NCBI GenBank assembly: GCA_006503475.1
Contig: RSEH01000050.1
Location: forward strand, 123,110 to 187,109
DNA: 64,000 nucleotides
Source: Stentor roeselii
Lineage: Eukaryota > Ciliophora > Heterotrichea > Heterotrichida > Stentoridae
Direction: 5' to 3'
In this document: in pieces, positions 1 to 64,000 of the stretch
Layout of the letters: each line of letters opens with the position of its first letter
Numbering within the stretch: position 1 is the stretch's first letter
Notes under the pieces: model-generated
What the model was told of the DNA's origin: nothing
Databases searched by the model: none
Seen by the model: only the letters and a program-made list of their open reading frames with translations
Translations under genes and position numbers: made by a program

Positions 1-1304
1 AACTCTTCTATCAAAATAGGCTGAGTCTTCGAATTCACATCAAAATTCACATCAATTATTCTCCGAGCTTTGGACTCACAAGCTGAATTTGCTTTTCTTT
101 TCTCATTAGCCTGAGCTTTATTCATTAAAGGTTTACGCGAATCAGCCACGACTCCCAAGTCCGGGCTTTTGACGACTTTTCTCAAAAGTCCATGACTGAG
201 AAGTTGTCGTTTCTGGATGTTGTACTTTTCTTTCAGCAGGTTAAAAATATTCTCAGTGCAATTAGGCATCACTTCTTGAAGCCGATGCCAAAGCTGAAAG
301 ATTTGACCAGCGACCATGCTCAGCTCGGCCATCATGACAGTGGCGATTTTTTTCGCATCATGTGAAGCGACTCTTTGGCTGAATCGATGCAAGCTGCCTG
401 GGCGTTCTTCGCTTAGGCTTTCGTCATCTGACAAGTTGAGGACAGAAGGAATGACTTCTGCGGGTCTGAGGTTGTGATGAAGGTCTTGGACTGGGTTTCC
501 AGGTAAACTGAGCATTGGGGGAATGTAGTACAATTGAAGCATGTGCTTTTGAGCTTCTGTCAGACACTTTTGAAGAATGGTCAGGTAAAACTCTCTTAAG
601 GTCGAGTATGTCTTTGATAAAGGCGTCATCAGGCGAGAGTATGTCGAGTCGGTCAAGGATGACCCGATGTATTCGCGGCCTGACTTGTGACTTAACTTAA
701 ATAATGATGAGGAAAGAGCCTCGGATACGTCTATTGGACGATTTTGGAATAAAGGACGGAACTTGTAGTCTATTAGAAGGTAGTTTAGCATGCAGGAGAC
801 TAGGCAACAGTGACTATCGTCAAATACTACTGGAATGTGAACTGATTGGAAATTTGAAGGGAATTTTATTAGGAATTCACTTGTTGATACTTTTTCAAAA
901 CTGGATGATTGTAATGTCAAGAGTCTTGCATCTTCTGGAGTCACTTTTCCTCCGAGATCTGTGAAAAATAAGTCGAATTTTAATGAAAAGTAAGACTGTT
1001 GAAGGGATTTTTCTACTTCTACCTCGAATCGGATAAAATAAATCTCATCGATTCGGACCACTTCGTCGAAATAACGGACAAGAAAGGATTTTGAGTCGAT
1101 AAAAGTCTCTTCTAGACAGGTCGGGGTTAATAGGTGAGGGTCTTCTGTGGTTTGAATGTATTTTGAAATTAAGTTGTAAGGGTATCCAGTTTCTGAGTTC
1201 TTGGTTAGAGAGATGTTTAACTTGTAGATGCCTTGATGGAACAAGTCGATGTTGCGGAAAGTGTCTAAGTGTAAGGAGAATTCCAGGATACTACGAAAGG
1301 ACAT
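1..1304 (-). CDS. FAM135-type protein, N-terminal part (runs off left edge)
   Basis: Open from an ATG at 1304 down to base 1 with no stop (434 codons visible), so the C-terminus lies outside the window. The N-terminus (LEFSLHLDTFRNIDLFHQG, then a VPVVFDDSHCCLVSC-like stretch near residue 165) matches the start of the FAM135A/B family (DUF3657 region), whose members end in an alpha/beta-hydrolase (DUF676) domain; that catalytic half would be off-window. The substrate is not known. Codon use looks coding throughout and there is no in-frame TGA. It diverges from the anoctamin at 1463 with 158 bp between the start codons. The family call rests on remembered sequence resemblance, not a search. Confidence 0.72.
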   Translation of the reverse strand, partial: MSFRSILEFSLHLDTFRNIDLFHQGIYKLNISLTKNSETGYPYNLISKYIQTTEDPHLLTPTCLEETFIDSKSFLVRYFDEVVRIDEIYFIRFEVEVEKSLQQSYFSLKFDLFFTDLGGKVTPEDARLLTLQSSSFEKVSTSEFLIKFPSNFQSVHIPVVFDDSHCCLVSCMLNYLLIDYKFRPLFQNRPIDVSEALSSSLFKLSHKSGREYIGSSLTDSTYSRLMTPLSKTYSTLREFYLTILQKCLTEAQKHMLQLYYIPPMLSLPGNPVQDLHHNLRPAEVIPSVLNLSDDESLSEERPGSLHRFSQRVASHDAKKIATVMMAELSMVAGQIFQLWHRLQEVMPNCTENIFNLLKEKYNIQKRQLLSHGLLRKVVKSPDLGVVADSRKPLMNKAQANEKRKANSACESKARRIIDVNFDVNSKTQPILIEE

Positions 1305-1462
1305 TTAATTTATTTGAACATAGAATTATAGAGGTAGGATCTGTTCAAGAATTTAATATGAATAGAGTCAGGTTTCATCTTTACTTGAAGAGGTTTTAAT
1401 AGAGCTCAAGAGAATTCAGTTATTCTAATTAAATAGAGAAAAAACCACAACAAATAGTCTAA

Positions 1463-4408
1463 ATGGCTAAAGTTTATTCAGAATTCTCCTTCAGTGGTGA
1501 AGGGAAGTTCAACCAAACCTCCTCAGATGAAAATCTAAGTACTCGTCGTCCACAAGACTTTTCAACTAACAAAATCGAGCTCATAAAGTACAACAGCCTA
1601 ACAGACGACTCTCACCGCAACTTCGTCGAAAAAGCCTTCAGTGGAGAAGTAGGTTCACGTCCTCCAAAAACAACAACATCTCTCCAAGACTTCCTTTGGG
1701 AATACGTGATAGTCCTTCCGAACCCAGACTATCCAGGAGAAACAAATCAAGTCATAACAAAAGAAGAAGCTCGAGACTTCTACAAGCGTTGCTTTAAAGG
1801 CAAAAAATCAGGAAGTATCCAAAAAGACGCTATAAACTTTCTTCATGAAGTTGAAGCTTTTGACTCCGCTTTTGAACGACTTGAAGACTTAGGTGAAGGA
1901 AAAAAACTTCGGTTTGGAGGAAGAATGAAATTTGAAAATTTTGAAGCTTTTGATGAAAATTTACCTGCAAAGGATTTTTCAACACTTGTAAGAAACGCGA
2001 TTTTTTATAAGCTTGTTGCGAGTTTAAGTCTTAAAGTGAAGCAGGTCTTGTCTAGGACTGGAGAATTCATTTTTTTAATCATCACTGCTGATGAAAGTGA
2101 CTTGATGATTGAAGCTCAGAGGATCAGATTTAGTAAACAACTTGAAATTGCTTTGACTGATATACAGTCACTTATTCCTTGTGATAGTAATTTGAGACCT
2201 ATACATTTGTTGAAGACTGATGATGAGGATATTAAGAACTTGTATAAGGATATTAAACCTTTTATGAGAAAAGCTTTTGGGATTGAAAAAAATGTTGAAA
2301 AAATTGATTATAAACTTGATCCTTGTGATGTTACTCCAAATATGTGGAATGCATATAAAGTATATCTCGGAATCCTTAGAGATGGAATTACAAAAATCAC
2401 CTCATCAGTCAATACTCACAAAAATCAGATGTTTTTATTCCAGAAACTAGTCAAAGACTCAATTGATAAAGCAAATCTAGGATTAGATCCAAAAGACCAA
2501 CTGAAAAACCTATGGGAAAGAATGGACATCCACAAGCCAATAGCTCCATACGCCGAGTTCAGAAAAACCGAAGGAGACGACGAGTTCACCTCAATGTGGA
2601 GAACTCACGAAATATCAGAATGCGGTAAAAGGTCATTATTCCGCAGTATGGAAAGAGTGCGTTTAATAGTCTCATACATAGAGACCGAGATTTCACTAAA
2701 CTTCCTTCAAGAACGAAAGATGATAACAGCTCACTACCCATTCCACGACATCTGGCAACTAAAAGGCAAAAACTCTAACTCAAAATTCGAAGTTCCAGAA
2801 GAAGACAAACTTCTAAAAAACGTTTTATACGATTTCAAATCAACAACCTCCGACGGTCCCCTGATCCTCTCCTGGACCACATCCTTACTAAACCAAAAGA
2901 TTCCTTTAAGCAAGATCCGTAACTACTTCGGTGAGAAGATCGCATTATATTTCGAATTCCTTCGCTTTTATCAAATCTGGATGTTTTATCCAGGACTTTT
3001 CGGAATTCTAGTCTTCGTGATTCAAAGAGTCTTAAACGATGAGCACCCAGCAGTTCTATCTTTAAATGCGATTTATTCAGTATTCATGTCAGTCTGGGCA
3101 ACAGTATTTCTAGAAAGTTGGAAAAGAAGAGAAAGTAGTTTGTCAATAATGTGGGGAACAACCAAGTTCGAACAGGTAGAAGTCCCACGGCCTCAATACC
3201 AAGGAATTAAAAGAAGGTCACCAATCACAGATGAAATGGAAGAAATTTACTTTCCACCCAGCAAGAGAATCAAGTTAATCATTCTAGCGGTAAGTGTAAG
3301 TCTTTTAATCCTGAGCCTTGTCTTAGGAATCGTCGCAGGACTGATAGTTCTCAAATGGCAGATCACTGACTCACTCATCATTGGCGGGTTTAACTTAGCA
3401 GGTCCTGTTTGTTCAGTTTTAAACGCGATTCAAATCATTTTTTTCAATACAATCTACGGAAGACTTGCCAGGGTGTTAACCGACATGGAGAACCACAAGA
3501 CTGAGAACCAATATCAAGACTCTTATATTTTAAAGGTATTCGCCTTTCAGTTCGTGAATGCTTTTAACTCTTTATGCTACATCGCTTTCATCAAAGGGTA
3601 CACTGAACAATGCATAGCGACTAATTCTTCAGGTGAGGCTTATCGAACACCTAACTGTATGAATGAACTTTACACCCAGTTGATTTCGATTTTCATTGTA
3701 AGTTACGCGAAGAACTTGATAGAAATCGGGCAGCCTTTTTTTCGATATCGTTACCGAAAAAACCAGAGATCAAAGAATAAACTAGCGAAAGTTTCACATA
3801 ACAGCAAAGACATCAGAGATAAAGTCGAGTCTCAGCTGTTTCTGGACTATTACGTCACTACTGATGTCGACGGCACCATCGACGACTACATGGAACTCGC
3901 GATACTCTTCGGGTATCTCACTCTGTTCGCCATGGCTTTTCCCTTATCCACTGCTCTTGCCTTTCTCGGCCTCTGGTTCGAGATGCACACTGATAAGTTG
4001 AAAGTCCTTCGACTTGTAAGGCGACCTTTGCCGTTATCTTCGAAAGATATCGGCACCTGGCTTAACATTTTTTCAATGACAAGTGTTTTTGCGATTTTCT
4101 CGAATACTGCTTTGTTCTGCTTCACTGCGAACACCTTTGATTATATTCCTGGAGCAAGAGACTATCGATATATTATCTTCGCTGCTGTAGTCGTTGTACT
4201 TCTTATCTTCCGCAATCAACTACAGTCCTGGATTCCTGATGTTCCTGAAAGCTTTGAAATTGTTAGAGCCCGGCATGAGTTCATTGTTGAGAAGGTACTG
4301 AGAGGAGATGTTGCGAAAGTTGTGGAAACGAATGAAGAGATTTATGATGCTGGCATGTATTTCGCAGCTTCTAAACCTAAATATACGGAATATGATTTGG
4401 ACTTCTAA
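1463..4408 (+). CDS. Anoctamin (TMEM16) family membrane protein
   Basis: 981 aa. A soluble N-terminal half (about 1-485) precedes a membrane domain that opens with the family signature YFGEKIALYFEFLRFYQIW near residue 488 and carries FLESWKRRESSLSIMW, LTDMENHKTENQYQDS and the RRPLPL segment near 860. Anoctamins are Ca2+-activated chloride channels or lipid scramblases. In the helices that bind Ca2+ in animal homologues I see DDYMEL and FEMHTDKLK, so acidic positions are kept, although the first Glu of the usual ExxE pair is Asp. Channel versus scramblase cannot be told from sequence. It ends TAA, 9 bp before the convergent gene at 4418. The start is the first ATG, 158 bp from the divergent FAM135 gene. 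Confidence 0.93.
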   Translation: MAKVYSEFSFSGEGKFNQTSSDENLSTRRPQDFSTNKIELIKYNSLTDDSHRNFVEKAFSGEVGSRPPKTTTSLQDFLWEYVIVLPNPDYPGETNQVITKEEARDFYKRCFKGKKSGSIQKDAINFLHEVEAFDSAFERLEDLGEGKKLRFGGRMKFENFEAFDENLPAKDFSTLVRNAIFYKLVASLSLKVKQVLSRTGEFIFLIITADESDLMIEAQRIRFSKQLEIALTDIQSLIPCDSNLRPIHLLKTDDEDIKNLYKDIKPFMRKAFGIEKNVEKIDYKLDPCDVTPNMWNAYKVYLGILRDGITKITSSVNTHKNQMFLFQKLVKDSIDKANLGLDPKDQLKNLWERMDIHKPIAPYAEFRKTEGDDEFTSMWRTHEISECGKRSLFRSMERVRLIVSYIETEISLNFLQERKMITAHYPFHDIWQLKGKNSNSKFEVPEEDKLLKNVLYDFKSTTSDGPLILSWTTSLLNQKIPLSKIRNYFGEKIALYFEFLRFYQIWMFYPGLFGILVFVIQRVLNDEHPAVLSLNAIYSVFMSVWATVFLESWKRRESSLSIMWGTTKFEQVEVPRPQYQGIKRRSPITDEMEEIYFPPSKRIKLIILAVSVSLLILSLVLGIVAGLIVLKWQITDSLIIGGFNLAGPVCSVLNAIQIIFFNTIYGRLARVLTDMENHKTENQYQDSYILKVFAFQFVNAFNSLCYIAFIKGYTEQCIATNSSGEAYRTPNCMNELYTQLISIFIVSYAKNLIEIGQPFFRYRYRKNQRSKNKLAKVSHNSKDIRDKVESQLFLDYYVTTDVDGTIDDYMELAILFGYLTLFAMAFPLSTALAFLGLWFEMHTDKLKVLRLVRRPLPLSSKDIGTWLNIFSMTSVFAIFSNTALFCFTANTFDYIPGARDYRYIIFAAVVVVLLIFRNQLQSWIPDVPESFEIVRARHEFIVEKVLRGDVAKVVETNEEIYDAGMYFAASKPKYTEYDLDF

Positions 4409-4417
4409 TTAGTTATG

Positions 4418-7400
4418 TTAAAAGAAGGCATCGTCTTTAGATTTTTCTTGACTTTCTGAGTTTGATTTATGATCTGAGGATGGGTTCAACACTGGATCTG
4501 GTTGAAACTCGTCTTTTTTTAAGTTTTCGCTTAGTCTTTTACTGAATGCCAAAGCAAATGAAAATTTTTGGCGGGAGTCTTTTGGAGATTCTTCTGGGTT
4601 TTTTGTGGATGGGTTGTTTGGAGGATTCATCAGAGAGGATTCGTTTCGGAACTCGTCGTCGGAGTAGTTTTTGGAGGAACTTTTTTTGGATGAGTCTTTT
4701 TTTGATGGGCTTTTGTTGGATTCGGATTTTTTTGATTGGCTTTTTATTGATGAGGCTTTTTTTGATGATTTTTTTTCATTTGATGAGTCTTTCTTGGATG
4801 AATTTTTTTCAGATGAGGATTTTTTTGATGATATTTTATGAGAAGAGTCTTTTTCAGAGAATTTCTTTAGAGAGGAGTCTTTTTTTGATGATTTTTCACT
4901 GGATGAGGATTTTTTAGATGAATTTTTCTCTTTTTTCGATGATTTTTCACTGGATGAGGATTTTTTAGATGATTTCTTATCAGCCAAAACTTTTTCCGAT
5001 GATTTTTCACTGGATGAAGATTTTTTCGATGATTTCTTATCAGCCAAAACTTTTTTCGATGATTTTTCACTGGATGAAGATTTTTTCGATGATTTCTTAT
5101 CAGCCAAAACTTTTTTCGATGATTTTTCACTGGATGAAGATTTTTTAGATGATTTCTTATCAGCCAAAACTTTTTCCGATGATTTTTCACTGGATGAAGA
5201 TTTTTTCGATGATTTCTTATCAGCCAAAACTTTTTTCGATGATTTTTCACTGGATGAAGATTTTTTAGATGATTTCTTATCAGCCAAAACTTTTTCCGAT
5301 GATTTTTCACTGGATGAAGATTTTTTCGATGATTTCTTATCAGCCAAAACTTTTTTCGATGATTTTTCACTGGATGAAGATTTTTTCGATGATTTCTTAT
5401 CAGCCAAAACTTTTTTCGATGATTTTTCACTGGATGAAGATTTTTTCGATGATTTCTTATCAGCCAAAACTTTTTCCAAAGATTTTTCACTGGATGAAGA
5501 TTTTTTCGATGATTTCTTATCAGCCAAAACTTTTTTCGATGATTTTTCACTGGATGAAGATTTTTTAGATGATTTCTTATCAGCCAAAACTTTTTCCGAT
5601 GATTTTTCACTGGATGAAGATTTTTTCGATGATTTCTTATCAGCCAAAACTTTTTTCGATGATTTTTCACTGGATGAAGATTTTTTCGATGATTTCTTAT
5701 CAGCCAAAACTTTTTTCGATGATTTTTCACTGGATGAAGATTTTTTAGATGATTTCTTATCAGTCAAAACTTTTTCCGATGATTTTTCACTGGATGAAGA
5801 TTTTTTATCTGAAGATCCTTTTTTCGATGAGATTTTCTCTTGTGAAGGTTTCTTTCGAGAACTTGGATATGAAAGCTTTGACTCTAGATTCTTAGAATTT
5901 AGACTATTTCTTGAAGAGTTTTTAAGATCGGCTTGGTTGATTTCAACAGCTCGCAGTTTTGAAGATGACAACTTTTCAGCTGCAGCTGATTCTGGCTCAC
6001 TTGAATAATCATCTGACCCAGATTTTTTTTCTGTTTTTTTTAATGTTTCGCTTTCATGGTGCTCTTGCTCTTCTTTTCTAGAAGACAATTTTTCAGAGCC
6101 TTTGAAGGATTTTTCACCATTATTCGATTTTTTGCTTTCTTCATAATCTGAGTGTACATTATTTGGTACTTTGCTGATTTTTTCACTTTTTTTAGAGGAT
6201 TTTTCTGAATTTTTACTTTTTTCTTTTTCTGAGTACTCAAGGTTTGATGCTTTGCTGATTTTTTCACTTTTTTTCGAAGATTTTTCTTTTATACTTAATT
6301 TTTTTGAGTTCTTCGAAGAGGAACTTTTTTCAGATCTGCTACTCTTGATTAAATCAGAAGTTTCTTTAAAATTTTCAGTTATAGAAATTTTTCTACTTTT
6401 TTCAGATTCTTTTAAAGATTTTTTACTTACATCACTTGAATCTTTACTATGAGAAGAGTTTTTATCTGAACTTTTGCTATTTTTTAATGATTCAGGTTTT
6501 CGCATATCTTTACTTGAATTTTTATCACTGTTCACCTCTTTAACTTCAAACTTTTCTTTACTATCCTCTGAATATCTCTGAGATTCTTCACTTTTATCTT
6601 TTTCTCCATGATTAAATCCTCTAGTTTCTTCGAAATCATCTTTTTTTTCTTGAAAACCTGAAAAACTATTTTCTTTTGAATGACTTTTTGATAATTTTTT
6701 TTCACTTTCAGATAAAATTTCACTTTTTTCTTGAATTTCTTGAATGTCTTTAAGTGGTTTAGAAGAAGAACTGCTTTCAACTGATGCAGATCTTTTAATT
6801 TCTGGGAATTTATCTATTTTCGCATCAGGGTCAGATGTTTTAACAACAGAAAATGGTTGTTTTGGAATCGTTTTTTCCTGAACTAGGTAATCATGATTTG
6901 GGTCTTTGTTTGAAACATCCTCTGATTTTTTTGAATCTTTTGAAAAAGACTTTTTTGAGGATTTTTTTTCTGAGCTTTTTTTCGGAGTTTCAGATAATTT
7001 TTTACTTGATTCCGATGAACTTGAGCTGCTTCGTTTTGAAGACAAATGAGGAAAGGCTTTTTCTACATTAATCACTTGTGGAGATTCTTTTGAAGAGGAT
7101 TTTTTTGACTTTTCAGAAGATTTTACACTTTTCAAAGATGATTTTTTTGAAGACTTTTCAAATTCTTCTTCATAATCAGAATTTTTTTCTATTTTTGAAG
7201 GTTTAGATTTAGAAGATGATTTTTTTGAGATACTTTTCGAAACTTTTAGATCTTTTGACTGGGATTCGCTTGAGCTAGACTTGACTTTGATTACTTCTGG
7301 ATTTTTTAAAACATGGACATTTTCGCTTTTTTTGGAAGAAGACTGATTGCTTTTAATAGATTTAGAAGATGTTAAGAAAGGTTCTTCTTTTTCTTCTTCA

Positions 7401-10400
7401 ACACTGGCACCTTTTAATTGAGGTGAAAAATTTCCTTGATTTCTGGGAGCAATGGTAATTTCTTTACTCTCATCACTATTTTCTTCTGACTTTTTTCTTG
7501 ATGAACTTTTTGAAAAACTATTTTTCTGTTGTTTGATGTTTTTTGAACTAGTTTGACTTGATTTAATCTGAGGATTTAAGGATTTTTTCTCACTTGATCT
7601 TTTTGAACTTTCATGATCTTGCTTTTCATCAAAATCTGAATATTTCTGGCTTTCTGAGCTTTTCTTCTTAGATGACTTTTTTAACAGGTCTTCTTTGGAG
7701 TAGTCTTCAGAATACTTGTCACTTGAATCATCGCTTTTATTAGACGATTTTCCCTTCAATGAAGACTGTTTAGGGAGAACTTCTAAACTTTTTGATTTTT
7801 CACTGTCTTTTTTGCTTGAATCATGCTTTTTAGAACTACTGCTCGATGAACTTGATGAGTATTTTTCACTACTTGACTGTTTTTTTTTTCCTGATGTTTT
7901 CGATTTCTTAGAACTTGATTTTTTCAGAGATTTTTCTATGCTTTCATCGTCATCCGAGTAGATTTCGCTGTTTTTCGACTTTTTAGAAGCTGATTTTTTA
8001 CTTCCTTTGAAAGAATCATTTTTTTTAGTTTTTTTCTTTTCACTATGAGACTCACTGGAATAATCATCAGAATCTTTTCCTTCTTTTGTCTTAAAATCCT
8101 TAATTTTCTTATTTTTCGTGCCAATTGAAAGTTCTTCATCTTCATACAAGTCCTCCTCACTCTTTCCGCTCTTTTCGAAAGACTTTTCTTTCGGTTTTGA
8201 TGTGAATTGAATTTTTTCTTCACTATGAGAATCACTGCTTTCATCTTGCACTTTTTCTAATTCTTTTCCAGACATTTGATGTAAAATTGGAGAAGATTTT
8301 GGAAAAGGATCTACATTTGAAACACTTGCGAAGGGCGAAACTTCACTGATTCCAAGTTTATCAGGAGAATCTTCTGAATATTCATAGTTGTCTGACTCTA
8401 ACAAGGAAACTTTTCTTAGATTTCCAGAATCAGCTGATGAAACTTTGCTTGAAAAACTTTTTGCTGACCTTTGACTGTTTTTTTTACCAGAAACTCCGAA
8501 ATTTTCCATCATTTTTTCGAATTCGGGTAAAGAAATACAACTTTCGGTTTCTGAGTCGCTTTGGAGATAGTCAAGTAAGAGTAAGACTATCTCTTGGTTT
8601 AAGCTTTTCAGGTTTAGTTGTTCAAGACCTGAAATGAAAGACTCTGGATAAATTAAGTTGTTTTCATTTAAAAATACTTCTTTGACTGTTAGTTTAAATT
8701 TTATTAAAGACTGTGCAATTTGACTCAATGCACTTTTAATAACATTCAGGGCTTTTTCATCAATTTCTTCATTTTCCTTCGAATAAGCTTTAATAAAATT
8801 AGCATAAGGTACTTTCCCAAGTTCATAATCATGAGAATAAAACAGTAAAGTCATATATTCAAAAAGTCTAGGACTAACAACAGCTCCAGCATTTTCCAAA
8901 GCTTTTTTAAATTCACTCATTCCAATCTCGCCAGTCCTGTCCCTATCCAAATCCTTGCAAAACTTTTTCAAGTCCTTTTTCGAGTTCTTAACAAGTAATC
9001 CAAGGTCCTTATCAAACTGAGTCTCTTCAGCATCATCAAAAATTTTCCAGTTTTTCAAGTTATTTTGAATTTTTTCCAGTATTTGCTTAGAGTTAGCTCT
9101 GAATGACTTTAACTCGCTTTCATCTGCGAGTCCTTCATGAGGTTGAACTAAAAACTTTCCGAAAGGGTTTAAGTTGACTTTATTGATGAAAGTAAAGGGA
9201 GGGTCGATAAAAAGAGTCAAAACTGAAGTCGAGTCAAAAATTTGATCTTTTCCTTTCAGGTGTGAGAAGAGAACATCGGAAAGTGAGGAGTATTTATTGC
9301 GATGAAGCTGCATACACAGAGAAATATGATCGAAAATATCGGAAACTTCTGCTGATTTGATCAGCTGGACTTCTTTCTTCTGCTTTTCAGGCTGGACTTG
9401 AATTTCCAAGGACTTTTCTATGCCGATAACAGGTTTTTCCTTCTTTTCTTTGATTTCTGCTTGTTTTTCGAGACTTTTTTGTAGGTTTTCTGATTTTTCT
9501 TTGAGGTTTTGGATGGTTTTATCCTGAGAGAGAAGTTTTTGTTTATACTCTTCAATTGTTTGAGTCATTTTCAGCATTTCTTGATGATGATTTTGAGTAT
9601 TTTCCTGATTTTCTTTGATAGAGTTCTCGATTTGAATCCTAAGTTTCTGATTCTCAATCTTCAAATTCGCAGTAGTTTCTTTTTTCCCAGTTTTTTTCCT
9701 TCCTCGATCAACATCCATAATCCTTTCCTTAAGTTTCAAATTTTCCTCTTGCAAATTATTAAACAAAGCACCCATTTCAACTTTTTCTCTTTTAAGCTCA
9801 GCAATAATAACATCTTTTTTCCTATTTTCTTCAGGCACTGCAGAAAGAGTAGTCTCCGGTACTTTTTTTTTCATAAGTTCCTCAAAACTTTGCCTAAGTC
9901 TCTGACATTCTTCCTTATACGTCAAAATCTCTACTTCCAATTCCGCAATTTTCGAAATTTTCATGTTTTTTCTAAGTTTATCCGCTTCTTCCTCACGACT
10001 TTTACATTCACTTTTCAGTTCTTTAATAGTTTGCTTTAAAGATCTAGCAAGTCTCATATATTTGAATCCAGGACTTTTGTCGTTATTTCCAATATCCTCA
10101 AGTTCTTCGTTTTTTCTTTTCATTTCCTTTTCAAGTTGTTTAAGCTTTGTTTTTAAAGAAACATTGTCTGACTTAAGGGCGTTTATCTTGATTCTCAAGG
10201 CCATGTTTTCATCGTAAAGCCTTTCTTTGTCCATCTGAATGTGCGCCGGGCGGAGACGAGACACATTTGAAGGGTCAGGTCTTTTCGCAGTGGCGTAGAT
10301 GATGTTTCGCTTGGCTGAGAATGGCCGATTTTGCTTCCTTCTTGGGGTAACTCCTGACTTCTTTTCGATGACTTTCGCACTTAGAGGACGTGACTGAGGG

Positions 10401-10528
10401 TCTTTCAGCAGACTTCGGTCGAAGTACTTCTCGTCTGTGTTTCTCAGATAATAGTCTTCATCGTTTTCGGTTTTTGGAGCTTTTTGATCTAGCTTCTTGT
10501 ATAAGTTGCCTTCTAGAGGATAAGACAT
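4418..10528 (-). CDS. Giant Ser/Lys-rich coiled-coil protein with EF-hand and 20-residue tandem repeats
   Basis: 2036 aa, one uninterrupted frame. Residues about 1-95 are basic with two RP(L/F)SAK motifs. About 95-390 is heptad-rich coiled coil. Near 526 a canonical EF-hand loop (DLDRDRTGEIGMSEF) sits in a helical pair. From about 770 to the end the protein is almost only Ser, Lys, Glu and Asp, including 14 perfect-length 20-residue repeats (unit contains KVLADKKSSKKSSSSEKSS). The composition suggests an intrinsically disordered, heavily phosphorylated polyelectrolyte tail on a cytoskeletal or cortical coiled coil, but this is inference and I do not recognise the family. It is probably expressed independently of the coiled-coil gene at 10540, which lies 11 bp upstream on the same strand. 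Confidence 0.88.
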   Translation of the reverse strand: MSYPLEGNLYKKLDQKAPKTENDEDYYLRNTDEKYFDRSLLKDPQSRPLSAKVIEKKSGVTPRRKQNRPFSAKRNIIYATAKRPDPSNVSRLRPAHIQMDKERLYDENMALRIKINALKSDNVSLKTKLKQLEKEMKRKNEELEDIGNNDKSPGFKYMRLARSLKQTIKELKSECKSREEEADKLRKNMKISKIAELEVEILTYKEECQRLRQSFEELMKKKVPETTLSAVPEENRKKDVIIAELKREKVEMGALFNNLQEENLKLKERIMDVDRGRKKTGKKETTANLKIENQKLRIQIENSIKENQENTQNHHQEMLKMTQTIEEYKQKLLSQDKTIQNLKEKSENLQKSLEKQAEIKEKKEKPVIGIEKSLEIQVQPEKQKKEVQLIKSAEVSDIFDHISLCMQLHRNKYSSLSDVLFSHLKGKDQIFDSTSVLTLFIDPPFTFINKVNLNPFGKFLVQPHEGLADESELKSFRANSKQILEKIQNNLKNWKIFDDAEETQFDKDLGLLVKNSKKDLKKFCKDLDRDRTGEIGMSEFKKALENAGAVVSPRLFEYMTLLFYSHDYELGKVPYANFIKAYSKENEEIDEKALNVIKSALSQIAQSLIKFKLTVKEVFLNENNLIYPESFISGLEQLNLKSLNQEIVLLLLDYLQSDSETESCISLPEFEKMMENFGVSGKKNSQRSAKSFSSKVSSADSGNLRKVSLLESDNYEYSEDSPDKLGISEVSPFASVSNVDPFPKSSPILHQMSGKELEKVQDESSDSHSEEKIQFTSKPKEKSFEKSGKSEEDLYEDEELSIGTKNKKIKDFKTKEGKDSDDYSSESHSEKKKTKKNDSFKGSKKSASKKSKNSEIYSDDDESIEKSLKKSSSKKSKTSGKKKQSSSEKYSSSSSSSSSKKHDSSKKDSEKSKSLEVLPKQSSLKGKSSNKSDDSSDKYSEDYSKEDLLKKSSKKKSSESQKYSDFDEKQDHESSKRSSEKKSLNPQIKSSQTSSKNIKQQKNSFSKSSSRKKSEENSDESKEITIAPRNQGNFSPQLKGASVEEEKEEPFLTSSKSIKSNQSSSKKSENVHVLKNPEVIKVKSSSSESQSKDLKVSKSISKKSSSKSKPSKIEKNSDYEEEFEKSSKKSSLKSVKSSEKSKKSSSKESPQVINVEKAFPHLSSKRSSSSSSESSKKLSETPKKSSEKKSSKKSFSKDSKKSEDVSNKDPNHDYLVQEKTIPKQPFSVVKTSDPDAKIDKFPEIKRSASVESSSSSKPLKDIQEIQEKSEILSESEKKLSKSHSKENSFSGFQEKKDDFEETRGFNHGEKDKSEESQRYSEDSKEKFEVKEVNSDKNSSKDMRKPESLKNSKSSDKNSSHSKDSSDVSKKSLKESEKSRKISITENFKETSDLIKSSRSEKSSSSKNSKKLSIKEKSSKKSEKISKASNLEYSEKEKSKNSEKSSKKSEKISKVPNNVHSDYEESKKSNNGEKSFKGSEKLSSRKEEQEHHESETLKKTEKKSGSDDYSSEPESAAAEKLSSSKLRAVEINQADLKNSSRNSLNSKNLESKLSYPSSRKKPSQEKISSKKGSSDKKSSSSEKSSEKVLTDKKSSKKSSSSEKSSKKVLADKKSSKKSSSSEKSSKKVLADKKSSKKSSSSEKSSEKVLADKKSSKKSSSSEKSSKKVLADKKSSKKSSSSEKSLEKVLADKKSSKKSSSSEKSSKKVLADKKSSKKSSSSEKSSKKVLADKKSSKKSSSSEKSSEKVLADKKSSKKSSSSEKSSKKVLADKKSSKKSSSSEKSSEKVLADKKSSKKSSSSEKSSKKVLADKKSSKKSSSSEKSSKKVLADKKSSKKSSSSEKSSEKVLADKKSSKKSSSSEKSSKKEKNSSKKSSSSEKSSKKDSSLKKFSEKDSSHKISSKKSSSEKNSSKKDSSNEKKSSKKASSIKSQSKKSESNKSPSKKDSSKKSSSKNYSDDEFRNESSLMNPPNNPSTKNPEESPKDSRQKFSFALAFSKRLSENLKKDEFQPDPVLNPSSDHKSNSESQEKSKDDAFF
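4981..5820 (-). repeat. 14-copy 60-bp in-frame tandem repeat
   Basis: Fourteen consecutive 60-bp units, each beginning on the + strand with CAGCCAAAAC, run without indels. Units differ at a few sites: TTTTTTCGAT versus TTTTTCCGAT (Lys versus Glu), TTTTTCGATGAT versus TTTTTAGATGAT (silent, Ser TCG versus TCT), and one Ser-to-Leu copy at 5478. Because 60 is divisible by 3, copy-number change keeps the frame of the host gene. Degenerate half-units flank the array on both sides (about 4877-4980 and 5821-5835). Confidence 0.97.
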
Positions 10529-10539
10529 TTTTATTTAAA

Positions 10540-11607
10540 TTACTGAGAAATGTACCGAGAGGAGATTTCTGGAAGAAGACCGACTAAGGGTGAACTGGAT
10601 TGAAGACTCATGTCGGCCAAGGAGTACTCTGCAGGACTAGCGCGTGTGCTATTCAAGTATTCCAGAGTTGACTCTTTTTTTCCCAAGTTCTGCTTGATCC
10701 TGCTAGGTTTCAACGTTAAAGCCTCAACCGGGAGTTTCGAATTAAATTTTTCTCTAAGTCTAGGAGTCACTAATACCATCTTCGCAGTTTTCAATTCTCT
10801 CTTCAAAGTATTATTCAACTCCACCTGTTGCTTGATAACAATAGAATTAATCTCCATTTCTTTTTTCACCTCTTCTTTAAAAATTTTATACTTTTCAGTC
10901 ATTTCCTCAATCTGTGCATAAAGTTCATTTTCTTTTAATGAGGCTTGTTGTTTAAGTTCTTTCAAATCTTCTTCCGCTTTTTCTTTAAATTCACTAAGAA
11001 GGTCTTCAGATATTCTAAGATTATTTTCAGCCCTTTGGGTCTGTTCTTGATAAGTCTTTATCAGTTCTTTCAAAGCATCGACTTGTGATTCAAGTGCATT
11101 GATTTCAAGTTGTTTATCGTTGCAGTCTTCTTTTTCTTTCGACTCTTTCAACAAACTGGCTCTGGTGATTTTTTTAAAGAGTCTTTGTTTAGTCAAAGGA
11201 AGTTCCTGTTCAACAAGAAGCTGCTGAAGTCGACTGATTTCGAAGTCCTTTTCAACTAACAGACTTTTCAAAGAGTCGTAGTCTTTTTTCATGTCAAGTA
11301 GTTCAAGTTGCTGCTTTTTCATTAACTCTTGGATATGCTTGTCGAAAAGTCTTGTCAGTCTTCTGGACTCTTTTTCAAGTTCTTGCTCTTTTTGCATTTC
11401 AGAGCCGATTCTGAGATTAATCATCAGTTCTTGCAAACGGCTGTGAAAGTAGCTGTTCGGACAGGAAGAAAGAAGAACTTCTTGAGGTGAAACTTGTGGG
11501 TTTATTGAAGGGACTTGAAAATCAGTTGATACTCCGATTGACTTCGTTTCAGGGTTTTTAATTGATTCATTCCAGAAGTCACATGAAGAGGAGGATGAGC
11601 TTATCAT
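10540..11607 (-). CDS. Coiled-coil protein, unknown function
   Basis: 355 aa. A Ser-rich start (MISSSSSSCDFW) is followed by a long Glu/Lys/Leu heptad region from about 65 to 270 and a basic, Ser-rich tail. No enzymatic motif is visible. It lies 11 bp upstream of the giant Ser/Lys-rich gene on the same strand, so its stop (TAA at 10540) almost touches that gene's ATG (10528). Both proteins carry coiled coils, so a shared cytoskeletal role is possible but unproven. The ATG sits in a TTATTATATATG context, like other starts in the window. Confidence 0.82.
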   Translation of the reverse strand: MISSSSSSCDFWNESIKNPETKSIGVSTDFQVPSINPQVSPQEVLLSSCPNSYFHSRLQELMINLRIGSEMQKEQELEKESRRLTRLFDKHIQELMKKQQLELLDMKKDYDSLKSLLVEKDFEISRLQQLLVEQELPLTKQRLFKKITRASLLKESKEKEDCNDKQLEINALESQVDALKELIKTYQEQTQRAENNLRISEDLLSEFKEKAEEDLKELKQQASLKENELYAQIEEMTEKYKIFKEEVKKEMEINSIVIKQQVELNNTLKRELKTAKMVLVTPRLREKFNSKLPVEALTLKPSRIKQNLGKKESTLEYLNSTRASPAEYSLADMSLQSSSPLVGLLPEISSRYISQ

Positions 11608-11716
11608 ATATAATAAAACTCAATAATGAAGGCAGTAATCAAGAATTATTAATAAAGGTTTATTAAAAACCTTTGGTTATAGAATTTTTAATTTACTTTA
11701 TAAAGAAAGTTTTTTA

Positions 11717-13798
11717 CTACTGGTTAATCTTCTTAACGAATATATCTCGGGTAATGATCCCTACAAGCTCGCCTTTCTTGGTGATGTAAACCTGAGTGAG
11801 TCCAAGCATGATGAACAAAAAGTGGATTTTAGCAAGAGGAGTACTTTCAGTGATAGAAAAAGGTGAATCATCAGTTCCAAGCATTTTATAGTTAATGTCA
11901 ACATTTTGGTTCATGAACTCAGTCACCTCCTCAGTTTCTTCTTCTTCATGCAAAAAACTTTCATAAGCGCCTTCAACGAAGCTTTCAGGGTGAATATTCA
12001 TGAAAAAGTGGAAAAACCTCTGAAGTTGTGCCCTTGACTCAGGACTAAGCTGAGTGATCGAAGCAGCATACTGGGCATTTAAGTACTTCCTGGCGTTTTC
12101 CATGGTAATATCATAAAGTAAAATCCTTTCATCATTAATCACTGGGATCTTATTCATAGAAGAGATCCCTTCAAGTACCGCATTAGTAAGACTTCTTAAA
12201 GTCGTATCTGGTTTAATGCAAGGAAATTCAGTATCCAGTATATTTTTCGCGGTGTAAGAGTAAAGACTAGTCGACTTCAAAGAAGGCAAGTAAGGAAGTC
12301 GCTTTACTTCCAAAATGCTGTCATAAAAAGACACTGTTAAAGTACTGCTGACCCCATAAGCCACAAACACCCCGATGATCATAGGGACCAGGTAGTGAAT
12401 CTCACCAGTTAACTCAAAGACAATAATAGCGATCGACACTGAATGAGTCGTCGAGCACACCAAGGCCGCAGCGCCTACAGCAGCATAGATCCCTGCATGT
12501 TCAGTGCCTACAGTCTGTTCAACAATATACCCTACAAGTCTCCCATAAACCGCTCCACAAGTGAGCAGAGGAAAAATCACCCCTGCTGGTAACTGCACAG
12601 AAACTCCTAAAATTGTGATGAAGAACTTTACGCAAAGATATATCAAAAGATTCATTCCAAGATTTTTTTCGTCCCATCCGTGCTTTTTTATGTCTTGAGT
12701 CATGAACATGTCGTTTATCACTGTTCGGTCTGTTTGTTGTAAGTAAGTTGTTAGGAATGTAGCTGCAGAGGTTATCACTGTTATCAACAATAAGTAACGA
12801 AAACGACCGTGAAGCATTGGGAAGGTGTTGTTGTATCTTAACTCTACTAGCTTTCGAGAGATTATTATGAATATTGCACCGAGGAGACCTGCACCGAAGG
12901 CTAAAAGGGCGAAATAGATTAGTTCTTCGGTTACTTCGAGCGATTTGAAGTGGGTGTTGACGATACCGTCGTTTATTTTTGAGATTTGAAGGAGTTGATA
13001 ACCTATTGTGCACCAGATACAACAAAACGCAGCTCTCCACATATTACTAACAATATAATAAGTCGCAGTAACTTCAATACTAAACAAAACAGCGCCAATC
13101 GGACTTCCAAATACAGAAGCAATCCCAGCAGCAACAGAAGCGGCCAAGAACTGATTCCTAAGGGTCAAGTTGCGATGAATATGCCTGAAAAGTGTGAACT
13201 GCGATATCTTATACGCCAAAATTCCCGAAATATGCACAAAAGGTCCTTCTTTCCCAATACTAAGTCCTCCTCCAATAGACAAAACAAGAGAAGCATATTT
13301 AGCGACTCCTGTTTTAACAGAAAAAAATTTAGATACCTTGATTCCAGAGAGAACAGCTTTAATTTCCGCGATTCCTGAACCATCAGCGATTTTTGGTATC
13401 CAAAGGCACAAAACACTTGCAAGGATGCAGGAGACGATAGAAAAAGACATCCAAATTCCCATGTCATAGACAAAGTTTCCAGTATTCGCGAGGTACATCC
13501 TGAGGAACTGCATATGTTGAATGAGGAAGTCGAGAATAAAGCCGAAGACCGCAGTCAAAAGGCCTAAAATGCTCAAGGCTAGCAAAATAGAAGGGTTTAG
13601 GACATGAGGACTTATCATGAATTGCTTCAGTTTAGAGATACCTGTCCCTGAACCTGTGAAGGCTGATGAAGTCACCTGGTCCATGTTGGTGAAATAGTCG
13701 GTTATCAGAAGGTTTGCCTTTATGGGCTTGTTCGGGTTTATCTTAAATATGGACTCTCGCTTGCTTCTCTCGATACGGGTCTCGACTTCTTCAGCCAT
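11717..13798 (-). CDS. ClC-family chloride channel with C-terminal CBS pair
   Basis: 693 aa. About ten hydrophobic helices carry the selectivity-filter motifs GSGIAEIK (near 143), GKEGPFVH with the gating Glu (near 183) and GVIFPLLTCGA (near 405). Two CBS segments follow (about 515-560 and 645-690). At the position of the exchanger proton glutamate the protein reads SIEVTATYY, as in ClC-0/1/2-type channels (SIEVTS), not SLEEVSYY as in ClC-3/4/5 exchangers. It is therefore predicted to be a passive Cl- channel, in the plasma membrane or contractile vacuole. It ends TAG and starts with ATG in an AATAAATGG context. A 1.8 kb AT-rich gap lies upstream. Confidence 0.95.
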   Translation of the reverse strand: MAEEVETRIERSKRESIFKINPNKPIKANLLITDYFTNMDQVTSSAFTGSGTGISKLKQFMISPHVLNPSILLALSILGLLTAVFGFILDFLIQHMQFLRMYLANTGNFVYDMGIWMSFSIVSCILASVLCLWIPKIADGSGIAEIKAVLSGIKVSKFFSVKTGVAKYASLVLSIGGGLSIGKEGPFVHISGILAYKISQFTLFRHIHRNLTLRNQFLAASVAAGIASVFGSPIGAVLFSIEVTATYYIVSNMWRAAFCCIWCTIGYQLLQISKINDGIVNTHFKSLEVTEELIYFALLAFGAGLLGAIFIIISRKLVELRYNNTFPMLHGRFRYLLLITVITSAATFLTTYLQQTDRTVINDMFMTQDIKKHGWDEKNLGMNLLIYLCVKFFITILGVSVQLPAGVIFPLLTCGAVYGRLVGYIVEQTVGTEHAGIYAAVGAAALVCSTTHSVSIAIIVFELTGEIHYLVPMIIGVFVAYGVSSTLTVSFYDSILEVKRLPYLPSLKSTSLYSYTAKNILDTEFPCIKPDTTLRSLTNAVLEGISSMNKIPVINDERILLYDITMENARKYLNAQYAASITQLSPESRAQLQRFFHFFMNIHPESFVEGAYESFLHEEEETEEVTEFMNQNVDINYKMLGTDDSPFSITESTPLAKIHFLFIMLGLTQVYITKKGELVGIITRDIFVKKINQ

Positions 13799-15584
13799 TT
13801 ATTGAATTTGGATTTGGTTTGAATATAAATGGAATTTTAAAGGATTTGGATTGGGTGAGGGATGAGAGGATTGGATTTGGATTGTGATGGAAGGTAAAAG
13901 AATAGAGGGATTGAGGAGATGAGATTTTTTTTTTGTGATTGATTTGTGGAAGTTGTTTTAGTTGAGAGTTGTTTTAGTGTGAACTGATGTTAATATTTTA
14001 ACTTGAAATGATCTTTGTGATACCTTATTAATACTTTATCTATTTTGGATTGGCGAAGTTTCTTTGATATTGAAAGGATTATTAATCGGGAAGATTTTTA
14101 TCGAGACAATAATTTAGCAGATTGAATGCTTTAATCGTTATTTATTTTCACAAATTACTGTAATTATTATCTGAATAATGAAATTTACAAGAATAGTACT
14201 GAATAGCGAAGACTTTTTATTGTCTATATAAATCTTATAATTACCATGCTAAAAATTTTAATTTTTTGCTTGCCTTTCTGATATAAATGGCACAACTAGA
14301 TATTCTTTTATTCAGATTCTTAGATTTAGATTACTTATATCTATCTGTTGTTCTTAGGCTATTTACAGATTAAATTTTTGTACTTTAAATTTGAAAGCTG
14401 TATTACTCATTATGCTTAACAGATTAATCAATTTTTAAAATCCCAGTGATTTCTTCTTTCTCATAATCCTCAACTATCGTTATTTTTATCAAAAGATCGT
14501 TCTGATCATTTTCTTATTGATGTATCCTGAGTTCAAAAGAAAACTAAAAAGCCTCATTTAAACTAACTAATAAACCAAATCTAAATACAAGAGATTCATA
14601 GTATCTTATCACTAGGAGATGAGTAAATCCTTGAAAATCTCAATAAAAACTACTTGAAATTCCAATCTCAGTTTTCCATCAAGTCCTCCTTTCTAAAAAT
14701 TCGAAGACCTAAATCCAAGCACATAAAAATAAAGTTTAATAGTCTGAACAACCTGAAAAATTTCTACAATCTAGAACTTTCGGAGCAAGAAATAAATGAA
14801 ATAATGAAAATGGTAGAAATTTTATTTTTGATCCAGATTCCAAGGCTCAAAATTTGAATGCGATCCATATGATTTATCAGATCTTATACTAAGTCCAAAC
14901 TTACTCATTTTGAATAAAATTAAAAACAAACTAATTAGAAGAGTTTAATATCTTTAAAAATTAAAGAAGCAAGAGATAATATTTTAAAGATGAGAAGGTT
15001 AGGTGAAATCGATGAAAAAATTATAGAACAGAATTTATGGAAATTCAAAGCAATTTCGAAGTAATTGAAAAACTATCAACTTTTTTGCACAAATCAGGCT
15101 ATTAAAAATTTCTTAATATATTTTTAGCTATGTTAGTAGACTTTATAACGAACGCCCTGTTCAATATTACGACATCACCATTCTCCGATTTAGCTTATGC
15201 CAATCCCCAAGGTTTCTAATAATAACCAATTTATCAGTGAACCTTTGAAAAATGTAATAAAGGTTTACCGATTTTCTGAAAAAAATTCAACAATTTATAA
15301 TTTCTACTAAATAATTAGACCAGTTAGCAATATCTTCATTCTAAGTATAATTTTATTTTCAGCCTTTCCAACGAATACTGGGTTGAAATTTTAATAGATA
15401 TTAACCTAAAAATTATTAAACCACCGAAAAATTCCCTTTGAATAAAACTATTCCTTTCCAGATGCCTCAAAGATATTCCAATTAATTAATCAAGTAATTA
15501 CATAAAGCTTTAAAGACTCAATCATCTGATTTGTAAATATTTTTAAATAATAATCCAAATACCCCCCAACCTTCTTTGATATAA
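13799..15584. other. AT-rich gap, no supported gene
   Basis: About 1.8 kb with markedly higher A+T than its neighbours and stops in all frames. A short open stretch at 14654-14857 has no recognisable family and is probably chance or the remnant of a decayed gene. The purine-rich stretch just 5' of the ClC gene (13800-13930, many GGATT runs) may belong to its promoter or leader. I see no tRNA, rRNA or transposon. Confidence 0.6.
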
Positions 15585-16427
15585 ATGAAGAAAACAAAGT
15601 CAAGCTACATCCCTTCAATGCATTCAATTTTTTCAGACATAAAAAAACCCGTTCCCGGAAGTAAATCAAGACAAAAAAGCCAAAACATTATAAAAAACTA
15701 TCCAATCGACTTCAATTCACAAGACTTCCTAATGTCTAAAGCCAAAAATTCACCTGCATTAAGAAAAGACCTGATTAACAGTCACTTCTACAACAAAACA
15801 GCTCCAGAAGTTTTCAATTCAATAAAAAATCAAGATCAAAGAAATATTTTGAAACCAAAAAACATCGAAAGTCCTCAATTGATAAATTCAATGAAAATCC
15901 CGATCATCTCTTCAACAAAAAACTCAGCAGTCATAAACCCTTTCAAGCCCTCATCACCTGAATCTTTAAAAATCGAAAGGTCCCGCTTGTTTTCTTTTAA
16001 AAGACTTGAAAATATGCAAAATATTAACAAAAATGAGCGAATGTTTAATGAAGGTTTTAATGATATTGAGAGAATTGATTTAAAATCCCCATTCAAATCT
16101 ATTTCTGAAATCATTTCAAAGGCAGAAGGAAAATGTTTTGAAAAATTTGGAAGTTCTTTAATTTCTGATGAGGAAATATTTCTACCCAGAAGTCCAAAAT
16201 TTTTCGATAATGCTTTTTATGAATATTTTCGAGGGTTAAGTGAAGAAAACCAGATGGATTGCTTTGAAGTTGATCTCGATGAAGAAGAAAAGAAGTTTTG
16301 CCAGGCGAAGGATATGAATGAAAATTACCCCTTGGACCAAAGGTTATCAAAACCGTTCTTTTCCCAAGATCCCCTGATTACCAAGTCACTTTTGCCGTTT
16401 GAAACCAAAAAACCAATTTTTCGATAA
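15585..16427 (+). CDS. Hypothetical Ser/Lys-rich protein
   Basis: 280 aa. It is basic and Ser/Pro/Asn-rich in the first half (MKKTKSSYIPSMHSIFSDIK), with an acidic segment near 215-245 (DLDEEEKKF). No TM segment, signal peptide or known domain was recognised, and it is likely intrinsically disordered. Codon use and length support a real gene. The ATG lies in GATATAAATGAAG, the same TATAAATG start context as at 24319, 31529 and 40530. It ends TAA. The convergent neighbour starts its stop codon 149 bp away. Confidence 0.68.
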   Translation: MKKTKSSYIPSMHSIFSDIKKPVPGSKSRQKSQNIIKNYPIDFNSQDFLMSKAKNSPALRKDLINSHFYNKTAPEVFNSIKNQDQRNILKPKNIESPQLINSMKIPIISSTKNSAVINPFKPSSPESLKIERSRLFSFKRLENMQNINKNERMFNEGFNDIERIDLKSPFKSISEIISKAEGKCFEKFGSSLISDEEIFLPRSPKFFDNAFYEYFRGLSEENQMDCFEVDLDEEEKKFCQAKDMNENYPLDQRLSKPFFSQDPLITKSLLPFETKKPIFR

Positions 16428-16576
16428 TAAATAATTTCTCATTCTTTTTCAAAATTCCAAGTCATTTAAAAAAAAACTAAAAATTCACAAATCTCAAAAA
16501 ACTTCTCAAAGATTCATTCTATTACTTAATCAAAAAATGCTATTATAATAGAAGAAGTCTTCAAACCGAAAGGTCA

Positions 16577-17092
16577 TTAATTTAATGTATTCTTAGATAT
16601 CAAAGTATTCCTCTTCCCAAAGGTATTTTTTTTTGTTAAAGAAGTCATCTGAAAAGTTTGTTCAGCATATTCCATACTCCTAGAAGGTCTAAATCGATGA
16701 ATTTTATTTGAGGCCATCGACCTGATCCTCATCAAACTTTTCCTTAACTCTTCTTTGTTTTTCGCATTTTCACGGTTAAGTGTTTCAACTTTCTGCTTTT
16801 CCAAGACCTGCTTTTCCATTTCTTTCCTTTTAATAAGTTTTCTTTGCTGGCCGACTTTCATTTGAAGTTTTGCGAATTCTTCCTTTCTTTGATTCACATC
16901 GTTGTCTTCGATATTATAAGGAAAGAGAGAATTTATGTCGAATTTTTGAGGAGCTTCTCTCTTGGCTGCAGGTTTGGCTGACCAGATTTTGTCCATCTTC
17001 CTTCTGAAGTCGTTGTAAGTGTGAGTCACAAAATCGCCAGCGAAGGGTCTCCACATATTTAATTTAGAACTACGACGTTTTTTATCAAGCAT
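16577..17092 (-). CDS. Hypothetical basic coiled-coil protein
   Basis: 171 aa. The Arg/Lys-rich sequence has a conserved-looking N-terminal block (MWRPFAGDFVTHTYNDF near 13-29) followed by one helical coiled-coil segment (about 70-120, KEEFAKLQMK through ENAKNKEEL) and a Ser/Thr-rich basic tail. No family was recognised. The Trp/Phe block resembles a short docking motif more than a folded domain. It diverges from the SRPK gene at 17341 with 248 bp between starts and ends TAA. Confidence 0.68.
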   Translation of the reverse strand: MLDKKRRSSKLNMWRPFAGDFVTHTYNDFRRKMDKIWSAKPAAKREAPQKFDINSLFPYNIEDNDVNQRKEEFAKLQMKVGQQRKLIKRKEMEKQVLEKQKVETLNRENAKNKEELRKSLMRIRSMASNKIHRFRPSRSMEYAEQTFQMTSLTKKNTFGKRNTLISKNTLN

Positions 17093-17340
17093 TCAGAATC
17101 GAGCTTTAGTGATAAATTTCATGAAACCTTTTTAAAAACCTGAATTTTTCAAGTAAGTAAAGAGACATATTTTAAAAAAATCACTGAAAAACTAGTTTTT
17201 TAGATAAAATTTTTTATTATAAAAAATCAAATATTTTTACTTTTCTCACCTGTTTAAATTCAATTGATTCTTGAAAAATGAGGAATTTCAGCCAATCATT
17301 GAAAAGTAAAAATTTAAATCTATAAACAAATTTTCCTTAT

Positions 17341-18606
17341 ATGTTCCGAAGCAATAAGAAGAAATTAGAGCAAGAAGACTTAAGTCACTATAAAAAAGGT
17401 GGATACCACCCTGTGCAAATTGGAGACTTGTTTGAGTCTAGATATTTAGTTACCAAGAAACTGGGCTGGGGAGTTTTTTCTACTGTCTGGCTATGTCACG
17501 ACCAGGTGGAAAATATTTATGTGGCTTTGAAAATATGCAAAAGTGCCAGGTTTTACACAGAAGCAGCCACGTCTGAGATTAATATCCTGCAGGATGTTAA
17601 AGAAAAGCAAAAAAGTCCTGAAGGAAATATTTACTTTTCACAAAAATCTTTCATCGTCAACTTATTAGATTCTTTCACACATAGAGGACCAAACGGTCGT
17701 CACGTGTGTTTAGTATTCGAGATCCTCGGAATGAACCTCCTCGAAATCTCAAAAATCTACGAATTCCAAGGAATCCCTCTCGAAATCTGCAAGTCCTTCT
17801 TCATCCAAATCCTAAAATCCCTCGATTTCCTCCATCGAGTCTGCGGGATAATCCACACCGACTTAAAACTCGAAAACATTTTACTAAAACTGACTCCAAT
17901 CCAAGTATCACAACTAATGGAATACGGTGAAATCTTCACCCAAATCAGAAGGCGAGTAGAAAGAGTAGAAGAAATTCCAAAGCTCTTCGGCAGAAGCATG
18001 TCAGACGCGAACATTCAAAGATTCGCAAAACGGAACAACCGAATCGAAAACCTAAACGATTTAGTCTTAAAGAAGCAAAGAGAAGACGAAGTTTTCTTCA
18101 ACCCGAAGCTAGAAATAAAAATAGTAGACCTTGGAAACGCGGTATATGCGAGTGGAACATGTAACAACGAGATCCAAACAAGAGAATACCGTTCTCCAGA
18201 GGTCATCCTCGGGTATAAGTATTCAACTTCTGCTGACATCTGGAGCTTTGGGTGCATCGCATTTGAAATGTTAACAGGTGAAGAACTTTTCACTCCAATC
18301 ACAGGAAATGGCTTCGCTGAAGACGATGATCATCTTGCTGCGATCTGGGAATTACTTGGAGAGTTCCCTGTTGACTGGGCACAAGAGTCACTTAGAGGTT
18401 GGAAGTACTTCATGAATGACCAGCTAAGAAATGTGCCTGAACTCGAATTTTACCCGCTAATTGATATTCTTGTTGAAAGGTACGGGTTTAAAAAGAACCT
18501 GGCAGAAGAAATCAGCAGGTTTTTACTTCCTTGTCTGCAAATTATACCTGAACACAGAATTTCAGCTCTTGACTGTCTTAGCAACTCCTGGCTTCAAAGG
18601 CGGTGA
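17341..18606 (+). CDS. SRPK-type serine/arginine-protein kinase
   Basis: 421 aa. It opens with the SRPK hallmark GGYHPVQIGDLFESRY followed by the glycine loop (KLGWGVFSTVWL). VALKICKSARFYTEA provides the catalytic Lys, HTDLKLENILL carries the catalytic Asp at about 174, and DLGNA the metal-binding Asp at about 263. SRPKs phosphorylate SR splicing factors. The usual large spacer insert is shortened to about 60 residues, giving a compact enzyme. All catalytic residues are present, so it should be active. The stop is TGA at 18604-18606 followed immediately by an in-frame TAG. The C-terminal NSWLQRR is where SRPKs normally end, so TGA is probably a true stop. Confidence 0.94.
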   Translation: MFRSNKKKLEQEDLSHYKKGGYHPVQIGDLFESRYLVTKKLGWGVFSTVWLCHDQVENIYVALKICKSARFYTEAATSEINILQDVKEKQKSPEGNIYFSQKSFIVNLLDSFTHRGPNGRHVCLVFEILGMNLLEISKIYEFQGIPLEICKSFFIQILKSLDFLHRVCGIIHTDLKLENILLKLTPIQVSQLMEYGEIFTQIRRRVERVEEIPKLFGRSMSDANIQRFAKRNNRIENLNDLVLKKQREDEVFFNPKLEIKIVDLGNAVYASGTCNNEIQTREYRSPEVILGYKYSTSADIWSFGCIAFEMLTGEELFTPITGNGFAEDDDHLAAIWELLGEFPVDWAQESLRGWKYFMNDQLRNVPELEFYPLIDILVERYGFKKNLAEEISRFLLPCLQIIPEHRISALDCLSNSWLQRR

Positions 18607-18628
18607 TAGTTAAGAATGAAATATTTAA

Positions 18629-19849
18629 ATGGCTTTTTCTTTCAAAGACTCAAAACCTCGACTAAACCTCAACTTTTTAACAAGTTCCAAAGAAAACATT
18701 GAAAGTTTCACTTCTTTGAAACAACCTCTGGAAAGTATGGATTTGGAAGAAGAGGAAAAACATCTGAAATTGTTGAGACTTCAGAGGAATAAACTGGAAA
18801 ATCTTCAAGTTGATGTGAAAAGTAGAGAAGGAAGGATTAAAGAATTGGAAGATTTAGTTGATCAACTTCAAAGAGGCCTTCAGGAAAGCTCGAGCTTCAG
18901 GAATGACTTGGAAACATTGACGTTGGAACTTAAGGAAAGAGAAGAAAATAACTTGAGTTTAAAGAAGCAGCTTAAAATGCAGGTACAAGAATATGAGTTC
19001 TCTTTAAATGAAATCAGAAATGCCGCTAGTCGAGAAGTTGAAGAAAAAAACAAAGAAATTTCTAGTTTAAAGGCAAAAATCGTTGAAAAGGATAAAAATG
19101 TTGAAGATTTGAATTATGAAAATTCAAAGATCAAAAAAGAACTGAATAAACTCGCAAATGCTTTTGAAATTGAAAAAGAATCAAAAGTTATCCTTGTTGA
19201 CGAACACTCAAAAGGATGGAAAGCGGTTGAAAAGCTGTTAAAGCAACAGATCATGGAACTAACCCATGAAAAACTAGAGCTTTCCGAAAAAATGCAGGAA
19301 CTTCAAGAAAAGTACGAAAAAGTAAAAGAAAACCCAGAAAAATCAGAGTTTAAATTGAAACTTCTACAGAAAGAACAAGAAATTGCCCTGTTGAAGAAGT
19401 CATCTGCCGACTTTCAAAAGCGGACTGAACTTGAATTAACCTCTCTTCAGACTGAACTTCAAAGAGCTGTTTCAATTGTCTCTCGGCAGGAGTCAACCAT
19501 TGTCGAGTTAAGGCGCCGAAAGACTGAAGACGACTCTTTGCTTCACAACCTTCGCAATCAACTCAACTTAAAAGACTCTGACGTCACTCGAACTGTCTCC
19601 ATCTTCGATAATACCACAAAAGACTCTCAAGAATCATCAGAAATCGAAGTCTTTGAACAGATGACAAGACTTCAAAGTGAAAACAGTTCCTTGAAGTCAA
19701 AAATTCTTGAACTAAGGCAAAAGGAAGAAAATTTAAAACTTGAAAGAAAGAAAGTTGCACAGCTTAAAATGGATATGATTTCTCAGAGAAATGCTGAAGT
19801 TATTAAGTTGAGTGACGCTTTGAGTGCTGCGATCACTCGGAAATGTTAG
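18629..19849 (+). CDS. Coiled-coil protein, unknown function
   Basis: 406 aa, almost entirely heptad-patterned Glu/Lys/Leu sequence from about 30 to 400, broken only by short loops. No motor or other catalytic domain. It begins 22 bp after the SRPK stop on the same strand, so its promoter must lie within that gap or inside the SRPK 3' end. The ATG follows ATATTTAA. It ends TAG, 103 bp before the convergent CDPK stop. Such proteins are common in ciliate basal bodies and cortex, but a location cannot be assigned. Confidence 0.82.
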   Translation: MAFSFKDSKPRLNLNFLTSSKENIESFTSLKQPLESMDLEEEEKHLKLLRLQRNKLENLQVDVKSREGRIKELEDLVDQLQRGLQESSSFRNDLETLTLELKEREENNLSLKKQLKMQVQEYEFSLNEIRNAASREVEEKNKEISSLKAKIVEKDKNVEDLNYENSKIKKELNKLANAFEIEKESKVILVDEHSKGWKAVEKLLKQQIMELTHEKLELSEKMQELQEKYEKVKENPEKSEFKLKLLQKEQEIALLKKSSADFQKRTELELTSLQTELQRAVSIVSRQESTIVELRRRKTEDDSLLHNLRNQLNLKDSDVTRTVSIFDNTTKDSQESSEIEVFEQMTRLQSENSSLKSKILELRQKEENLKLERKKVAQLKMDMISQRNAEVIKLSDALSAAITRKC

Positions 19850-19952
19850 ATAATTATTTTAGAGTATTGAGGATTTTAGGTTTAAAGTATTTTTTGAAGG
19901 CTTTTGATGATGAGTGAAAGTTAATTTTAGAGATTTATTCAACCTCATTGGA

Positions 19953-21893
19953 TTAAATAACTGAAAGCATTAGAGTCTTGAATTCTTTGAGATCGATTTC
20001 GCCGTCTCCGTTTAAATCGCCTTCTGATACGAGTTTCTTGAAAAAGTCGTCGTCTCCTGTTTGGCCGAGGAACCTTCTGACTTCTTCTAGTGAAATTGTT
20101 CCACTGGAGTCCTGATCGTAAATCGCAAAAACGTTTTCGAGTAATTCATGTGATAATCTGCGTTGCCAGTCAAAAGTAGCAGTTAAGAACTCATTATAAT
20201 CCAAAAGTCCATTCAAATCAATATCACAAGCCTGAATAATATCCTTAACCGATCCAGCAGGACTAATAGACAACCCTTCAAACCCCCTGCTCAATTCCAA
20301 TTCAGTGAGTTGTCCATCACCATCAGTATCAAGTACAACAAAAGCATCTTTAAGTTCCCCAATTTCTTTATTAGTGACCATAGTAGAAGTAATAAAAGCC
20401 AAAGTTGCCTTTTGCAATCTTGAAGTCTTCTGAAACTTTTCCAGATTCTTCATCATTTCATTATTCAAAGTGACAGTCCTATTAATTTCCATAACAGAAC
20501 TCTGAACCCAAGGGCATCCCCAAGCTTCCTTCGCTGAGATCCTTCGCGAAACATCTTTCGTGAGCATCTTGACAACCAAATCTTTTGCATCAGAAGAGAC
20601 TTGTTTCCAGGCTTTTCCCGAGAACCTAATAACTCCTTTCCTTGACTTTGTCAAGATTTCTTCCTCAGTCTTTCCAGTGAAAGGAGCCACTCCAGACAAG
20701 AGAATAAAAAGAATAACCCCACAACTCCAAATATCATATTTTTCAGTGATATTCCCTGATGAGAACTCAGGAGCCATATAATAAGCCTAGATAAAATTTA
20801 CACTTCCGAAAAGATTTTGCCTGAATTGACCTGAGGACTGTGCAATGCCGAGATCGATGATTTTAACAGTATCTGATGAATTATCAGCAAACATTATATT
20901 TTCAGGTTTTAGGTCCATGTGGATGAAGCCTTTCTTATGAATGTGAATAAGACCTGATAATAGCTGGTACATGATTCGAGCTGCTGATTTCTCATCAAAA
21001 GTCTTTAAATGAATGATCCTGTCGAATAGTTCTCCACCAGTGCAAAGTTCAGTCACAATGCAAAGCTTGCTGACTTCTTCAACGACTTCAGTGACGCGAA
21101 TGATGTTTGGATGGTCTAAGGCTTTCAAGGTTTCAACTTCTGTTTGGATTTTTTTGGTTTGGTTTTCATCCAGATTGTTTTTTATTATTATTTTCACAGC
21201 TCTTTCCATGCGGCTTTGCACGTCGATCGCTTTTCGCACTACAGAAAAACTGCCTTTTCCTATAATTTCAGAAACGTCGTATTTACTGCGAAGTTCACAA
21301 GCTATCGAGTGGATGAAGACTTTTCTTAGAATTGGACTCACGATGTCTGTGATCCTCTTTTTGATAGAATTGTCTTTTACCAGATTCATCGCATCATCTA
21401 GTCCATCTTTTATTATCGCCACTTGTGAAGCGAGAATCGCTGAAGACTGTTCAATACCTGCAGAAATCACTCCACTTACTGAATTTACTCCTTTTTTCAG
21501 CATATTTTTCGAGATCTTGAAAGAGCTTCCTACTTTTGATGATAATTCAAGTGACTTTAAAGCTCCAATAGTTTCTCTAGTCGCAGTTTGCATAACCTTT
21601 GAGGTTTTTCGTTGACTGTCTCTAGCGGTTTCTTCAATTGTCTCAATGATTCTCGTTTTAGTCTCCGGGTTTGAAAGAGGCAGGTTGAAATCAGAGGCTA
21701 TTTGATTAGGTTTAAAAGGTTTTTTCACTTTTAGTGATTCATTTTCATTGGTGACGACAGGAGGTTCATCAAGACTGAGCTGCATTCGAGGACTTATAAT
21801 GTTTTCTGATTGACTGCTCATGTTCCGAGGGTCCTTCATTGTCGAATTTACTTCAGGTTCATTCGATGGTCGTTGTTGCTGGCAGCATCCCAT
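19953..21893 (-). CDS. Calcium-dependent protein kinase (CDPK), N-myristoylation motif, one 15-nt intron
   Basis: Exons are complement(20802-21893) and complement(19953-20786), giving 641 aa. I chose the start giving MGCCQQQRP (Gly2 for myristoylation, Cys3/4 for palmitoylation); the frame stays open upstream to 22040 but would overlap the divergent gene. The kinase domain (about 205-460) has GKGSFSVV, AVKIIIK, HMDLKPEN and DLG. The intron falls between FGS and AYYMAPE of the activation segment. Four canonical EF-hands follow: DTDGDGQLTELE, DIDLNGLLDYNE, DQDSSGTISLEE and DLNGDGEIDLKE. HRD is HMD with the catalytic Asp kept. It is a Ca2+-activated Ser/Thr kinase, probably membrane-anchored. 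The roughly 200-residue N-terminal extension is unrecognised. Confidence 0.94.
20787..20801 (-). other. 15-nt intron in CDPK gene
   Basis: On the coding strand GTAAATTTTATCTAG, phase 0. Removing it joins the FGS and AYYMAPE halves of the activation segment. Retaining it gives four extra residues and a TAG stop in the middle of the kinase domain. The A at position 10 fits a branch point 5 nt from the 3' end. Confidence 0.95.
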
Positions 21894-21910
21894 ATTAGAA
21901 CTTATAATCC
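21894..21910. promoter_or_regulatory. 17-bp bidirectional intergenic region between two MGCC genes
   Basis: Only 17 bp separate the start codons of the CDPK (minus) and the MGCC protein (plus). The sequence includes TTATAA on the plus strand. Any promoter elements must therefore extend into one or both coding regions, or both leaders are essentially absent. This reading depends on the MGCC starts being correct. Confidence 0.5.
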
Positions 21911-22630
21911 ATGGGGTGTTGCTCATCCAGACCAAAGAAGGTCGAAGGCCCAGAGTTGAAATTCTTGGAAGCAGAAGCGATTTTAAAGTACCAAAACCAC
22001 GACGCCAAGCAGATCTACTCAGTGCACACAAGCCACTCAACTTCTAAAACGATTTCAATCGATCAGTTCTTGGAAATCTCTAAAGTTCTACACCTTGGGT
22101 TCTCTCAGAAGACTTCTTCTCAGTTCTTGATACTTGAAAAGTTTTACGATTCTTTTAAAACTGGGGAAAATTTCAAGAAGCAAGAAATGATCACGCTTGG
22201 AATTGTGCAGAGTCATAGTCTTGATGAGGTAAAAGCTCAGTTCTTGTTTAAAACTTTTAAGAAGGAGGACTCGGATGAGTTGGAAAAGCAGAGTGTTGGC
22301 AGGATTCATGATATTTTGTTTAAAGTGACTGTGAAGAGAGCTTTGTTGCTTGTAAAGGATGACCCGAAGCATAAGATTGACCCAGTGCAAAGTGAAGAAT
22401 ACCTGAAAAACTTAAATGAAGGCAGAGAGGACTTCAGGGAACACTTCATTATCAGCATTGTTGGTGACGGCGAGTCAGTCTCTGAAAAAGGCTTCATTGA
22501 CTGGTTCAAAGACCCGAAAAATTCCGGAATTCTTTCAAGTTCTGGCTTTCGAAAAGCACTTTACAGTTACTCTCCAGCCAATCACCATCAAAAGTCCCAT
22601 GAAGGACTGACAGTATCAGCCAACTCTTAG
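21911..22630 (+). CDS. MGCC-type, probably lipid-anchored, EF-hand-like protein
   Basis: 239 aa. The N-terminus MGCCSSRPKK has Gly2, Cys3, Cys4 and Ser6, a strong pattern for myristoylation plus palmitoylation. The remainder is helical, with spacing reminiscent of calcineurin-B/NCS-like EF-hand proteins (for example FYDSFKTGENFKKQEM near 75 and FKTFKKEDSDELEKQS near 115). The loops lack a full set of Ca2+ ligands, so any EF-hands are degenerate; this is inference. It diverges from the CDPK, whose N-terminus also starts MGCC, across 17 bp, which suggests coordinated expression of two membrane-tethered signalling proteins. It ends TAG, 22 bp before the next gene. Confidence 0.8.
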   Translation: MGCCSSRPKKVEGPELKFLEAEAILKYQNHDAKQIYSVHTSHSTSKTISIDQFLEISKVLHLGFSQKTSSQFLILEKFYDSFKTGENFKKQEMITLGIVQSHSLDEVKAQFLFKTFKKEDSDELEKQSVGRIHDILFKVTVKRALLLVKDDPKHKIDPVQSEEYLKNLNEGREDFREHFIISIVGDGESVSEKGFIDWFKDPKNSGILSSSGFRKALYSYSPANHHQKSHEGLTVSANS

Positions 22631-22652
22631 CTTATTTCACCTTAAAATAAAA

Positions 22653-24074
22653 ATGATGCAAGATTCGTTTGAAGCCAAGATCATCAGAGTCGATGGATTG
22701 GAACAAGAAAGTCTTATTTGCAAAGTTTTTTATAATTCTCGCAAATATGACGACTTTCGGCCTCTGGCACAACAGCGCAGTCTTCAGTTGTCAGGAGGAG
22801 GAATTTTCACTTTTTCTTTTAAATCCGGCGAAATTCAAAAATCCGTCAGTTTAAAACTTTCACTTTTCTTTGAAGACGGTGCACATTGGCTGCCTTTATT
22901 TGAAAAAAATACTTTGCTTGATGAGCTGCCGCAAGAAACTGCAGCTCCTCGGTTTTTAATCGTTTTGGGTCAGAGCAAAGCTCTGACCATGATTGAGGAA
23001 ACTTTAGAAAAACTGGAAGAAAGTAGTTTAAATGTCTCTGAAAGTGAAAAAATGAAGGATTCTGACTGTCAGTCGACTTTTACCCGTGATTTTCTTGAAA
23101 GTATTGAAAGTGACTTGCTTGAAAACAGCTTTGACGAAGACCACAACAGTTTTTTTCAGTCAAATGACGAGAAACTTTCAAAAATCTGGGAAAAAGAAGC
23201 CTTAATCGAAAGAAACATCGAAAGCTCGAAAGACTCATCTTTCTCAAAATCTTCTAAAGTCCACAAATATGAAAAAATATTGAGCGAGTTAAGAAATCAG
23301 ATGTTAAAAAATGAAGAATACGAAGAAAACATCTTGAAACTCACTCAAAACTTCAACGAACAGGTTGAAAGAAGCCATCTTAGAGAAACTTCACTTATTC
23401 AACTTGTCCAAGCGAAAGAAGTTCAGGCAAAGCAAGCCTTGATTGAAATTTCTGAATTGAGGTTCCAGTGTCAGAAGTTAGAAATTGAAAACAAAAGATT
23501 AAGCGATGTTAACTTAGGACTCAATAATCAACTCAACTTTTCATCAGTCGTTTTCGCTGAGTTGCAGTCATTAAGAGTGAAAGTCCAGGAAATGCAAAGA
23601 AAGACTTTAGAAGAACTTGAAATGAAAACAAATGAATCTACCTTGAATCACTTGCAAAGGACTCCTTGCAGGTCAAGACCAGGTGAATTAGATTTGAAAG
23701 ACTCACAAAACTCGTCGATTTTTTTTGATGATCTAGAAGATGCTGTTAGAATCCAAACAAAATTGATGAACTTGCCGCAGATGCTTGTCAGGGATAAAGA
23801 ACAAACTTATCTTTATGGAAATAGAAAAATCAGTCTTTTTCTTGAAAATGGAGAACTCATGTGTCGTCTTGGGGTCAATTTTCACCCTTTTCAGGAATTT
23901 ATGAAAAATTTCGTCCTTGATACCAACGCTGTTCAGCCTATCAAGAAAAGGTTTAATGTTGATAAAAAAATTGACAGTGAATATGATGAAGAAAATTTCA
24001 AAGAAATTGCAAAAGTTACAAGAAATAGAAATATTCGGAAATGTTGTTTGAAAAAAAATAATTGTAAATATTAG
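22653..24074 (+). CDS. Protein with N-terminal beta (C2-like) domain and coiled coil
   Basis: 473 aa. Residues about 5-112 alternate short hydrophobic strands (FEAKIIRVDGLEQ, IFTFSFK, VSLKLSLFFEDG, RFLIVLGQ) as in a C2-like beta sandwich with no obvious Ca2+-binding Asp set. An acidic Ser-rich linker follows, then a coiled coil from about 205 to 330 and a short basic tail. This is the layout of many centrosomal or ciliary scaffold proteins; no specific family was identified. It lies 22 bp after the MGCC gene on the same strand. Its TAG stop overlaps the TAA of the minus-strand small gene at 24071. Confidence 0.8.
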   Translation: MMQDSFEAKIIRVDGLEQESLICKVFYNSRKYDDFRPLAQQRSLQLSGGGIFTFSFKSGEIQKSVSLKLSLFFEDGAHWLPLFEKNTLLDELPQETAAPRFLIVLGQSKALTMIEETLEKLEESSLNVSESEKMKDSDCQSTFTRDFLESIESDLLENSFDEDHNSFFQSNDEKLSKIWEKEALIERNIESSKDSSFSKSSKVHKYEKILSELRNQMLKNEEYEENILKLTQNFNEQVERSHLRETSLIQLVQAKEVQAKQALIEISELRFQCQKLEIENKRLSDVNLGLNNQLNFSSVVFAELQSLRVKVQEMQRKTLEELEMKTNESTLNHLQRTPCRSRPGELDLKDSQNSSIFFDDLEDAVRIQTKLMNLPQMLVRDKEQTYLYGNRKISLFLENGELMCRLGVNFHPFQEFMKNFVLDTNAVQPIKKRFNVDKKIDSEYDEENFKEIAKVTRNRNIRKCCLKKNNCKY

Positions 24075-24319
24075 TTGTTTGAAAAAGGGAAAAGATAGAC
24101 TTTTCTTTTTAGTTTTAGGGTTGATCTTTGGATTGATAGATGAATAGTTGTTTTTTGAGGGGATAGAAGCTTTGATAGGCTTTTTTGAACGGATTCTGAA
24201 CTTCTGAGAATTGAGTGGACTTCGGGTTTTGTGAATCTTGGTCTTAGTCGAGTGGAACTTGTGGATTTTCTGTTGATTTTTGGGAAGGTTGGGAGAAATC
24301 CTTTTTCATTGCTACTCAT
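24071..24319 (-). CDS. Small hypothetical basic protein
   Basis: 82 aa, Ser/Arg/Lys-rich, with no recognised domain. Support comes from its filling the gap between two genes without intruding on either coding sequence, from an ATG in the recurrent TTATAAATGAG context, and from codon choice like its neighbours. Its TAA shares bases with the TAG of the convergent gene (TTAG at 24071-24074). A diverging start lies 164 bp from the oxysterol-binding protein ATG. Chance openness over 82 codons in AT-rich DNA is unlikely but not excluded. Confidence 0.5.
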   Translation of the reverse strand: MSSNEKGFLPTFPKINRKSTSSTRLRPRFTKPEVHSILRSSESVQKSLSKLLSPQKTTIHLSIQRSTLKLKRKVYLFPFSNN

Positions 24320-24483
24320 TTATAAGGATTAGTTACTGGATAGGATTATATTCTAAATCCCTTCAACTCTTAAAAAATCCAATTGAATCACATATGGTTG
24401 AATAAAATAATAAAACTAAAAACCCCTCAAAACACAAACAAAACATCTTCTCTAAATACCCAAATTCAATCTCTTATAAATCA

Positions 24484-26208
24484 ATGGAAGGTTATCTAAA
24501 GAAATGGACAAATATTGTAACCCGTTGGAAAAGGAGATATTTTATTCTCACAAGTAATCTCCTAATTTACTCAAACACAAAAGACGCGAAAGAACTAGGA
24601 AGGGTCTACATCAGCACCACATCAATACAACTAACTGACAAGCACATCATCGTCCTTGAAACCGGTCTGGCCACTCTTCAACTAAAAGCATCAACCGACA
24701 AAGAAACTCAAGACTGGTTCTTAGCTTTAAAACATTGCAAAGATACTCTCGAGTACCACGCAACAGAACAAGAATATTCCAGAAATCGTTTTGATAGTTG
24801 CGCTGATTTGATTGAATCTCAGACTTATCTTCAGAGGTTGCACTCACTTTATGCGAAACTTGAAGAAGAAGTTGATAATTTTCCAGAGGAACTTAAAGAA
24901 CATACTCAGATTTTCATGGAACTTGCGAATGAATTTAGAAATACTGCTTTTGATAGTCTTAACTTGTTGGATGAGGAGAGGAAGAAGGATTTGGATGATA
25001 AGGATGAGTTTATGTCGGTTGATGAGTTTGAAGATGCAAAGTCTCATGCTACGTTTTTTGATGATTTGAAAAATAGGGACTTGCAATTACCTTTTAGAGA
25101 TAAGTTACCTGTTTCTAGGAATCCTAATCAGAAGATTAATATTTGGAGAGTTTTGAAGGATACTATTGGAAAGGATCTTAGTAAGATGGCAGTCCCAGTA
25201 TATTTCAACGAGCCACTTTCCTTCTTACAAAGATTCACAGAAGACCTGACCTACAGTTCAATTCTAATAAAAGCATCAGAAGAGCAAGACCCATGCCTAA
25301 GACTAGCACTTGTCTGCTGTTTCGCAGTATCAGGTTACGCCGGTTCAGACGAGCGTCTAATGAAGCCTTTCAACCCATTACTAGGAGAAACATTCGAGTT
25401 AGAAAAAGACGGTTTCCGTGTAATATCAGAGCAAGTGAGTCACCACCCTCCAATATCCGCAATTCACTGTGACCACCCCGAGTTCGTATTTTACGCTTAT
25501 TCAAGAGTAAACACAAGCTTCAAAGGCACCTACCTGCGAGTGAAGCCCGAAGGAAAATTCCATCTTCTTCTTCACCGAACAAAAGACCACTACATCTGGG
25601 AAAAGCCCTACACGAACGTCAACAACTTAGTGATCGGAAAGGTAAATGTCGACCATCACGGCACCATTCTCGTTGAAAACCTCGAAACAGGCCATTCAAC
25701 AAAAGTCCTCTTCAAGAAAAAAAGCTGGTTTTCAAAAGACTTTCACCAAGTTTCCGCCTCAATCACTGACCTAGACGGAAAAGAAAAATTTCAAATCTCA
25801 GGACAATGGAGCAGTAGTTTAAAAATCACGAATAAAATAACAGGTGAGGAAATCATCGGCTTCCAAGTGAAGAACCCTCCATCAGGACATGACTTTTACT
25901 ATCATTTCAGTGAATTCGCAATGCAACTCAACCTTCCTCCAGAGATCATCTCAGGAGTGGCTCCGACTGACAGCAGAAGAAGACCTGACCAACGCGCTTT
26001 AGAAAATGGAGAAGTTGAATTAGCTGCTCGGGAAAAGCACCGGGTCGAAGAAAAACAAAGAGCAGCAAGAAAGATCAGAGAAGAGGCGAAAGTCGAATGG
26101 AAACCTGTGTGGTTCGAAACTGACCATGAAGGCGACTGGGTGTATAAAGGAGGGTACTGGCAGGCGAAACATTATCAAGAGTTTCAAAGATGTCCTGATA
26201 TTTTTTAG
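24484..26208 (+). CDS. Oxysterol-binding protein-related protein (PH + ORD)
   Basis: 574 aa. A PH domain (about 1-92, MEGYLKKW...RWKRRYFIL and a C-terminal Trp in QDWFLALK) precedes a helical linker and the OSBP-related lipid-transfer domain (about 220-550). The fingerprint EQVSHHPPISA lies near 316 and NPLLGETFE near 298. Such proteins exchange sterol and phosphoinositide at membrane contact sites. No FFAT motif or ankyrin repeats were seen, so this is a medium-length ORP. It ends TAG. The convergent TPR gene stops only 12 bp away, and if that TGA were read through the two stop codons would abut exactly at 26208/26209. Confidence 0.96.
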   Translation: MEGYLKKWTNIVTRWKRRYFILTSNLLIYSNTKDAKELGRVYISTTSIQLTDKHIIVLETGLATLQLKASTDKETQDWFLALKHCKDTLEYHATEQEYSRNRFDSCADLIESQTYLQRLHSLYAKLEEEVDNFPEELKEHTQIFMELANEFRNTAFDSLNLLDEERKKDLDDKDEFMSVDEFEDAKSHATFFDDLKNRDLQLPFRDKLPVSRNPNQKINIWRVLKDTIGKDLSKMAVPVYFNEPLSFLQRFTEDLTYSSILIKASEEQDPCLRLALVCCFAVSGYAGSDERLMKPFNPLLGETFELEKDGFRVISEQVSHHPPISAIHCDHPEFVFYAYSRVNTSFKGTYLRVKPEGKFHLLLHRTKDHYIWEKPYTNVNNLVIGKVNVDHHGTILVENLETGHSTKVLFKKKSWFSKDFHQVSASITDLDGKEKFQISGQWSSSLKITNKITGEEIIGFQVKNPPSGHDFYYHFSEFAMQLNLPPEIISGVAPTDSRRRPDQRALENGEVELAAREKHRVEEKQRAARKIREEAKVEWKPVWFETDHEGDWVYKGGYWQAKHYQEFQRCPDIF

Positions 26209-26220
26209 TTATTTGTACAT

Positions 26221-27093
26221 TCAGGAAAGTAGGTTTTTTAAACGGTCAATTGCATTTGAAAACCTTCGGAAACCGCCGGAGAATTTCTTGAGAAGATCCT
26301 CGCGATGAACTTGGTCTTCTTTTTCGTAGTCGGTTGACTGGTTCCTTGGCTTTACTATTGAAGGAAGTTTCTGGTCTTTGTAGTGATTTAAACCGTATTC
26401 TTTTAGTTTTATTGAACGGGTTGGGCCTAAGCTTGAAGATGCTATTTTTCCTTGTTCTCGCAGTTCGCGACGACTTTGGATGAAGGAGTTTAAACTGTTT
26501 GAATGGGTTTTTATGTGCTGGAGGGAGTCTTTTAACTTTAATGTCATCGGGTTCTGAAGGCCGAGGTTTTCACTGGCGAGGTTGAAACCGGTTTGGTAGA
26601 ATTTTAAGGATTTTTCGTATTTTCTTAAAATTTCGTGCTCGACTCCTAGGTTGTAGTTTGCTGCGATTAGGGAGTTTAGAACCTGGTCTTTTGTTTTATT
26701 GTCGTTTTCGTAACCTTGTAGGTATTTTAGTGCTGAAAAACAGCTGGATATAGCTTTTGAGTGCTTTCCTAAAGAGGAGAAAATCGCACAGAGGTTCAAG
26801 TGGGTCGTCGCCAAATCTAAAGGCTCTGCGAAGTTCTCAATTTCGATTTTCAGGACTTTTTGCAGGTAGTTTAAAGAAACATTCGGCTGTTTTATCGACT
26901 TATGGTAACAAGCCAGATTATTGTAAGTCACTGCCAGCAGATTTGGCTTATTTTCGAGGTTTAAAGATTTGTTGTCGCGTTCTAAGATTTCTTCTGCTTG
27001 TTGCAGCAGTTTTAAAGCATACTTTGGCTTATCAAGAGTGCTCATCGCCTGGCAGTTAAGTAGCAGGACATGAGAAGAGATGTCATCATCCAT
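26221..27093 (-). CDS. TPR-repeat protein
   Basis: 290 aa. At least four tetratricopeptide-like helical pairs occupy about 5-190, for example AVTYNNLACYHKSIKQPNVS, ATTHLNLCAIFSSLGKHSKA and AANYNLGVEHEILRKYEKS. A basic Ser-rich tail follows. It is a scaffold for protein-protein contacts; the partner is unknown. It ends in TGA (26221-26223), one of few in the window. Reading on gives four more codons (Trp-Met-Tyr-Lys if UGA were Trp) and then TAA directly abutting the neighbour's TAG. Confidence 0.85.
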   Translation of the reverse strand: MDDDISSHVLLLNCQAMSTLDKPKYALKLLQQAEEILERDNKSLNLENKPNLLAVTYNNLACYHKSIKQPNVSLNYLQKVLKIEIENFAEPLDLATTHLNLCAIFSSLGKHSKAISSCFSALKYLQGYENDNKTKDQVLNSLIAANYNLGVEHEILRKYEKSLKFYQTGFNLASENLGLQNPMTLKLKDSLQHIKTHSNSLNSFIQSRRELREQGKIASSSLGPTRSIKLKEYGLNHYKDQKLPSIVKPRNQSTDYEKEDQVHREDLLKKFSGGFRRFSNAIDRLKNLLS

Positions 27094-27689
27094 TTAGTGG
27101 ATTAATACAGATGAACTACAAGAATTAGTCAAGATTGAGCATAAGAGAAGGCTTGAATTAATTCAAGCTAGGTGTAAGGAGATAGAATTAAAGATTTCTG
27201 CAATAAATGTTGAAGTAAGAATCAGTTTATAACGTTAGTAATTTCAAGAAATAAGATTTTTTAAAGAAGGAAGATCTTTGGAGAAGTAAGATCTTTTAAG
27301 AAGTAAGATCTTTCAAGAATTAATTTTTTTAAGTAATAAGTCTTTAAATTCACATACTTTTTCAATAAGAAAGGCCCCTTAAGAAGTAAGGTCTTTTTAA
27401 AAGAATATCTTTCAACAATTCAGATCAAATCACTACCACATGAAAATTCATCTTAAAGAAAAAAAATCCTCAATAATTTCAATTTCCTAAAAATTTCAAT
27501 AATCCAAGTACCCTAAAATCTCGAATCCTTTCAGTTAATTATTTAATAACTATAACCTTTTAATAAAAGCACTATTCCAAATACCCTAAACCCCAATCTC
27601 TAATCCTTTCAGTGAATAATTTAACTATAACCTTTTAATCCAATCATTATTCAAATACCCTAAACTCAATCTCGAATCCTTTCAGTTAA
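27094..27689. other. Gap with two families of degenerate direct repeats
   Basis: No gene supported. About 27250-27400 holds several copies of an AAGAAGTAAGATCTTT-like string. Nearer the RquA-like gene, two diverged copies of that gene's own 3' end are found (see the repeat at 27505-27714). Otherwise the stretch is AT-rich. Confidence 0.7.
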
Positions 27690-27714
27690 TTATTTAATAA
27701 CTATAACCTTTTGA
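27505..27714. repeat. Three diverged direct copies of about 60 bp, the third overlapping the RquA-like 3' end
   Basis: Copies at about 27505-27564, 27578-27639 and 27651-27714 share ACCCTAAA, then ATCCTTTCAGT, then AACTATAACCTTTT. The last copy contains the final codons and stop of the minus-strand methyltransferase-like gene (KVIVIK, TAA at 27690). The stretch from coding end into 3' flank has therefore been duplicated twice downstream and has diverged by small indels. Confidence 0.85.
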
Positions 27715-28397
27715 TACAATCCTCCAAAGTAAGTTTCTTTTTTAATTTCTGAAACCTGAGGAATCCAGGTCCTTATCTCAGTCTTCCAAAGATCCAACGC
27801 GAAAGGTTCAAGATACTTCAAAATAGGAATCATCACATATCGAAAAGGATTCACCCAAGTCGGTTTATGATAATCCACAAAAACCGCTTTTCCTCCAGGT
27901 TTCAAAACTCTAATCGCTTGTTCAATAGTCCCTTTCCTGACATTTTCCGGCATTTCATGTAGTAAAAAGAAGACAATTACATTATCAAAAGAACCATCAG
28001 GGAACTCAAGACAACTCGAATCTTGCTGACTCAAGACAACATTTTCAAAGCCACTGATTTTTTTTTCCAGGTTTTTAAGCTGAATCTGAGCGACGTCAAT
28101 TACATGAATTTCTGAATTCGGGTGATTTTTCGCAAGTTTCTCAGTAAAGTCGCCATAAACGCAGGCGACTTGAAGGACTGTTGAAGGGTTTTTAAACTCG
28201 GCCAAGGCGATATCTCGAAGCTTGTAAAAATTGCCCCAGAGGATCAAGTTGACAAGCCATTGTCTTTCGAAGAACCAGACTGCGTTAGGATGGACGTAAG
28301 CCCACCAGTAGGTATCGGTTAAGTACTTCGGAAGCTGAGGAGCTGTGGTCTGCTTGTTTTCAGTGATGAGTCTCTTCAGCGATCTGATACCTTTCAT
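27690..28397 (-). CDS. rquA: RquA-like enzyme of rhodoquinone biosynthesis
   Basis: 235 aa class I SAM-fold protein. The diagnostic feature is motif I, VLQVACVYGDFTEKLA (near 65-80), which lacks the acidic/Gly-rich E/DxGxG of ordinary UbiE/COQ5 methyltransferases and matches RquA. Other RquA-like blocks are TYWWAYVHPNAVWFFERQW (29-47), FFLLHEMPENVR, LKPGGKAVFVDYHKP, EPFALDLWKTEI and the C-terminal FGGLYQKV. RquA converts ubiquinone to rhodoquinone, the low-potential quinone used for fumarate reduction in hypoxic mitochondria. The basic start (MKGIRSLKRLITENK) could be a mitochondrial presequence. RquA occurs patchily in eukaryotes and is attributed to lateral transfer. A COQ5-like methyltransferase is the alternative, but motif I argues against it. 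Confidence 0.85.
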   Translation of the reverse strand: MKGIRSLKRLITENKQTTAPQLPKYLTDTYWWAYVHPNAVWFFERQWLVNLILWGNFYKLRDIALAEFKNPSTVLQVACVYGDFTEKLAKNHPNSEIHVIDVAQIQLKNLEKKISGFENVVLSQQDSSCLEFPDGSFDNVIVFFLLHEMPENVRKGTIEQAIRVLKPGGKAVFVDYHKPTWVNPFRYVMIPILKYLEPFALDLWKTEIRTWIPQVSEIKKETYFGGLYQKVIVIK

Positions 28398-28516
28398 TAT
28401 TTATGGTCATAAATAAGAATTAGTCTTACTGTACTAATTTAGATGAATCTTGCAAATGTTTTGGATGGGAAATGATGAAGGTTTTAAGGGTTAGGTGAAT
28501 TAGAGTTATTCTGGAA

Positions 28517-29983
28517 TTAATGAGAGAGGATGAAGGACTTTAACAACCTGCCTCCAAAGTGCTTGTCGACTCGTTTTATCATCAAATCGATTTCATTTTT
28601 GAAATTATCTGAGAGGGATTTTTTTAGTTTTAGGAGAAGCTCGATTGATTTTTTTAACTCGAATTTCAAGTCCATCAGACGGTCTTCGAAGTTTTCCTCA
28701 CTTACGGCAAGGTCGACTTTTGCTTGTTTTAGTTGCATTAGAAGTTTTTCGGATTCGATTCGGGATTTGTCTCTTTGAGTTTTCATGTTGGCGAGGCTTA
28801 GCTTTAGAGTTTCTAAGTGCTTTTCTAGTTCTTTCATTTTCTCTTGGTCATCAGGAGAGTTTCTTTCACTTTCGCATTCACAGTTCAAGATATGCTCATA
28901 AAACAAGTCTTTATTATAGCTTTTTAAGCACTTTTCACACTGAAGGAGTAAAGCCTGTGAGACCATCCTTTCAAACTTTTTTAACTGAATGGTATCTTCA
29001 GATCTCTCATTAATAAACGACTCAGTTTCTGAATTATCCAGTTTATGAATGAAAGTCATTGATCTAAAGGCCTTAGGTGAATGAATAGGTGGCTTAGTAG
29101 CTCCATTCGCAATTTCAATTCTAAGCTCGCCAATAATTTTCTTGAGTTTCGACAACTCAATGTCCTTTTCTATCAGTTTCTCTGAAAGACTTTCTTTGAT
29201 AAAAGTGAAGTCTTTAAAATCAGTTGATTTAGAATCTTCGCTGGCTTTGATCCGTAGTTTTCTTGAAATCTTTTCAATGTGGTCGTCTTTTATTTTTACC
29301 TGTTCTTTTAGATACATTTCAGAGTTTTCCAAAGTTTTTATCAGTCCTTGCAAGTTTTTGAACTCGTTTTTCAGGGTCTCGATAGTCTCTTGGTTGTCAA
29401 CTTTCACCTTTTCTTTTTCGTAGATTGCCTTCAGCTCTGAAAGTGATCTGTTTGTGTCTTCAGTGATTCGGCTTATTTCTTCGGCATTTTCTTTTTTCAG
29501 TTCTTCCAGTTCACTTTTCAGGTTTGAAATGATTTCATTTTTTCGAGAGATAATCTTTTGCATTGTGTCATAGTTTTCGTTAGCTTTTCTTTCTGAATCC
29601 GTTCTTTGGTTTCGCAGAGAAATGATCTCTTTTTGAAAAAGGTTCTTCAATGTTTCCTGATTTTGAATGCAATCATTAACCTTGAGTTCCAGTTCGTTTT
29701 TATCTTCTAGAAGTTGCTCGTTTTCTTTTGTAAGGTTTCTGATTTTTTCTTTGTATTTTAGTTTTATCCTTATCCGCTCTTGGGTGTGCTTTTCTTCAGC
29801 AGATTTCAGCTCGACACTAGTGGAAGTCTGAGTATTTTTTACTGTAAGTTTAGGAGAATCCATGGAAAATGACCTGAGCATTGAATCATACATTGACTTC
29901 AGCTGGTTTTCTCGAGATTTTGCTTCTTCTAGTTCTAGTTGTAAGAATTCTATTTGCTGCTTGAGTAGAAGGATTTCTGCCAT
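28517..29983 (-). CDS. Coiled-coil protein with C2HC zinc finger
   Basis: 488 aa. It is heptad-rich over most of its length (about 1-300 and 380-470). A single zinc-finger-like block, CEKCLKSYNKDLFYEHILNC, near 352-371 has spacing Cys-x2-Cys-x12-His-x4-Cys. Coiled coil plus C2HC finger is seen in several centriolar and ciliary proteins; no specific orthologue was recognised. It ends TAA and starts with an ATG about 1.5 kb from the next gene upstream. The RquA-like gene lies 119 bp downstream on the same strand. Confidence 0.83.
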   Translation of the reverse strand: MAEILLLKQQIEFLQLELEEAKSRENQLKSMYDSMLRSFSMDSPKLTVKNTQTSTSVELKSAEEKHTQERIRIKLKYKEKIRNLTKENEQLLEDKNELELKVNDCIQNQETLKNLFQKEIISLRNQRTDSERKANENYDTMQKIISRKNEIISNLKSELEELKKENAEEISRITEDTNRSLSELKAIYEKEKVKVDNQETIETLKNEFKNLQGLIKTLENSEMYLKEQVKIKDDHIEKISRKLRIKASEDSKSTDFKDFTFIKESLSEKLIEKDIELSKLKKIIGELRIEIANGATKPPIHSPKAFRSMTFIHKLDNSETESFINERSEDTIQLKKFERMVSQALLLQCEKCLKSYNKDLFYEHILNCECESERNSPDDQEKMKELEKHLETLKLSLANMKTQRDKSRIESEKLLMQLKQAKVDLAVSEENFEDRLMDLKFELKKSIELLLKLKKSLSDNFKNEIDLMIKRVDKHFGGRLLKSFILSH

Positions 29984-31528
29984 TTGAGTTGAATAATGAA
30001 TGTTTATTTTTGAGAGCCCTAAAATTGAGAGCTTTTCAATAGAAATAATTAGAGGTTCAAAGGATTTATAGAGAGAGGTATCATGTTATTTATTTATTTA
30101 AAGGGAAATGAGAGTTGAGCTTTTAAATAAGGGAAATTTTTGTTATGTAATCAGTTGAATCTGGGGTTTTTCAACGTTTTGAGGAAAATTTATTATTTTC
30201 AGATTGTTTTCTCAAACTTCTGGCCTATCTTTGGTTTAGTTGTTTAAAAGGTTAAGAATCAAATAATGATTTAAAATATTGATGAAACCACCGCATTTTT
30301 ACAACTGCATTTTTATCAATGCTAGATTTTTCAGCATTAAACTGTTTTACTTAATTAATTTTACAATTTTCACTAGGTGAAGAGTATCAAGAAAATAGAA
30401 TGTGGGATAAAAGAGCTTACTAGGCTTTATTACCTGCTGTGATATTGCTCAACAAAAATAAACTGTTTCAAATATTTTTTATCACAAATTTTCGATTATT
30501 TCATTTAGAGGGGTCAAGCAGTTTTTTTCTATCAAATTTTAGTCGATTCATGAAACCCACTACAGATATTTATAAGTATTTACAAATTTAACATTGACAA
30601 GGTTTTTGTTATAATATTTTTCAGACATTCTAAAATAGCTTCACAAATAAATATCTCTTCTGTTAAGTTGTTTGAATTTAATAATGAAGAATGAGAAAAA
30701 ACTTCAAACTTATAAGAATATTAGCCTTTTCAATCAGAATCTTGAGAATTTGACACGTTTTTGAATTTATTGCAGGAAGTTTTATGTGGTGATAAATAAA
30801 TAAAGAAAAATTCAAATCAGAAGGTGTTCAGGATTTTCTTAAATGGTATTCGAATATTATTCTTATTTCTAGTAGTGATTGAGAGTTAAATATGGATTAT
30901 TTTAGATTTTTTTTCACAGTCAAATATTTCAATATGATAAGATTCAAATGTCTCGTCATTTATTGAATAAAATAGTAAACGATATAGAAAGATTTAAGAA
31001 TCAACCGTCTCTTCTAAATCATTTGATAAAACAAGATTTGATATAAACCAGCCCCATTAGTTTCCAAAGATTCTTCAGATATCTACAGAAATACTGTTTC
31101 AAATGATTTCAATTCTTTATGATATAAAAATGTTCCTAGTTTCTTGAATATTTCTAATGAAATGAATATTTTGAAGAGTTTTTCATATCTTCAAGACTAT
31201 CAAGTTCTAAATAATTGAAAATTACTGCAGATAGTCATCTGCTAAAAAATGATCAAATCTTGATTAATCATCAAGATTTTTCACTATTGAAGTATTTCTA
31301 AAGATTTTTCACTATTTAAGTATTTCTAAAGATTTTTCACTATTTAAGTATTTCTAAAGAGTTTTCAGAATTCTTTTATTTCATTTCTGAATCTAAGTTA
31401 AATGTTTTTCTTTTGGATTTTTCGTGAAAAGGGTTGAATTTTCGAGTTTTCTGAAAACTATGACCAATATTCTGGAGTTCGCTTAATTAAAAGATTTAAC
31501 AAAAGTTCATAGTTGAGACTACTTATAA
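29984..31528. other. AT-rich gap, no supported gene
   Basis: About 1.5 kb with stops in all frames on both strands and no recognisable coding, tRNA or rRNA signal. It contains a 3-copy 28-bp direct repeat near its right end (31273-31356). It probably includes the upstream regions of both flanking, divergently oriented genes. Confidence 0.6.
31273..31356. repeat. 3 x 28-bp tandem repeat
   Basis: Three consecutive units of AAGATTTTTCACTATTTAAG followed by TATTTCTA. The first differs from the other two by one base (GAAG versus TAAG). It is noncoding and lies about 170 bp upstream of the BolA start. Confidence 0.9.
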
Positions 31529-31774
31529 ATGGTAAGTAAGGACTATATACAAGAAAAAATCATGAAGCATCTTCAAGCTGAAGTTGTGGAAGTCAAAGAT
31601 ATAAGTGACGGGGCTGCCAAATTTGAAGTCTTAATAGTTTCAGATGATTTTCTAGGAAAAACTTTGATACAGCGACATAGACTTATTTACAGTATTTTTA
31701 GTGAAGAACTGCAGGGTCCGATTCATGCTTTGAGCTTAAAAACATTGACACGTTCTCAACATTCAAACGATTAA
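31529..31774 (+). CDS. BolA-family protein
   Basis: 81 aa, the typical size of BolA2-type proteins. The sequence follows the BolA fold: an N-terminal helix (YIQEKIMKHLQ), a beta strand with VEVKDISDGAAKFEVLIVS, a helix (GKTLIQRHRLIYSIFSEEL), then IHALSLKTLT. The conserved RH...L pattern and the C-terminal HALSLKT block that provides the cluster-ligand His in BolA proteins are both present. BolA proteins work with monothiol glutaredoxins in iron-sulfur trafficking or iron sensing. No presequence is evident, which suggests the cytosolic BolA2 branch. The ATG sits in CTTATAAATGG. It ends TAA. Confidence 0.9.
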   Translation: MVSKDYIQEKIMKHLQAEVVEVKDISDGAAKFEVLIVSDDFLGKTLIQRHRLIYSIFSEELQGPIHALSLKTLTRSQHSND

Positions 31775-31882
31775 CTGTAGTTTAATAGTTAAAAAAAAGT
31801 GCTACATTCAATCCTTTTCTTCCTTCCACAATTATCACTGGTTACTAATTTTTTGAATAACTATTAGAAATTAAGAGATATC

Positions 31883-34096
31883 TTAACCGTTCACATCCTT
31901 CAAAGCTTCTTTAATAAATCCAATTTGACTCATATTTTGGGCTCTCATGCTTAGCAAAAACTTTGAACCTCCCTTTATCGGTTTTCTCACATTTGTGGGA
32001 ATGGATTGCAAACTCTCATCAAATCCACCGTGCTCGATTATTTCACGATGAAGAGTCACTTGCTCTTGAGTTATTTTATAGAGTTTTTGTTCAAGGGCTT
32101 CAATTTTATTGTTTTGTTCTTTGTTTATGTTTTGAAGTTCTTCGAGTTTTTTCTTGACGAATTGGTTTTCGATTTTCATATTAGACTTTTCATTAGCTAT
32201 CTTGTAATAAATATTTCTCAAATTCTCAGTCTCAAATCTATATTTTTCAATCATTTCTTCATCCTTTTTCTGATTACTCGAAAGTCTCAGTAGCAGATCT
32301 TGATATTTCGAGTTAACTTGACTAAGCTGAAAAGTAAGTCTTTCAACCTCTTTAAAATACCCATCAAGAAACTTTTTGAAAATATTTTCATCAATAGCCT
32401 TTTTTTCCCTAGTAATATTCTCAGCCAATATCTCCAAAAGTGGTGATTTTTCCCCTTCTTTTCCCTTCAAAACATCTTCAGCAATTTGAATTTTTTCCCA
32501 AAGTTTTTCATATTTATTGAACTCCACTTCAAAGCTAGCAATAGTATCAACTTCCACAATTTTTTGATTAACAGTTTCAAGTTTAACCGTTTCAATATTA
32601 TTCACAAGTTCAGAGACCTGTTTTTCAAGTTCAGTTTTTTCTAAAAAGTAAGTTTTCGCATCTTCAACTGAAACATTTTTAGCTTCCACCGCATTTTCAA
32701 GTTTTTCTTGAGTAGAGTTGAGAAGGTCTTCAATTTCTTCTAGTTTAGACTGCTGAGTTTTATGAAGATCTTGAAGAGAATCGAGTTGAATTCGAAGTTG
32801 CGAGATTTCATTTTGAAGCATTTCATTTTTTTCAGATTCTAAAGCAAAAGCTTCTCTTGTCTCTTTTAAGTCTTTAAGTAAAGCACTTTCCTCTTCTTCT
32901 TGTTTTGCTTCGAATGATCCTGAAACAGGGAGATTGATTGAGTTTTTCTTGAGAAGGTCTTCAAGTTCTAAGATATATTTATCTTTTTTCATCAGCTGTT
33001 CTTCTGCACGGGCAAGCATGAGTTTAAGTTCAGCGACTGTGAACTCTTTGTTGACTTTTGGCTTGTTTTTAATGCTTTTTGCACGTTCTCCGAACCTTAG
33101 GGTGCTGATTGTTTCAGATTCATTGAATGGTGAAGGCGAGCAGGTGATGATCAGAGAAGTCTTCGAGTTACCTCCGAGGGAGTCTTGAAGGACTCTAGTC
33201 AATTTCGAGTCACGGTAAGGAATATGGTTCGATTTCCCATCAGTCAAAGAATGAATCACTTTTCCCAGACAAGTCAAAGAAAGGTTAATATTTTTCGCCT
33301 CATCTAAAACTTTTCCAGTCGCTCCAGTTTTTGAGACTTTTTCTGATCCTGCCAAGTCAACCAGGTAAAGTTTTCCAGTCTTTTGAGAAAAGTCCTTTAA
33401 ACTCTTCTGGTTTATCTCAGTTATAAAAATTGAATGAGAACGAGAAGACCCTGCATTCATCAAAGTGAAACCAACTTCTCTATTTTGTTGACCAAGGTTC
33501 ATATACTGTAAAAGTTCATCTCCAGAGTTCACATAGTACTCGCTAAGTCCTGCGATATACACACCTCTCGCTTTATCCTCTTGAACTTTCAGGTCCTTTC
33601 TAGAAGGATCTATCAAATCCTTGATTTTTTCCAAATAAATCTCACAAAATCCGACCTTTACCAAGAACTCAGACTCGCCGTCTTGAGAAATTCCGTCAAA
33701 AACAGTGGAGACCATTCTAGGAATGATTCCTTTCATTTGGTCGTCGTATATGTCAGGACCTGACATTGTGAAAGTCTTTCCTGAAGAGGTCTGACCGTAG
33801 GCGAAGACTGTTCCATTGAAGCCATTCATTACGGCTTCTATTATCGGAAGGGCTGTGGCTTCGTAGACTGTCACTTGCTCTGAGTCTGGGGGGAAGACGT
33901 TGTCGAAAGTGAACTTCACGCTGCCGAATCCCTCGTATTGCTGGTTGATTGACACTGTCTTACCGTCTGGGGCAAAATCAGCCACGATCTCCATTGACTT
34001 TTCTTTTTCTCTTTCGTTTAAAGGACGGAATCGGCAACTTACTGCGATGTTTCCTTCGTTTGGTCTTGATGGGATTATTGATTTTTTTCCGGCCAT
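31883..34096 (-). CDS. Kinesin-1-like motor protein (paralog 1)
   Basis: 737 aa from the chosen ATG (MAGKKSIIPSRPN). The frame is open 20 codons further up, but that would overlap the divergent gene at 34133. The N-terminal motor (about 10-340) has GQTSSGKT (P-loop), AGSSRSHS (switch I) and LVDLAGSEK (switch II). The neck NKPKVNKEFTVAEL is followed by a coiled-coil stalk, and the C-terminus NVRKPIKGG resembles the kinesin-1 tail motif (IAKPIRxG) used in autoinhibition. It is a plus-end microtubule motor, by family inference. Two paralogs with the same neck and tail pattern lie at 51602 and 54011. It ends TAA. Confidence 0.94.
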   Translation of the reverse strand: MAGKKSIIPSRPNEGNIAVSCRFRPLNEREKEKSMEIVADFAPDGKTVSINQQYEGFGSVKFTFDNVFPPDSEQVTVYEATALPIIEAVMNGFNGTVFAYGQTSSGKTFTMSGPDIYDDQMKGIIPRMVSTVFDGISQDGESEFLVKVGFCEIYLEKIKDLIDPSRKDLKVQEDKARGVYIAGLSEYYVNSGDELLQYMNLGQQNREVGFTLMNAGSSRSHSIFITEINQKSLKDFSQKTGKLYLVDLAGSEKVSKTGATGKVLDEAKNINLSLTCLGKVIHSLTDGKSNHIPYRDSKLTRVLQDSLGGNSKTSLIITCSPSPFNESETISTLRFGERAKSIKNKPKVNKEFTVAELKLMLARAEEQLMKKDKYILELEDLLKKNSINLPVSGSFEAKQEEEESALLKDLKETREAFALESEKNEMLQNEISQLRIQLDSLQDLHKTQQSKLEEIEDLLNSTQEKLENAVEAKNVSVEDAKTYFLEKTELEKQVSELVNNIETVKLETVNQKIVEVDTIASFEVEFNKYEKLWEKIQIAEDVLKGKEGEKSPLLEILAENITREKKAIDENIFKKFLDGYFKEVERLTFQLSQVNSKYQDLLLRLSSNQKKDEEMIEKYRFETENLRNIYYKIANEKSNMKIENQFVKKKLEELQNINKEQNNKIEALEQKLYKITQEQVTLHREIIEHGGFDESLQSIPTNVRKPIKGGSKFLLSMRAQNMSQIGFIKEALKDVNG

Positions 34097-34132
34097 TATT
34101 TTTACTAGATTTTCATTGCTTATTGAAATTTT

Positions 34133-36616
34133 ATGGGGAATAACCATCTTCATCACATCGATTCCCTAGTCCAGTACCCAGGGAGTTCTTTCCAACTAAA
34201 TGTCTTAGACGTAACACCTCCTGTGAGTGTCCTATCAAGCTACACGCGCCACAACCACTTCGTCTTCATCACATACGAGTCTGTAGAATGTTTTTACAAC
34301 AACTGCCGAGTCTACGCTTATTCATTGCAAAGTCCTCACAACATCTCCTCCTTTTGTCTATCTCCTCTTGACTTGTTCATTTCAGAGAGCACAGGACTTG
34401 TGACTCGTCTGGATTCTGTCACATTAGAAGTCAAGGATCAAATAAAGCCAGCGAAAATGCTTCCAGGTCGTGTTTCCAGCATGATTTTGTATAATGATCT
34501 GCTGTTTTTGGGACATATCGGCGGAGACATAACCGGAATTTCAATAGAAAATCATCAAATAGTTCAAGAGTTCAAATCAACTCATATAAGTCCCGTCGAA
34601 ACAATATCCATAAGCATGAGATACAACCTACTAGTAATCAGCCTTGGTTCAACAGAAGGAGCCAAAGCAAGAATCCTAAGCATTAAAAGAAAATTCTCTG
34701 TAGACCTCCTCGGAGTCAAAGGAAAAGTGAACGGCCTTGTCGTATTTGACGATAAAAATCTAATAATCGCTTGTGACTCTTTGAACCAGGTGGTTATCTG
34801 GGATTTGATCACTGGACACACTCTAGTCAACGCATTATTGCCAGAGTTCTTTCCAGGTTGCATAAACACCTGCATATGTAAAACAAGTCTTGCCCCCCTG
34901 GGCTTCGCTTTAGGCTTCACCAACAATGCAGTAGCGTGGGGGTACTTAGAGTACTCGGAAGAGGCCTGTCAGTACTTTTTCAAGTGGAAGGGAAGGTCGA
35001 AGTCGAGCACTGACGGCAACGTGATCAGTCTTTTGTACTCAAGTGATGTGAATGGACTGCTTCTTACTTCAGACAGAGCAATCACTCTTGTCTTGAATGA
35101 TTTGAATAAAGATGTCAAAGTTGTTCAGAACAAAAAACCGCTTTTTTCATTGAGTCAACATGAAGAAAACATTGATTATAGCACTAATATCAAGATATTT
35201 AGAAGAAATCTTACTAATAAACCTCCACCTGTCAGTCAAGATATGGTCAATCGAATTAGGGAAAGACTTGATGGGAAAAGAGGATCTGCCGATGCATTGG
35301 AAGAGAAAAAGAAAGTTGAAAATATAAAAAGTACTCAGGGTTCTATTGTTTCTGATAAGATTGAAGGGGATTCAGGTGAACAGAGATTGCCAGGGTTGAA
35401 GATTGAGGAGAAAGTTAAAAGTATTGTGGAGGTTGAGGACTTTAAACAGGTTTTGACAGGATTTAAAGATGAAAAAAATGGTTTTGAATATGGTTTTGAA
35501 AAAAATGAAAAAGATGAGGAAATTGGAAGTGATGAGGTTTATTCTGGAGGTGTTATGAGATTTGAAAAGGTTATGGGTGGAAGTGAAGCGATTCATGAAG
35601 TTATAGGCTTGGAAGAAGCGAATATAAATAAAAAGAATCAGTCAGTTTATCCTGAGCAACATGAAGAGTCTTTGCCTTTAAACAATCTTAAGGATTGGGA
35701 TAATGTGGAGGAAATCTCTTTAAACTCTATTCCGGATAAAGATTTCCTTTCTTCTCAAGTGCTCGAACAAGCTTATCAAGACAAGGCAGATCTTGTAGAA
35801 AACCGTTCAGAGGAATTCCAGTTTAAAGAATCAAAATCATCGGATTCAGAAGTGCTGAACCAAATTCACCTACTAGAATTACAGTCAATATATACAGAAG
35901 AACCAAAATTACATGAACCAGAATCAAAACAATCTGAGCCAGAATTAAAACCACTGGAACCAGAATCAAAGCCATTTGAGCTAGATTCAAAACCATTTGA
36001 GCTAGATTCAAAACCATTAGAACCAGAATCAAAACCATTAGAGCCAGAATCAAAACCATTAGAACCAGAATCAAAACCATTAGAGCCAGAATCAAAACCA
36101 TTAGAACCAGAATCAAAACCACTTGAACCAGTATTAAAATCATTTGAACCACAATCAAAACCATTAGAACCAGAATCAAAGCCACTTGAACCAGAATCAA
36201 AACCACTTGTACCACAATTAAAACCATTAGAACCAGAATCAAAACCACTTGAACCAGAATTAAAACAACTTGAGCCAGTTTCAAAACCTCTTGAACCAGT
36301 TTCAAAACCTCTTGAATCACTTTCAAAACCACTTGAACCAGAATCCAACTCCTCTAAACCAGAGCTTCCAAAACAACTTCACCCGGAAGAATCAAAATCA
36401 CCAAATCCACCACCTGCAGTCCAAACAACTCCAGATCCATCAAAGCCTGCACCAAAAAAGCCATCAACTCCTTTCCAGATTTTTTTATCCCATAAAAAGC
36501 CTGAGATTTTAAAAGAAAACCCTTCAGCAACACACAAAGAACTAGTAATGAAAGTGACTCAGCTCTGGGGCCAGTTAAGTGAAAGCGACAAGCTGAAGTT
36601 TTCTCAACCATCTTAA
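34133..36616 (+). CDS. WD40/beta-propeller-like protein with Pro-Glu-Ser-Lys repeats and terminal HMG-box-like segment
   Basis: 827 aa. The first about 340 residues form beta-propeller-like repeats (VQYPGSSFQLNVLDV, VVIWDLITGHTLVN and others). An acidic linker follows, then about 20 seven-residue units of the type SKPLEPE (nt 35930-36350), and a C-terminal stretch TPFQIFLSHKKPEILKENP ending LWGQLSESDKLKF. That stretch matches helices 1-2 of an HMG box and stops before helix 3. WD40 plus HMG recalls And-1/CTF4, but no SepB domain was seen, so orthology is not claimed. The starts MGNNHL and MAGKK of this gene and the kinesin diverge across 36 bp. It ends TAA, 15 bp from the convergent 7TM gene. 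Confidence 0.8.
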   Translation: MGNNHLHHIDSLVQYPGSSFQLNVLDVTPPVSVLSSYTRHNHFVFITYESVECFYNNCRVYAYSLQSPHNISSFCLSPLDLFISESTGLVTRLDSVTLEVKDQIKPAKMLPGRVSSMILYNDLLFLGHIGGDITGISIENHQIVQEFKSTHISPVETISISMRYNLLVISLGSTEGAKARILSIKRKFSVDLLGVKGKVNGLVVFDDKNLIIACDSLNQVVIWDLITGHTLVNALLPEFFPGCINTCICKTSLAPLGFALGFTNNAVAWGYLEYSEEACQYFFKWKGRSKSSTDGNVISLLYSSDVNGLLLTSDRAITLVLNDLNKDVKVVQNKKPLFSLSQHEENIDYSTNIKIFRRNLTNKPPPVSQDMVNRIRERLDGKRGSADALEEKKKVENIKSTQGSIVSDKIEGDSGEQRLPGLKIEEKVKSIVEVEDFKQVLTGFKDEKNGFEYGFEKNEKDEEIGSDEVYSGGVMRFEKVMGGSEAIHEVIGLEEANINKKNQSVYPEQHEESLPLNNLKDWDNVEEISLNSIPDKDFLSSQVLEQAYQDKADLVENRSEEFQFKESKSSDSEVLNQIHLLELQSIYTEEPKLHEPESKQSEPELKPLEPESKPFELDSKPFELDSKPLEPESKPLEPESKPLEPESKPLEPESKPLEPESKPLEPVLKSFEPQSKPLEPESKPLEPESKPLVPQLKPLEPESKPLEPELKQLEPVSKPLEPVSKPLESLSKPLEPESNSSKPELPKQLHPEESKSPNPPPAVQTTPDPSKPAPKKPSTPFQIFLSHKKPEILKENPSATHKELVMKVTQLWGQLSESDKLKFSQPS
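35930..36350 (+). repeat. About 20 x 21-bp Pro-Leu-Glu-Pro-Glu-Ser-Lys coding repeat
   Basis: Tandem 21-bp units (CCAGAATCAAAACCATTAGA type) encode SKPLEPE with variants SKPFELD, LKPLEPE and VSKPLEP. Two long frames on the opposite strand are by-products of this periodicity. The repeat gives a stiff, extended Pro-rich spacer between the propeller and the HMG-like end. Confidence 0.92.
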
Positions 36617-36631
36617 TATCTAGTCATTAAA

Positions 36632-37525
36632 TTAAACTTCTTCTTGAGAGCTGAGGCTGTCTGATAAGCTAAAGCTGTCTGATAAGACCGAGCTTGCGAT
36701 AAGGCCGTTGATGTTCAGACTATGCTGAGCAGCAGGTTGAATGATTTGAAAACTAGTCCTTACGTTTTCATTCATGACGAAAACTACTGCGTTTAAAATT
36801 CCGTGAATATTCAAAATGCAAAAAGACACAAAGATGAAACTTGACATTGAACAACTGCTGGAAAAGATCTCAACAATTCTCGCTATTGTCAAAGGGGTGA
36901 TTATTATCGCGATGATTATCGGGTAAATGAAACCTCTGTCAAATATCACACTTTTACCTGCATTTTTTTGGTGCTTTTTCACTTCTTTATAGACTTTTGT
37001 AAAGATAAATAAGGTGAATAACAGAATCAACCATGCTGGGCAGTAGATTAAAGTGAATCGCCAGATGTTTCCTGCGAAATCACGTTGAAGACTACAGGAT
37101 CCGTCGGAAAATGTGAAGGAATTTGTGGAATAAGGAAGAGATTCAAGGAGAATGTTGACTGGGTATGCAAGGATTACCCAGTATTTGTGGTGTTTTTCGT
37201 GATCTCCTTGACCTTTCACGATTCTTTTGTAGATTGTTGTGCAGATGCAGGCTGACCAGGTTATTGTAGAGAGAAAGAAGACATTGAGTAGATAAGCAAT
37301 TACTTTACAGTATGAAGTTTTTCCTATTTGTTGGAGAGGAATGCTAAAAAGAATTGAACGGATTATATCGTTTATTGCTATGAAGATAAGGATCTTGAAA
37401 GTGTAAACTTGCATCAAATTTTTGGTTATGCACACTACTATTATAAATACACTACCCAAGAATGATAATATTGCGATTGATAAGGGCAGGATAAATCCTA
37501 AATCTTGGTTTATTGAACAACTCAT
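36632..37525 (-). CDS. Seven-helix receptor, cAMP-receptor-like (class E/Dicty-CAR type)
   Basis: 297 aa with seven hydrophobic segments (beginning near 10, 42, 82, 115, 155, 195 and 230) and short loops. The first helix (LPLSIAILSFLGSVFIIV), the TM3-end region and the last helix (LNIHGILNAVVFVMNENVR) follow the layout of Dictyostelium-type cAMP receptors and related GPCR-like proteins of protists. The ligand is unknown. A Ser-rich tail (SDSFSLSDSLSSQEE) could be a phosphorylation site. It lies 420 bp downstream of a cyclic-nucleotide-type channel on the same strand and ends TAA. Confidence 0.75.
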   Translation of the reverse strand: MSCSINQDLGFILPLSIAILSFLGSVFIIVVCITKNLMQVYTFKILIFIAINDIIRSILFSIPLQQIGKTSYCKVIAYLLNVFFLSTITWSACICTTIYKRIVKGQGDHEKHHKYWVILAYPVNILLESLPYSTNSFTFSDGSCSLQRDFAGNIWRFTLIYCPAWLILLFTLFIFTKVYKEVKKHQKNAGKSVIFDRGFIYPIIIAIIITPLTIARIVEIFSSSCSMSSFIFVSFCILNIHGILNAVVFVMNENVRTSFQIIQPAAQHSLNINGLIASSVLSDSFSLSDSLSSQEEV

Positions 37526-37945
37526 AGTTTATTATATTTGGGTTATTAGGCGAACAAATAAATTTGAATGATTATAATTTTTAGACTTAATTTTTTCTGG
37601 AAAGATTTTTAAAAAAGTTGAATTTCATCAAGAATTTTATCTAGATTAAATAAAAATTCATTTTTACAAGAATTGTAGCATCTATCCTTTTGATTTTTAT
37701 CAGAAATTCTCAAGAAATAATACTCGAGCCACAAAATCTTTCAAGGTAATTATCTTAATCAGACTGAAGTAATTATAACAACTAATCATTGATATATATG
37801 ATGAAGAAGGTCTTAACCTAGCCATAACATACTCTCTTCATAAAACCACTAAAATTTTCATATATTCTTCCAATCTTTTATTGAAACAAAACAATAACTT
37901 AACCTTTATTATTCAACCTCCAGGATATTAAATTAATTAAATACT
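37526..37945. other. Intergenic, nothing recognised
   Basis: 420 bp of AT-rich sequence between two minus-strand genes. It presumably contains the 3' flank of the channel gene and the promoter of the 7TM gene. No RNA gene or repeat was seen. Confidence 0.6.
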
Positions 37946-39817
37946 CTAATGTTTTACTTTTTCCTTTTTGTTCATATTAATCAGTAACTTTATAATATTA
38001 CTGGTCCTTTTAACAGACTGAGAAAGTTCTTTGGATAAGTGCATGACATCCAAGATCTTATTATTCCTCATAGCATAAAAGTTTTCAGAAAATATTTTAT
38101 AATACATTCTTCTTTTGATTTCTTCTCTTACATCATGATTAAAAGAAGAGATTTCTTTCGTGTAATAAAGTCGAAGAGCATACATCATTGAAAGTTCATT
38201 CATGGCATGCTTCATTCGATTATCAAAGTTACTTTTAAGTTCTTGATAATATATCGGGTAATCAATTTTCAGTTCTTTCAGAGTAGCCAAGTCCATTTTA
38301 AAGCACCTGCCAATCTCACATGAGCTACAATCAAATTTCCTTTCAGACCTCATAAAAATTTCAATGTCTCCCAAGTAGTCCCCTGCTTTAAAAATCATAA
38401 ACATAAGTCCATCATAAGTAACTTTGAATCTTCCTTCAGAAATAAAATAAATCCCATCAGAAAACGACTTCTTTACCCATAAAATTTCATCAACATGAAA
38501 TTGATGAAAATGTAGTTTAAAAGCGAAATGCGCGATGAAAGTTTCTCCTTTTCCTTGAAAAAACTTGATTTTTGTTAGAGCTTTATTGTAAATATCCATT
38601 GCCACTGAATACCTGAGTTCTAAATCGTGAGGGTCAATAATCCGATCGATTGAAATTTTTTTAATTATGATTCTTTTGCTTTTAATGCACGATTTGAACC
38701 TTTTTTTAAGTGCTGAAGGCAAAAAAGTGACTTCGGAAAAATCGTGAGCAAAGTCGAGATTTTGTTTGATCATTATGTCAGCATTAATGATGTTTGACAG
38801 CGTGATGTAAAACCTGCTGGAAGTATAAGACCAGAAAAAAACCCCGACAACCATCCAAACCATGGCGATTTGATACTCAACAGTAGTGAAAGGATGAATA
38901 TCCCCATAGCCTATCGATGAAAGTGTCATAAACGCCCAATAAATACTAGACAAGTACTGCTCAAACACCTCGAAATCTAAAATATTGCATTTCATCACCC
39001 AGGTCTCAGAATTGAAATTTTCATACCTGGCAGATAAAAAGAAAATACAAGCAATAATATGAAGTCCCATCATAACCAAAAGACTTAAAGCTATAAGTTC
39101 ATAAGCGTGCTTATATTTCAATGCGAGTCTCTCGAAATCCTTAATAAAATACAAATATTTCAACCTTCTCCTCAATCCAACCCACCTAATAAACTTCGGA
39201 ATATGTCTAAACAAATAACGTCTGGGAATATTCGGCTCTTCCAAGTTTCTAATGAAAAAACCGAATGGAAAAGATGTGAAACAATCAAGAAAAAAACGAG
39301 ATTTTATATAATTCCAGAAAATCTTCCTCCTGTCGACTATCAGTTTGTTGTCGTGGTCGAAGTACGCCAAGTTGAAGTGAAGTGCGACGTCAAGAACGAA
39401 AATGATGTCAATTATGAACTCGAAGGTAGATTCTATTGAATTTGGTTTATATCCGTAGAAACTTGTATTAAATTGACCGTAAGTCGAGATATAAAAAAGA
39501 CTTACGAAATTCAACAGGGCCCAGAATATGTAGAGGTTGTTGTAAGGAACAAATAATGTTAATGGAATTGGGGTTTTCACTCTTGGTGAAAAAAGGAATC
39601 TGTGAAAATCTTTATCGTAGTAGTCAGGTACTTCGTTTTCAACTGGGTTTGAAGTGATTTTCTTGTAGTTTTGCAGAATTCGACTGTATTTTATTTTTCT
39701 TAGAGATCTTTGCCAGACTGCCCTGTAAGATTGGGTTGGAGGAAGGTCTTGGACTGATTCTGTCAGAGGCACTGGAGTGTAAGACCTCGTGTTCGGTATT
39801 ATCAGCTTGGTAGTCAT
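37946..39817 (-). CDS. Voltage-gated K+ channel of the EAG/HCN/CNG superfamily
   Basis: 623 aa. Six TM segments run from about 88 to 345, including a basic S4 region (RRYLFRHIPKFIRWVGLRRR). The pore is SSIGYGDIHPF (GYGD near 303-306, the K+ selectivity filter), followed by a C-linker and a cyclic-nucleotide-binding-like beta roll (about 445-540: DGIYFISEGRFKV, GDYLGDIEIF). The usual phosphate-cassette Arg-Ala pair is not clearly present (MRSERKFDCSSCE), so cAMP/cGMP binding is uncertain. Ciliates have many such channels setting membrane potential and ciliary beating. It ends TAG and starts ATTAAATGAC. Confidence 0.93.
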   Translation of the reverse strand: MTTKLIIPNTRSYTPVPLTESVQDLPPTQSYRAVWQRSLRKIKYSRILQNYKKITSNPVENEVPDYYDKDFHRFLFSPRVKTPIPLTLFVPYNNLYIFWALLNFVSLFYISTYGQFNTSFYGYKPNSIESTFEFIIDIIFVLDVALHFNLAYFDHDNKLIVDRRKIFWNYIKSRFFLDCFTSFPFGFFIRNLEEPNIPRRYLFRHIPKFIRWVGLRRRLKYLYFIKDFERLALKYKHAYELIALSLLVMMGLHIIACIFFLSARYENFNSETWVMKCNILDFEVFEQYLSSIYWAFMTLSSIGYGDIHPFTTVEYQIAMVWMVVGVFFWSYTSSRFYITLSNIINADIMIKQNLDFAHDFSEVTFLPSALKKRFKSCIKSKRIIIKKISIDRIIDPHDLELRYSVAMDIYNKALTKIKFFQGKGETFIAHFAFKLHFHQFHVDEILWVKKSFSDGIYFISEGRFKVTYDGLMFMIFKAGDYLGDIEIFMRSERKFDCSSCEIGRCFKMDLATLKELKIDYPIYYQELKSNFDNRMKHAMNELSMMYALRLYYTKEISSFNHDVREEIKRRMYYKIFSENFYAMRNNKILDVMHLSKELSQSVKRTSNIIKLLINMNKKEKVKH

Positions 39818-40165
39818 TTAATGTATAAATAATTGAGCTTTATATTATTTGAGTGGTGAGATGAGTTGAAAGGTTTAATAATCGAAGGAATTTTTAGGAA
39901 AAATCTTGAATTATTTTTAAGATATTGGATTACAAATGATTAATTGTCAGCTAAATCACTAAAGGATTATTTCTTTCAACAACTCAGTTCTCTATCTGCC
40001 TTTATTCTATTTTCAACATACTACCTATATTTCCATAAGACTCAATAAATTTAAACACTTTCAAAATTCCCAATTATTAGAAATTTTGATATTTTCACCT
40101 TCACACTACAATCTTGAATATCAAACTTTCAGTAAGTCAAATAATCGTTGATTACTCTAAACTAT
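39818..40165. other. Intergenic, nothing recognised
   Basis: 348 bp of AT-rich DNA between two minus-strand genes. No repeat, RNA gene or coding signal was seen. Confidence 0.6.
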
Positions 40166-40480
40166 TTACTCCAACTTGCTTTGGACAAACTTGGTAAGTT
40201 TCTCAAGATATTTCAGTCCATTATGAGGTTGATGTCCCATGAGAATCTGATACAAGTCCAAGGTCTCCTGATCAATGACCTGCTGATGAAAGAGAATCAG
40301 TTCATCTCTGTTCATTTTGTTTAAATTGCTTTTTGCCCATTCTTTGAGTAGATATTCAGTTTCTTGAGTGCCGGTCCTTCCGCATCGATACCAAATCATT
40401 TTTCTGAGTTGGTCAATGTTTTCAGGGTAAATCGGAGGGAATTTCAAATGAAGGGATTCTGAGAAAAGTCTTCTGATCAT
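40166..40480 (-). CDS. Succinate dehydrogenase assembly factor 2 (SDHAF2/Sdh5/SdhE-like)
   Basis: 104 aa, the usual size of the family. After a short basic, hydrophobic N-terminus that could target mitochondria (MIRRLFSESLHLKF), the sequence follows the Sdh5/SdhE five-helix pattern: LRKMIWYRCGRTGTQETEYLLKEW, then LNKMNRDELILFHQQVIDQE, then LYQILMGHQP. The RGxxE motif needed for flavinylation is represented by GRTGTQE, with Thr inserted or substituted relative to RG, which is slightly unusual. The role is covalent FAD attachment to the SDH flavoprotein of complex II. This is meaningful beside the RquA-like gene at 27690. It diverges from 40530 across 49 bp and ends TAA. Confidence 0.82.
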   Translation of the reverse strand: MIRRLFSESLHLKFPPIYPENIDQLRKMIWYRCGRTGTQETEYLLKEWAKSNLNKMNRDELILFHQQVIDQETLDLYQILMGHQPHNGLKYLEKLTKFVQSKLE

Positions 40481-40529
40481 ATTTATTACTGACTACTGCT
40501 CTGCATCTTTTATTATTACCTGATTATAA

Positions 40530-40811
40530 ATGAGAAGGAATAAAAAGTTTGGGGTTTATTCTGGACATTCTATTAAGAGATGCTTTTGTGATATCAGTGA
40601 AATGATACTTAAAGCAAGGAATGAGAGGAAATTGTATAAGTTTGGAAATGGGAAAATTGAAGGGAGGGATAATTTTGTGCAATTTGATAAAAAAAATCAT
40701 AAAAAACACTCGTGTTTGAGATATTTCAAGTTCAAGGCGGAAGCTTTGAGAAAAAGTGATCTTAAGGCACTAGCGAGGGAAATGGAAAGAGAGTACTTGT
40801 GTTGGAATTGA
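40530..40811 (+). CDS. Small basic hypothetical protein
   Basis: 93 aa, Lys/Arg-rich, starting MRRNKKFGVYSGHSIKRCF, with scattered Cys and His (KNHKKHSC). No known family was recognised; size and charge would fit a mitochondrial ribosomal or nucleic-acid-binding protein, but this is only a guess. The ATG sits in ATTATAAATGAG. It ends TGA (40809-40811), and the same frame reaches TAA seven codons later, so if UGA were Trp the protein would be eight residues longer. It diverges from the SDHAF2-like gene across 49 bp. Confidence 0.6.
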   Translation: MRRNKKFGVYSGHSIKRCFCDISEMILKARNERKLYKFGNGKIEGRDNFVQFDKKNHKKHSCLRYFKFKAEALRKSDLKALAREMEREYLCWN

Positions 40812-41021
40812 AATGATTCTGATGCTGTCTGTTAAGCTGAAAGGATATTTAACTATTTTTACTTTAATTCATTAAAATCCTTGAATAATGTAAGCCTAGA
40901 TGTCTTCAACACCGTTAAAAAACTTTCTGTCTTTTCATTTTTTCATATCTTATCTTCATCGTAATTATTTGAGGCACTTCTTGTTTCCTTCAACCGAAGA
41001 ATGAATTCAAACGAATATTAA

Positions 41022-41555
41022 ATGGAGTTAAAACAGAAACTCATATATTTAAACTTAATCTTCAAAAAGAAGCTGACCCAAGCGATACACTTATGGAAAC
41101 TCCAAACATCTCTAGGCCACTTAAAATCTAAATATCAAAAGTTGAAGAGCTACACCGCAAAGGTTCTAAAATATCGTAAAGTCCCAGAAATCCGTATTTT
41201 AACAACTAAAAATCAAGAAGAATCAAGATCCAGGCAGTCCTCAGTGGAGAGAACAGGTTTTCACTCAACAAAATCAGGACTTTCAACAAAAACTTTAGTA
41301 TACCGTTCATCATCAATTCATAAAAATTCCAAAAAGCCCCCAATTCCAACTGCAAAATTCAGCGACATCGAAAACATCTCAAAAACTTCAACAAACTTCT
41401 TTTCCACAAGTTCAAAACCTCATCAAAAATCATCTCAAACGCCAAAAGTCCTCAATTCAGACGAGGTAGCAGTTGTTTCAAGCCACCTTCCAATTTCAGG
41501 TCTTTCTCTAAAGAAATTCGACAGTAATTCCGAGACATATTTTAAAATAAGGTAA
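41022..41555 (+). CDS. Basic hypothetical protein
   Basis: 177 aa. A helical, Lys/Leu-rich N-terminal third (FKKKLTQAIHLWKLQTSLGH near 14-33) is followed by a Ser/Thr/Lys-rich, probably disordered remainder. The Trp-containing helix resembles an SFI1/IQ-like amphipathic repeat (xxxLWxxxL), but one copy is too little to assign. It ends TAA, 11 bp from the convergent FtsH-like gene. The ATG follows ATATTAA. Confidence 0.65.
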   Translation: MELKQKLIYLNLIFKKKLTQAIHLWKLQTSLGHLKSKYQKLKSYTAKVLKYRKVPEIRILTTKNQEESRSRQSSVERTGFHSTKSGLSTKTLVYRSSSIHKNSKKPPIPTAKFSDIENISKTSTNFFSTSSKPHQKSSQTPKVLNSDEVAVVSSHLPISGLSLKKFDSNSETYFKIR

Positions 41556-41566
41556 ATAATTTCTAC

Positions 41567-43246
41567 TTAATCATTCCTAATAATTTCTAAGATCTCATCT
41601 CGACTAAGAGTTTCTCTTTCCATGAGTATTCTAGTGATTTTTTTTATATCTTCACTTTTGGAAATAAGAAGTTTTTCCACCCTATCATAACTTTCCTGTA
41701 AAATTTTTTTAGCTGCCTGGTCAACTGCGTCCTTCAGCTTCGGGCCGAGGCTTTCTTGGTCTTCAAAAAAAGCGACTCCGAAAAACTCATCAAAGAGTCC
41801 TTCTCTGACCATTCTTTTAACGAATTCAGTGGCTTCAATGATGTCTTTTTGACTGTGAGTGTTTTTTTTGATGTCGCCGTATTGAAGGTCGTGAATCACT
41901 TTTCCTGCCATTTTTGTGTCGATCATGGCCAAGACTTCCATTTTATTTGCTCCGAGTTTGTCTTTGTCAGGGGTTTGAGTTGTTTTTCCTAAGTTTTGAC
42001 CTCTTTTTATAATCGTCGTCTTGTACAGGGGGTCGGCACCTTTAGTGTTTAATATTGTGACTACTTTTCCTGCTTCATATAAACTTTTAGAAAATCTTTC
42101 AGTGTTTGTTTCATCTGGCGATTTTGAAGCGATTCCTAATAAAAGTCGATCTTTCGCATTTTCTATGTCTTGTGAAGTGCAAGTGTTTCTTCCGTCTTTT
42201 AGAGCAAGTTGCATCGCTGTATTGATTAAATTCGCGATATCAGCTCCTGTCATTCCAAACGTAGACTTTGCTAACTTTTCACTGTTTACTGTTGAGTCAA
42301 TCTTGATTTTATTCAAGTAAAGGCTGATTATTTCTATTCTTGACTTAAGACTAGGAACAGGAACATTAATTGATTTGTCAAATCTGCCAGGTCTCATTAA
42401 AGCTTCATCAATGCTCTGTGGCATATTCGTAGCAGCGATGACGATAACATTATCACTAGTATCAAATCCATCCATTTCCACTAAAAGTTGATTAAGGGTC
42501 TGGCGATGATAATTCGAATAAAGTCCTTTGCGACTTCTGCCAATTGAGTCGATTTCATCAATAAAAATAATACTTTTCGGTGATTTTTTAGCTGCTTCGA
42601 ACAATTCACGAACCCGCTTTGCACCGACCCCGACGAAGATTTCATCGAATTCAGAGCCGGAAGTGTAGAAAAAGTCGACTTGAGACTCTCCAGCGATAGC
42701 TCTGGCCATAAGAGTCTTTCCAGTTCCAGGTTCTCCAGTCAAAAGAATGCCTCTTGGGAGTTTAGCTCCAATATCTCTGTACTTTTGAGGATTTTTAAGG
42801 ATTTTTACTATTTCTTCGAATTCAGAAAGACATTCATCAAGTCCTTTCACGTCTTGAAAAGTTGTTGTCGGCTTTTCTGGAGTAAATTGATTTCTTTTCT
42901 TAGATATAAAAGAGACCAGTGCTAATCCGATTCCAAAAAAGAAAAGTGGAATGAAGAAGGGAAGTTTTGATTTAGAAAAAGATCTAAAGTAGAGAAGAAC
43001 TGGATTTTCTTTGGTACCGTGAATGGTTCCTGGCCTTAAAGCGGATTTGTTTGATTCGATTAGCTCTAAGTGAGACTTCGCGTAGATGTATTGGGCTCTG
43101 GCTAGTTTTGATTTGGGTTCTTTGTCTATTTCGTAAAGTCTTACAGTTTCTTCAAAATTGTATTCACGGTTCAATTTCTAGATAAGGTTTACTCTTAAAT
43201 TTTTGTGGTCTAGCGAATAGAGCCTTTTAGTAAATAATCTTAACAT
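41567..43246 (-). CDS. Mitochondrial FtsH/YME1-like AAA protein lacking the protease zinc site, one 15-nt intron
   Basis: Exons are complement(43193-43246) and complement(41567-43177), 554 aa. Exon 1 supplies an ATG and a presequence-like start MLRLFTKRLYSLDHKNLR; without it the frame has only a TTG. One TM segment (about 89-110) gives i-AAA topology. The AAA module is intact: GEPGTGKT (about 166-173), SIIFIDEIDSIG, and NMPQSIDEALMRPGRFD with the Arg fingers. The FtsH signature HEAGH is replaced by YEAGK at nt 42065-42079 (about 385-389), so both zinc-binding His are gone, while the following GADPLYKTTIIKRG block is retained. It is predicted to be an ATP-driven unfoldase without proteolysis, comparable to plant FtsHi. 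Confidence 0.92.
43178..43192 (-). other. 15-nt intron in FtsH-like gene
   Basis: Coding strand GTAAACCTTATCTAG, phase 0, A at position 10. Its removal links a mitochondrial-type N-terminus to the AAA protein. If it is retained, the TAG stops translation after 18 codons plus four. Confidence 0.92.
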
Positions 43247-43541
43247 TTTTGTTAAATGTATTAGAAAGAAGGAAAGGTTAGGAAATTGAATTTTTTGTGA
43301 GATTTGTGATAGAAGAAGAAAAAATTAGGAAATTGAAAGATTTTTTTTGATAAATTTTAGTGTTTGAATAATAATTTAGGGTTTTAAAGATAAAGGGCAG
43401 TAGCTAATAATTTTTGGATTTAAAGTTGATTTATGACTACTAATCTCTTGAAATAAAACCATGAAATTCACTAATACTAACATATAGATAAAAAATATGG
43501 AAATTTTTCCTTCTAAATCGTAATATTTATCCGTTTCTAAC

Positions 43542-44015
43542 TTAAAATACTAAACAATAACATGAATTACATTTGTCTCTCGAACTTCCTGCATCAACTG
43601 CATACAAATATTTGATGAAAGCTTTTATTGGCGAAGTTGTTGGGTGTAACTTCTTTACTCTTTCAATTGCATATTCGCACTTCAAGTCATGAAATTTCAT
43701 CAAATATCCAATCACAATGGTAGGACTTCTAGATTTTCCTTTATTGCAATAAACCAAAACAGTATTCATTCGTTGAATAGCCTGGTCTATGAAAGAGATT
43801 CCTTCTTTAAAATCACTTGAAAGGTCGAAACTTGCAACATCCCGCATGTTTAGCTTTTTATAATTAAAGTATCCTGGAAATTGAGGCTCTAGTTCTACTC
43901 CGCATATTAAAATATCAGTGATTCCGTGAGATTGAAGGGCTCGAAGGTTTCTTGCTGAGTTCTGATCACCAAGGTACAGACCTTTGGTGATTCTATGCAT
44001 GTTGATTTCAGCCAT
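43542..44015 (-). CDS. Atypical dual-specificity protein phosphatase with CaaX-like end
   Basis: 157 aa, the size of small atypical DUSPs. The active-site loop reads VYCNKGKSRSP (CX5R kept, near 89-95). The His that normally precedes Cys is Tyr, which should alter Cys pKa but need not abolish activity. A general-acid Asp candidate lies in NMRDVASFD. The N-terminus ITKGLYLGDQNSARN is the usual DUSP start (I..YLG). The C-terminus CNSCYCLVF ends in CLVF, a plausible CaaX prenylation box with neighbouring Cys for palmitoylation, so membrane attachment is likely. It ends TAA. Upstream lies a 384-bp gap. Confidence 0.87.
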   Translation of the reverse strand: MAEINMHRITKGLYLGDQNSARNLRALQSHGITDILICGVELEPQFPGYFNYKKLNMRDVASFDLSSDFKEGISFIDQAIQRMNTVLVYCNKGKSRSPTIVIGYLMKFHDLKCEYAIERVKKLHPTTSPIKAFIKYLYAVDAGSSRDKCNSCYCLVF

Positions 44016-44399
44016 TTACCTGATATGGATGATTCACTTAAAGTGTTTTTGAATATGTTTGAATAATGATCAATGACCCTTATTCTGGTGTTTTTAAAGA
44101 TGAAGAAATTTTTATTAAAATCAGAGAAATCGAATGATTGGAATGATTTATTTCGGTGAAAGCTGATCTTTGATTTTCTTTTAATGGTTTTTTTAACGAA
44201 TAATAGAATGTGCAAGAACTTTAATGAGGCATTAGTCCTGTGAGTTTCCATATTCTAATTACGATAATAATTTGATAAAGGAATTGAAAACACTTAAGAT
44301 AATCATACCCTAATTATAAATTAGTTCCTGTGTCTAAGATTTTTCATCTTCACTCTAAGTGGCTACATAGTTCCATCTTTCTGCAGGACTCTTATAAAA
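44016..44399. other. Intergenic between divergent genes, nothing recognised
   Basis: 384 bp of AT-rich DNA holding the upstream regions of the phosphatase and the spliced mitochondrial-type gene. An open frame overlapping here on the minus strand (43907-44251) shows no family and is not supported. Confidence 0.6.
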
Positions 44400-47300
44400 A
44401 TGCTAAGAAGTCTTTCAAGTTTTTCAAAGATTACCTTCGAAGAACTTCACAGATTAGCTAAACTCGACAGTTTGAACTTGAAAAACAATGAATCAGGAAT
44501 AAAGCTGCTAGAGCACTACGAAAATATTTTATCATCAAGTAAAAGTTGCATTCCTAAGATTTTGTGCAAGCAAAATATCCAAAACCGACCAAAATTCAAC
44601 TTCGAATTGGAAAACTTAACATCTCCCACAGAAAAACAAGAAATAATGACCAGCAAAATAATAGAAACTCTGAATCTTTTATGTTCTGTGGGTAATCTAG
44701 AGGTCAATTTAATTGAAGAGCTCCTTTTTTTCGGAAATTTTTCAGAGATGTACCATCCATTAGACCTGAAGTCACCGAAGCTCAAATCAATCTCAAAAAA
44801 AATCCCTCAGGTTATTAACATATTGAACAAATCACTTACTGAAATTTCGATAAACAAGTGGCTTAAGCTCATCGAAAGAATTGAATTTCTCTTCAATTAT
44901 CATCAGGTATATAAATATTTCATGCTTGAATCTGAATTCTTTCAAAAAAACCCTGAGAAGTTAGTTTTAGCTGCTAATGAAAGTGAATTGATAGACCTCT
45001 GCAAGTTTATTAATAAAGTTCATGATATATTCTGCGATTACAGAGTTCCTGACGAGGTGTTTGAGGTTCTAATTGGGAAAGACAAAATAAACATTGATTC
45101 ATTTGAAGATTTGGACTTGCTTCATTTATTAATAGCTTATCCTGTTGGCAGGGATCTCGACCATTCTAAGTATTTTTCAAGATTTATTGAAAACTTTGAA
45201 AGAATCCCGAAAAATCTCTTGATTGACCTGGCCGTGGTCATGAAAAATGCTGACTTTAAAATCCCAATGGAGTTGATTAAACAATTTGAGAATTCATTTG
45301 ATTTGTTTTTATTAGATATGCACTATGAAAAAAGTATCTATATTCTAAAAAAACTATTGAAAATAGATAAATTGTCTACTCAAGTACTAAAATGTTTTTG
45401 TGATCAGTAATTTTTACCTAGTCTCTCAAAAATTAACCTTAAAATTTCTCGATTAAATCCAATTTTTTACGATTTCTTCTCTCTTTTCTACAAGACCAAG
45501 AATTTCCACTTACTTCTCAAAAATATGCAGATGGTGAGCCACTTAGTCGACATCGCTCCACTACTTCCACCAGAGAAGAACTTACGAATAATATCAGCGT
45601 TCATTCATCACAATAAGGACTTTACAGATTTAAATCCATTAATCGAAAGTCTTTCAAAAATCAATGAAAATTTCCCTGTTAATTTTTTTCCTTTAATCGT
45701 AGAGGCCCAACAAGAGTTTCTTCGATATTCCGAGGAGAATGCAATATACACCTACCAGTTCAATTCTATAAAAGTACTAAAAAACGAATCACTTAACTCC
45801 CTTGCGAAGATCTGCAATGATTTTATCAGCACAGTTAATCCGAGTCATTATCTGATAAGTTCTTATTATTCAAGTCTTTTGGCTGAGTCTCTTCCACCAT
45901 TGGAACTTTTAGAGAACATTCAAAACGACAACCCTTTTTGGGCCAAGCTTCTCTGGCAATTAAGGGACGAGCTTCCAACCAAGGAAATTGCGAGAAAGGC
46001 CCTGGAAAAAGTGGACTTTTTCACTGTGAGTCCTGAGGTGTTGTATTATTTAACTTCTCTCAGTCCTTGTGAAATCGACTTTGATAAATTGAGCGACTCG
46101 GACTTTTCATTGGCTCTGGCTTACAATGATGCAAAGTCTCCATCGAATTTCCTTTACAAGTCAAAAAATATCAACTTTCGCATGATGCCCACTGAAGCTG
46201 TGATGAAAACTATTGTGAAACTTGTAGAATTCAATGATTTTAAATTTATCAAATCCGCTATTGAGTTCGTTGGATTTGTACCTGAGAAACACCCAAGGTT
46301 TCCAAGTCAACTTCTTAAAGATTTCTTTAAATCACTGACTGAAGTCAACCCTTCTCTGATCAACTCGCAGTCAATCAAGGTTCATTTGATGAAGATTTCA
46401 GAGCAGGTCCCTTTAGAAGAACTGGATGATATTCGGAGGTTTTTTGAATACATTCCTAAAAAACTCATTTATGAATTCATGGAAAATTCCACCTATAAAG
46501 GAAATTTCGCACCTTCTGATACTTCGAAAAATCTGCAAAAATGTAAAAGTTTTATTGAAAAGTTTAAAACTGGAGGATTAAGTCAAAACTTGTTTCATGA
46601 GCTGAAAACCATTGAATCACTAAATTTCGCTTATAAAGACTTCATACTTTCTCTGCTGAAAAATGAAAATTTCAATGATCCGGAAAATCAGAGCATAAAA
46701 GTAATTCTTGAGATTTTAAGTGGAACAACTGCAGAAGGAGAAATTCTTGAAAATATCATAAATCTTATAAACAAGCAGAATACTTGGGACTTGCTCAGCT
46801 TTCAAGATTTATGCAACTTGTGTCTACTGCATTCAAAGCACCCGATATTCATCCCTAAGTACATCCATCAGCATTTTTTATCAGTCATCTACGCGAAAGT
46901 GAATGAAGAAGAAATGATAAGAAACCCTTCTAACAACTTGCTTTATTTGAAACCTTTCAAGTACTTGACCGAGCTTGAGCCTCGAGGAGTGATAAGCAAT
47001 AATATCTTGAATCAGAAGGTAATCTCAGTTCATTCAAGTAGAGTCGAGATTCCTTATCACGAAGTAGAAAATAACATAAAAGTCCTGGCATATCTCAACT
47101 ATTTAGAAAAGCCTCGAACTCCTGATATTGATGAATCAGTTCGAATTTTCTTTAACAAGAGAAACTCAATCGATTCAGTTATCAAGAAAAAACTAGCAGT
47201 TTACGAGGACTTGGTAAAAAAGTACGGAAAGCTTAATGTGGAAGAAAACAAAATCGACGTTAACACTGGCTGGATCAGTGATTTTTTCATTCCTAGTGAA

Positions 47301-47474
47301 GGAATCGCTTACAAGGTCCTTACTGAAAATGATTATTTCATAAATTCTAACTTACAATTGGAACTCAAGTATCTGACTTCATTGATGATAAAGCAAGTTG
47401 AGAAAAACTTCACTCAAGTAATTTCTCTCAATTCTTTCGATTATGAAGAAAGTGAACCTCAAGAACATATCTAG
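44400..47474 (+). CDS. Large helical-repeat protein, probably mitochondrial, one 15-nt intron
   Basis: Exons are 44400-45406 and 45422-47474, 1019 aa. Unspliced, the frame ends TAA at 45410; removing GTAATTTTTACCTAG restores one frame through to TAG at 47474. The N-terminus MLRSLSSFSKITF is a plausible mitochondrial presequence. The rest is a succession of helices with Leu/Phe spacing typical of helical-repeat RNA-binding proteins (FASTK/OPR/RAP-like families). I see no clear RAP domain at the C-terminus, so the class is not assigned. It is followed 33 bp later by the S11 peptidase on the same strand. Confidence 0.82.
45407..45421 (+). other. 15-nt intron in helical-repeat gene
   Basis: GTAATTTTTACCTAG, phase 2 (codon CA|T), A at position 10. 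The joined reading frame continues for 34 codons before the first downstream ATG, all open. Confidence 0.93.
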
Positions 47475-47507
47475 ATTATTTTCTTATTAAATTCGTTAGA
47501 ATTTTAA

Positions 47508-48407
47508 ATGAACAGCGTTAACCAGTCCTTCTCCTTTTTGCAGCTGAAGTCGAAACAGTCTTTCGGAAAACTTCTCAGATGTCCTTCAATTACATCTGTG
47601 GCTACTCGGCCTTCATCAAGGGCTTCAACTACAAAAACAAGTATTTCCTCTGCAAAAGGGACTAGGATTTCAGCGAGTGCCTTTTGTGTCCTCGACACCC
47701 AAACAGGCTGGGTACTTCTCAGTCGACGTGACCAAGAAATGAGAGAAATCGCGAGTTTAACTAAAATAATGACAGCTCTAACCACGATTTACTTGGAAGA
47801 ACAAGAAAAAGTCTCATTCACTGAAGTAGTTCAAATTTCTAAGCAAGCCGCGAAGATGTCAGGCACTTCAGCTGATTTAAGAGAAAATGACGAAATCACT
47901 TTAAATGACCTTCTTTATGCTTTGATGCTGCCTTCTGGCAACGATGCTGCCTGGGCACTTGCAGAGCATTGTGGGAAGAAGTTGAAAAATGGAGTTGCAG
48001 GTTTTATTTCTGAACTTAACTTGAATTGTAAGAAACTTGGGTTAACCAGCACTTTTTTTAAAAACCCGCATGGGATGGCAACGAGTAAAAACCTGTCAAC
48101 TGCTAGAGATGTTTGCAAAATGGCTCAAATCGCGATGCAGAATTTGAAATTTGCTGAAATTGTTGGAACTCGAAGTTTTTCTTGTTGTATTTTGAATGAG
48201 GGGAAATTGAGGATCAAGACCTGGGAAAATACTAATAAAATGCTTGAGCTTGGATTTGTTGGAGTCAAAACTGGAGTCACTCCCACTGCTGGGCCGTGTC
48301 TTTGTACAGCGTATGGAAATTTTGTTATTGTTTTGCTTAACAGCAGGTCTATGGAAGATCGCTGGAAGGAAACACAAGCTTTGCTTAATTTAGTTCAGAT
48401 ATTGTAA
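47508..48407 (+). CDS. Peptidase S11 (D-alanyl-D-alanine carboxypeptidase/DacA-like)
   Basis: 299 aa. The penicillin-binding fold has all three active-site motifs: SLTK (Ser nucleophile, near 83), SGN (near 144) and KTG (near 255), with DacA-type context (LRENDEITLNDLLYALML, FKNPHGMAT). In bacteria these enzymes trim peptidoglycan. A ciliate has no peptidoglycan, so a role in digesting food bacteria or on another peptide substrate is inferred. No clear signal peptide was found; the N-terminus (MNSVNQSFSFLQLKSKQSF) is Ser/Lys-rich and could target an organelle. Codon use matches its neighbours, so any transfer is old. The C-terminal beta domain of bacterial DacA is absent. It ends TAA. Confidence 0.92.
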   Translation: MNSVNQSFSFLQLKSKQSFGKLLRCPSITSVATRPSSRASTTKTSISSAKGTRISASAFCVLDTQTGWVLLSRRDQEMREIASLTKIMTALTTIYLEEQEKVSFTEVVQISKQAAKMSGTSADLRENDEITLNDLLYALMLPSGNDAAWALAEHCGKKLKNGVAGFISELNLNCKKLGLTSTFFKNPHGMATSKNLSTARDVCKMAQIAMQNLKFAEIVGTRSFSCCILNEGKLRIKTWENTNKMLELGFVGVKTGVTPTAGPCLCTAYGNFVIVLLNSRSMEDRWKETQALLNLVQIL

Positions 48408-48434
48408 AGGTGGAAATTTTGGGGTTTATTAAAT

Positions 48435-49211
48435 ATGAGTTGGGTTGGAAGAGCTTATGTTGTTATTGTGAAACTCATTTAGGCCTGGAGTTGTTTAATT
48501 ATTCCAGTTTATGCAATTTACTCATTTTTTATCAAATCCCAATTCAAGACCAAAACTGGATCTTTAAGTGCCTATGGGTTATTTCTCTGCATCACGATAT
48601 TTTCCTTTGCAACTCTTACTTTTATAAGTCATGTTCGTTGCTTGCTAAGTAATCCAGGATGGACACCCGATTTACCTCGTCCGATTCACGACAAGATAAG
48701 TTTGAATTGTAAGACTTGTAATCAATACAAACCACATCGAACCCATCACTGCAAAACCTGCAAAAAATGCGTGCATCGATTAGACCATCATTGTTTGTGG
48801 ATAAACAACTGTGTTGGCTTCATGAATCAAAAATTATTCATTCTTTTGCTGGTTTATGTTCTGCTTACTTGCTTAACGGGCATGCTGGTAATAATATCAA
48901 CTTTTATTAACGTTTACTTTATCGAAAGGACAAAATTATCATATATTGAAGTATTTTTTCTAGTTATTTGCACTTTTGTTTGGCTATTTTTTTTGATAAA
49001 TGAATCGAATCATTTAATTGAACAGTTTGAAGCTGTCAAATTTAACCAGACTCGAGTGGAGGCATATCAAAATAAAAAAGGAGTTTCATTAGATGCTTTT
49101 AAGAACTTTGAAGAAGTTTTTGGAAAAAAGTTCTGGTTTTTACCAGTTCAACCAGATATTAGGCCTAATTATTTGGAAAATATCTTGGTCTTGAGAAAGA
49201 AAAATGAATAA
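48435..49211 (+). CDS. DHHC palmitoyltransferase A, one 15-nt intron
   Basis: Exons are 48435-48467 and 48483-49211, 253 aa. The spliced N-terminus (MSWVGRAYVVI then AWSCLIIPVY) completes the first TM helix. Four TM segments flank the Cys-rich domain with CNQYKPHRTHHCKTCKKCVH and the catalytic DHHC in DHHCLWINNCVG. It S-acylates membrane proteins. The C-terminal FGKKFWFLPVQPDIRPNYLE is almost identical in the neighbour at 49407, showing a tandem duplication. The first exon is 11 codons in both copies. It begins 27 bp after the S11 peptidase stop. Confidence 0.93.
48468..48482 (+). other. 15-nt intron in DHHC gene A
   Basis: GTGAAACTCATTTAG, phase 0, A at position 10. The 5' site is GTG where the other four introns have GTA. 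The position matches the intron of DHHC gene B exactly (after codon 11). Confidence 0.88.
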
Positions 49212-49406
49212 GTAAAGAGTGAAAATATAAAACTTGATTTTTAGTTTAATCCTTTATTAATAATTTTTTTGGATTAGGATAATACAAATAATATTTCTAT
49301 AGTTAAATAAAAGATCACTAGGCAATCTTCTTATAATGTATAAAAAAATTGATTTTACTCATTGCAGTCTCAGTTTTTATCATAAGTTAGTTACTAAATA
49401 AAACCA

Positions 49407-50213
49407 ATGTCAAAATCCGAAAAGCTTCTTGTCCTATTTGTAAACCCTAAATAGACCTGGGGACTTCTAACAATTCCTGGATTTGTATTCAAAAAGTACT
49501 GCATCAACCCTTTTTTCCAAAGCCAATCAGGAATTTTAGGTCTAAGTCCTTTCGGGCTATTCCTCTGTTCTCTCTACCTGACATTCATGTTGCTAGCACT
49601 GATAAGTCACCTTCGATGCTGGTTAAGCAACCCAGGGTGGACTCCGACTCTTCCAGTTCCAGTAAACGACAAAAACATTACCCAATGCACCATCTGCGAT
49701 CAATACAAGCCAAAAAGATCCCATCACTGCCGCTCCTGCAAAAAATGTGTTCATCGTCTCGACCATCACTGTGTCTGGGTCAACAACTGCATCGGAGCCC
49801 TGAACCAAAAATTCTTTATCTTATTTTTAGGCTACACAATAGCGACTTGTGCCACTGGCTTGTTAATCGCGATTTCTACAATGTTACAAATTTACCTTGT
49901 CGGGAAAGTAAAAATTGATGTTTTAGGAATTTTTTTAGTTGTTTTTTGCACAGCTGTCGCTGTGCTTTTCTTTATATATGCAGGAGATTTTGTTTTGGAA
50001 CAGGTGGAAAGTGTCAAAGAAAATCAGACGTGTGTTGAGAGTTATCAGTATAAAAGAGGAATTTGTGAAGACCCTTTGAAGAACTTTGAAGATGTTTTTG
50101 GGAAAAAGTTCTGGTTTTGGTTACTGCCAGTTTCGCCTGATATCAGGCCGAACTATTTAGAAGGAATTGTGATTATGAGGCAGGTTGATGAAGATATTCA
50201 TAATAGAGATTAG
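49407..50213 (+). CDS. DHHC palmitoyltransferase B, one 15-nt intron
   Basis: Exons are 49407-49439 and 49455-50213, 263 aa. MSKSEKLLVLF joins TWGLLTIPGFVF across the intron to form TM1. The catalytic core is CDQYKPKRSHHCRSCKKCVH and DHHCVWVNNCIG; four TM helices; C-terminal FGKKFWFWLLPVSPDIRPNY. It is a paralog of the gene at 48435 with conserved intron position and domain order but clearly diverged TM regions, so the duplication is not recent. Its TAG overlaps the TAA of the convergent pseudokinase (TTAG at 50210-50213). Confidence 0.94.
49440..49454 (+). other. 15-nt intron in DHHC gene B
   Basis: GTAAACCCTAAATAG, phase 0 after codon 11, A at position 10. It is orthologous in position to the intron at 48468. 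Confidence 0.94.
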
Positions 50214-51517
50214 GTAGATGGATAAATGTTATTCTTCAGTTGATAGACCAAATCATAGAAATCAAAATCATTGCCTTTTATTAGCTGGACCTCCAGAGCT
50301 GATGACTCATCGATTTCATATACAAGGCATTTCATCTTCAAAACTTCTTTGTAAATCGAAATACTTGCTCTTAACTGAACGAATTCAGTAGACATCTTGA
50401 TTTTAGTGCCATTTCTAATCTGTATCAAATACTGACTCACTTTCATCATCAGCTCTTTTGGAGGAATAGTCGTGTAAATAATGTTCGACTTATTCAGGAA
50501 AATGTTGAAAACTGGCTTGACTTTAATGAACTCTAAAGAATCAGACTTGATATCATCGTAACTTGACCGGAAGCCAGCTGGTGAAATATCAACAAGTCTT
50601 GAACTGACTTTAACAAGGTAGCCTCTTTTAAGCATTTCTTGTCTTCTCATCTCGATTTCTTCTTTGACTGATTCTCGGCTTCCAGTTTCGCCTGCCAACC
50701 AAGGATGACTCAAGGCTTCAGTCACTGAGCCTCGGTTTGTTGGTTCGAAGTCCAACAGTTTTTCGATGAACACGCAGAAGCCTGGGTCTATTTTTGATGT
50801 TTTAGAGAAACCTTTCCAGTACTTGCACTTGTCTTTTGAAAATAAACGGTAGTGAAGGTCTACCATGCTTGCTGAAAAAAAAGGCTGCTTTAGGATTTTC
50901 ATGTAAAACATTACGACTCCTAAGCTGAATAAATCTGAATGCTCACCGTTGTAGGACTCTTGCTTGCTTAATACTTCTGGAGCTAGGAATTTCTTGCTGG
51001 TGATCATGGAACGGGTGGTTGAGGATATCTGTTCGGCGTATGCTAATCCTGAAAATTTTGGAAGTAGATCATCGTCAAATAAAATGTTTAGAGGTCCGAT
51101 TGTCCTGTGGCATAGGTTGGAATCATGTAGTTCTTGAAGAGAGGTCAGCATGCCTTTAAACAGAAACCTCAAAGTTAAATCACTCAAGGGATGAGGACCA
51201 CAAGCCAGGTCTACAACATTTCCAAAACTCAAGAACTCAACAACAAAGTACATACACCTATACTGCATCGAATTCTTTTTCAAGTAGATCCCATCAGGTG
51301 AAGATTCAACTAACGAGACACAGCAATTTGATGCAATACTTTGAAAGTTCTGAACTTCGGCATTAAAAAACAAGCTGAATTCTGGAACCTTAAAAATATG
51401 AGCTGCATAAAGTTGGTCTGCACTCTCGTTTTTGATAAGTTTCACCTTAGAATGAGTTCCATTGTGAAGTTTGCGAAGAACGATATAATTCTGTAGACGA
51501 CTGAAGTCTTCTGTCAT
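50210..51517 (-). CDS. Pseudokinase of the CAMK/SNF1 layout with KA1-like C-terminus
   Basis: 435 aa. The fold of a Ser/Thr kinase (about 10-270) is recognisable by CHRTIGPLNILF, FLAPEVLSKQ (APE), LFSLGVVMFYM and ALSHPWLAG. All three catalytic positions are lost: the VAIK Lys is His (YAAHIF), HRD is HRT, and DFG is FSG. The C-terminal stretch (about 345-430), with strands and a final helix (DSLEFIKVKPVFNIFLN, LVYEIDES, FDFYDLVYQL), looks like the KA1/KA2 lipid- or autoinhibitory domain of SNF1/MARK kinases. It is probably a membrane-linked scaffold. The loss is by multiple substitutions in an intact frame, so it is not decay. It ends TAA overlapping DHHC B. Confidence 0.88.
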   Translation of the reverse strand: MTEDFSRLQNYIVLRKLHNGTHSKVKLIKNESADQLYAAHIFKVPEFSLFFNAEVQNFQSIASNCCVSLVESSPDGIYLKKNSMQYRCMYFVVEFLSFGNVVDLACGPHPLSDLTLRFLFKGMLTSLQELHDSNLCHRTIGPLNILFDDDLLPKFSGLAYAEQISSTTRSMITSKKFLAPEVLSKQESYNGEHSDLFSLGVVMFYMKILKQPFFSASMVDLHYRLFSKDKCKYWKGFSKTSKIDPGFCVFIEKLLDFEPTNRGSVTEALSHPWLAGETGSRESVKEEIEMRRQEMLKRGYLVKVSSRLVDISPAGFRSSYDDIKSDSLEFIKVKPVFNIFLNKSNIIYTTIPPKELMMKVSQYLIQIRNGTKIKMSTEFVQLRASISIYKEVLKMKCLVYEIDESSALEVQLIKGNDFDFYDLVYQLKNNIYPST

Positions 51518-51601
51518 TTCTTTAACAAATTAATATTCAAGATAATTCCTACTAAATATTGGAAATACCTTAATTGATTCATAAGTCCTCAAGTATATCT
51601 A

Positions 51602-53797
51602 ATGGATAAGCAAGAAGAACCTATCTCTGGAAATATACAGGTTGTCTGTCGGTTCAGACCATTTACAGAAACTGAGCTTGAGTACTCCATGGACCCGCTG
51701 TATCACTTATCAGAAGACCACAAAACAATATCAATTCTTTCACAGTATGACTACAGCGGGCAGCTCGAGTTCACTTTCGACAATATCTTCGAACCAGACT
51801 GCAGTCAAATCGATTTATTCCAAGCTTCAGCTCAGCCGATAGTAGATGCAATTATGCAAGGTGTCAACGGGACTATCTTCGCTTATGGCCAGACTTCTTC
51901 AGGCAAAACTTACACAATGACAGGACCTGACCTATTAGATCCTGAACATCAAGGACTGATCCCTAGAATGGTTTTTTCAATATTTGACAGCATTTCTAAT
52001 TCAGATCCTTGCATTGAATTCACTGTAAAAGTGTCTTACTGCGAAATTTATTTGGAAAAAATCAGGGATTTACTCAATGTGAATAAAAATAACTTAAAAA
52101 TCCATGAAGACCGCACCAGGGGAGTGTTCATTGCTGAACTCACTGAAAAGTATGTCTCTGATGCGAGGGAAGTCTTTGAGATTATGAAGGTTGGACTAGA
52201 TAATCGCGTTGTGGGTTGTACGAATATGAATCAACAATCAAGTAGGTCACATTCACTCTTTTCTTTAACTGTCAGTCAAACTAATTCTCGTGATTTTATT
52301 GCGAAAACTGGAAAACTTTACCTTGTTGATTTGGCGGGATCTGAAAAAGTAGCGAAGACCAGCTCGTGTGGTATTAGGCTCGAAGAAGCGAAAAATATTA
52401 ACAAGTCTCTTACTATGCTAGGACTTGTAATCAATTCCTTGACTGATGGAAAGTCTACTCACATCCCATATCGAGATTCAAAACTCACAAGAGTATTGCA
52501 AGATTCACTCGGGGGTAACTCAAAAACATCCTTGATAATCACCTGCTCGCCATCAGTTTTTAACGAAGCAGAAACAATAAGCACTTTAAGATTCGGTATC
52601 CGAGCCAAATGTATAAAAAACAAGCCAAAAGTAAACAGAGACTTCACAATCGCGGAGCTAAAAATAATGTTAGGAAAGTGCAGAGAAGAGCTCTCTAAAA
52701 AAGATAAATACATTCAAAAACTAGAAACCCGCCTCGCATCAAGTTCTTCAAAAGTAGAGACTCCAGGCATATCAAGAGAGGACAGTTCAGTTTCAACAGA
52801 ACTTGAAGAAATCAAAAATTTTTCCTATGATGAGGTCATCGGAGAGCTGGAGCTGCTCAAAGAAAGACTGTCAAAAGAAGTGAAACATTCAGACAAAGTC
52901 CAAGCTGAGCTTATATCAAAAGATGACCAGCTAAGTCATCAGTTGGCAGTGACTGAAGTGCTTGAAAAGAAAAATCTTGACTTTAAGTCAAGAACAACAG
53001 AACTTGAAAAAAATCTTAGAGAAAAAAATGAAGCACTTGACAAGTTCGAAGTTGTGAAAGAAACTCTTGAGAAAGAGTTACTTTGTTCAAATACAAAAGT
53101 CTTGGAACTTGAAAGGATATTAAGCGAAAAAGAAGTTGCTCAGTCACCTCCTCCAATTGCATCTTCTAAGAGTGGACTTGAAGAACTGAAATCTTTGCTT
53201 TCCATGGAAAAAGAAGAGAGTAAAGCGAAAAATCAAGAAATCACCGACTTGAGGTCTAGTCTGAATCAGATGTTAAATAAAAAATCTGTGGAATATAAAG
53301 TGCAGGAAGCCATAAAAAATGACATTGCCAGGAAGGAAAGAGAGAAATGGGCTGATGAACGACGAAGTATTCTTAAAGACTTACAAGTAAGAATTGAAAG
53401 AATTATTGAATTAGAACTTTCACTGGATGATTCAAGGCAAGCTTATAGAAATCTGGAAGGTATGATGAGTGAAGGCGAAAGGGCTCTTAAAAGGAAAACT
53501 GATGCTTTGGAAAGGAACTTGGAACAACTTACTCTCATGTATCATTCTCTTGTAACACAAAAATCACAGATTTCTGTTGAAAAGTCACTTGCAGAAAAGA
53601 AATTCTCTAGAGTTTCAGAAACTATCAAAACTTTAAATAGTGAGGTAGAAAGATATAGAGATCTTTATGAAAAAACTGATCAAAAATGCTCTATTTTAAC
53701 ACAAGAAATAGCTATTTTGCAGAAGAATAAAGGAAAGTTTTTAAGTGTTCCTGGAAATTGTGTGAAAACTATTCAGGGTGGAAGGAAAAACTCTTGA
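51602..53797 (+). CDS. Kinesin-1-like motor protein (paralog 2)
   Basis: 731 aa. The N-terminal motor (about 10-345) has GQTSSGKT near 95, NQQSSRSHS and LVDLAGSEKVAK. The neck NKPKVNRDFTIAELK is followed by a stalk of coiled coil to about 710 and the tail PGNCVKTIQGG, comparable to the kinesin-1 IAK-type tail. It stops at TGA (53795-53797); the frame then reads one more codon and TAA. The paralog 213 bp downstream ends at nearly the same place with TAA, so TGA is credible as a real stop. Motor and tail resemble paralog 3 more than the kinesin at 31883. Confidence 0.94.
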   Translation: MDKQEEPISGNIQVVCRFRPFTETELEYSMDPLYHLSEDHKTISILSQYDYSGQLEFTFDNIFEPDCSQIDLFQASAQPIVDAIMQGVNGTIFAYGQTSSGKTYTMTGPDLLDPEHQGLIPRMVFSIFDSISNSDPCIEFTVKVSYCEIYLEKIRDLLNVNKNNLKIHEDRTRGVFIAELTEKYVSDAREVFEIMKVGLDNRVVGCTNMNQQSSRSHSLFSLTVSQTNSRDFIAKTGKLYLVDLAGSEKVAKTSSCGIRLEEAKNINKSLTMLGLVINSLTDGKSTHIPYRDSKLTRVLQDSLGGNSKTSLIITCSPSVFNEAETISTLRFGIRAKCIKNKPKVNRDFTIAELKIMLGKCREELSKKDKYIQKLETRLASSSSKVETPGISREDSSVSTELEEIKNFSYDEVIGELELLKERLSKEVKHSDKVQAELISKDDQLSHQLAVTEVLEKKNLDFKSRTTELEKNLREKNEALDKFEVVKETLEKELLCSNTKVLELERILSEKEVAQSPPPIASSKSGLEELKSLLSMEKEESKAKNQEITDLRSSLNQMLNKKSVEYKVQEAIKNDIARKEREKWADERRSILKDLQVRIERIIELELSLDDSRQAYRNLEGMMSEGERALKRKTDALERNLEQLTLMYHSLVTQKSQISVEKSLAEKKFSRVSETIKTLNSEVERYRDLYEKTDQKCSILTQEIAILQKNKGKFLSVPGNCVKTIQGGRKNS

Positions 53798-54010
53798 AAC
53801 TAATTTTAAAGGTTTGAATAAAATAAAGGATGAATAATTAATCTATATAATTTAATTAAAATGTAATAAAACGTTGAACTGGAGACTTTTGAAACTTTTC
53901 TCAAGATAAATTTCTGATCTTTCCAATAATTTTCAATGATATCCTTGCTAGATAATATGCAAAACTATTTATTTATATTTTGAAATTAAAACTTATTTAA
54001 GGATAATTAA

Positions 54011-56230
54011 ATGGATAGACATGAAGATGCGTCGGGAAATATTATTGTGGTCTGCCGCTTCAGACCATTTTCCGAATCAGAATTGGGATCTGTTAATGAT
54101 CCTCTTTACAATTTATCCCAGGACCACAAAACTATAACAATGATTTCAGAATTTGATTACAACGAACCATTGTTCTTCACCTTTGACTACATCTTCGAAT
54201 CAGATAGTACTCAAAATGATGTTTATCAGGCTACTGGTGCTCCCATTGTAGATGCAGTAATGCAAGGGTTTAACACGACTATCTTTGCATACGGCCAGAC
54301 TTCATCTGGGAAAACTTTTACGATGACTGGTCCTGATGTTGATGATCAAGACCAGATGGGTCTGATCCCTCGAATGATTCTCTCAATATTTGACGAGATT
54401 TCAAATTCAGACCCTTACATCGAGTACACAATAAAAGTATCCTATTGCGAGATATACCTTGAAAAAATAAGAGACCTACTCGACATAACCAAAACAAATT
54501 TAAAAATCCACGAAGACCGAGCCAGAGGTGTTTACATCGGAGAACTAACCGAAAAGTACGTCGCCGAGAGCGAAGAAGTGATGAATCTGATGAAGCAAGG
54601 ACTAGAAAATCGAGTAATAGGAAGCACAAACATGAACCAGCAATCAAGCCGTTCCCATTCAATATTTTCTCTGACAATAAACCAAATGAACAACCGAGAC
54701 TTCATTTCAAGGACAGGAAAACTTTACCTGATTGACTTGGCAGGATCAGAAAAAGTCGCCAAGACCAGTTCAGCAGGTCTGCGACTTGAAGAAGCCAAAA
54801 ACATAAACAAGTCCTTGACCCTGCTCGGACTTGTGATTTACTCACTAACTGATGGAAAATCCACTCATATTCCTTACCGAGACTCGAAACTGACTCGAGT
54901 TCTGAAAGATTCAATTGGAGGCAACTCAAAAACAGCTCTAATCATCACCTGCTCGCCTTCAAAAGTGAACGAATCAGAAACAATCAGCACCCTGAGATTC
55001 GGTCTGCGTACTAAAAAAATAAAAAACAAGCCAAAAATCAACAAAGACTTTTCAGTAGCCGAGTTGAAAATCATGCTAAGCAAATGTAGAGAAGAACTTG
55101 ATAAAAAAGATAAACAAATCAAAGAAATGCAAGAAAATATTGCAAGTTCTTCAAATAGACCAAGTCTTGAAAGTAGAGATTTCAAAGATGAAGGCCCGAC
55201 CAGTCCTGGACTTGACTCGACGAAGATTTATGGATATGAAGACATTCTTGCTGAATTGGAAGACACGAAAAATAAACTGGCTCAAGAAGTGAAAAATAAT
55301 GAAAAACTTAGAATTGAACTTGCTTTGAAAGACGAACAATTGAGGCAAAGAGCTGCTGTTTCTCATGTTAGTGAAGAAAAAAACCTGGAACTTAAAAGAA
55401 AAATCTTGGAATATGAAAAAGTCATTCAAGAACAAGCGGAAAGTATTGAAAAAGCTGCTGTGACCAGAGAAACTCTTGAAAAAGAAGTGAAATTTTCTAA
55501 TAATCGCATGTTCCAGATTGAAAGAAACCTGATTGAGCAGCAGATCATTGCAGAAAAACATTCAAACCCCTCTTTAAGAGCAGGTTTTGAAGAACTGAAA
55601 GACTTGCTGAGTAAAGAAAAAGAAGAAAATTCCTCAAAAACAAAAGAAATCGAGGAACTCCGTAAAAACCTGAATCACGTGATTCAAAAGCGAGGAGGCG
55701 ACTTCACAATCCAAGAAGTGATGCGACAAGACATCGCTCGTCAAGAAAGTGAAAAATGGTCCGATGAAAAAAAAAGACTTTTAAAAGAACTCCAGACACG
55801 AATCGACCGAATCATCGAACTCGAACTGGCCCTGGACGACTTCAAACAAGCTTACTGGAAACTAGAAGACCTTCTAAGTGACGGCGAAAAGGCTTTAAAA
55901 CGAAAAACTGACACTCTTGAGAGAAATTTGGAACAACTCACATTGATGTATCATCAGCTGGTCATGCAAAAGTCAACAATTTCTGCTGAAAAAACTTTAG
56001 CTGAAAAAAAACTTGCCAGGGTCAGTGATACTATCAAAAACTTGCAGGAAGAACTGCAAAAGTCCAGAGATTTACTTGAAAAGTCAGAAGAAAATTGCAA
56101 AATTCTTGCTCAACAGGCTGAAACCTTTCAAGGAAGAGGGGAACAAAGAAAGGCTTCTGGGAATTGTGTTAAGTTCATTCAGGGAGGGAAAAAAAGGTCC
56201 AATAGTAACTCTTTTAATTTTAAAGTTTAA
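54011..56230 (+). CDS. Kinesin-1-like motor protein (paralog 3)
   Basis: 739 aa, a tandem duplicate of the gene at 51602. P-loop GQTSSGKT (near 95), switch I NQQSSRSHS, switch II LIDLAGSEK, neck NKPKINKDFSVAELK, coiled-coil stalk, tail SGNCVKFIQGG followed by a longer Ser/Asn end. Motor residues are intact. Its 213-bp upstream region must hold its promoter. The final TAA overlaps the TAA of the small minus-strand gene at 56227 (TTAA shared). It carries cargo along microtubules by family inference; the specific cargo is unknown. Confidence 0.95.
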   Translation: MDRHEDASGNIIVVCRFRPFSESELGSVNDPLYNLSQDHKTITMISEFDYNEPLFFTFDYIFESDSTQNDVYQATGAPIVDAVMQGFNTTIFAYGQTSSGKTFTMTGPDVDDQDQMGLIPRMILSIFDEISNSDPYIEYTIKVSYCEIYLEKIRDLLDITKTNLKIHEDRARGVYIGELTEKYVAESEEVMNLMKQGLENRVIGSTNMNQQSSRSHSIFSLTINQMNNRDFISRTGKLYLIDLAGSEKVAKTSSAGLRLEEAKNINKSLTLLGLVIYSLTDGKSTHIPYRDSKLTRVLKDSIGGNSKTALIITCSPSKVNESETISTLRFGLRTKKIKNKPKINKDFSVAELKIMLSKCREELDKKDKQIKEMQENIASSSNRPSLESRDFKDEGPTSPGLDSTKIYGYEDILAELEDTKNKLAQEVKNNEKLRIELALKDEQLRQRAAVSHVSEEKNLELKRKILEYEKVIQEQAESIEKAAVTRETLEKEVKFSNNRMFQIERNLIEQQIIAEKHSNPSLRAGFEELKDLLSKEKEENSSKTKEIEELRKNLNHVIQKRGGDFTIQEVMRQDIARQESEKWSDEKKRLLKELQTRIDRIIELELALDDFKQAYWKLEDLLSDGEKALKRKTDTLERNLEQLTLMYHQLVMQKSTISAEKTLAEKKLARVSDTIKNLQEELQKSRDLLEKSEENCKILAQQAETFQGRGEQRKASGNCVKFIQGGKKRSNSNSFNFKV

Positions 56231-56415
56231 TTGGAAAGAATTTCTGCTTCTTTTTGGGCTTCTTGGTCTGGAGTCGCTGGAAGGTCTTTGCTTGACTTGA
56301 TATAGAGGTAGCTGCAGACTAGGAGGTTGCTGAAAAGGAAAATACGAAGGTTTCGAGCTGCTTTACTTGTTTGGCCTCGCTGAAGTTTAACTATTTTTAA
56401 TCTAGGAAATTTCAT
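56227..56415 (-). CDS. Small single-pass membrane protein (hypothetical)
   Basis: 62 aa. The basic N-terminus (MKFPRLKIVKLQRGQ) is followed by one hydrophobic segment (NLRIFLFSNLLVCSYLYI, about 22-39) and an acidic tail. This is the layout of small mitochondrial inner-membrane subunits or tail-anchored proteins; no family was recognised. Support comes from its fitting exactly into the gap after the kinesin, its ATG in a TATAATAATG context and its sensible topology. Its stop shares TTAA with the kinesin stop. Confidence 0.5.
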   Translation of the reverse strand: MKFPRLKIVKLQRGQTSKAARNLRIFLFSNLLVCSYLYIKSSKDLPATPDQEAQKEAEILSN

Positions 56416-56573
56416 TATTATAGATGAAAGGATAAAGGATTATTCAAAAAACCAAATTCAAAATTTCTGAGTTAATTGAAAAAATCAATAGAATCTTCTA
56501 ATTTTAACCAGTTATAAAATTATTTCTAACATCTTCAGTCATCATTTGAAAGATCCTTATCTATTCTAATAAT

Positions 56574-57536
56574 CTACGGCCTTATATTTAAAACGCCATA
56601 GTTAATCAAAGGCTTCAACTTCTTTTTGAACGACTCAGAGTAGCCAGATGACAGACTGACATTAAGAGAATAAGGACTGATACTTTCGTTAGTTGTAGTA
56701 AAGCTAGCCAGGACAGTACTTCTCTTAAGCCTTCCATTCCCTTCAGAAACTTCAACAGAAGATATTTCCCTGCAAGACTTCTGTGATGAAGGTCCGCTCA
56801 TCTTCATCTTATCTCCATTAAAGAACTTCGGAGACCTGATACTTTTAACTGAAAGACAAGGAGTCGAGTCCTGACTTGTTGACTTTGACTTCAACGTGGG
56901 TCGAAAAGTGCAACACTCAGTCACCAAAGTTTCACTTTTTTCCTTCATTTCCTTGATTTTCTCGTTTTTCTTCTGAAGCCAGACCTGAGATCTTTCCTGA
57001 ACAGAAACACTTTTCGGTGAATTTAAAAGTCCTTCAGTTTCTTCATGCTTGAGTTCTAAAATTCGCTGATTCCTGGTGGAAATGTCGTCAGGCAAGGGAA
57101 TTGTCGAGTTTTCAGGACTAGTCAGCAGGACTTCTAAGCTTGGAAAAGTGATTTTTTCTTCTAAGGGACTCGTGAAGATCAGGTCGTATCTCTGGGCTTT
57201 CTTCGATATTATTTTCGGATAATTTCGAGAAGGGTTTAGAGTCGCCATCGAAAGTTTTACTTGTTTTGGCATCAAATTCGACGATTTCAGGATCTCGTGA
57301 GTCCTTTTTATGCGAGTGCTCGTCACTATCAGATTTGTTGAAGATTTACTTGCCAGGCGTCTTGACCTTTCGCTAATTTTAGGACCTGCCTGGGATTTTT
57401 TCAACTCTGACTGGACTTTGCGGATTTTCACCTGGCTTAGTTTGTTCTTTAGTTTTTGAGAACGATTCAGAAGAGAGTCTTCGATTTTCGGTTTAGGAGA
57501 GATGAGCGTTGAGCAGCTAGATTGTTTCTTGTCCAT
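56574..57536 (-). CDS. Hypothetical Ser/Lys-rich protein
   Basis: 320 aa. It is basic and Ser/Thr/Pro-rich with scattered short helices (LQKKNEKIKEMKEKSE near 187) and no recognised domain, and is probably disordered, as in cytoskeleton-associated phosphoproteins. A single unbroken frame, first ATG in AATAAATGGAC, ends TAG. A 467-bp gap separates it from the divergent MGSC gene. Confidence 0.72.
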   Translation of the reverse strand: MDKKQSSCSTLISPKPKIEDSLLNRSQKLKNKLSQVKIRKVQSELKKSQAGPKISERSRRLASKSSTNLIVTSTRIKRTHEILKSSNLMPKQVKLSMATLNPSRNYPKIISKKAQRYDLIFTSPLEEKITFPSLEVLLTSPENSTIPLPDDISTRNQRILELKHEETEGLLNSPKSVSVQERSQVWLQKKNEKIKEMKEKSETLVTECCTFRPTLKSKSTSQDSTPCLSVKSIRSPKFFNGDKMKMSGPSSQKSCREISSVEVSEGNGRLKRSTVLASFTTTNESISPYSLNVSLSSGYSESFKKKLKPLINYGVLNIRP

Positions 57537-58003
57537 TTATTTTCAAAGGAATGAGTAAAGAATGGGTTTGAATTAATTGTTTGTTGGATTTTTATTTGGA
57601 ATTTAATATTTTTTTAGTTTGGATGGAAATTTCGAGGAAAGTTTTAAAAGTTTGGAGTCGTTAGATGGCTTTGAAAAGGTTTGGACATTTTGGTGATGAT
57701 ATAGTTAAATAAAGATTGCATAAGAAATTTCATTGAATTCTTTTAATCGAGTAAATAGTGAGTAAAGATTATGCTTGTTTTGAGTGACTAGTAAAATTAA
57801 CTTTTATTTTTTGATTTGAAAAGAATAATTTTATTGAATTTTTTTATTTTCTTGAATTAATTGAGCCTGCAATTAATCTCATCCTGTTACCATAGCAATT
57901 ATTTCATTACTTGATTAGATATTTAAGGGTATTTCGTTTACATTTTCATTTCAAAATGGACCGATTCCGATATCTTAATTCGATCCAGATCATTAATTGT
58001 AAA
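57537..58003. other. Intergenic between divergent genes, nothing recognised
   Basis: 467 bp of AT-rich DNA. The reading frame of the downstream gene stays open up to 57911, but the Met-Gly-Ser-Cys start at 58004 is preferred. No repeat or RNA gene was seen. Confidence 0.55.
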
Positions 58004-58615
58004 ATGGGAAGTTGCATCAGTAAAGCTTCAAAAACAGCAAAGACCTGCCCGAACTCTTCATCAAAAGTTTCAATCAGAGAAGATTTAGTATCATGGCTGA
58101 TTTCTCTGCAACATCTAAGCAATAGCTGTGCCTCCGAGATCGAAAACTCTATTTTTTCAAACAATCCATCTATGCTAGTCCTTCTGAAGCTAAAACAGTC
58201 CTCCATAAAATCAACTCAGAATTCAATTCAATCTTGGATATCAAAGCTAGACGAACTGATTGAAAGCGATTTAGGCGCATTAAAAGTCTCAAAAACTCTG
58301 AAAAATTCGAAAAATTTTCATGACTCGGACCAGAAAAATGTCTCAAATAATGCAAAACCTGTGACTGCCCTGATCAATTCTTGCAATGATTTCATCAAAT
58401 CTTTGAAAACCAGTCCAGTTCTCGAAGGAGACCTCGAAAAACTGAAGACATGTCCTGAGCTGCAAGAAAGACTTGAAAAATCTCTGGCTTTAACTATTTC
58501 TGAAAGGAAAGAAATAGAGCAGCAGGCTTTGAATGAACTGAAAGACCATCAAATGAAGATAAAATCGGGTGGATTGATCAGGAAGAAATATAAAGCTAAT
58601 AATATGTATAAATAA
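58004..58615 (+). CDS. MGSC-type, probably lipid-anchored, helical protein
   Basis: 203 aa from the chosen ATG giving MGSCISKAS, with Gly2, Cys4 and Ser6, a good myristoylation/palmitoylation signature. An upstream in-frame ATG at 57911 would add 31 residues of non-conserved-looking sequence and hide the signal. The body is helical with Ser/Lys/Glu-rich segments and a basic C-terminus (IRKKYKANNMYK). No family was recognised. Its TAA (58613-58615) is immediately followed by the ATG of the next gene. Confidence 0.68.
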   Translation: MGSCISKASKTAKTCPNSSSKVSIREDLVSWLISLQHLSNSCASEIENSIFSNNPSMLVLLKLKQSSIKSTQNSIQSWISKLDELIESDLGALKVSKTLKNSKNFHDSDQKNVSNNAKPVTALINSCNDFIKSLKTSPVLEGDLEKLKTCPELQERLEKSLALTISERKEIEQQALNELKDHQMKIKSGGLIRKKYKANNMYK

Positions 58616-59005
58616 ATGGGACAAACCTGCAAAGCTGGAGTGGGCTCGTGTATGGACTGCACGTCCATCGGAGGACAAGAAATAATCAGTGAAGCTTCGC
58701 GAAAGTTCGAGATCAAAGCTGCACTTTCAAAGGAAGAACACACAGACCCTGTCATTCATTGTGTTGAACGACTTGACAAGCCCTTGGAATACTATGAAAA
58801 AGAGTTTCTTGTTGTTAAAAAGGATAAGGAAAGCAAAAAACTTTCTAGCTTGGATGACTCGTTTAGAAGCAGAGGGTCACCAAGACTCAAAATACTTTCT
58901 AGCAATGCTAGTGAAAAATCTGTGAATTTAATTGATAAGATTGATCGCACTACTGAAACTGATAAAACTTCTTCTTCTTTGTTTTTTAGTCCTCAGTTTA
59001 AGTAG
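58616..59005 (+). CDS. Hypothetical MG-protein abutting the upstream gene
   Basis: 129 aa, beginning MGQTCKAGVGSCMDC, with Gly2 and several early Cys, so lipid attachment is possible although residue 6 is Lys rather than Ser/Thr. The rest is acidic and Ser-rich with no known domain. The start codon directly follows the TAA of the upstream gene, and the TATAAATAAATGG string that ends the first gene resembles the start context of other genes. It ends TAG. It is the last dense-region gene before the subtelomere. Confidence 0.6.
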   Translation: MGQTCKAGVGSCMDCTSIGGQEIISEASRKFEIKAALSKEEHTDPVIHCVERLDKPLEYYEKEFLVVKKDKESKKLSSLDDSFRSRGSPRLKILSSNASEKSVNLIDKIDRTTETDKTSSSLFFSPQFK

Positions 59006-61084
59006 ATCCTAATTACAGATTAGTGTAAAGGTTCTGTTATAGCTTTTTGGTGTATTGGAAAATTTATATTTTGTTAAAACTTATGAAGGCGATTCTTAGC
59101 AGTTCCAGAATTTCTTTAATAATTTTATGGATAAGTGATTGAAAGACTCTAGTGTTTTATTAAATTAGTTTATAATAAATTATTGCCAAGCTTGTTGGAT
59201 AAGTCATCCTGAATATGGAATTTTTCTCACCACAGACTTGCAAGGCTTAGTTGGTCTAATCAGGTTATATGATCATCTCTTCCAAGAATATTAAAGATTT
59301 TATATGAAATCAATATCAAATTCTATGTTGAATCTGTATAGCATCTTACTTAAAGCATTGAGGAACGAAATCAGACAAGGATGATTTGTATTTCTAGCTG
59401 AAAAATGATTTTTCCTTAATGATTCTGGAATAATTTTGCATTTGAAGTGAATCAGTCATTGAAATTATCTAATTCTATTATGAAACAAGAACTAATCCTT
59501 TTTTCAATAATTTATCATTAGAGAGGTTTTATGAACTTTAAACTTCAAAGATCAATTTTCTGACGTATGGAATAGGACTTAAAATATCTTAGATTACGTT
59601 AGATTTAACAGAAGAAAGTAGAAGACAAATCTTTAAATCTAAAAATATATTAATTACTAACTAAAGAGTCAAGCCCAATTCACGATAGCTACACTCAGGT
59701 AGCGGCCCAGCCATTTTCTTGTCTCAGAGTTTGAGGGCTGGAGGTACAGAACTCAATCATAGAAACTTCGAACAAACCTTAGTACTATGCACATCGACTT
59801 ACCATAGTAAAAAAGCACTGATCATATGCGCAAATTAAAAAAGCATTTTCATTCAATTTTCATTATAATTCTTTACTTATATAAATCAAACAAATTATTA
59901 TATTATCATCGAGCACCGCATTCATATTCTATCAGAAGAAATCCACAAGTGTATCAAATACGAACCATAATCACCATTTACATTTTGCAATTCTCTCTCT
60001 AAATACTTGCCCGCCAACTTATTAATGGGCTTATACTCTATAGAGATCTATTATAGTGATATCCTTAGAATCAAGTATTTGAAAATTGATTTTTTGAATC
60101 TTGTTTTACTTGATTCCTTCGTCATTTATGCTGTAAAAGTATGAGCCAAGGCCTCATCACATCATTATTTTATAGCACATCTGGAAAATTAGAGTCTCAG
60201 AACCTCACTTCAAAAATTTCAAATAAATTGAATATCTTTAAAATAAAACTTTCTATGAACACAGATTCTCTTTATGATCATTTGTCTTAAAAAAGCTCGA
60301 GATTAAAAGTTGTCAGAACTGCTCATATAGTAACTGGAAATAGGGTGTTGATGATGCTATTGACTAGGATGAGATCTTCGTTAATTAGCTTGAATCACTT
60401 GGAATCATTAATAGTTTAGTCTCGAGCTAGTTCCTTCAATTGAGAGTACTTTTGACAGTTTTCAGTCGCAATTAGTAGATTTTGCTCAGAGAGTCTTCAA
60501 TTGCGAGATTATCAAAATTTTTAATTTACATAGGAGCTTTTGGCGAGAAAAGCATTCAACAAAGAGCTTTAGTTTAGCGTTTAATCTGGGACTATCAATT
60601 AGATAGGTCTGAAAAGGACTCTTAAGTTATCACCCAGTCAAATCTTACAGATGTTATTCAAGTTCACATTGATAAATACACATGCTGATTAAATATTCTT
60701 TTTTTAAAGCAGAAGTTGGATTTTTTTCGTCTTTAAAGTGCTTTATACCCCGCAGTTGATGGATGGTTACTTTATAAAATCTCAATCTTCTTGTTTATTC
60801 ACTAATATGATGAATGTAAGGATGCAATCAAAATTAATATCATTTATCTGCATATTAATCAATTACCTAATTAATTTCTCCTCATTCTGCACTCCGGGAA
60901 GAGATTCTCCCATCTTCTCCAGAAGGTCGGCCAGTCCTCACCTTGATGAGGTTTCTCGAGACATTTGGTTCGCAGGTTCCAAACTCCTACTAAATTACTG
61001 ATACAGCCTTCTATATTAATTACCTAAGTGTAGGTTACCTTCTTTGTTTTAGGTTACGATCTTCGATGTAGATTACTATCTTCG
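59006..61084. other. Gene-poor subtelomeric stretch
   Basis: About 2.1 kb without a supported protein gene. It contains a GC-richer hairpin-forming island (59665-59790), a second GC-richer patch near 60885-60990 with no identity, and a degenerate about 20-bp repeat at 61030-61105. A short open stretch at 60738-61001 is not convincing. No tRNA or rRNA was recognised. Confidence 0.55.
59665..59790. ncRNA. Candidate structured RNA or control element (unidentified)
   Basis: A GC-rich island in very AT-rich DNA. On the plus strand GCTAC-ACTCAG-GTAGC forms a perfect 5-bp hairpin, followed directly by CCAGCC...GGCTGG (6 bp, loop of about 24 nt). GAGTT...AACTC offers an alternative pairing across the second hairpin. 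It does not match what I know of tRNA, 5S, U1, U2, U4, U5, U6 or SRP RNA. Strand and extent are unknown. Confidence 0.25.
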
Positions 61085-61105
61085 TTATAGGTTACAATCT
61101 TGCTT
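61030..61105. repeat. Degenerate tandem repeat of about 20 bp, 4 copies
   Basis: TAGGTTAC, TAGGTTAC, TAGATTAC and TAGGTTAC recur about every 19-21 bp, separated by CTTC- or TTCG-containing spacers. It runs into the 3' end of the minus-strand gene at 61085. Confidence 0.6.
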
Positions 61106-61924
61106 TCTCATACCTATATATTTGATACAGTGAAAAAGAAAACTCCCGCTATCAGAAATTATAATATCATTCGTCCAATCTCCAAAAATACTAGAATCGA
61201 TCATGAACCCTCCCAGTTTTACTCTTTCTTGAAGTCCCATTTGGTTGAATCCTCTAATTATATGACCATATGTCTCAGCCAGCTTTCTTAAATCAATATT
61301 ATTATTCAATGATTTTATTTTCAAGTCTTTCTGAGCAAGACAACTATTAAGATCTTCAATTTTAGAGTCTTTTTTAGCAAGACGGCTATTGAGATCTTTA
61401 ATAGTAGAATCTTTTTGAGCAAGACGGCTATTGAGATCTTTAATATTAGAGTTTTTTTGATTAATTAATTGATTTAAATCATCAATTTGTTGATTGAGTG
61501 ATTTTGATTCATCTAATAATTTCTTTATTTCACATTCAGGAGAGATTGTTATATCTCCAGAAATAATTCCGGTTTGACTAATGAGAAATCTTATCATTTC
61601 TTCAGTGAAAGTAGATGCTATAAAATCAGAAGCATTTACAATATTTCGATTTTTATGTTTAAGATTCTTGATTGCTCTTCTGCAGGCATTCTCCAAAGCA
61701 TAAATTACCATGCTGGTACACTTTTGAATATACACAATATGCTCATGGATACAATCTTTAAGAATGCCTATAAACTCTATTTCTCTACTATTTAAATACC
61801 TTGGACCATGATCTGCATCTTTTTTGTGGGTTTTTGAGTGAGAAAAGCAAAGATATATCTTAATTTCACATTCTTCGCACAGAAATTCGAGCTCTTTCTT
61901 ACAGCCTTCAACATAGCAAGACAT
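61085..61924 (-). CDS. B-box-like zinc-binding coiled-coil protein
   Basis: 279 aa from the ATG at 61924 (MSCYVEGCKKELEF); the longer frame begins at TTG. Residues about 1-45 carry Cys and His in a B-box-like order (CYVEGCKKELEFLCEECE, then CFSHSKTHKKDADH). Helices follow, then about four 13-residue heptad-like repeats of the type IKDLNSRLAQKDS (about 155-215), and a C-terminal segment FGDWTNDIIISDSGSF. No RING is seen, so TRIM-like only in part. It is more AT-rich than interior genes and lies in the subtelomere, where multicopy families are common. The start is in TATAAATATG. Confidence 0.75.
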   Translation of the reverse strand: MSCYVEGCKKELEFLCEECEIKIYLCFSHSKTHKKDADHGPRYLNSREIEFIGILKDCIHEHIVYIQKCTSMVIYALENACRRAIKNLKHKNRNIVNASDFIASTFTEEMIRFLISQTGIISGDITISPECEIKKLLDESKSLNQQIDDLNQLINQKNSNIKDLNSRLAQKDSTIKDLNSRLAKKDSKIEDLNSCLAQKDLKIKSLNNNIDLRKLAETYGHIIRGFNQMGLQERVKLGGFMIDSSIFGDWTNDIIISDSGSFLFHCIKYIGMRKQDCNL

Positions 61925-62977
61925 ATTTATAGACAATTTTAGAACAAAAAGGTTTTAATATAGATAATTAAACAGGCTGATAAGAAATTTTATAAAATTT
62001 GTGTGTTTTGTATTATACTAGATTAAGACTGAGAAGGATTATTTCATAATTTCATACTTAAAACGTTATTAATCATAGCTGAAAGTTTATTGAAATCTGA
62101 TAATTATTTATAAATTCATTCATCATAAGTAAAATGATTTATATCTTCATCAATGAGGTTATCTAGATATAAGTATCCAGTTAATGAATTTTATGAAAAT
62201 ATAATTTTAATATATTATGCATGCAATGATCTACTTTTATAATGCACTTCAAGATTTACTAGCATTTATCATATTATTCTTTTTTTTTTAAATTAAATTA
62301 GTGTTAGAACTGGAAATGTTCCCTCCACTTATTCTTGGTGTCAAAAATTATATGAAAGATTAAAATGTGCATTTTCTTATATTCTCCGAGTTTCAACCAA
62401 AAGAATAAGGATAAAGCTTAGCCACAACGAGTTTCTTGTTTGCTAATGTAGTAATGTTGGATAATTGCTAGCTAGTGAGCTATTTAGACTAAAATTGACA
62501 CAAGAACTATATATGCTTCTGTTAATTAGTTTATTGTTCGTAAGTCATTATGACTTATTTACTCCAAAATATATAGCGTAATAGTTAAAAAGAGAAAGAT
62601 ATCTTAATAGATTTAATAATGAATCGCCAGTGCATCATCTTGATTCAAAAGGTTGGTTGTGATTCGAAATAATTTGAATAATTTAATAATTCATTTCATA
62701 ATAATCCTTAAATCATGGAGGTTTTAAGAAAGTTGTTTGAATATAAACTTTTTAATGCTTTTGATAGTAACAGCAGGAATTTGAAGGACATAAACAGGAA
62801 GTATATTGATTTATACCTGTTTTTGCCGTCGGAACGCAGCCTATTCCAAGTTCATCAAGTATCATTTCAGGTTGACAGTTGCAAGTTCCAACATACATGA
62901 GCTAGAAATTCCAGAATCTATATAATTCGAATATTGGTTTGATCCTGTAACTATTACAAAATACCACATGTAAAAAT
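61925..62977. other. AT-rich subtelomeric gap with possible broken coding remnant
   Basis: No intact gene. On the minus strand, 62755-62905 reads as a Cys-rich peptide (GTCNCQPEMILDELGIGC, then SCLCPSNSCC) in a frame different from the LamG-like gene just upstream, which suggests a detached or frameshifted continuation. The rest is AT-rich filler. Confidence 0.45.
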
Positions 62978-63574
62978 TTATTGATGGATGCACAGAGTAT
63001 CATATGTTAGAATTGATGCATGGATTGCTGAAATTAGTGAGGATGGTAATGCACTTGTATGTTTAGTAATCAAGTTTTCTCTGAAAACTAAATTAAGACT
63101 GTTTATTTCGTATGAGATTAGAATCCATTTACCTACGTAATTTTTACTGATAGGAATTGCATCGGTTGTGGTTGAAAACAAAGATTGACCATTTTTTAAC
63201 CATAAATGATACCTGGTTGAACTATCTCTGTGAATTCCTATTTTATAAGAAGTAGAAACGGATGAAGTATGGACAAAAATCGTTCCTACCATATTTTCCA
63301 TGCTTATCCAAAAAAGTATAGTGAAAGTAGTTGGAAGGGTATAGGAATTAGAAACTCCATTAGGAGTGAGTGTAATCGTGTTTTTAGGATTCATATAGAG
63401 ACCTCTGTCTGTAATCACTGTATCCCTTGTTGAATCGGCTATAGAAACTCCATTTACAGCATGTCTCCCATTCAGTGAATAATCAAATATCACCTGTCCA
63501 TAGTTTTTCCAAAACTTATACTCGATAAGCTTTTGCCCTAAACAAGCACCTATCAACATTAAAACAACAGCCAT
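62978..63574 (-). CDS. Secreted LamG/concanavalin-like protein, possibly truncated
   Basis: 198 aa. A signal peptide is predicted (MAVVLMLIGACLGQ), followed by a beta-sandwich typical of LamG-like domains: LIEYKFWKNYGQVIFDYSLN, DRGLYMNPKNTITL, TTFTILFWIS, IGIHRDSSTRYHLWL and KWILISYEI. In ciliates such domains usually head long Cys-rich surface proteins. Here the frame ends abruptly (TLCIHQ, TAA) where a last strand would be expected, and Cys-rich coding-like sequence follows in another frame. It is the gene nearest the telomere. Either a genuinely short secreted protein or a decaying subtelomeric copy. Confidence 0.65.
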   Translation of the reverse strand: MAVVLMLIGACLGQKLIEYKFWKNYGQVIFDYSLNGRHAVNGVSIADSTRDTVITDRGLYMNPKNTITLTPNGVSNSYTLPTTFTILFWISMENMVGTIFVHTSSVSTSYKIGIHRDSSTRYHLWLKNGQSLFSTTTDAIPISKNYVGKWILISYEINSLNLVFRENLITKHTSALPSSLISAIHASILTYDTLCIHQ

Positions 63575-63924
63575 TTATTATTTAAACATTTGAGACATAT
63601 TTTGAATACCTAAAAATATTTTCAACAGATTATCTCTAACAAAGATAAGCAAAATTAATTTTTGAAATTTTTCTGTTGTTTATGTAAGTTGATTTGTTCG
63701 GAAAGACAAATATTTTATCTATGAGCACTTTTAGAGATAGAACACTAGAAGAATAAAAGCTGCAGGGCTCCTAATGTGAACCAATATTTGTTGATACTCG
63801 ATAAAGTTTTAATATCATAAAATATATATTTAATATTATAGACATTTAAATTTTAGATAATGGTCTTCAGTTTCTAATGCTATCTTATCAAGAAGTTCCT
63901 ATTTAAACTTAGTTTTTCAACAAA
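63575..63924. other. Subtelomeric spacer, nothing recognised
   Basis: 350 bp of AT-rich DNA between the last gene's start and the telomere. No coding or repeat structure was seen. Confidence 0.65.
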
Positions 63925-64000
63925 GGGTGTTAGGGTGTTAGGGTGTTAGGGTGTTAGGGTGTTAGGGTGTTAGGGTGTTAGGGTGTTAGGGTGTTAGGGT
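63925..64000 (+). repeat. Telomere, (GGGTGTTA)n
   Basis: Nine and a half perfect 8-bp units with the G-rich strand running 5'->3' toward the window edge, as at a right chromosome end. The complementary unit CCCTAACA is the heterotrich (Stentor, Blepharisma) telomere repeat. The junction with unique sequence is at AACAAAGGG. Confidence 0.98.

Follow-up and report, generated by a model that had tools for sequence, protein, structure and literature searches.

The rquA gene and its predicted product

The window, by which we mean the whole stretch of 64,000 nucleotides analyzed here, makes up the right-hand end of contig C356 in the Stentor roeselii assembly (44.4 Mb in 522 contigs). Its minus strand carries a gene, rquA, whose frame is intact from the ATG at 28397 to the TAA at 27690, with an in-frame TAA one codon upstream of the ATG. 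Aligned with bacterial RquA, the gene shows no inserted stretch and hence no intron. The features of the gene and of its predicted protein are the following:

27690..28397, minus strand: rquA coding sequence, 235 codons plus TAA stop, intronless; matches family model NF038261
28332..28397, minus strand: residues 1-22, basic disordered N-terminus, a possible mitochondrial targeting sequence (from composition and pLDDT)
28152..28172, minus strand: residues 76-82, RquA motif I QVACVYG (profile match and alignment)
28095..28097, minus strand: Asp101, putative counterpart of R. rubrum D118 (from position and spacing); invariant in 35 of 35 aligned RquA
28020..28022, minus strand: Asp126, putative counterpart of R. 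rubrum D143 (from spacing); kept in at least 90% of the 35

The RquA equivalog model of NCBIfam (NF038261, cut-off 175 bits) matches the product with 302.6 bits (E 1.6e-90) over profile positions 1-216 of 218, whereas TIGR01934 (MenG/UbiE), the next-best NCBIfam family, stays at 53.8 bits, below its cut-off of 158.35. Together with the motif and the alignment described next, this puts the family assignment far beyond chance. In RquA, motif I is described as having Gln and Val where an acidic residue and Gly are usual (PMC7813818, excerpt). The same replacement is found in the window protein, whose motif I reads LQVACVYG (residues 75-82). We aligned 35 RquA sequences, comprising 33 of 66 bacterial loci and the two ciliate copies discussed below. 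Residues L75, Q76, V77, A78, Y81 and G82 are invariant in all 35 and V80 is kept in at least 90%; the blocks YWWAY (30-34) and FLLHE (144-148) are likewise invariant throughout. Exact QVACVYG is present in 63 of the 66 bacterial loci, and a one- or two-residue variant in the other three. A sequence-only reading of this DNA had named the gene an RquA and not a COQ5/UbiE, pointing to QVACVYG and to several RquA-typical blocks. The position of the frame, the motif, common to bacterial RquA, and the blocks were all confirmed, and the identity itself is borne out by the profile scores, the motif, the tree and the presence of a separate COQ5 in the genome.

The RquA of R. rubrum converts ubiquinone to rhodoquinone with SAM as the amino donor and Mn2+, and it forms no product once D118A and D143A are combined (PMC9814641, excerpt). 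Asp101 and Asp126 of the window protein are 25 residues apart, as are D118 and D143, and the second ciliate copy has aspartates 97 and 122, again at a spacing of 25; the mapping onto R. rubrum RquA, which stands outside the alignment, rests on this spacing. The window protein is like R. rubrum RquA in family profile, in motif I and in the spacing of its two aspartates, the putative counterparts of the essential pair. It differs in being encoded by a eukaryotic nuclear gene, with a short N-terminus of its own, and in being known from sequence alone.

The predicted structure of the protein (pLDDT 87.0, pTM 0.85) resembles class I SAM-dependent enzymes among the best 50 of 1,940 structure matches. 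The pLDDT falls below 50 for residues 1-16. There are five Lys/Arg and one Asp/Glu in the first 20 residues, and the hydrophobic moment of residues 1-14 is 0.68. Such an N-terminus, basic, amphipathic and disordered, would be compatible with mitochondrial import.

Chromosomal context, genetic code and introns

The surroundings of rquA in the window include the following features:

20787..20801, minus strand: protein kinase gene, putative 15-base intron (GT...AG) containing an in-frame stop; within a long frame
24409..26208, plus strand: oxysterol-binding protein with PH domain (PF01237, 403.1 bits); eukaryotic context
26221..27093, minus strand: TPR-repeat protein (PF13424, 35.3 bits)
31883..34165, minus strand: kinesin (PF00225, 377.1 bits); eukaryotic context
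45407..45421, plus strand: putative 15-base intron with an in-frame stop; GT...AG, within a long frame
63925..64000, no strand given: telomere repeats (TGTTAGGG)n at the contig end

The unit TGTTAGGG is a permutation of the Blepharisma telomere repeat, reported as CCCTAACA (PMC9942806, excerpt). Eleven other contig ends were read. Two have the unit (C91 and C237, each on the right), and neither the left end of C356 nor either end of C17, the contig of the second rquA, shows it. Because its neighbors are eukaryotic genes and its chromosome ends in a telomere, rquA is chromosomal and not bacterial contamination.

The same sequence-only reading had called the gene telomere-linked and ciliate-codon-adapted, and each description holds in part. 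The TGTTAGGG repeats are real and the chromosome is telomere-capped, but 35.5 kb separate the telomere from rquA. Codon usage fits that of the neighbors (index 0.740 for rquA, against a mean of 0.726 and a range of 0.640-0.776 for 17 window ORFs), but the number of reassigned codons is zero. Over the 12 matched stretches to which the code count applies (2,735 codons; other matched loci lie outside it), in-frame TAA, TAG or TGA never occurs, all 36 Trp codons are TGG and all 99 Gln codons are CAA or CAG. The zero in-frame stops rule out a reassigned ciliate code, and reading rquA with table 6 only overruns its TAA stop, to 27666. Both rquA and the genome use the standard genetic code, unlike Blepharisma, where UGA encodes Trp (PMC9942806, excerpt).

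The GC3 of rquA is 0.417, and that of the 17 window ORFs averages 0.366. Among the nine bacterial rquA genes measured (from the 66 loci), seven have a GC3 of 0.69-0.84. Two AT-rich bacterial genes, L053 and L059, are nearly host-like in composition, so that composition alone is no proof.

The two 15-base segments listed above, each with an in-frame stop, would be removed as introns to leave long frames. Very short introns of such size occur in Stentor. They are reported for Blepharisma too, at 15 and 16 bases (PMC9942806, excerpt). Taken together, the telomere unit, the putative short introns and the standard code would fit a Stentor-like heterotrich. Downstream of rquA, at window positions 27500-27700, we noted by eye a stretch of about 60 bases (CCCTAAA...CTCGAATCCTTTCAGTTAATTATTTAATAACTATAACCTTTT) that recurs about three times, slightly altered; its last copy runs into the 3' end of rquA.

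A second copy and the ancestry of rquA

A genome-wide search with the RquA model returned seven matches, two of them above the cut-off. The second gene (C17:3943-4605) scores 292.4 bits against NF038261, and its product is 69% identical to that of the window copy. The single neighbor examined beside it is unlike the neighbors of the window copy.

A maximum-likelihood tree was built from 68 RquA rows, 66 of them bacterial and two of them the ciliate copies, with no other eukaryotic RquA included. The two ciliate copies are sisters (100/99) and are nested within proteobacterial RquA, in a seven-row group with two Magnetococcales and three Thiohalomonas/symbiont rows (97/91). The 66 bacterial rows were retrieved by peptide patterns drawn from the window RquA itself, and more distant RquA is therefore under-sampled. 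Identity of bacterial RquA to the window protein reaches 64% in the 35-row alignment, and the nearest tree rows (L022, L059, L053, L062 and L087) are 55-64% identical to it. These proteobacterial proteins, from Magnetococcales, Thiohalomonas-type symbionts and Competibacteraceae, are like the window RquA but are encoded on bacterial contigs; on the contig of the nearest, L022, the frames look bacterial by eye. The position of the ciliate pair inside proteobacterial RquA supports the lateral transfer that had been attributed to this family. The phylogenetic comparison of RquA with COQ5, proposed along with that claim, came out as expected for RquA: the ciliate copies, which were the eukaryotic RquA covered, stand apart from the genome's own COQ5 in one tree and within bacterial RquA in the other. 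Profile, motif and tree together identify the window gene as a genuine RquA of bacterial origin, carried on a ciliate chromosome.

In AU tests, for which the groups were named after inspection of the tree, a grouping of the ciliate pair with alphaproteobacteria was marginally rejected (p 0.0326); groupings with L022 (p 0.572), with the symbiont trio (p 0.302) and with the Competibacter clade (p 0.0856) were not. The test is compatible with these three and singles out no bacterial donor. RquA on plasmids was rejected. Of 72,556 plasmid records, 50 match, all below 60% identity, and the best 10 of these 50 show 22.9-32.7% identity, no more than ordinary methyltransferases do.

Two other accounts of the locus have to be weighed against an acquired nuclear rquA. 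In the first, RquA would be a misreading, and the gene would encode a C-methyltransferase of the COQ5/UbiE type that acts in ubiquinone synthesis. RquA and COQ5/UbiE belong to the same superfamily and have the class I SAM fold in common. A Pfam search of the product returned general methyltransferase families only, among them ubiE/COQ5, whose broad cut-off it passes (PF01209, 52.2 against 20.1 bits), and its structural model resembles yeast Coq5 with a TM of 0.67 (among the best 50 of 1,940 matches). However, the UbiE/COQ5-type models of NCBIfam give 53.8 bits at most, below their cut-offs and far lower than the RquA model gives, and the genome holds a separate COQ5 (300.5 bits) of another reaction, with a motif I of the ordinary methyltransferase kind (LDMAGGTGD, against LQVACVYG in RquA). 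The RquA rows split from this COQ5 and from four other methyltransferases of the same genome with 98/97, on very long outgroup branches. Scores, separate COQ5 and tree together rule this identity out, and we give it practically no weight. The other account is that DNA of a bacterium, either prey or symbiont, became joined to a contig of the ciliate. Heterotrichs take bacteria as food and also harbor them, and the identity of up to 64% to bacterial RquA would suit such an origin. Against it stand the oxysterol-binding protein and kinesin genes that flank rquA, the telomere repeats at the contig end, the host-like codon usage and the sister copy on another contig. Contamination is ruled out by the eukaryotic neighbors and the telomere, and its chance is negligible.

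Quinone and respiratory genes in the genome

Besides COQ5, the genome contains genes for the complex I 51K subunit (160.7 bits), canonical SDHA (934.5 bits), canonical SDHB (257 bits) and cytochrome c1 (159.2 bits). COQ7 (PF03232) had no match in the genome, and the control was matched in Caulobacter; the gene may lie in an assembly gap or have diverged, or ubiquinone synthesis may use a different hydroxylase. The AOX profile matched neither this genome nor the control genomes, and here the absence may reflect an assembly gap or divergence. The PFO domain POR_N had no match in the genome. The sole [FeFe]-hydrogenase-like protein found (L098, C339:62417-63160) scores 150 bits with Pfam (cut-off 22.1) and 104.4 bits with NCBIfam against a cut-off of 405.95; we take it to resemble the Nar1/NARF iron-sulfur protein. 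A metabolism based on [FeFe]-hydrogenase and PFO was rejected, as L098 lies far below the NCBIfam hydrogenase cut-offs and POR_N is without a match. This gene content suggests a mitochondrion, not a hydrogenosome, with complexes I to III in place and rhodoquinone as an option.

Proposed role of RquA

We think it likely that the two nuclear rquA genes, the window gene among them, derive from a proteobacterium and arose by later duplication, and that the product of the window gene, most likely mitochondrial, makes rhodoquinone for use at low oxygen. In this model the ciliate lineage would have acquired rquA from a proteobacterium before the duplication. The protein, most likely imported into mitochondria, would convert ubiquinone to rhodoquinone with SAM as the amino donor and Mn2+. 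At low oxygen, rhodoquinone would take up the electrons that complex I draws from NADH, and complex II, running in reverse as fumarate reductase, would reoxidize rhodoquinol; proton pumping by complex I would thus be sustained without complexes III and IV. We infer the mitochondrial location, the enzymatic activity and the hypoxic use of RquA from the predicted protein and the gene content. The hypoxia-tolerant respiratory mode that the sequence-only reading saw implied in this organism is plausible, because the genome has COQ5 and genes of complexes I, II and III; the LC-MS test on other heterotrichs described below, and the missing COQ7 match, speak against the model.

A different role has a small but real probability. 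The gene would then encode a true RquA homologue whose part in fumarate respiration through rhodoquinone has been lost in this lineage and that yields another product, or trace rhodoquinone for another use, the copies having diverged in role. LC-MS of Spirostomum and Blepharisma, in cultures said to be oxygen-depleted, detected Q10 and not RQ10 (PMC7813818, excerpt). The two copies of S. roeselii persist at 69% identity, a pattern reported across the class in the same source. Loss of the role is countered by motif I and the two mapped aspartates, which are kept in both copies, and rhodoquinone synthesis for low-oxygen use is the reading that we prefer.

The finding is already known and is at most one more species' copy, since ciliate rquA was published in 2018, heterotrich paralogues in 2021 and class-wide fumarate respiration in 2026. 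A ciliate clade was placed within Group B of the RquA tree by Stairs et al. 2018 (PMC5953543, excerpt). Mukhtar et al. 2021 count two to three rquA paralogues for Spirostomum; for Blepharisma and for Stentor the number is at least two, and three Stentor species have two RquA sequences each (PMC7813818, excerpt). Fumarate respiration has been called ubiquitous in Pseudoblepharisma, Spirostomum and further heterotrichids, and likely a trait of the ancestor of Heterotrichea (2026 ISME Journal, PMC13310139, excerpt). The likeness of these heterotrich paralogues to the window RquA extends to two to three genes per species, the Q/V motif I and membership in Heterotrichea; no difference was found, the likening being to the published description and not to sequence (PMC7813818, excerpt). 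What the eukaryotic genes and the telomere contribute is chromosomal context for a heterotrich rquA: a nuclear gene without introns, present in two copies and descended from proteobacteria. The literature searched gave no chemical proof that a heterotrich makes rhodoquinone, and the sole LC-MS test found is the negative one.

A divergent pair of complex II paralogues

The genome also encodes a second SDHA-like and a second SDHB-like protein, both in intact frames and both with mitochondrial subunits as best matches. SDHA2 (L097, C59:53303-54901) scores 360.6 bits, below the cut-off of 727.35, and SDHB2 (L104, C62:67049-67702) scores 152 bits, above the cut-off of 88. Compared with canonical SDHA, SDHA2 has kept the GxGxxG stretch and has lost what we take, from known SDHA, to be the flavin-linking His and the dicarboxylate-site His and Arg. 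With cluster ligands presumed after E. coli SdhB, SDHB2 keeps the four 2Fe-2S and the four 4Fe-4S cysteines and none of the three 3Fe-4S ligands. The two look like a complex-II-derived pair with a new role, putatively non-catalytic or rewired. Ascaris has a dedicated fumarate-reductase isoform; an isoform of the Ascaris kind was rejected here, SDHA2 being without the catalytic residues. Tetrahymena complex II is described as SDHA-D with 11 ciliate-specific subunits, and the excerpted text mentions no pair like SDHA2/SDHB2 (PMC10060162, excerpt); no title on such an SDHA/SDHB paralogue pair was among the literature matches listed.

It is very improbable, in our estimate, that the aminoquinone from one RquA paralogue goes to a partner different from ordinary complex II, perhaps SDHA2/SDHB2, a link drawn from co-occurrence in one genome only. 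If true, SDHA2/SDHB2 would act as an electron module derived from complex II and would neither oxidize succinate nor reduce fumarate.
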